A DNA stretch of 20,951 nt from a virus, in the IMG/VR virus record IMGVR_UViG_3300023180_000485, positions 1 to 20,951 of that record. One strand, given 5' to 3'. Under the pieces are notes generated by a model. That model saw only the letters and a list, made by a program, of their open reading frames with translations, did no database searches and was not told where the DNA came from. The position numbers were made by a program, and so were the translations under genes. How positions within the stretch are numbered: position 1 is the stretch's first letter; the number at the start of each line of letters is the position of its first letter. Positions 1-20,951 of this stretch are shown here, piece by piece.

Positions 1-678
1 GAACACCATACACTACTTGAAGATGGTACAGTAACTCATTATGATGTTATGTTTGAGCATGGAGTAGAAAGAATGGTTCCAGTAGAAGAACTGGAAGTTC
101 TTATCTCCGAAGTTCATGAGCATGTTGAAATGGAACTTTCTGATGATGAGCAACTTGAAGAAGGTCTCAGAACAAGAGTTGGTGAGAAGATTAAAAAGCA
201 TGTAAATAAGTATGCTTATCAGCAGGGAATTCATAACAATCCTGGTTGGCTGAGAAAACCAGAAAAGAGAGCTGCCCTGAACAAAGCAGTAAGAGATGAC
301 ATTAAAAAGAATCCAAAGGCTGCAGTTCAGTATGCTGCTGGTGAAGTTAAAAGAAAGGCTGGAGAATTAATTCGTCGTGAAGAGTTTGATGTCTTTGATA
401 CTATTCTTGAGTTTTTAATTGATGAAGAGATTGCAAAGGATATCCAAGAAGCAAATTGGATTATGGCAAATGAGATTACTGAAGAGCAGATTGATGAGAT
501 TCTAGGACTTTTTAGAAAAAAGGAAGAACCAAAAATAGAATATGCTGGTAGGTCTATGGAAGCCAAAGAAAAGAAAGTTCCTTATAAGGTAGATACTCGC
601 AGACCAACATCTCAGGTTACTACTTTTGGTAAGGGTGGAAAATCTGAAACATTTAAAACCCGAGGTCCCGTAAGATAA
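1..678 (+). CDS. Probable virion structural protein, 5' end outside window
   Basis: The reading frame is open from the first base, so this is the last 225 residues of a longer protein; the first in-frame ATG (49) is probably internal because the codons before it read as normal protein. The visible part is acidic in the first third (a run of Glu/Asp and His around the segment VPVEELEVLISEVHEH), Lys/Arg-rich in the middle, and ends in a basic Ser/Thr/Gly tail. No enzyme motif or membrane segment is visible. I recall the opening segment from proteins annotated as structural in T4-like cyanophages, and the next genes have late promoters, so a virion role is inferred, not shown. A strong terminator follows the stop codon directly. 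Confidence 0.6.
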   Translation, partial: EHHTLLEDGTVTHYDVMFEHGVERMVPVEELEVLISEVHEHVEMELSDDEQLEEGLRTRVGEKIKKHVNKYAYQQGIHNNPGWLRKPEKRAALNKAVRDDIKKNPKAAVQYAAGEVKRKAGELIRREEFDVFDTILEFLIDEEIAKDIQEANWIMANEITEEQIDEILGLFRKKEEPKIEYAGRSMEAKEKKVPYKVDTRRPTSQVTTFGKGGKSETFKTRGPVR

Positions 679-683
679 TTTTT

Positions 684-709
684 AACCCCCCAGAAATGGG
701 GGGTTTTTT
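684..709 (+). terminator. Intrinsic terminator after the first gene
   Basis: An 8-bp stem, AACCCCCC against GGGGGGTT, closes a 6-nt loop (AGAAAT), and the GGGGGG arm runs straight into six T. It begins five bases after the stop codon, so it should end the upstream late transcript. A late promoter follows immediately. Confidence 0.9.
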
Positions 710-717
710 AATAAATA
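709..717 (+). promoter_or_regulatory. T4-type late promoter (TAATAAATA)
   Basis: TAATAAATA is one base from the T4 late consensus TATAAATA. It sits at the end of the terminator T-tract and 14 nt before the ATG at 732, which has a Shine-Dalgarno AAGGA at 723-727. The short spacing supports 732 rather than 754 as the real start of the next gene. Confidence 0.55.
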
Positions 718-731
718 TTAAAAAGGAAACT

Positions 732-791
732 ATGGCATCTAGAGTTAATAAAAATGCCAAGAAAAAGAGTAAAGGAACAAAAAAAATCTAG
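732..791 (+). other. Upstream start with good RBS, probably the true N-terminus of the next gene (frameshifted)
   Basis: An ATG at 732 has AAGGA at 723-727 and encodes 19 residues (MASRVNKNAKKKSKGTKKI) before a TAG at 789-791. It overlaps the next gene in another frame. A run of eight A lies at 779-786; with seven A the frame would read straight into the 754 frame (giving TKKSRSRNRV). The ATG at 754 has no Shine-Dalgarno. The two N-termini are similarly Lys/Arg-rich, so the change of frame would barely alter composition. Either the run has an indel (natural or sequencing), or slippage restores the frame. Confidence 0.5.
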
Positions 792-1140
792 GTCAAGAAA
801 TAGGGTAGACGTTCTTCTAGAAAGAATTGAAAATATCTCCGACCCAGAAGATATTATGATGGAAATTATGGACATTTTTACTGATATGGAAATGGTTCCA
901 GAACCAGGAAATTACTATACTTTTTTATATAATGCTAAAACCCCAAATATATTGTATGACCAACATCCTTTAGTTGCAGTAACTTCTGTAGAAAGGTGGG
1001 GATTTCAGGGAATTAATTTTCATTGGGGAAAACCCAAAAGATATACTTGGATAGAAATTCTTAGTAGTCTTTATGTTGTGGAGAACGATGAGATATCAAC
1101 TCTTCGTAATATTAATTATGCAAAGTTTGTGAATTCTTAG
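754..1140 (+). CDS. Conserved small phage protein of unknown function
   Basis: The open frame gives 128 residues: a very basic first 20 residues (MPRKRVKEQKKSRSRNR), an acidic helical stretch (about 25-48, DPEDIMMEIMDIF), and an aromatic-rich core (about 53-112) with WGFQGINFHWG and YTWIEI. I recognise the aromatic core as a family repeatedly found in T4-like cyanophages, but know no function for it. The probable true start is the ATG at 732, one frame away across a poly(A) run (see that entry), which would give a protein about 7 residues longer. It lies between a late promoter and the next late gene, so late expression is likely. Confidence 0.65.
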   Translation: MPRKRVKEQKKSRSRNRVDVLLERIENISDPEDIMMEIMDIFTDMEMVPEPGNYYTFLYNAKTPNILYDQHPLVAVTSVERWGFQGINFHWGKPKRYTWIEILSSLYVVENDEISTLRNINYAKFVNS

Positions 1141-1143
1141 GAA

Positions 1144-1151
1144 AATAAATA
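1144..1151 (+). promoter_or_regulatory. T4-type late promoter (AATAAATA)
   Basis: AATAAATA differs by one base from TATAAATA. It starts three bases after the previous stop codon and ends 19 nt before the ATG at 1171, which has no clear Shine-Dalgarno. Confidence 0.5.
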
Positions 1152-1170
1152 TAGTATATCAGCAAGAAAC

Positions 1171-2325
1171 ATGAAAAACTTTTCTCGATTTATAACTGAA
1201 GCACAAGAATCTCAAGCATCCCAAAGAGCAAAGAAGATGGGGCTTAGAGGTGATGGTCATGGTGGTTGGTATGATGCATCGGGAGAGTTTGTTGCAAAAA
1301 CTGAAGGTGGAGAACTTAAGTTTTATAATAAAGGACAAAGACCTGGAAGAGACGTTCCTCCAAAGGACCAAATTAAAAAACAAGAACCGCCGCGACAATT
1401 GCAAGTAGAACCTCAACAACCTGAAGAAGGTGGTTCTAAGTTGACAATTGTGTTTGGTAAATTTAATCCTCCAACCACAAAACATCAACAACTTTTTACC
1501 GCTGCAAAATCTATTGCTGGAGATTCTGATTTAAAAATTTATCCTTCAAGGGCACAAGATTCTGAAATGAATCCTTTGAAACCTGAAACTAAAATTAATT
1601 TTATGAAGGATATGTTCCCATCATTTAAAGACAACATTGTAAATGATGAGAAGATGATTACTATTTTTGATGTACTTCAATCGGCAGAAAATGATGGATA
1701 TCGTGAAGTCACCGTTGTAGTTGGTGCGGATAGATTGGGAGAATTTAGAAGTCTTGCTCAAAAGCACAATGGAAGTCTATACTCATTTGATGATATTACT
1801 GTAGTTGCTGGTGGGCAAAGAGATTCTGATGGAGAAAGTTCTTCGAAGTTGAGAGAACTTGCTGCTCAAGATAATTTAAATGCCTTTAAGGCTGGACTCC
1901 CAAAAAGATTCAAAGATGCGGAAAAATTATTTAAAAAGGTAAAATCTGGATTGGGAATTAAATCAAAGAATGAAGAAGTTAATTTGTGGAAAATTGCACC
2001 AAAACTAGACTATTCAAATTTGAGGGAAGAATATATTGAAGGTAAAATATTTCAAAGAGGTTCTATAGTTGAAAATTGCAATACTGGGTTGAGAGGAAAG
2101 ATTATTCGTAGAGGTACTAATTATCTAATTTGCATCACAGAAGATAATATTATGTTCAAGTCTTGGATTACCGATGTTGTGGAAAAGAAATCCTTCACAG
2201 ATATTTCTGGAGTTCCTGCAAATCAAAGGGAAATTGGAACTCCTGAAATGACAAGATATGCTATGAAAATGGCAGACCTTAAAAAGATTCGTAATTTTAT
2301 AAATAAGTATAAGGCTAAGAAGTAA
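1171..2325 (+). CDS. Nucleotidyltransferase (cytidylyltransferase-like) with C-terminal phage domain
   Basis: This 384-residue protein has a central HIGH-superfamily nucleotidyltransferase fold. Residues 93-105 read IVFGKFNPPTTKH, the GxFxPPTxxH form of the nucleotide-binding motif with TTKH in place of HxGH; VGADR is at 184-188, and SSSKLRE at 223-229 resembles the usual C-terminal (S/T)SxxxR motif. Residues 25-60 hold a Gly-rich segment (GHGGWYDASGEF). The C-terminus (about 287-380) has KGKIIRRGTNYLI-like and FKSWITDVVEK segments that I recall at the ends of cyanophage virion proteins. T4-like cyanophages carry a gene annotated cytidylyltransferase in this context. The substrate cannot be told from sequence. 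Fusion to a virion-type tail suggests the enzyme may be packaged, which is inference. Confidence 0.75.
   Translation: MKNFSRFITEAQESQASQRAKKMGLRGDGHGGWYDASGEFVAKTEGGELKFYNKGQRPGRDVPPKDQIKKQEPPRQLQVEPQQPEEGGSKLTIVFGKFNPPTTKHQQLFTAAKSIAGDSDLKIYPSRAQDSEMNPLKPETKINFMKDMFPSFKDNIVNDEKMITIFDVLQSAENDGYREVTVVVGADRLGEFRSLAQKHNGSLYSFDDITVVAGGQRDSDGESSSKLRELAAQDNLNAFKAGLPKRFKDAEKLFKKVKSGLGIKSKNEEVNLWKIAPKLDYSNLREEYIEGKIFQRGSIVENCNTGLRGKIIRRGTNYLICITEDNIMFKSWITDVVEKKSFTDISGVPANQREIGTPEMTRYAMKMADLKKIRNFINKYKAKK
2298..2305 (+). promoter_or_regulatory. T4-type late promoter inside the 3' end of the upstream gene
   Basis: A perfect TATAAATA lies within the last codons of the nucleotidyltransferase gene, 34 nt before the ATG at 2340. 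The intergenic gap is only 14 nt, so the promoter has to lie in coding sequence. Confidence 0.6.
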
Positions 2326-2339
2326 AACAACTTATACTA

Positions 2340-4418
2340 ATGACTCATCTTAACGATATTTCCAAGATTTATCTTGAGCAAGTTGCTGCTCTGGAAGAAG
2401 GTGCAATTGCGGATAAACTTAGAGCAATGAATGCTGCTAAGAAACAAGAGTGGGATGAAAAGGGAAATAAAGCAAAAGAAGATGCTGAAAATGCATTAAA
2501 GAAAGTTAAAGCAACTCAAAAGGATCTGGAGTCTGCTTCATTTATTCAAAAAGAAGCACTTGATCCAGTAGGTAAAGAAAATGCAGACATTGATAACGAC
2601 GGTGATGTAGATAACTCAGATGAGTATCTTCACAAAAAGAGAAAAGCAATTGGTAAGGCAATTTCCAAGAAAAAGGGTGAAGAGTGTGATGACTGCGGCA
2701 AGAAAGAATGTGAGTGTGATGATAAAAAAGTTGATGAAGGAATTCTGAATAACCCAGAACATGCAGCAAACTTCAAGAAGAATGCTGATGCTATGGCAGC
2801 AGGACTTCAAGCACTTCATGCCAAAAAGAAAAAGACTAGAAAAGAAGAAGTGGAACTTGAAGAAAGAAACGTTCATGGAGATTTAGAAGTTCCATCCAAA
2901 GATATTAAGTCACTAGTTGCTAAAGCAGTTAAGAGAATTGATACTGATGTTGATGGTGATGTAGAAGCAAATGATAAGAATAAGGGTGAATATGGGGAGT
3001 TTGTTCCAACTCCAGATGGAAAGGGAAGAGCATTTGCCGGTCCAAACAAAGTTAGAAAAGAATCTTTCTCAAACTGGAGACAAGAATTGATGATTGAGGT
3101 TTCCGAAAATGATTCGGATTCTGATAAAATTTCTGATAAAAAGGTTAATAACTATTCTGGAAAAACCAAGTGCGTTACTATTAATCCAGAAATGAAAGAA
3201 GAGGTTGAATCTCTTGGTGGACAACTTTTAGAATTTGCTGAAGTTGATACTATTGATATCAACATCCTAGATGAAATGACCGATTTTGAACTTGATTTAC
3301 TTTCTGATGAAATGATTGAAAGTATTGTTGAGGAAGTATTTGAAGAGAACATTTCCGAAGGAATGGAAATTGAGGATATTGAAAATATTATTTGCGAATC
3401 AATCGAATCTTCCTTACTTCTTCTTTCAGAAGGTTACTATGATTCTGCTGTTGAAACTTCAAAAGCAAATGCCAAAAAACCTGAAGTTAGAGCAGCAAAT
3501 CGTAGAGCAAAACTTGAAAGAATTAAGTCTGCTGTAAAGGGAGCTGCTAAATCTGCATATAGAGGTACATCTAGAGCAGCTGGAATTGCTGCAGGAACAG
3601 CAGCACGGGGTGCATCTGCCGCAACATCTGCAGCAAGACGTGCTGGAGAAGCAGCATCTGGAGCTGCTAAATCTGCATATAGAGGTGCAACTAGAGCAGC
3701 TGGGTCTGTATCTGCAGCAGCAGAACGAGGTGCATCTGCTGCAACATCTGCAGCAAGACGTGCCGGTGATATTGCGAGCAGAGCAAAGGCGTCTGCAAAA
3801 AGAGAGTTTTCTAAAGGATATGAAAGTGGAAGAAATAGATCTTCTTCTGAAGGTGGTGGTTCTTCAGAAACAAGAAAACCACAACCATATAGAAATGTTG
3901 GTGTTACCAAAAAGCCTGGTTTGTTAAGTAGAATTGGTTCAAAACTCAAAAGAGGATTGAAAAAGGCAGTTGCTTCTGGAGCAAGATCAGTTTCTAGAGG
4001 TGCAAGAAATATTGCCCGCAGAATGGAAGAGCAAGTTATTGCTGAAAAGTCTGTATCAGTTTCTCAACAGCAAGCTGCAGGAGCAGCACTTGCTGCAAAG
4101 AGAGGAGAAAAAGAACCTTCAACATTGAAAGGTGCTTCTCTTCAGATGTATAAGTCTATGAGTGAAAAAGAACTTCGCGATTTCGCAAAGACTAAGCATG
4201 AGGGTCTTCCTGAGAAAAGCATGGAAGAAGGATATTATGGTAGATATGGAATTAGAAGACCAGATACTAAACTTACACCCGGAAAAGATTATGGTGGATA
4301 TAAGGGAGGTGATGATTCAACTAGAACTCTTGGTGGAAAATTTCAATCCAAAGATAATGCGGTAGTTAAACCAGTAGATAAAACTATTGCTGCAGTTAGA
4401 AAAAGAAAAAATGGTTGA
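2340..4418 (+). CDS. Large modular virion protein with EF-hand loops, Ala-rich repeat and DUF3008 domain
   Basis: This 692-residue protein looks like a chain of small modules. Residues 83-94 (DIDNDGDVDNSD) and 201-212 (DTDVDGDVEAND) are canonical 12-residue EF-hand calcium loops with acidic residues at 1, 3, 5, 7 and 12. Cys116, 119, 124 and 126 form a four-Cys cluster that could bind zinc. Residues 285-365 are strongly acidic. Residues 401-480 are two 40-residue Ala/Arg/Ser-rich repeats beginning GAAKSAYRG. About 572-626 matches DUF3008 (QQQAAGAALAAKRG through MSEKELRDFAKTKHEGLP), normally a small stand-alone bacterial protein. The protein has an acidic half and a basic half. Related long genes in cyanophages are annotated as structural; function here is unknown. 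No Shine-Dalgarno is visible; the late promoter at 2298 is well placed. Confidence 0.7.
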   Translation: MTHLNDISKIYLEQVAALEEGAIADKLRAMNAAKKQEWDEKGNKAKEDAENALKKVKATQKDLESASFIQKEALDPVGKENADIDNDGDVDNSDEYLHKKRKAIGKAISKKKGEECDDCGKKECECDDKKVDEGILNNPEHAANFKKNADAMAAGLQALHAKKKKTRKEEVELEERNVHGDLEVPSKDIKSLVAKAVKRIDTDVDGDVEANDKNKGEYGEFVPTPDGKGRAFAGPNKVRKESFSNWRQELMIEVSENDSDSDKISDKKVNNYSGKTKCVTINPEMKEEVESLGGQLLEFAEVDTIDINILDEMTDFELDLLSDEMIESIVEEVFEENISEGMEIEDIENIICESIESSLLLLSEGYYDSAVETSKANAKKPEVRAANRRAKLERIKSAVKGAAKSAYRGTSRAAGIAAGTAARGASAATSAARRAGEAASGAAKSAYRGATRAAGSVSAAAERGASAATSAARRAGDIASRAKASAKREFSKGYESGRNRSSSEGGGSSETRKPQPYRNVGVTKKPGLLSRIGSKLKRGLKKAVASGARSVSRGARNIARRMEEQVIAEKSVSVSQQQAAGAALAAKRGEKEPSTLKGASLQMYKSMSEKELRDFAKTKHEGLPEKSMEEGYYGRYGIRRPDTKLTPGKDYGGYKGGDDSTRTLGGKFQSKDNAVVKPVDKTIAAVRKRKNG
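3540..3779 (+). repeat. Two tandem 120-bp direct repeats inside the modular gene
   Basis: Copy 1 is 3540-3659 and copy 2 is 3660-3779. Each starts with GGAGCTGCTAAATCTGCATA (identical for the first 27 bases) and includes a second near-identical block around GGTGCATCTGC and GCAACATCTGCAGCAAGACG. They encode two 40-residue Ala-rich repeats, probably amphipathic helix. High DNA identity points to a recent duplication or gene conversion. Confidence 0.85.
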
Positions 4419-4424
4419 ATTTTG

Positions 4425-4480
4425 AATAATGCCCATATATAGAATGTAGATTTTTGGTAACATACCATGTGGGCATTATT
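4425..4480 (+). repeat. Inverted repeat that encloses the next gene's start codon
   Basis: AATAATGCCCATAT (4425-4438) pairs with ATGTGGGCATTATT (4467-4480): 13 Watson-Crick pairs and one G-U, loop of 28 nt. The 3' arm begins exactly with the ATG at 4467, so in RNA the start codon and next four codons would be paired. There is no T-run, so it is not an intrinsic terminator on the + strand. Confidence 0.75.
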
Positions 4481-4646
4481 ACTTCCACTTGCAAAAAGAA
4501 CATTAAGTAATCTTCTTGAAAGAGAAGAAGTTCGTCGTTACTTAATTAGCGTTCTTCGTAGTTTAGCGGCAACTACCGATAACAAACTTGATGATGGTGC
4601 TGTAGATGTTGTAGAGGCACTTCTCTTTAAACAGGAAGAGCAATAA
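4467..4646 (+). CDS. Small hypothetical protein, 59 residues
   Basis: The frame runs from ATG to TAA and encodes MWALLLPLAKRTLSNLLERE, then a basic stretch and an acidic end (DDGAVDVVEALLFKQEEQ). It looks like two amphipathic helices, with no transmembrane segment of full length. I recall similar small proteins beside structural genes in T4-like cyanophages, with no known function. It starts 49 nt after the big modular gene and is followed by a strong terminator seven bases after its stop codon. Its ATG lies in a 14-bp stem, and no Shine-Dalgarno is visible, so translation may be controlled by that hairpin. Confidence 0.65.
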   Translation: MWALLLPLAKRTLSNLLEREEVRRYLISVLRSLAATTDNKLDDGAVDVVEALLFKQEEQ

Positions 4647-4652
4647 TTGTAT

Positions 4653-4685
4653 GGGAGACCTTTAAAACTAAGGTCTCCCGTTTTT
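4653..4685 (+). terminator. Intrinsic terminator
   Basis: A perfect 10-bp stem, GGGAGACCTT (4653-4662) with AAGGTCTCCC (4670-4679), closes a 7-nt loop and is followed by G and five T. It ends the transcript of the preceding structural genes. A late promoter begins at the last T. Confidence 0.9.
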
Positions 4686-4692
4686 ATAAATA
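4685..4692 (+). promoter_or_regulatory. T4-type late promoter (TATAAATA)
   Basis: This is an exact match to the T4 late consensus, directly after the terminator and 30 nt before the ATG at 4723. That gene also has AAGGA at 4712-4716, six bases before its ATG. Together they make the best-formed late expression signal in the window. Confidence 0.75.
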
Positions 4693-4722
4693 TTTTATAG
4701 CAAATATTTTTAAGGAACAGAT

Positions 4723-5241
4723 ATGGCTCTCTGGGGAAATAACGATGCCGTTGGTTCAGCTGGTACGGTATCACTAAACTACACTACTAGAGTTGTTACT
4801 GGAACTAATACCCTTTTTGGTAATGTTGGTTCCGCTGCAACTGGAAATGTAATTAGATTTGGAGATCGTGCAGGAACTTATTATGGTGATGCAGTAATTG
4901 CTAGTATTGCTAGCACACAATCTCTAACAATTGCATCAACCATGGGATTGAGTGGTGCTGCAATTGCTGGAACTTCATTCACTGTAAGTGAACTTCCAAT
5001 ATTCACTGTTTCAGATTCTCATTACAGCGAAGTTAATGGTGATTATGATTCATATGTTTATGGCGCTGCTGGTGCTGGAGTAACTGCTGCTCATAACACA
5101 ACATATGATCTAACACATGCCGGATGGGTAGGAGTTACAACATATAACGACTCTGAAGGAAATCTAAGAGTTAAGAGTGAAACTCTTGTCGCAATGTCAG
5201 GTATTACTACTGGCAATACTCCTGCATTCCCACCTGTTTGA
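4723..5241 (+). CDS. Probable virion structural protein
   Basis: The 172-residue protein begins MALWGNNDAV and is rich in Gly, Ala, Ser, Thr and Val, with alternating polar and hydrophobic residues typical of beta-rich virion proteins. The N-terminal half (TTRVVTGTNTLFGNVGSAAT) resembles repeated beta-hairpin units of capsid or tail decoration proteins. There is no Cys, no signal peptide and no enzyme motif. An exact late promoter and strong Shine-Dalgarno suggest high late expression, as expected for an abundant virion component. I recall proteins starting MALWGN as structural in cyanophages; the exact place in the particle is unknown. Confidence 0.7.
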   Translation: MALWGNNDAVGSAGTVSLNYTTRVVTGTNTLFGNVGSAATGNVIRFGDRAGTYYGDAVIASIASTQSLTIASTMGLSGAAIAGTSFTVSELPIFTVSDSHYSEVNGDYDSYVYGAAGAGVTAAHNTTYDLTHAGWVGVTTYNDSEGNLRVKSETLVAMSGITTGNTPAFPPV

Positions 5242-5247
5242 TAACAT

Positions 5248-5631
5248 ATGCATTTTAATGAACTGAACTCCGAGAATTTTCTTCTTTTTGCTATTAAAAA
5301 TTATGAAAATCCACATGCAGTTACTAAAGAAGATTTTGATAGAGACTTAAATCATTTTAAATATATCAAAAGACTTCTAAGAAAATATAAAAAAGAAGGT
5401 GACTTAAAAACTCACCTTCTTTTGAATCACTTTATTATTTTGTATAATATTTTTGGTGAAGCTGCTACTCCAATGTTATTTTTTAAAGTTGAGGATGAAC
5501 TTTGGTCTTGCATCAAAACATTTTTACTTTTTTTGAATAAGATTCCAGATTATCCAAAATCTTATATTCATGAAATAGAAGTTGACAATGTATGTTTAGA
5601 AGAATTAAACAAGATATACAATGGACAATAA
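5248..5631 (+). CDS. Conserved phage protein of unknown function
   Basis: This 127-residue, mostly helical protein starts MHFNELNSENFLLFAIKNYE. A central block (about 36-70: FKYIKRLLRKYKKEGDLKTH followed by LLLNHFIILYNIFG) and the later segment ELWSCIKTFLLFLNKIP are familiar to me as a family conserved in marine T4-like phages, usually next to structural or tail genes. No catalytic motif is seen. It starts six bases after the previous stop codon and overlaps the next gene by 11 nt, so the three genes are likely one late transcript. It has no clear Shine-Dalgarno. Confidence 0.7.
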   Translation: MHFNELNSENFLLFAIKNYENPHAVTKEDFDRDLNHFKYIKRLLRKYKKEGDLKTHLLLNHFIILYNIFGEAATPMLFFKVEDELWSCIKTFLLFLNKIPDYPKSYIHEIEVDNVCLEELNKIYNGQ

Positions 5632-5812
5632 ATTAAATAGAATAATTTCAATCATAAGAAAATTGAATGAAGAAGCAATGGTTTCTGGACCAACAAATGC
5701 TTCTAATTCTTCGTCTTTAGGGTTTGATCCAGAAACTGAAACTCCTCCAGTAAGAAAGAAGAAGAAATATATCTTTCAAGTTGGTTTAAGAAGAAGATGG
5801 GGTAAAGGATAA
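5621..5812 (+). CDS. Small hypothetical phage protein
   Basis: This is a 63-residue protein: an N-terminal helix (MDNKLNRIISIIRKLNEE), a low-complexity Ser/Asn/Pro linker (about 22-43) and a very basic end with KKKK and RRRWGKG. The basic tail could bind nucleic acid or another virion protein, but nothing specific is recognised. The start overlaps the preceding gene by 11 nt, which suggests coupled translation. Similar helix-linker-basic small proteins follow this neighbour in cyanophages, as far as I recall. Confidence 0.6.
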   Translation: MDNKLNRIISIIRKLNEEAMVSGPTNASNSSSLGFDPETETPPVRKKKKYIFQVGLRRRWGKG

Positions 5813-5821
5813 TAATAAATA
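5813..5821 (+). promoter_or_regulatory. T4-type late promoter (TAATAAATA)
   Basis: TAATAAATA begins right after the previous stop codon. It also lies in a short AT-only inverted repeat (ATAATAAA against TTTTATTAT) without a GC core. It could serve the small ORF at 5830 or the membrane protein gene at 5963. Confidence 0.45.
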
Positions 5822-5829
5822 TTTTTATT

Positions 5830-5958
5830 ATGTTGGCTGAGAATGCCATGAAAAATTTAAAACCTTTAAGCAAATATTCTTTCTTGAAAGCAAATAATTC
5901 TGTAGTGAAATGGACTGGAATATTAACTTACTTTTGCTCTAAAAAAATACTTTCCTAA
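5830..5958 (+). CDS. Possible 42-residue ORF
   Basis: The frame runs ATG to TAA and encodes MLAENAMKNLKPLSKYSFLK and then a hydrophobic patch (WTGILTYFC) and a basic end. It fills the 150-nt gap between two better genes and stops four bases before the next ATG. There is no Shine-Dalgarno and I do not recognise it. It may instead be an untranslated leader of the next gene. Confidence 0.3.
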   Translation: MLAENAMKNLKPLSKYSFLKANNSVVKWTGILTYFCSKKILS

Positions 5959-5962
5959 AAAA

Positions 5963-6379
5963 ATGGCTTTCGGTTTCGGAAAATTAGCAGTTCTAGAATC
6001 TAAATTGGATATCTACGAAGATTTGTCCAAAGAGATGCTAGACAAACTAGAACGCGCTGTAGGTACTATCTCCGAAAACAGTCAAAGAGTTGCAATTGTT
6101 TTGGAAAGACATGAAAATCGTTTAGAAGAAAGTGATAAAACGGATAAACTTCTTCTCAAAATGTTTGATGAGATGAAGCACAATAATGCCGAAGACCATA
6201 AGAGTGTCAATCTAAGAATTGATTCTCTTGAGAAAAAAATAGATGATCTTTATAAGTTTAGATGGATTGCTGTAGGAATTGCATTGGCAGCAGTCACAAT
6301 TTTAAAGGCGCCGGATATATTTTCTAGTTTCTTGACACCAAACCAAAACGCTAGTATAGTGGAGATGAACCTAAAGTAG
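5963..6379 (+). CDS. Coiled-coil protein with one C-terminal membrane segment
   Basis: This 138-residue protein starts MAFGFGKLAVLESKLDIYED. Residues 12-98 are a long charged helix with heptad-like Leu/Ile spacing, probably a coiled coil. Residues 100-116 (RWIAVGIALAAVTILKA) form a single transmembrane segment, followed by a short polar tail. Similar coiled-coil plus C-terminal anchor proteins occur near DNA-metabolism genes in T4-like cyanophages; I know no function. Anchoring of a cytoplasmic rod to the inner membrane is the simplest reading. The ATG has no Shine-Dalgarno. The primase gene begins seven bases after its stop codon. Confidence 0.7.
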   Translation: MAFGFGKLAVLESKLDIYEDLSKEMLDKLERAVGTISENSQRVAIVLERHENRLEESDKTDKLLLKMFDEMKHNNAEDHKSVNLRIDSLEKKIDDLYKFRWIAVGIALAAVTILKAPDIFSSFLTPNQNASIVEMNLK

Positions 6380-6386
6380 ATTGATT

Positions 6387-7373
6387 ATGGATTTTATTGA
6401 TGTTAAGTACATCAATTTGATTTCTTCTAGACTTCAAAAGTTTAAAAAAGTCAAGCAAGATCTCTACAATTTTAGGTGCCCTATTTGTGGTGACTCTAAA
6501 AAGAATAAGAATAAAACAAGAGGTTATCTTTATCGCATAAAGAATGACACTAATTTTAAGTGCCATAATTGTGGACTAACTCTGTCGTTTAATAATTTTT
6601 TAAAACAAATTGATATTGAGTGTCATAAGAAATATACTTTAGAAAAGTTTAAAGAAGGAAAGACTGGTAAGAATTTTCCAACAGAGCAACCAAAATTCAA
6701 TTTCGAAAAACCAAAATTTTTCACTTCAGAAGAAAAGTCTAAAGTTATAAATCTTCCAAAAGCTTCAGAGAATGAAGTAGCAAAAAAGTATTTGGAAAGT
6801 AGAAAACTAAATTCAGATAAATTTTATTATGCGCCCAAATTTAAAACTTGGGTAAATACGTTGAAAAAAGTTTTTGATGATGTAAGATATGATGAACCTA
6901 GGATAATTATTCCTATTTTTTATAAGAAAAAACTTATTGGGATTCAAGGAAGATCTCTTGGTCCAAGTAAGGTTAAATATATCACCATCATGTTAGATGA
7001 GGAGGCACCGAAAATTTATGGACTTGATTCAATCAATGAGAAACTACCAGTCTACGTGGTCGAAGGACCCTTTGACAGCACTTTTGTCAACAATTGTGTG
7101 GCTTTGTGTGGCAGCGACGGTAACTTGGACTGTCTTGAGGGAAGCGACGTTATTTATATTTACGATAATGAGCCCCGCAATAAAGAGATTGTCCGGAGAA
7201 TTGGGAATACTATTGATAGAGGTTGCAAAGTCGTCATCTGGCCAAACGGAGTAACTCAAAAGGATATTAATGACATGGTTGTGTCTGGACTTGATGTCAC
7301 TAATGTGATAGAATCTAATATCTATTGTGGATTAGAAGCAAAACTTAAATTTACTAATTGGAAAAAGGTATGA
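6387..7373 (+). CDS. 61: DNA primase, T4 gp61-like
   Basis: Start chosen at ATG 6387 (MDFIDVKYINLISSRL), giving 328 residues; a TTG six bases upstream also keeps the frame open but is less likely. An N-terminal zinc ribbon is complete: Cys31, Cys34, Cys59, Cys62. Residues 110-150 link to a TOPRIM fold with the invariant EGPFD at 226-230 and the metal-binding acidic cluster DNE at 260-262. In T4, gp61 makes RNA primers for lagging-strand synthesis together with the gp41 helicase. It overlaps nrdA by an ATGA. The TOPRIM part (about 7040-7250) has more G+C and C-ending codons than the N-terminal half, unlike the rest of the gene. Confidence 0.93.
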   Translation: MDFIDVKYINLISSRLQKFKKVKQDLYNFRCPICGDSKKNKNKTRGYLYRIKNDTNFKCHNCGLTLSFNNFLKQIDIECHKKYTLEKFKEGKTGKNFPTEQPKFNFEKPKFFTSEEKSKVINLPKASENEVAKKYLESRKLNSDKFYYAPKFKTWVNTLKKVFDDVRYDEPRIIIPIFYKKKLIGIQGRSLGPSKVKYITIMLDEEAPKIYGLDSINEKLPVYVVEGPFDSTFVNNCVALCGSDGNLDCLEGSDVIYIYDNEPRNKEIVRRIGNTIDRGCKVVIWPNGVTQKDINDMVVSGLDVTNVIESNIYCGLEAKLKFTNWKKV

Positions 7374-9670
7374 GTAACGGAACAAAAGTAGTAAAAAGGA
7401 ATGGTCGCATAGAACTTTTAGACCTTGACAAAATGCATCTAATGGTCGAAGAAGCATGTAAAGGTCTTGCCGGAGTTTCTGCCAGTCAAGTTGAAATGAC
7501 ATCTGGAATTCAATTTTATGATGGTATTTCGACAAAGGAAATTCAAGAAATTCTAATTCGCAGCGCCAGTGATTTGATTGATTTGGAGCATCCAAATTAT
7601 CAGTATGTTGCAGCAAGACTACTTCTATTTTCTATTCGAAAGGATTTGTATGGAAAGCAAAGAAGTCTTCCTGACTTAGAAACTCAAATCATAAATTGCG
7701 TTAATGGTGAAATTTATGATTCTGAAATCTTTACAAAATATTCTAAGGAAGAAATTTCTAAGGTAAATACTTTTATTGACCATGAACGGGATTTACTCTT
7801 TACATATGCTGGATTACGTCAAGTAGTTGACAAATATCTTGTTCAGGATAGGAGTAGTGGAAAAGTATATGAAACTCCTCAGTTCATGTACATGATGATT
7901 GCTCTGACAATCTTTGCAGAGTATCCAAAAGAAACGAGGCTCAATTATGTCAAACGATACTACGACGCAATCTCAAAGCACAAAATCAACATCCCCACTC
8001 CCATCATGGCAGGAGTGCGAACACCACTGCGACAATTTGCTAGTTGTGTTCTTGTTGATGTTGATGACTCCCTCGATTCTATCTTTAGCTCTGATATGGC
8101 TATTGGCAGATACGTTGCACAAAGGGCGGGAATCGGTATCAATGCAGGTAGAATCCGTGGCATCAACGCTAAAATTAGAGGCGGTGAAGTCCAGCACACT
8201 GGCGTTGTACCGTTTCTCAAAAAGTTTGAAGCAACTGTCCGTTGCTGTACGCAAAATGGCATACGAGGCGGAAGCGCAACAGTCCACTTCCCAATCTGGC
8301 ACCAAGAAATAGAAGATATTATTGTTCTGAAGAATAATAAAGGAACTGAAGATAATCGTGTTCGTAAACTAGACTACTCAATTCAATTCAGCAAACTTTT
8401 CTATGAACGTTTCATTCAAGACAGAGAAATTTCTCTCTTCAGTCCACACGACGTTCCAGGTTTGTATGATGCTTTTGGTACTGATAGATTTGACAGCATG
8501 TATGAGTCTTATGAACGAGATCAATCTATTCCAAGAAAGACTGTTAGGGCTCAAGAACTCATTCTGGATATTCTAAAAGAACGTGCTGAAACTGGTCGTA
8601 TTTACATCATGAATATTGACCATTCCAATTCTCACTCTTCCTTCAAGGATAAAGTTGAGATGAGCAATCTTTGTCAGGAAATTACTTTACCAACATATCC
8701 AATTAATCACATTGATGATGAAGTTGGGGAGATTGCACTTTGCATTCTTTCTGCAGTAAATGTTGGAAAAATTAAGTCAGATGAAGAACTTGGAGAACTT
8801 TGTGAACTTTCTGTCCGTGGACTAGAAGAACTCATCGACTATCAGAAGTATCCTGTAAGGGCAGCAGAACGCGCTACAAGGGCACGTAGGTCCCTTGGAG
8901 TAGGTTTTATTGGTCTGGCACACTATTTGGCAAAACTTGGATTTAATTATGATTCTCAAGAAGCCTGGGATGCAGTTCATGGTCTTTCAGAATCTTTCCA
9001 ATACTATCTTCTAAAGGCATCTAATCAGATTGCTAAGGAAAAGGGTCATTGCTCAGATTTTGGTCGCACTAAGTATGCTGATGGTATTCTCCCAATTGAT
9101 ACATACAAAAAGGATGTAGACGAAATTTCAAGTATTGAGTTGCAACATGATTGGGAAAGTCTTAGAGCATCTATCTTGGAGCACGGACTCCGACACAGTA
9201 CATTGTCCGCACAGATGCCATCGGAGAGCAGTTCCGTTGTGTCAAACGCAACAAATGGAATCGAACCACCAAGAGATTATTTGTCCATTAAAAAATCGAA
9301 GAAAGGGCCTCTTAAGCAGATTGTTCCCCAGTATCAATCTCTAAAGAATAATTACACACTTCTTTGGGACATGAAATCTAATCGTGGTTACATCAATATT
9401 GTATCCGTGATGCAAAAGTTCTTTGACCAAGCAATTAGTGGCAACTGGAGTTATAATCCAGAAAACTATCCAGGAAAAGAAATTCCTATTTCTGTTTGGG
9501 CACAAGATCTTCTCACAACTTACAAATATGGTTGGAAGACAAGCTACTACCAAAACACTTATGATGGTAAAAAGGATGATGAAGACTTTGAAGAAAAGTC
9601 TGAACTTCAAAGTATCCTAAATGATATTGAGACTTCTGAAGAGGAAGAATGTGAATCATGTAAAATTTAA
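7370..9670 (+). CDS. nrdA: Ribonucleoside-diphosphate reductase class Ia, alpha subunit
   Basis: The start at ATG 7370 overlaps the primase stop (ATGA) and has AAAGG at 7364-7368; it gives 766 residues, normal for NrdA. An N-terminal ATP-cone-like segment is present (KVVKRNGRIELLDL). Catalytic residues are intact: Cys226 (FASCVLV), NLCQE with Asn433, Cys435 and Glu437, and Cys458 (LCILSAVN). The QMPSESSS phosphate-binding loop, the tandem tyrosines of YYQNT and the C-terminal redox pair in ECESCKI are also present. It reduces NDPs to dNDPs using the NrdB radical and feeds phage DNA synthesis. Parts at about 7930-8300 and 9180-9260 have different base and codon use from the rest. Confidence 0.97.
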   Translation: MSNGTKVVKRNGRIELLDLDKMHLMVEEACKGLAGVSASQVEMTSGIQFYDGISTKEIQEILIRSASDLIDLEHPNYQYVAARLLLFSIRKDLYGKQRSLPDLETQIINCVNGEIYDSEIFTKYSKEEISKVNTFIDHERDLLFTYAGLRQVVDKYLVQDRSSGKVYETPQFMYMMIALTIFAEYPKETRLNYVKRYYDAISKHKINIPTPIMAGVRTPLRQFASCVLVDVDDSLDSIFSSDMAIGRYVAQRAGIGINAGRIRGINAKIRGGEVQHTGVVPFLKKFEATVRCCTQNGIRGGSATVHFPIWHQEIEDIIVLKNNKGTEDNRVRKLDYSIQFSKLFYERFIQDREISLFSPHDVPGLYDAFGTDRFDSMYESYERDQSIPRKTVRAQELILDILKERAETGRIYIMNIDHSNSHSSFKDKVEMSNLCQEITLPTYPINHIDDEVGEIALCILSAVNVGKIKSDEELGELCELSVRGLEELIDYQKYPVRAAERATRARRSLGVGFIGLAHYLAKLGFNYDSQEAWDAVHGLSESFQYYLLKASNQIAKEKGHCSDFGRTKYADGILPIDTYKKDVDEISSIELQHDWESLRASILEHGLRHSTLSAQMPSESSSVVSNATNGIEPPRDYLSIKKSKKGPLKQIVPQYQSLKNNYTLLWDMKSNRGYINIVSVMQKFFDQAISGNWSYNPENYPGKEIPISVWAQDLLTTYKYGWKTSYYQNTYDGKKDDEDFEEKSELQSILNDIETSEEEECESCKI

Positions 9671-9709
9671 TTAAAATTGTTATTGATTAAACAAAATAGA
9701 GGTAAACGA

Positions 9710-10894
9710 ATGCAATACGATTTTCTGACAACCAAAGAACAAAAGTCCACTAGTATTGAAGGAATGACCGTTTTTAATACGGAACAAGTAAATACTAAGA
9801 AACAACCAATGTTCTTTGGTAAACCTTTGGGTGTTCAGAGATACGATTCCTATAAGTATCCAGTTTTTGATAAACTTACAACTCAACAACTTGGATACTT
9901 TTGGAGACCAGAAGAAGTTTCACTACAAAAAGACCGTGGAGATTATCAAACACTTCGCCCAGAACAAAAGCATATCTATACCTCTAACCTCAAATACCAG
10001 ATTATGCTTGACTCCATTCAAGGGCGTGGTCCTGGGATGGCTTTTATTCCTTACTGCAGCCTACCTGAACTAGAAGCATGTATGGAAGTATGGGGATTTA
10101 TGGAAATGATTCATAGTCGCTCATACACATATATTATTAAAAATGTTTATTCGGACCCTTCAGAAATCTTTGATAAGATTGTTACTGATGAGCGGATTCT
10201 TGAGCGTGCAGAAAGTGTAACAGAATCATATAATGATTTTATTCATCATGCTCAACTTTGGGGAACAGGAAACATGTGGAGGGAAGATTTTAGAAGTTCC
10301 CCATCATCCCAATGGGAAATGAAGGACCTGAAGAGAAAACTATATCGTGCAATTGCGAATGTGAATGTTCTTGAAGGAATTCGTTTTTATGTTTCTTTTG
10401 CATGTAGCTTTGCTTTTGGTGAACTAAAACTTATGGAAGGTTCTGCCAAGATTATTTCTCTCATTGCTCGTGACGAAAATCAGCATCTTGCAATCACTCA
10501 AAATATTCTTAATAAATGGAAGAATGGGGATGATCCGGAGATGAAGCAAATTATGAAGGAGGAAGAAGAATGGACCTATAAAATGTTTGAACGTGCTGTC
10601 AATGAAGAAAAAAAGTGGGCAGATTATCTCTTTAAAGATGGTTCTATGATTGGATTAAATGACAAACTATTGCAGCAGTATGTTGAATGGGTTGCTAATC
10701 GTAGAATGAAGTCAATTGGTCTAAAACCAATGTATGATATTTCTGCCAAGAACAATCCTCTTCCATGGACTCAACATTGGATTTCATCTAAAGGATTGCA
10801 AGTAGCACCTCAAGAAACTGAAAATGAATCTTATCTCGTAGGGAGCATTAAGCAAGATGTCCAAGGAAACACATTCTCAGGATTTCAACTCTGA
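9710..10894 (+). CDS. nrdB: Ribonucleoside-diphosphate reductase class Ia, beta subunit
   Basis: The start is ATG 9710 because AGAGGT lies seven bases upstream; a TTG at 9677 is in frame but has no such signal. The 394-residue protein keeps all di-iron ligands and the radical tyrosine: Asp101, Glu132, His135, Glu221, Glu255, His258 and Tyr139 (in EMIHSRSY). It provides the stable tyrosyl radical for NrdA, 39 nt upstream. In many T4-like phages a glutaredoxin (nrdC) or thioredoxin gene is near; none is seen in this window. The last 38 nt overlap the next small ORF. There is no intron or homing endonuclease inside nrdB, unlike T4. Confidence 0.97.
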   Translation: MQYDFLTTKEQKSTSIEGMTVFNTEQVNTKKQPMFFGKPLGVQRYDSYKYPVFDKLTTQQLGYFWRPEEVSLQKDRGDYQTLRPEQKHIYTSNLKYQIMLDSIQGRGPGMAFIPYCSLPELEACMEVWGFMEMIHSRSYTYIIKNVYSDPSEIFDKIVTDERILERAESVTESYNDFIHHAQLWGTGNMWREDFRSSPSSQWEMKDLKRKLYRAIANVNVLEGIRFYVSFACSFAFGELKLMEGSAKIISLIARDENQHLAITQNILNKWKNGDDPEMKQIMKEEEEWTYKMFERAVNEEKKWADYLFKDGSMIGLNDKLLQQYVEWVANRRMKSIGLKPMYDISAKNNPLPWTQHWISSKGLQVAPQETENESYLVGSIKQDVQGNTFSGFQL

Positions 10895-11063
10895 GCAGTT
10901 TAAAAAAATCTGGGAGGAAATGGATAAAATTGATCCATTAACTCCTGGACAACCTTCTGAAAGTGAATTGTGCATTGAAGCTTATATGAAAGCTGCTGAA
11001 CATGATTCTTATTTGTTTGGAGATTATGACTATTGTAAAGAATGGTTAGGTATTTGCACATAG
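10857..11063 (+). CDS. Small hypothetical protein overlapping nrdB
   Basis: The 68-residue frame starts inside the 3' end of nrdB (38-nt overlap) and encodes an acidic protein (EQFKKIWEEMDKIDPLTPG, ending in DYDYCKEWLGICT). An alternative start at ATG 10920, just outside nrdB, has GGGAGG at 10912-10917 but only two bases of spacing, and would give 47 residues. The C-terminal part has the codon pattern of neighbouring real genes. No domain is recognised. A 9-bp AT-rich hairpin follows the stop codon. Confidence 0.5.
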   Translation: MSKETHSQDFNSEQFKKIWEEMDKIDPLTPGQPSESELCIEAYMKAAEHDSYLFGDYDYCKEWLGICT

Positions 11064-11088
11064 ATAAAGGTGAATTCTTTTATCTTTT
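11062..11088 (+). terminator. Weak terminator-like hairpin
   Basis: AGATAAAGG (11062-11070) pairs with CTTTTATCT (11077-11085), nine pairs including one G-U, loop TGAATT, followed by TTT. The stem is AT-rich, so it would end transcription poorly; it may only be an attenuator at the end of the nrd genes. Confidence 0.35.
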
Positions 11089-11247
11089 ATGCCTAGGAAT
11101 CAAGTTAGTAAAGACGAATTGAAGGTTAAAGTTTTAAGTTTAAAAAACAAAGTGGATCAAGAACCAACAGTATGGCAGGGTGAGAAAAAACTCGCCCATA
11201 AATACTTAAACATGGTTCTTGATGCTCTTGATGAATATAGATATTGA
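11089..11247 (+). CDS. Small conserved phage protein, 52 residues
   Basis: The frame runs ATG to TGA: MPRNQVSKDELKVKVLSLKN, then an acidic linker and the ending ELAHKYL-like stretch (KLAHKYLNMVLDALDEYRY). It is all helical, with no Cys and no membrane segment. I recognise the start MPR plus an LK-rich helix and the HKYLN...LDEY end as a small family conserved in T4-like cyanophages; function unknown. It overlaps the start of the broken nuclease gene by 17 nt, the usual arrangement for coupled genes, which supports both starts. Confidence 0.65.
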   Translation: MPRNQVSKDELKVKVLSLKNKVDQEPTVWQGEKKLAHKYLNMVLDALDEYRY

Positions 11248-11347
11248 CTATGAAAATCCTTGGATGTATAATGAAGTGCCTTTTACCAGCAATGATATTG
11301 GGGACTACTTTGGGTTTGTTTATCTCATTACCAATCAGTCACAATAA
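11231..11347 (+). pseudogene. N-terminal fragment of a GIY-YIG nuclease gene (SegE-like)
   Basis: The ORF has 38 codons. MNIDIDYENPWMYNEVPF and then GDYFGFVYLITN match the start of SegE-type GIY-YIG nucleases, with GFVY as the GIY half of the active site. After LITN the homology ends and three unrelated codons lead to TAA at 11345-11347. The YIG half, catalytic Arg and the rest are absent. The matching C-terminal part is found at 12368-12634 on the same strand. Bases 11312-11336 match, inverted, 22 of 25 positions of the antisense endonuclease gene at 11993-12017. Confidence 0.8.
11312..11336 (+). repeat. Inverted 25-bp similarity between nuclease fragment and antisense endonuclease
   Basis: The sequence here and the reverse complement of 11993-12017 agree at 22 of 25 bases and code for the same residues (GFVYLITN) in two related genes. 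The similarity touches the point where the host gene is interrupted, so it may mark where recombination began or a site the endonuclease tolerates. Confidence 0.7.
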
Positions 11348-11366
11348 TCCAAAAACTATAATAGAA

Positions 11367-12071
11367 CTAATTAACAATAAAGATTAGTCCCTCCTTTAAT
11401 TGTTTCTTATATTTTTGGTATCCTATTTTCTTTTCTTTTAAGTAAGATACAACACTTTCCCAAGTATTTTCTCCATCACTCACTCTTACATTTTTTGATG
11501 TTGTGAGTGCTTTTTTATGCCCTTCAGTAAGCTTTGTTCCATACCTAGGATTTCCTTCACCAGAGTACATCTTACTAAACTTCTCACGGACTTCTGGTTT
11601 ATACATTGGATTGTATGATTTATCTTTCATCTTTTCACTTCTCATATCGCAGAACTTATCGTTTCTCATAACGACTTCATAAATTCCTGCCCTTTCACTT
11701 ACAAAAAATCTTCCTTCAATATTTGTATTATAATAATCGTCAGTCATTAGAACATCTCTTTTAAATTGTTCCATAGTTTCATAATAAGACATTGATTTTT
11801 TGTGAGGACATAGGTAGAGTATTTCTCTCAAAAACTTATCTTCACCAAGAAGTTTTACATCTTCATTTAATTCATCACAAGATCCAAAATATTTTTTCCA
11901 ATCACTTTCTTTTGTTTTTCTTCTACCAGTCTTTTTATCTTTTCTCCTTGTCCAAAAAGATTTTTTACCAACATATTTTCTATCATTTGTTAGATTTGTT
12001 ATGAGATAAACAAATCCTTCAATTCCTTTAGGAGCCTCTATGAATTCGTTTTCGTTATATCTCCAAGACAT
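11367..12071 (-). CDS. GIY-YIG homing endonuclease with NUMOD3-like repeats
   Basis: This is the only convincing minus-strand gene. Start chosen at the ATG at 12071 (MSWRYNENEF), 234 residues; an ATG at 12089 is only five bases from its late promoter. Residues 19-43 hold the GIY-YIG core: GFVYLITN, KYVGKKSFW and Arg42/43. WKKYFGS (58-64), LREIL and YNTNIEGRF (114-122) follow the SegE-type pattern. Two NUMOD3-like DNA-binding repeats follow (about 146-165, NPMY; 173-192, GNPRYGTKLTEGHKKAL), then a basic helical end. It should cut a specific DNA site and spread by repair. It lies antisense between the two halves of a related nuclease gene. Confidence 0.88.
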   Translation of the reverse strand: MSWRYNENEFIEAPKGIEGFVYLITNLTNDRKYVGKKSFWTRRKDKKTGRRKTKESDWKKYFGSCDELNEDVKLLGEDKFLREILYLCPHKKSMSYYETMEQFKRDVLMTDDYYNTNIEGRFFVSERAGIYEVVMRNDKFCDMRSEKMKDKSYNPMYKPEVREKFSKMYSGEGNPRYGTKLTEGHKKALTTSKNVRVSDGENTWESVVSYLKEKKIGYQKYKKQLKEGLIFIVN

Positions 12072-12094
12072 AAAAATACTTTCTACCATAAAAA

Positions 12095-12102
12095 TATTTA
12101 TA
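12095..12102 (-). promoter_or_regulatory. T4-type late promoter for the homing endonuclease
   Basis: The minus strand reads a perfect TATAAATA here, 23 nt before the chosen ATG at 12071. T4 homing endonucleases are often under their own late promoter, which fits. Confidence 0.65.
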
Positions 12103-12137
12103 GTGAAAGTATTTTTGACTCATATCAATAACTTTAT

Positions 12138-12145
12138 TATAAATA
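12138..12145 (+). promoter_or_regulatory. T4-type late promoter, divergent from the endonuclease promoter
   Basis: A perfect TATAAATA on the + strand, 49 nt before the ATG at 12195. It stands back to back with the minus-strand TATAAATA, 35 nt apart, so the inserted block has outward transcription in both directions. Confidence 0.6.
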
Positions 12146-12194
12146 GTTTGACAGACTTTTGGAAAGAAGATAGTGAAAAACAAAACATTTACTT

Positions 12195-12374
12195 ATGAAG
12201 AAGACTAAGTTTCCATTTCAGCATATTGTTTTAGAAGACAAGAAAGAAGTCTGGGTTCTTTGTGATAGTGCTATTACTGCTATGGGGATTGGTTCTATTG
12301 TTAAACAGTTTTATCCTGGATATACTCCTCACATTGCTTCTAAAGATTATTTCTCAGAACTATCTAAACCTTGA
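12195..12374 (+). CDS. Small hypothetical protein, 59 residues
   Basis: The frame runs ATG to TGA: MKKTKFPFQHIVLEDKKEVW, then VLCDSAITAMGIGSIVKQFY and a short polar end. It is a compact mixed alpha/beta pattern with one Cys, and I do not recognise it. It is inside the block that separates the two nuclease fragments, just downstream of its own late promoter, and its TGA overlaps the first codons of the C-terminal nuclease fragment (12368). It may be cargo carried with the homing endonuclease, or an older resident gene. Confidence 0.55.
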   Translation: MKKTKFPFQHIVLEDKKEVWVLCDSAITAMGIGSIVKQFYPGYTPHIASKDYFSELSKP

Positions 12375-12634
12375 AAAATTACTATGAGCCTCTTTCGAAA
12401 CTTAAAGAAGAAATTGAACAATTGGGTAGACAAAATTTTAGTCGAACTATCCTATCATTACATAAAACAAAGGGCAAAACAAATTTCGAAGAAACCAGAC
12501 AACTCTTTGTCAACGGAGTCCTCACAGAAAGCCTTGACAACGGAGAACCAGCATTCTACAATAGTAACATCCTCAACAGATACTTCAGAAAAGATTACTA
12601 TGAATGCCCAAATTCATCCACTAGCTCAAGTTAA
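12368..12634 (+). pseudogene. C-terminal fragment of the GIY-YIG nuclease gene
   Basis: The frame is open from just after a TAA at 12365-12367 and reads KNYYEPLSKLKEEIEQLGRQ, then NFSRTILSLHKTKGKTN, and FYNSNILNRYFRKDYYE. It matches the part of SegE-type nucleases after the W-K-x-Y motif and aligns with residues 59-121 of the antisense endonuclease (KKYFG, LREIL, YNTNIEGRF). There is no ATG at its start. With the N-terminal fragment at 11231, about 32 codons of the original gene are missing. The 3' end overlaps the next gene's ATG at 12600, as it would in the intact gene. Codons here are often C-ending (GTC, AAC, CTC), unlike the neighbours. Confidence 0.8.
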
Positions 12635-12815
12635 AGAATGGTCTATTAATCGGATTCATAAACTTGCAGAAGGTGGAGTAGAATCTCAGTTTGATGCTGT
12701 GGCGATTGCTGAAGAGTTTGATGAGTGGATTAATGCTGAAGAAAATGGGGAAACATTAAAATATATTTGTTTGATGGACCCAGATTTTGGAGAACAGGAA
12801 ATCGATACCATTTGA
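12600..12815 (+). CDS. Hypothetical protein, 71 residues (possible longer form from 12384)
   Basis: From ATG 12600 the protein reads MNAQIHPLAQVKEWSINRIH and then an acidic helical part (FDAVAIAEEFDEWINAEENG). The frame is also open upstream to an ATG at 12384, which would give 143 residues, but the added 72 residues are the shifted frame of the nuclease fragment, so the short form is the likely ancestral gene. No Shine-Dalgarno is seen for either start. No domain is recognised. Its stop codon TGA lies in the -35 hexamer of the next promoter. Confidence 0.6.
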   Translation: MNAQIHPLAQVKEWSINRIHKLAEGGVESQFDAVAIAEEFDEWINAEENGETLKYICLMDPDFGEQEIDTI

Positions 12816-12840
12816 CAAGATAGAATTTTTCCTGTACAAT
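12812..12840 (+). promoter_or_regulatory. Sigma70-type early promoter in front of the tRNA block
   Basis: TTGACA at 12812-12817, a 17-nt spacer, and TACAAT at 12835-12840. This is a near-consensus host promoter; transcription should start near 12847, at the edge of the first 46-nt palindrome (12851), and run into tRNA-Tyr. The -35 contains the stop codon of the preceding gene. Confidence 0.8.
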
Positions 12841-12850
12841 GTAATTGATT

Positions 12851-12896
12851 GGTATTCATCCTGGAAAACTCTTGTTAGTTTTCAATACATAATACC
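12851..12896 (+). repeat. 46-nt nested palindrome element, copy 1
   Basis: Arms in order: GGTATT, 8 nt, AAAACT, loop CTTGTT, AGTTTT, 8 nt, AATACC. The outer pair (GGTATT/AATACC) and inner pair (AAAACT/AGTTTT) are both fully complementary, and both 8-nt internal loops start with CA. It lies between the promoter at 12812 and tRNA-Tyr, 10 nt before the tRNA. Four more copies with the same spacing occur downstream. Confidence 0.85.
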
Positions 12897-12906
12897 TAAA
12901 TTGGAT

Positions 12907-12988
12907 GGGTAGGTGTCCGAGTGGTTAATGGAGGCGGACTGTAAATCCGCTGGCTCTGCCTACGGGGGTTCAAATCCCTCCCTGCCCA
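12907..12988 (+). tRNA. tRNA-Tyr (GTA)
   Basis: Acceptor stem GGGTAGG/CCTGCCC, anticodon arm with loop CTGTAAA (anticodon GTA), long variable arm as in class II bacterial tyrosine tRNA, T-loop TTCAAAT, discriminator A. No CCA is encoded. Confidence 0.93.
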
Positions 12989-12990
12989 TT

Positions 12991-13021
12991 GACAATCTAC
13001 ACTTTATGTGTTATGATTGTC
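12991..13021 (+). other. Hairpin between tRNA-Tyr and tRNA-Arg
   Basis: GACAATC (12991-12997) pairs with GATTGTC (13015-13021), and inside it ACAC pairs with GTGT around a TTTAT loop. There is no T-run, so this is more likely a processing signal or spacer structure than a terminator. Confidence 0.55.
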
Positions 13022-13025
13022 TCAT

Positions 13026-13099
<74 letters not shown>

Positions 13100-13102
13100 C
13101 TT

Positions 13103-13308
13103 GGAACTTCGACGGAAGTTCCTTAGGGTGTGACAGAATAACCTTAGTGGTCAAGCACGAGGTAATGTATAGTACGACCGGCTGTGGTGGCCGCCATGTG
13201 ACTGGGAGACCAGAGACATGAGAATCCTTACCAAGGAGTCCGAAAGTTCTAGGAATTATTTCTTCTATCAGTGAGACCTTCCTAGTTGTGAGTATGATAG
13301 AAACTCAC
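13103..13308 (+). ncRNA. Candidate structured non-coding RNA between tRNA-Arg and tRNA-Gly
   Basis: This spacer of about 220 nt has no ORF and is richer in G+C than neighbouring spacers. Pairings seen: GGAACTTC/GAAGTTCC (13103-13110/13115-13122); GGTAA/TTACC (13161-13165/13228-13232); CGGC/GCCG (13179-13182/13190-13193); CATGT/ACATG (13195-13199/13216-13220) enclosing GA/AG and CTGG-GAGA-CCAG, a GNRA-closed hairpin. Further on, CTAGGAA/TTCCTAG (13249-13255/13279-13285) crosses TTCTATCA/TGATAGAA (13263-13270/13295-13302), a possible pseudoknot, with GTGAGT/ACTCAC (13288-13293/13303-13308) as an alternative. It would be co-transcribed with the tRNAs. It is not recognised as RNase P RNA, tmRNA or a known riboswitch. 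Confidence 0.55.
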
Positions 13309-13319
13309 CACCCAACCAT

Positions 13320-13391
13320 GCGGATGTAACTCAACGGTAGAGTCACAGCCTTCCAAGCTGTTGGTTGCGCGTTCGAATCGCGTCATCCGCT
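13320..13391 (+). tRNA. tRNA-Gly (TCC)
   Basis: Acceptor GCGGATG/CATCCGC, anticodon stem ACAGC/GCTGT with loop CTTCCAA (anticodon TCC), T-loop TTCGAAT, discriminator T. No CCA is encoded. Confidence 0.95.
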
Positions 13392-13401
13392 CTTGGTAGT
13401 C

Positions 13402-13498
13402 CCTAGCGATTAACTAGGTAGACGCCAAAGGAAGTTAAGTCAAAGAATCGAGACAAGCAGACAATGCCCTTTGAACTGGTGTAAGTCCAGTAACTTCC
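13402..13498 (+). ncRNA. Candidate structured RNA with tRNA-like 3' half
   Basis: After tRNA-Gly there is a hairpin CCTAG/CTAGG (13402-13406/13414-13418), then a three-way-junction pattern: closing stem GGAAGTTA/TAACTTCC (13430-13437/13491-13498), TCAAAG/CTTTGA (13440-13445/13469-13474), and ACTGG with CCAGT around a 7-nt loop (13475-13491). The last arm sits exactly where a T-arm would sit relative to a 7-bp acceptor stem, but the loop reads TGTAAGT and no proper D- or anticodon arm is seen, so it is not a standard tRNA. Confidence 0.5.
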
Positions 13499-13524
13499 TA
13501 TATTATATTCTTCTTTTGAAGTTT

Positions 13525-13728
13525 ATGAATAAATACAAGTTCGGTGGACATGAATTAACATCTATCAATATTTGCCGACTACTAAGTGAGTTGGAAGGTT
13601 CTTATACACTTCTCAAATACTTGGGATTTGAGGAAGATATGAATACGATGGATGAGATGAAGAAGAGATATTATAAACTCTACTTCAAAACTTTAAAGGA
13701 AGAAAAACAAAAAAATAATCCTCTGTAG
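13525..13728 (+). CDS. Small hypothetical protein overlapping tRNA-Asn
   Basis: Start at ATG 13525 (67 residues): MNKYKFGGHELTSINICRLL, then a helical acidic-basic segment ending in KTLKEEKQKNNPL. A TTG at 13471 is in frame but lies inside the structured RNA. The last ten bases, including the TAG stop, are the first ten bases of tRNA-Asn, so the gene and tRNA share sequence. It is helical and has no recognised domain or clear Shine-Dalgarno. Confidence 0.6.
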   Translation: MNKYKFGGHELTSINICRLLSELEGSYTLLKYLGFEEDMNTMDEMKKRYYKLYFKTLKEEKQKNNPL

Positions 13729-13790
13729 CTCAGCGGTAGAGCAGGGAGCTGTTAACTCTCTGGTCGCAGGTTCGAATCCTGCCGGGGGAG
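13719..13790 (+). tRNA. tRNA-Asn (GTT)
   Basis: Acceptor TCCTCTG/CGGGGGA with G-U pairs, D-arm GCTC/GAGC, anticodon loop CTGTTAA (anticodon GTT), T-loop TTCGAAT, discriminator G. Its first ten bases overlap the end of the preceding small gene. Confidence 0.95.
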
Positions 13791-13795
13791 TTTAG

Positions 13796-13803
13796 TATAA
13801 ATA
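13796..13803 (+). promoter_or_regulatory. T4-type late promoter (TATAAATA)
   Basis: An exact TATAAATA six bases after tRNA-Asn and 29 nt before the ATG at 13833. It gives the zinc-finger-like gene late transcription within an otherwise early-looking region. Confidence 0.65.
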
Positions 13804-13832
13804 AAACTAAATATTTAAAAAATGAATATATC

Positions 13833-14090
13833 ATGGAACCAATTAGAATTAGATGTAAGAGTTGCAGTAAAGAATTAGTAGGACATCAAACAAAAACAGT
13901 AAGTTGTGGATGTCCCAATATGGCAACTATACGGGGAGAAAAAATATCGGCAGTTGACTTATCTAAGGTTATTATGCTAAACTTATACAAAGAAGAAAGA
14001 AAAAAGAATTTCTTAACTCAAGAAGACATTGCTTGGCAACAGGCAAGAAGGGATCGAAAAGTTCGTAAGTTGGACTTTGAAGTCCGTTAG
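13833..14090 (+). CDS. Small zinc-ribbon-like protein
   Basis: 85 residues. The N-terminal half has Cys8-x2-Cys11 (CKSC) and Cys25-x-Cys27 (CGC), a spacing compatible with a small zinc ribbon; the middle is ISAVDLSKVIMLN and the end is a basic helix (ARRDRKVRKLDFEV). I recall this Cys pattern with GEKISAVDLS in small cyanophage proteins of unknown role. The late promoter at 13796 fits a late product. The last codons contain a short hairpin (GGACT/AGTCC, 14072-14085), and a 46-nt palindrome begins two bases after the stop codon. Confidence 0.7.
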   Translation: MEPIRIRCKSCSKELVGHQTKTVSCGCPNMATIRGEKISAVDLSKVIMLNLYKEERKKNFLTQEDIAWQQARRDRKVRKLDFEVR

Positions 14091-14092
14091 TT

Positions 14093-14138
14093 AGTATTCA
14101 ACCAGTAAAACTCTAGTTAGTTTTCAACGCTTAATACT
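14093..14138 (+). repeat. 46-nt nested palindrome element, copy 2
   Basis: Arms: AGTATT, 8 nt, AAAACT, loop CTAGTT, AGTTTT, 8 nt, AATACT. Compared with copy 1, the outer pair changed from G-C to A-T at the end position on both sides, so pairing is kept. It starts two bases after a stop codon and is followed 13 nt later by copy 3. Confidence 0.85.
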
Positions 14139-14151
14139 CATAAAATCAGTT

Positions 14152-14197
14152 GGTATTCATGCCTTAATACTCTCGTTAGTATTCAACAAGTAATACC
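14152..14197 (+). repeat. 46-nt nested palindrome element, copy 3
   Basis: Arms: GGTATT, 8 nt, AATACT, loop CTCGTT, AGTATT, 8 nt, AATACC. Here the inner pair has the compensated change AAAACT/AGTTTT to AATACT/AGTATT. It ends six bases before the first base of tRNA-Ser. Confidence 0.85.
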
Positions 14198-14203
14198 CAT
14201 TTT

Positions 14204-14288
14204 GGAAAGGTGACCGAGTGGTTTAAGGTAGCAGTCTTGAAAACTGCCGAGGTGAAAGCCTCCGTGGGTTCAAATCCCACTCTTTCCG
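14204..14288 (+). tRNA. tRNA-Ser (TGA)
   Basis: Acceptor GGAAAGG/TCTTTCC (one G-U), anticodon stem GCAGT/ACTGC with loop CTTGAAA (anticodon TGA), long variable arm (class II), T-loop TTCAAAT, discriminator G. Confidence 0.94.
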
Positions 14289-14343
14289 TTTTATTTAAAA
14301 TTTAATATTCTCTTCAACAGTGTTACAATATGAACATACTTTG

Positions 14344-14372
14344 TTGACTATATTGTTCCTTGAAGATACAAT
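14344..14372 (+). promoter_or_regulatory. Sigma70-type early promoter
   Basis: TTGACT at 14344-14349, 17-nt spacer, TACAAT at 14367-14372. Transcription would begin near 14379, about 28 nt before the ATG at 14407. Confidence 0.72.
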
Positions 14373-14406
14373 AATGCTTATATAGTATTATGTTTAAGTT
14401 AAAGCA

Positions 14407-14673
14407 ATGTCAGATAGAGAATTCTCGGACTTAAAATTAGACAGAAAGGAATGTTCTCATTGTGGTGCTGTTTGGTTAAATGGAAGACATACTTGGTCTG
14501 GAACGGGAATTCAAAAAGAAGGTTCTGAGTTGGATCTTGCTGGATTAGTATGCAATACCAATCATGGCGGAAAAGATAAGTGTATCAATCCACTTAAAGG
14601 TAGAAGTGGTGGAGATACCTGGGCAAAAAGAAAAGAATTTCTAGATGGGTTATCGATAGACCCAGATGCTTGA
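14407..14673 (+). CDS. Small Cys-rich protein, probable zinc binding
   Basis: 88 residues. Cys16-x2-Cys19 (CSHC) followed by GAVWLNGRHTWSGTG, then LAGLVCN and KCINP give four Cys that could hold one zinc ion; the end has GGDTWAKRKEFLDGL. I recognise the pattern CxxCGAVWLNG...DLAGLVCN...CINP as a family found widely in T4-like cyanophages, function unknown. It has its own sigma70 promoter and so is probably early. Its stop codon overlaps the -35 hexamer of the next promoter. Confidence 0.72.
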   Translation: MSDREFSDLKLDRKECSHCGAVWLNGRHTWSGTGIQKEGSELDLAGLVCNTNHGGKDKCINPLKGRSGGDTWAKRKEFLDGLSIDPDA

Positions 14674-14699
14674 CAGATGGTTTGATTTAATGGTATAAT
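14670..14699 (+). promoter_or_regulatory. Sigma70-type early promoter in front of tRNA-Pro
   Basis: TTGACA at 14670-14675, 18-nt spacer, TATAAT at 14694-14699, both hexamers perfect. Transcription would begin near 14706, just upstream of the 46-nt element at 14717 and tRNA-Pro. The stop codon of the preceding gene is inside the -35. Confidence 0.83.
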
Positions 14700-14716
14700 T
14701 TTTTTGTTGATTAGTT

Positions 14717-14762
14717 GGTATTCAGCGAATAAAACTCATGTTAGTTTTCAGGTTTTAATGCC
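14717..14762 (+). repeat. 46-nt nested palindrome element, copy 4
   Basis: Arms: GGTATT, 8 nt, AAAACT, loop CATGTT, AGTTTT, 8 nt, AATGCC. The outer stem keeps pairing through a U-G pair. As in copy 1, it lies between a sigma70 promoter and a tRNA, here 9 nt before tRNA-Pro. Confidence 0.85.
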
Positions 14763-14771
14763 CATCAACTT

Positions 14772-14845
14772 CGGGATGTAGCGCAGCTTGGTAGCGCATC
14801 TGTTTTGGGAACAGAGGGCCGCAGGTTCGAATCCTGTCATCCCGA
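14772..14845 (+). tRNA. tRNA-Pro (TGG)
   Basis: Acceptor CGGGATG/CATCCCG, anticodon stem TCTGT/ACAGA with loop TTTGGGA (anticodon TGG), T-loop TTCGAAT, discriminator A. C1-G72 is the bacterial proline identity pair. Confidence 0.95.
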
Positions 14846-14872
14846 TTTGCTTTTTAATATAAAAACTTAAAA

Positions 14873-15490
14873 ATGTATATTATTATTCCGGAATACTTCC
14901 GAAACGTGAAGCAAGTATCAAAAATCAATTGGGCATGGAATAATGGAAAGACAACTACAGAAATAAAGTATATTGATGGTGAGGTACAAAATAGAAATAA
15001 CAATGAAGCACCTCCAACTAAAGCATGTCATGACATTGCACACTTTATGGCAGCATTTAATGGAAATATGGAATGGGATTATTTGCAACCAATCAATCAT
15101 CTTCCAGAATACAATGCAGTATTCATAGAAAACATTCTAACAAAAATTTGTTTTCATAAAATGAATAATCTTGATTTTGATGTTAATCCAAATATGGAAA
15201 ATGTACTTTCTCATATGAGATGGTTTTGTGAAGATTATTATTTCATCTCAAAAAATCATCCAACAAAAAAAGGGTATCGGCAATTATTTGACGAATTTTT
15301 GTCAGTATGGGAAGTTGAAAAAACCTTGAAATTTTTTGATATATTTTATGAAATTTACTTTATAGAAAAAAATAAACAATCTAAAGATTTTGAAGTGGAT
15401 GTGGTCATGTCACTCGATAGTAATTTTTATGATGATAAGATATGTGATATGATATATAAATCAAAGAAAAGTTTAAGGAATTTTTTATGA
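14873..15490 (+). CDS. Hypothetical protein with HDxxH motif
   Basis: 205 residues, rich in aromatic residues, no signal peptide or membrane segment. The most notable part is residues 49-87: TKACHDIAHFMAAFNGN, then PEYNAVFIEN. His53-Asp54-x2-His57 followed by Glu67, Glu79 and Glu86 could be a metal site (HDxxH as in HD-type or COQ4-type proteins), but the spacing matches neither family exactly, so no function is given. A second conserved-looking patch is MRWFCEDYYFIS (114-125). It starts 27 nt after tRNA-Pro without a Shine-Dalgarno, and its TGA overlaps the ATG of the antitoxin-like gene (ATGA), so the two may work together. Confidence 0.65.
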   Translation: MYIIIPEYFRNVKQVSKINWAWNNGKTTTEIKYIDGEVQNRNNNEAPPTKACHDIAHFMAAFNGNMEWDYLQPINHLPEYNAVFIENILTKICFHKMNNLDFDVNPNMENVLSHMRWFCEDYYFISKNHPTKKGYRQLFDEFLSVWEVEKTLKFFDIFYEIYFIEKNKQSKDFEVDVVMSLDSNFYDDKICDMIYKSKKSLRNFL

Positions 15491-15669
15491 GCATGGTTCG
15501 AGTTTATTCTATGGAACACTGGCAAAACAATTGGGAAGAGTTGATTGAAAGAGTTGAGAATGGAGAACATATAGGAATCAGAAACGAAGAAAATGGGCAA
15601 ACAGCAGTCATGATTCCAGCAGACGATGAACTGCTAAGAATCTATACAGACCACGACGAAGCATCGTGA
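15487..15669 (+). CDS. Phd/YefM-type antitoxin-like protein, no toxin recognised
   Basis: 60 residues (or 58 from ATG 15493). MVRVYSMEHWQNNWEELIER, then VENGEHIGI and QTAVMIPADDELL follow the Phd/YefM N-terminal fold: beta strand, helix, the V-E-N-G-E turn, a strand, and the PxDDEL helix. In known systems this part dimerises and binds the operator DNA, while a C-terminal tail blocks the toxin; here the tail is very short (RIYTDHDEAS). The upstream gene overlaps by ATGA but does not resemble RelE/YoeB or Doc. Phage solo antitoxins can counter host toxin-antitoxin defence; that role is inference. Confidence 0.6.
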   Translation: MSMVRVYSMEHWQNNWEELIERVENGEHIGIRNEENGQTAVMIPADDELLRIYTDHDEAS

Positions 15670-15675
15670 TTTTCT

Positions 15676-15748
15676 GCTCGTTTAGCCATCTGGTGAAGGC
15701 AGCGTTCTCATAAAGCGCCGCAGGAGAGTTCGATCCTCTCAACGAGCA
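15676..15748 (+). tRNA. tRNA with CAT anticodon (Met, or Ile if modified)
   Basis: Acceptor GCTCGTT/AACGAGC, D-stem GCC/GGC with a GG in the loop, anticodon stem GCGTT/AGCGC with loop CTCATAA (anticodon CAT), T-loop TTCGATC, discriminator A. The first pair G1-C72 argues against initiator. Whether it is elongator Met or lysidine-modified Ile cannot be decided here. Confidence 0.9.
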
Positions 15749-15750
15749 TA

Positions 15751-15770
15751 GGACAGTCTAAAAACTGTCC
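15751..15770 (+). terminator. Hairpin after the CAT tRNA
   Basis: GGACAGT (15751-15757) and ACTGTCC (15764-15770) form a perfect 7-bp stem around CTAAAA. What follows (CTCTTGACTTT) is only a poor T-tract, so it may be a weak terminator or a 3' processing structure. Confidence 0.5.
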
Positions 15771-15773
15771 CTC

Positions 15774-15802
15774 TTGACTTTCTAAGTCATCCACCTTATA
15801 AT
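15774..15802 (+). promoter_or_regulatory. Sigma70-type early promoter with palindromic -35 region
   Basis: TTGACT at 15774-15779, 17-nt spacer, TATAAT at 15797-15802. The -35 is inside the dyad TGACTT-TCT-AAGTCA (15775-15789), which could be an operator. Transcription starts near 15809, just before the ATG at 15825. Confidence 0.78.
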
Positions 15803-15824
15803 TTCAAGGTAATCAAACAAAGCA

Positions 15825-16040
15825 ATGGCAATTACTTCTAAGTTCAAAAAAGACATTAACGTTCTTCGTGGTGCGGCAAATGGGGAATTTTATCTAGATG
15901 TAAAAAATCCTAAACTTTATAAGAAAGTTCGAAAGTATTATGAAAGTGAAGGTGTAGTTTTTTCTGGAGACCCAGAAGATGATTATGAAATGTTGATTGA
16001 TTATCTTTATGAAGATCTTGTAGCAGTTCAATCTGCATGA
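15825..16040 (+). CDS. Small conserved phage protein, 71 residues
   Basis: MAITSKFKKDINVLRGAANG leads to FYLDVKNPKLYKKVRKYY, then EGVVFSGDPEDDYEMLIDYL and a short end. It is an alpha/beta pattern with no Cys. I recognise the layout (MAIT.KFKKDI, FLDVKN, YY..EGV.F.GDP..DY) from small proteins found across T4-like cyanophages; no function is known to me. Its own sigma70 promoter lies 22 nt upstream, so it is probably early. A 209-nt non-coding stretch follows, with direct repeats and a 46-nt palindrome. Confidence 0.7.
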   Translation: MAITSKFKKDINVLRGAANGEFYLDVKNPKLYKKVRKYYESEGVVFSGDPEDDYEMLIDYLYEDLVAVQSA

Positions 16041-16046
16041 GTTAAA

Positions 16047-16201
16047 GTCATGGAGAGACATTAAAAACCCTGGTCGGAGATTTATTCCCCCCTTTAGTTA
16101 ATTATGGTCAGTATTCAACAAGTAAAACTTTTATTAGTTTTCATTCCTTAATACTCAATTAATTAACTAGTCACGGAGAGACTTTAAAAGTACTGGTGGA
16201 G
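16047..16201 (+). repeat. Pair of imperfect 33-bp direct repeats flanking palindrome copy 5
   Basis: 16047-16079 and 16170-16201 agree at about 27 of 33 positions: GTCA, GGAGAGAC, TTAAAA, CTGGT and GGAG are shared in order. They are 123 nt apart and lie on either side of the 46-nt element at 16110. The 16041-16249 stretch has no gene; besides these repeats it holds a C-run and an A/C-rich leader before the next gene. Confidence 0.6.
16110..16155 (+). repeat. 46-nt nested palindrome element, copy 5
   Basis: Arms: AGTATT, 8 nt, AAAACT, loop TTTATT, AGTTTT, 8 nt, AATACT. Both stems are perfect. Unlike copies 1, 3 and 4 no tRNA follows; the next gene starts at 16250. Its first 8-nt internal loop (CAACAAGT) is identical to the second one of copy 3. 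Confidence 0.85.
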
Positions 16202-16249
16202 TCAATATGACCCTATTTCACACACAACACACAAATTAGGAGAATGCCT

Positions 16250-16447
16250 ATGACACCTTATGAACTTCGCTTTGAAATTTTCAAACAGGCGAATGGGTTG
16301 GCACAAGATGAATACCATTGTAAATTTGCATTGGTAGAGCAATGGAACAATGAAAATTCAGTTAAAATGGATTATCCGGAGTTTCCAACTTATGCCGAAA
16401 TCGAAAAACTTGCAGATAAAATCAATTCATTTGTAAGTTCAAAATAG
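16250..16447 (+). CDS. Small conserved phage protein beginning MTPYELRFEIFKQA
   Basis: Start at ATG 16250 because AGGAG (16238-16242) is seven bases upstream; an in-frame ATG at 16244 is only one base away from it. The 65-residue protein reads MTPYELRFEIFKQANGLAQD, then FALVEQWNNEN, YPEFPTYAEIEKLADKI and NSFVSSK. I recognise this start and the YP.FP...EI..LA pattern as one of the commonest small proteins in T4-like cyanophages, often in several copies; function unknown. The AC-rich leader and strong Shine-Dalgarno suggest good translation. Confidence 0.75.
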   Translation: MTPYELRFEIFKQANGLAQDEYHCKFALVEQWNNENSVKMDYPEFPTYAEIEKLADKINSFVSSK

Positions 16448-16451
16448 GTTT

Positions 16452-16532
16452 CTTGCCATTCCTTAAAAGGGCAAGTGGTGCGGATGTGGAGGTTACTCCC
16501 GCCTGGTTTCCAATTTCCAGTCAAAGAATTGG
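16452..16532 (+). ncRNA. Structured non-coding stretch ahead of the sugar operon
   Basis: Between the small gene and the terminator lies about 107 nt with no gene and higher G+C. Pairings: CTTGCC/GGCAAG (16452-16457/16470-16475); GCGG/CCGC (16480-16483/16499-16502), overlapping the inner hairpin GGAG-GTTA-CTCC (16488-16499); CCAATT/AATTGG (16510-16515/16527-16532), with CTGG/CCAG as an alternative. It would be the 3' end of the upstream transcript and not the sugar operon leader if the promoter at 16566 is used. Confidence 0.4.
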
Positions 16533-16554
16533 TGGCGAGCCTGATAGTTATCTT

Positions 16555-16586
16555 AAGGGAAGTGATTGACATCACTTCCCTTTTTT
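16555..16586 (+). terminator. Strong intrinsic terminator overlapping a promoter
   Basis: AAGGGAAGTGAT (16555-16566) and ATCACTTCCCTT (16571-16582) form a perfect 12-bp stem around a TGAC loop, and T continues to 16586. It ends the early/tRNA region. Confidence 0.92.
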
Positions 16587-16594
16587 ATTATAAT
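16566..16594 (+). promoter_or_regulatory. Sigma70-type promoter of the sugar-nucleotide operon, inside the terminator
   Basis: TTGACA at 16566-16571, 17-nt spacer, TATAAT at 16589-16594: both hexamers perfect. The -35 is the terminator loop and the T-tract is in the spacer. Transcription would begin near 16601, about 13 nt before the ATG at 16614. Confidence 0.82.
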
Positions 16595-16613
16595 TAAAAA
16601 AAATATTCACAAC

Positions 16614-17543
16614 ATGATAACAATTAATTATTTGTCTCATTGTAGACCAATCGAGTATTGGAAAATAACTTCTTATTTTTTAAATAAAATTAAAGAAGAA
16701 AATAAGAGAAAAATAAAAATCAATATCTTAGCGACCAATTCTGATAATTGGGAAGAATATATTGATGGTATTAATATTGAAATATTCACCTTTACTCAAA
16801 ACAATAATTATCTGGATAAAGTTGATTGTGCATTAAGAACTGGTGGAAAATATTCAATTAAACTTGATGAGGATTGTTTCATAAACAATCATATATGGGA
16901 TTATATGATTGAGAATATTGACTTTTTATCTGATGATAAAAATTACTTAATTTCCCCTTTACTATCAAATAACATTCCTTTAGTTGATTATTTTTTAGAA
17001 GGTTTTGTTTGTTATAAAGATTCTATCTATGAAGACTTTTCAAATCAACAGATGCCAAAAGGTCTTTGGGGAGTTGATTATTCTGGAATAGTATTTGATA
17101 AATGGGATGCTGAAAATTTTTATGAGCAAGTATCTAATTTAAACTCTCCTCTTAAAGGTATTCATCCAATAAGAATTTGTGCTGATGCTCAAATCAAATT
17201 AAACGATTATATTCGAGACAATTTTGAGCGAATGAATATGAAATATGATTATTCATTCGTTGAGTTCAATAGACCATATTTTACAATCAATACCTTTGCA
17301 ATTAAGACTGATGATTGGAAAAGAGCATTAGAACTTGCATCTTATGATAGTTTTGATGAAATACAAATTAACAACTACGGAAAAATAAACGACAAAAAGT
17401 TTTATTATATTGATAATTCATTCTCAATACATACACTATACAATACGATGTATGGCAATAAAAATGTGTGGAACATTGGTATTGAAAATGGTCAAGAATA
17501 CGAGTACGAATTTGTAAATTCTATTTTGGAGAAATTAAAATGA
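16614..17543 (+). CDS. Glycosyltransferase-like protein
   Basis: Start at ATG 16614, 309 residues; the 16 codons upstream overlap the promoter and terminator. The N-terminal MITINYLSHCRPIEYWKI with alternating strands and helices, and KYSIKLDEDCFINNHIWDYM at 79-98 with the acidic DED at 85-87, resemble the nucleotide-sugar/metal site of GT-A glycosyltransferases (KxDDDxFxN type). The rest is rich in Asn, Asp and aromatic residues and not assigned. Its place at the head of a GDP-deoxysugar operon supports a role in transferring a sugar to a surface or virion glycan; acceptor and donor are unknown. Codons are very A/T-rich, more than in gmd and fcl, which may mean a separate origin. Confidence 0.5.
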   Translation: MITINYLSHCRPIEYWKITSYFLNKIKEENKRKIKINILATNSDNWEEYIDGINIEIFTFTQNNNYLDKVDCALRTGGKYSIKLDEDCFINNHIWDYMIENIDFLSDDKNYLISPLLSNNIPLVDYFLEGFVCYKDSIYEDFSNQQMPKGLWGVDYSGIVFDKWDAENFYEQVSNLNSPLKGIHPIRICADAQIKLNDYIRDNFERMNMKYDYSFVEFNRPYFTINTFAIKTDDWKRALELASYDSFDEIQINNYGKINDKKFYYIDNSFSIHTLYNTMYGNKNVWNIGIENGQEYEYEFVNSILEKLK

Positions 17544-18184
17544 TTCATTGTATAGGAGATAGTCATTCTGCAGTCTTTAGTGGGGAAGAAAAGATGCAAC
17601 CCACCTGGCCAGAACCAGCATCAAATCTTTTACCATACTTTACTTCTTACCGGATTGGTCCAGCAACTGCATATCAATTAGCAAATAAACAGCAGTTAAT
17701 CGAATATCTTATAAGTACAATTAGATTCAATCCTGACGATAGATTAATGTTTTGTTTTGGTGAAGTTGACATTCGAGCACATTTGATTAAGCAATCTCAA
17801 ATGCAAGATAGGCCAGTAGAAGATCTTGTGATAGAATGTGTAAGTAGATATGTTAGTGCTCTAGAATACTATAAAAAATTTGATGTAGATATTTTAGTTT
17901 GGGGTCCAATTGCTTCTTGGTCAGATGAGAAAGTATATACTGGAGGACCTTCATTTGGTACAAATGTAGAACGAAACAATGTCACAAAACTTTTTAATGA
18001 TTATCTAAAAAATGAATGTGATGATGTTGGATTTGAATTTATTTCAATTTTTGAAAAGATGTTGAATGAAGACTTTACTACAAAGAGTGAATTGTTAGAT
18101 GATTGGGAAGGATCGCATATGCATTTGTCTCAAAGGGCAATGCCATTAATCTTGGAAACGTTTAAGGATAGGGAATTGATTTGA
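17540..18184 (+). CDS. SGNH/GDSL-like hydrolase or acyltransferase-type protein
   Basis: 214 residues starting directly with a block I motif: [13 protein letters not shown], with the probable nucleophile Ser8 in [14 protein letters not shown] at 71-79 is a likely block III, and EGSHMHLS at 190-197 carries the C-terminal acid-x-x-His region (Glu190/His193 or His195). SGNH proteins in sugar clusters often remove or add acyl groups on glycans, which would fit here. The start overlaps the previous stop codon (ATGA) and its own stop overlaps the gmd ATG (TGATG), so translation is coupled. The family is fairly clear, the substrate is not. Confidence 0.62.
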
Positions 18185-19185
18185 TGAAAAAAGTAGCTTT
18201 AATTACTGGTATTACGGGTCAGGATGGTTCGTATCTTGCAGAACTTCTATTGGAAAAGGGATATGAGGTTCATGGAATTGTTCGTAGAGCATCTCTAATC
18301 AATACACATCGAATTGACCACATTTATGACCAATTGAATCTTCACTATGGAGATTTAACTGACTCTACGAATCTTGTTGGAATTATTCAAAAAGTTCAAC
18401 CAGATGAGATTTATAATCTTGGTGCTCAGAGTCATGTAAAAGTTTCTTTTGAGATGCCAGAATATACTGGTCAAGTTGATGCTCTAGGAACACTCCGCGT
18501 ATTAGAGGCAGTTCGACTTCTCGGTATGAATGATGTTCGGATTTATCAAGCATCTACTAGTGAATTGTACGGACTAGTTCAAGAAATTCCTCAAAAAGAA
18601 ACAACGCCATTTTATCCACGTTCGCCATATGGTGCCGCTAAAATTTATGGATACTGGATTACGAAAAACTATCGTGAATCGTATGGAATGTATGCTTGCA
18701 CGGGGATTCTTTTTAATCATGAATCTCCTCGCAGAGGTGAGACATTTGTTACTCGTAAGATTACTAGGGCGCTAAAAGCAATTGCAAATAATGAACAGGA
18801 AATTCTTTACCTAGGAAATCTAAATGCAAAACGGGATTGGGGACATGCTAAAGACTTTGTAGAAGCAATGTGGCTAATGCTTCAGCAGGATACTCCTGAT
18901 GATTATGTTATTGCTACGGGAAAACAGTATTCTGTTCGCGAGTTTGTAGAAAAAGCAGCACCTTATTTTGGGATGCAAATTACTTGGAGAGGTGAAGGAT
19001 TAGGTGAAATTGGATATGATGTTTTTACCGGAAAAGAGGTTATTAGAGTAGACCCTAAATATTTCCGCCCTGCAGAAGTTGAAACCTTACTTGGCGATGC
19101 TTCTAAGGCAAAAGAAAACCTGGGATGGGAACCCAAAACAACATTTGATGATTTAGTAAAGGACATGTGTGAAAATGAACTTTGA
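18184..19185 (+). CDS. gmd: GDP-mannose 4,6-dehydratase
   Basis: 333 residues. An N-terminal Rossmann motif [19 protein letters not shown] gives GxxGxxG; STSELYG holds Thr125 and Glu127, and YGAAK holds Tyr149 and Lys153, the catalytic set of the extended SDR dehydratases. [18 protein letters not shown] and [14 protein letters not shown] are GMD signatures. It converts GDP-mannose to GDP-4-keto-6-deoxymannose, the precursor of GDP-fucose, GDP-rhamnose and GDP-perosamine. The length is a little under the usual size (E. coli 373), mostly at the C-terminus. The ATG overlaps the preceding stop codon. Confidence 0.96.
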
Positions 19186-20131
19186 TTCTAAAATTTTGGT
19201 TGCTGGCGCAAATGGAATGGTTGGGTCAGCAATTGTGAGAAACCTAAGAGCAAAAGGATATCAAAACATTATTGAAGGTACTCGATGCAGAGTTGATTTC
19301 TGCGATCAGGAAGAGACCAAAGCATATATGGAAATGATGAAGCCTGATTATGTGTTTGTTGCTGCTGCTAAAGTTGGCGGCATCATGGCAAACAATAATT
19401 TTAAAGGAGACTTTCTTTATCAAAATCTGCAAATTCAAAATAACATCATTCATTATTCCATGGTAAATGATGTTAAAAAACTTTTATTCCTTGGTTCTTC
19501 CTGCATTTATCCAAAGATGTGCGAACAACCAATTAAAGAAGAATACTTGATGACTGGTCCTTTGGAACCAACAAATGATGCATACGCAATTGCTAAGATT
19601 GCTGGTATCAAAATGTGTCAGTCTTATAGGGAACAATATGGATTCAATGCCATTTCATTGATGCCTACCAATCTTTATGGTCCCAATGATAACTTTGATT
19701 TAGAAACTTCTCATGTTCTTCCTGCAATGATTGCAAAGTTTCATTTTGCAACTACTGAAGGATACCTTATTGATATGGGTGGTCCTTGGTATGGAACGGT
19801 AAGACTTTGGGGAGATGGTTCTGCTCGAAGGGAGTTTCTTCACGTTGATGATCTTGCAGAAGCTTGTTTTACTTGTATGATGAATTATAATGATTCTGAG
19901 CATATAAATGTTGGGACTGGTGAGGATATTACTATTAAAGAACTTGCTCAAACTATTTCTAGAGCTGTTGGTTTTCCTGGAGATATTGAGTGGGACAAAA
20001 CTAAACCAAATGGTACACCAAGAAAAGTTTTAGATGTAAGTAAAATTAAATCTATTGGATGGGAACCTAAAATTTCTTTGCTAGAAGGAATTAAAAAAAC
20101 TTATCAGTGGTACGAAGAAAATGTCAAATAA
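19175..20131 (+). CDS. fcl: GDP-L-fucose synthase (epimerase/reductase)
   Basis: Start at ATG 19175 (318 residues); a GTG six bases upstream is possible. It overlaps the end of gmd by 11 nt. [14 protein letters not shown] is the NADP-binding GxxGxxG. GSSCIYPK carries Ser109 and Cys110, AYAIAKIAG carries Tyr137 and Lys141, and [12 protein letters not shown] with SHVLPA holds His180: the full catalytic set of the 3,5-epimerase/4-reductase (wcaG). [10 protein letters not shown] is also typical. It turns the Gmd product into GDP-L-fucose. Together with gmd and the ManA/ManC-type genes downstream it supports a dedicated GDP-fucose pathway. Confidence 0.96.
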
Positions 20132-20465
20132 AGTAGAAAAACCTTGGGGAAGTTATGAAAACCTCATGGATGAGGAATATGGTAAGGTAAAGAGAATTAT
20201 CATTAAACCAGGAGAATCTCCAAGTTATCAATATCATCACAAAAGATCTGAAGTTTGGGTAATTTTAACTGGACTTGCAAAGATTAAAATTGATGGTAAA
20301 GTTACCTGCCATAATCCTGGAGAAATTGTTATCATCCCAAAAGAACATAAGCACCAAATTGAAAATATTGGAGATGATGATTTGATTTTTGTTGAAGTTC
20401 AAGTTGGTGAATATTTTGGTGAAGATGATATTGTAAGGGTTGAAGATAAGTATGGAAGAGTATAA
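20121..20465 (+). CDS. Mannose-6-phosphate isomerase, type II cupin domain only
   Basis: 114 residues, a single cupin: KPWGSYENL, VKRIIIKPGE, YQYHHKRSEVWVILTGLAKI, then IIPKEHKHQIEN and the signature VEVQVGEYFGEDDIVRVEDKYGR. Likely metal ligands are His39, Glu44 and His78 (with Gln37). This is the C-terminal isomerase half of bifunctional ManC (AlgA) enzymes as a separate protein. It would convert fructose-6-phosphate to mannose-6-phosphate at the start of GDP-mannose synthesis. A phosphomannomutase is not in the window. It overlaps fcl by 11 nt and the next gene by 14 nt. Confidence 0.88.
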   Translation: MSNKVEKPWGSYENLMDEEYGKVKRIIIKPGESPSYQYHHKRSEVWVILTGLAKIKIDGKVTCHNPGEIVIIPKEHKHQIENIGDDDLIFVEVQVGEYFGEDDIVRVEDKYGRV

Positions 20466-20951
20466 AGTATTACTTACCACTAGTGGACTAGGATCTAGAC
20501 TTGGAAACCTAACTAAGTTTACAAATAAGAGTCTTGTTAGATTGGGAGATAAACCAGTTATATCTCATATCATTGAAACCTATCCCAAAGGAACAGAGTT
20601 TATTGTTACTCTAGGGCACTATGGTTCTCATGTAAAACAATACTTAAATATTGCTCATCCAGAATCAGATATAACTTTTGTGGATGTTGATAATTACATG
20701 GGTGAAGGTAGTAGTCTTTTGTATTCAATATCTTTATGCGAAGAATACCTAAATCAACCTTTTATTTTTCATGCTTGCGATACTCTTCTTTCTGAAGATT
20801 ATGTGAGCAAAATTGATTTTTCTAGTAATTGGTCTATTGGATGTTTAGGAAAAAACAGTCAATCTTATAGGACAATTAATTCATTACACAATGATAAAAT
20901 TTCATCAATCAATGAAAAGGGTGAGAGTAATTACAACTATGTTTATGTTGG
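20452..20951 (+). CDS. Sugar nucleotidyltransferase-like protein, 3' end outside window
   Basis: The first 166 residues are visible. MEEYKVLLTTSGLGSRLGNL, then NKSLVRLGDKPVISHIIETY follow the NTP-transferase pattern (GGxGTRL...PKPLLPVxGKPL), but the first glycines are replaced: TTSGLGSRL instead of AGGxGTRL; Arg16 and Lys26 remain. The later segment FIFHACDTLLSED is where the metal-binding Asp (GDT type) is expected. It overlaps the cupin gene. Next to a ManA-type cupin, a mannose-1-phosphate guanylyltransferase would be expected, but the changed motif allows another nucleotidyltransferase, or a choline/aminosugar type (LicC-like). Confidence 0.68.
   Translation, partial: MEEYKVLLTTSGLGSRLGNLTKFTNKSLVRLGDKPVISHIIETYPKGTEFIVTLGHYGSHVKQYLNIAHPESDITFVDVDNYMGEGSSLLYSISLCEEYLNQPFIFHACDTLLSEDYVSKIDFSSNWSIGCLGKNSQSYRTINSLHNDKISSINEKGESNYNYVYV

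Follow-up and report, generated by a model that had tools for sequence, protein, structure and literature searches.

A manA RNA packed between two tRNAs of a T4-like cyanophage, with a possible role as a free-standing RNA

A manA RNA as a member of a tRNA array

The spacer between tRNA-Arg(UCU) and tRNA-Gly(UCC) in the window, by which we mean the whole stretch of 20,951 nt that was analysed (IMG/VR record IMGVR_UViG_3300023180_000485, positions 1 to 20,951), holds a manA RNA (RF01745) of a T4-like cyanophage, and this RNA is one member of the tRNA array. It folds with a pseudoknot and is packed tightly against the tRNAs on either side. Its relatives stand beside tRNAs or start at a promoter-like site, and the RNA occurs as a single copy at changing loci. 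We lean towards the view that the window copy is co-transcribed early, excised as an RNA of ~219 nt and active in trans as a free-standing RNA, rather than being a switch in cis.

The Rfam model RF01745 matched 13105-13318 over its full length (model positions 1-192 of 192) with 77.5 bits, at a cut-off of 55.2 bits (E 1.8e-18), and our own model, R1, matched 13102-13314 at 124.5 bits. Because the Rfam match is full length and above the cut-off, the element is a member of a known family. An unknown RNA family was thus rejected, and the initial annotation, which had proposed an Rfam search and could name no family itself, was mistaken on that point. The closing stem and the inner helices of the manA model are present, and its conserved loops (UGAC-GAA, GUGGUG, ACC, GUA...AA) were found in the window as TGACAGAATAA and GTGGTG.

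manA RNA entered the literature in 2010 as a riboswitch candidate, found in marine metagenomes, two gamma-proteobacteria and cyanophages, and the genes listed downstream of it were for mannose and fructose metabolism, nucleotide synthesis, Hsp20 and photosynthesis (PMC2864571, Weinberg et al. 2010); our literature search found no function assigned to it. The window copy shares with the RNA of that description the family, the helices and the range of marine samples and cyanophages. The 2010 RNA, however, was a candidate riboswitch in 5' UTRs (PMC2864571), whereas the window copy sits tightly between two tRNAs and has no gene immediately after it.

Fold and pseudoknot

No ORF of at least 50 aa overlaps the spacer, and none starts within 150 nt downstream of the RNA, where tRNA-Gly intervenes. 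The folding energy of 13101-13319 is -69.2 kcal/mol, compared with -55.7 ± 4.5 kcal/mol in 200 dinucleotide shuffles, none of which was equally stable (z = -3.0). The dense pairing in an ORF-free spacer that had been noticed from the letters is thereby borne out. The positions of the structural elements are given in Table 1.

Table 1. Coordinates of the manA RNA, its structural elements and the adjoining tRNAs and promoter-like sites in the window
Feature	Position	Strand	Basis or remark
Sigma-70-like promoter TTGACA-17-TACAAT	12812-12840	+	Consensus match only; upstream of tRNA-Tyr
tRNA-Tyr(GUA)	12906-12989	+	
Sigma-70-like promoter TTGACA-17-TATGAT	12989-13017	+	Consensus match only; TG before -10
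tRNA-Arg(UCU)	13026-13100	+	Adjoins manA RNA on the 5' side
manA RNA (RF01745)	13101-13319	+	Predicted excised RNA of ~219 nt between tRNA-Arg and tRNA-Gly
5' hairpin GGAACUUC-GACG-GAAGUUCC	13103-13122	+	Rfam match and folding
Long-range closing stem GGGUG/CACCC	13126-13130 / 13309-13313	+	Helix 1
Stem	13141-13145 / 13159-13163	+	Helix 3; double changes in 5/5 pairs
GAGA-tetraloop hairpin with GA/AG internal loop	13195-13220	+	Sequence; helix 6
Stem CTAGGAA/TTCCTAG, perfect	13249-13255 / 13279-13285	+	Helix 8
Pseudoknot, 8 bp, UUCUAUCA/UGAUAGAA	13263-13270 / 13295-13302	+	Covariation
Hairpin stem GUGAG/CUCAC	13288-13292 / 13304-13308	+	Helix 11; 100% of cells paired
tRNA-Gly(UCC)	13320-13392	+	Adjoins manA RNA on the 3' side

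The structure that the initial annotation had placed at 13103-13308 is real, but it runs slightly past that end, with the closing stem reaching 13313. The hairpin with the GAGA tetraloop and the GA/AG internal loop was located as described (CATGT-GA-CTGG-GAGA-CCAG-AG-ACATG), and the two proposed stems of 7 and 8 bp are both perfect pairings and do cross each other. The arms of the 8-bp pseudoknot read TTCTATCA and TGATAGAA as DNA; they cross helix 8, and the 3' arm lies in the loop of the hairpin 13288-13308.

In an alignment of 59 manA sequences, the closing stem was paired in 99.7% of cells with double changes in 4/5 pairs, and helix 8 had double changes in all six counted pairs. Across the 49-pair manA structure, which was drawn on the same alignment of related sequences on which it was tested, 88.3% of cells were paired (70.0% in shuffles and at most 47.7% when the structure was slid), the covariation score was 0.498 against 0.181 in shuffles, and 41 of the pairs had changes on both sides. 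For the pseudoknot alone the score was 0.657, compared with 0.167 in shuffles and at most 0.141 in slid versions, and double-change cells numbered 71 against 22 in shuffles. Its arms take the forms CUGU/ACAG, AUGU/ACAU, ACAUUA/UAAUGU and UGUCA/UGACA among homologues, where the window has UUCUAUCA/UGAUAGAA. Since this covariation exceeds that of both shuffled and slid versions, the pseudoknot, which carried a question mark ('pseudoknot?') in the 2010 description (PMC2864571), is now well supported. The covariation search among homologues that the initial annotation had called for thus supports the stems and the pseudoknot. Its interpretation of a functional structured RNA with a real pseudoknot, lying in a tRNA transcription unit, is strongly supported apart from the family assignment, given this covariation and the position next to tRNAs that homologues have retained.

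Chance folding of an unconstrained G+C-rich spacer, for which nothing speaks except the modest spacer length, has next to no probability; the shuffles (z = -3.0), the E value of the Rfam match, the double changes in 41/49 pairs and the pseudoknot test rule it out. Many loop bases are also invariant in the manA alignment. A conserved mini-ORF (GUG-ACU-GAA-UAA) in the first loop was seen in many copies and was rejected as such, since its stop codon is lost in others (e.g., RB11-B and L006).

Two contexts for one 5' end

Homologues were collected by pattern scans of viral contigs and by BLAST of phage records, which gave at least 152 manA loci after profile filtering. Collapsing the matches listed at 90% identity within one context left 61 representatives, whose class proportions are not population frequencies, the contig scans being pattern-based. 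Among these, a tRNA ends -1 to +2 nt before the RNA in 17/61 (the window included), a tRNA begins 2-12 nt after it in 17/61, and tRNAs flank it on both sides in 11/61; six kinds of tRNA occur upstream and seven downstream in the matches listed. A sigma-70-like promoter with at most three mismatches, ending at the 5' border of the RNA, was found in all 42 testable representatives without a 5' tRNA and in none of the 17 with one, again among the matches listed, while the same criterion was satisfied at 164 of 1220 random positions (13%). This distribution suggests that the same 5' end is apparently produced either by transcription start or by a tRNA cut. The tree of the RNA contains at least three switches between the tRNA-type and the promoter-type context.

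On the 3' side, a terminator was found behind 15 of 92 RNAs in the matches listed. For many promoter-type copies the distance to an ORF downstream is 10-60 nt, in most cases with no terminator recognizable, and some tRNA-type copies (e.g., L085 and L006) are followed by an ORF after 11-35 nt. At six loci (L039, L040, L041, L058, L076 and L129) an intrinsic terminator, such as ACACCCTACAAAGGGTGTATTTTTTT, stands 0-3 nt after the RNA; having a promoter as well, these copies look like complete small RNA genes. At L046, L101, L105 and L072, a sequence starting GCGGATGTCGTAT... just 3' of the RNA resembles a tRNA-Gly(UCC) with an odd D arm. ARAGORN does not call these sequences, and the tRNA-adjacent class is therefore probably undercounted.

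In the window, the promoter-like site nearest to the RNA is 8 nt upstream of tRNA-Arg, and the + strand between 12600 and 14264, the spacer included, showed no terminator-like site. On these grounds the RNA is probably co-transcribed with the tRNAs. Beside the array, on the opposite strand (11367-12089, - strand), lies a gene for a GIY-YIG homing endonuclease of the SegE type (Pfam PF19835).

A single copy at changing loci

Phages of marine cyanobacteria frequently carry manA RNA. When 20 complete phage genomes were searched with RF01745, 19 had exactly one copy each, and S-BM3 had none. The single copy stands behind gp23 in P-RSM4, P-HM1, S-SSM5, metaG-MbCM1 (where the gene is annotated gp24) and P-RSM1, behind pstS in P-SSM3, P-SSM4 and S-SSM4, near talC in P-RSM6, P-TIM40 and P-TIM68, before gp32 in P-HM2, behind regA in P-SSM2 and before tRNA-Gly in S-SSM7. 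P-HM1 and P-HM2, which bear one species name in the records, carry manA RNAs of different clades at different loci. In P-TIM68, the next gene on the same strand lies ~390 nt past the RNA, beyond an ORF on the opposite strand. The first ORFs downstream of manA RNAs fall into 32 sequence clusters among the matches listed, and those of ten representatives belong to nine different Pfam families (DUF6561, mannose-phosphate isomerase cupin, gp32, transaldolase, plastocyanin, pyrimidine-dimer glycosylase, Hsp20, ThyX and ferritin-like). Downstream talC genes are seen repeatedly, in the tRNA-type as well as in the promoter-type context. Among bacterial and archaeal genomes (84,980 species), one exact core pattern, which undercounts the RNA, matched only three contigs, consistent with a mainly viral distribution.

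Some manA RNAs have a ManA-type cupin gene downstream, and the window also contains a gene (20121-20465) with a similar product. Control of this gene by the RNA was rejected, as it lies 6.8 kb away behind a wcaG RNA and sugar genes. The wcaG RNA (RF01761, 84.4 bits) is located at 16444-16546, before a gene cluster with two nucleotide-sugar epimerase-like genes (18181-19185 and 19169-20131). A wcaG match was present in all four tRNA-type manA phages tested (one below the cut-off) and in none of 15 of the promoter type.

A candidate free-standing RNA

We propose that a unit including tRNA-Arg would be transcribed early from the host-type promoter at 12989-13017. Processing of the tRNA 3' end after tRNA-Arg would free the 5' end of the RNA and RNase P cleavage before tRNA-Gly its 3' end, so that a stable RNA of ~219 nt would be released. 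Early in infection this free-standing non-coding RNA may then act in trans, with a protein or the translation apparatus as its probable binding partner. For the family as a whole, we see about an even chance that manA RNA has been mislabelled as a cis-regulator and is a single-copy, mobile, free-standing RNA, made from its own early promoter or from tRNA precursors and acting in trans on the host. For a cis-regulator, one would normally expect several copies in a genome, linked to a single type of gene; an element that has one copy, changes loci and brings its own start is easier to explain as a small RNA gene. From the placement among tRNAs and the one copy in each genome, a separate RNA species with fixed ends is to be expected; a search for published cyanophage RNA-seq yielded nothing usable that mentions manA RNAs.

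The discoverers' proposal, which is also the type given by Rfam, is a riboswitch-like cis-regulatory leader that senses a metabolite or the state of the cell and controls the gene behind it; in its tRNA-embedded form it would control readthrough or processing of the downstream tRNA. We regard this as possible and rather unlikely. The many promoter-type copies that stand 10-60 nt upstream of an ORF, within its leader, agree with it, as do downstream genes that match the 2010 list and in part recur (e.g., talC, gp32-like and DUF6561), but these genes span at least nine unrelated Pfam families in addition to structural genes, and there is one copy per genome. In the window, the tRNAs are tight on both sides without an ORF, tRNA-Gly rather than a protein gene stands directly behind the RNA, and no expression platform (terminator or masked ribosome site) was seen next to the RNA, a terminator-like site being absent from the spacer and from the rest of the + strand of 12600-14264. 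Nevertheless, the many copies shortly upstream of an ORF, the repeated presence of talC in either class and the scarcity of terminators make a leader function or a double role possible for manA RNA. A structural cassette, that is, a folded 5' cap protecting the following transcript or a spacer helping to cut the tRNA array, appears improbable. It would suit a 5' hairpin that sits at the promoter or right after a tRNA and an RNA found before very different genes; a general stabilizer, however, would be expected in several copies and with relaxed sequence, as opposed to one copy per genome and many invariant loop bases. Moreover, tRNA arrays manage without the RNA, as in S-SSM7, where tRNA-Arg and tRNA-Leu lie 4 nt apart with no insert and manA RNA is at another place.

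Related systems and other RNAs of the arrays

In the Synechococcus phage S-CREM1 (OP535465), the manA RNA likewise lies directly between two tRNAs (Leu and Asn) of a tRNA array, with a wcaG RNA nearby (PMC9964418), which means that such a placement was already visible in the public record. There it is annotated by Rfam as cis-regulatory, and the accessible part of that report passes over the tRNA placement without comment (PMC9964418). GOLLD and ROOL are structured phage RNAs near tRNA islands, of unknown function, that form RNA nanocages (PMC12286853). They resemble the window's manA RNA in being phage-encoded near tRNAs, an analogy of working only, as they are much larger and belong to unrelated families; the Rfam search of the window stretch matched manA and neither of these two. 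Small stable RNAs right behind tRNA-Arg in a tRNA cluster are also known from T4, whose species 1 and 2 RNAs (rnaC and rnaD; AF158101) measure 139 and 119 nt, compared with ~219 nt predicted for the manA RNA. Homology to rnaC and rnaD was rejected, as neither the Rfam manA model nor R1 matched in T4, a result that does not exclude deep homology. Confirmation of the free-standing role would take manA RNA out of the riboswitch class and place it with the few phage RNAs that are linked to tRNA arrays.

Directly after tRNA-Gly, at 13393-13499, stands another structured RNA, which Rfam does not contain. It consists of a hairpin and a tRNA-like domain with a GGAAGUU/AACUUCC acceptor and the motif GCAGACAAUGC. 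The tRNA-like domain is nearly invariant in 34 loci, in 33 of which it stands directly behind tRNA-Gly, while the hairpin before it is variable. This motif is shared with tRNA-shaped RNAs that we observed in cyanophage tRNA arrays at L004:2733-2804 (S-CREM1), L029:10328-10404 and S-PM2 164658-164729, where the phage records carry no annotation. In these RNAs, the anticodon arm is replaced by the fixed sequence GGCAGACAAUGCACUU, and the core is constant with variable acceptor and T stems. The Rfam tRNA model aligns with the body and not with the anticodon arm (28.3 bits, just under the cut-off), and ARAGORN calls them tRNA-His(AUG).
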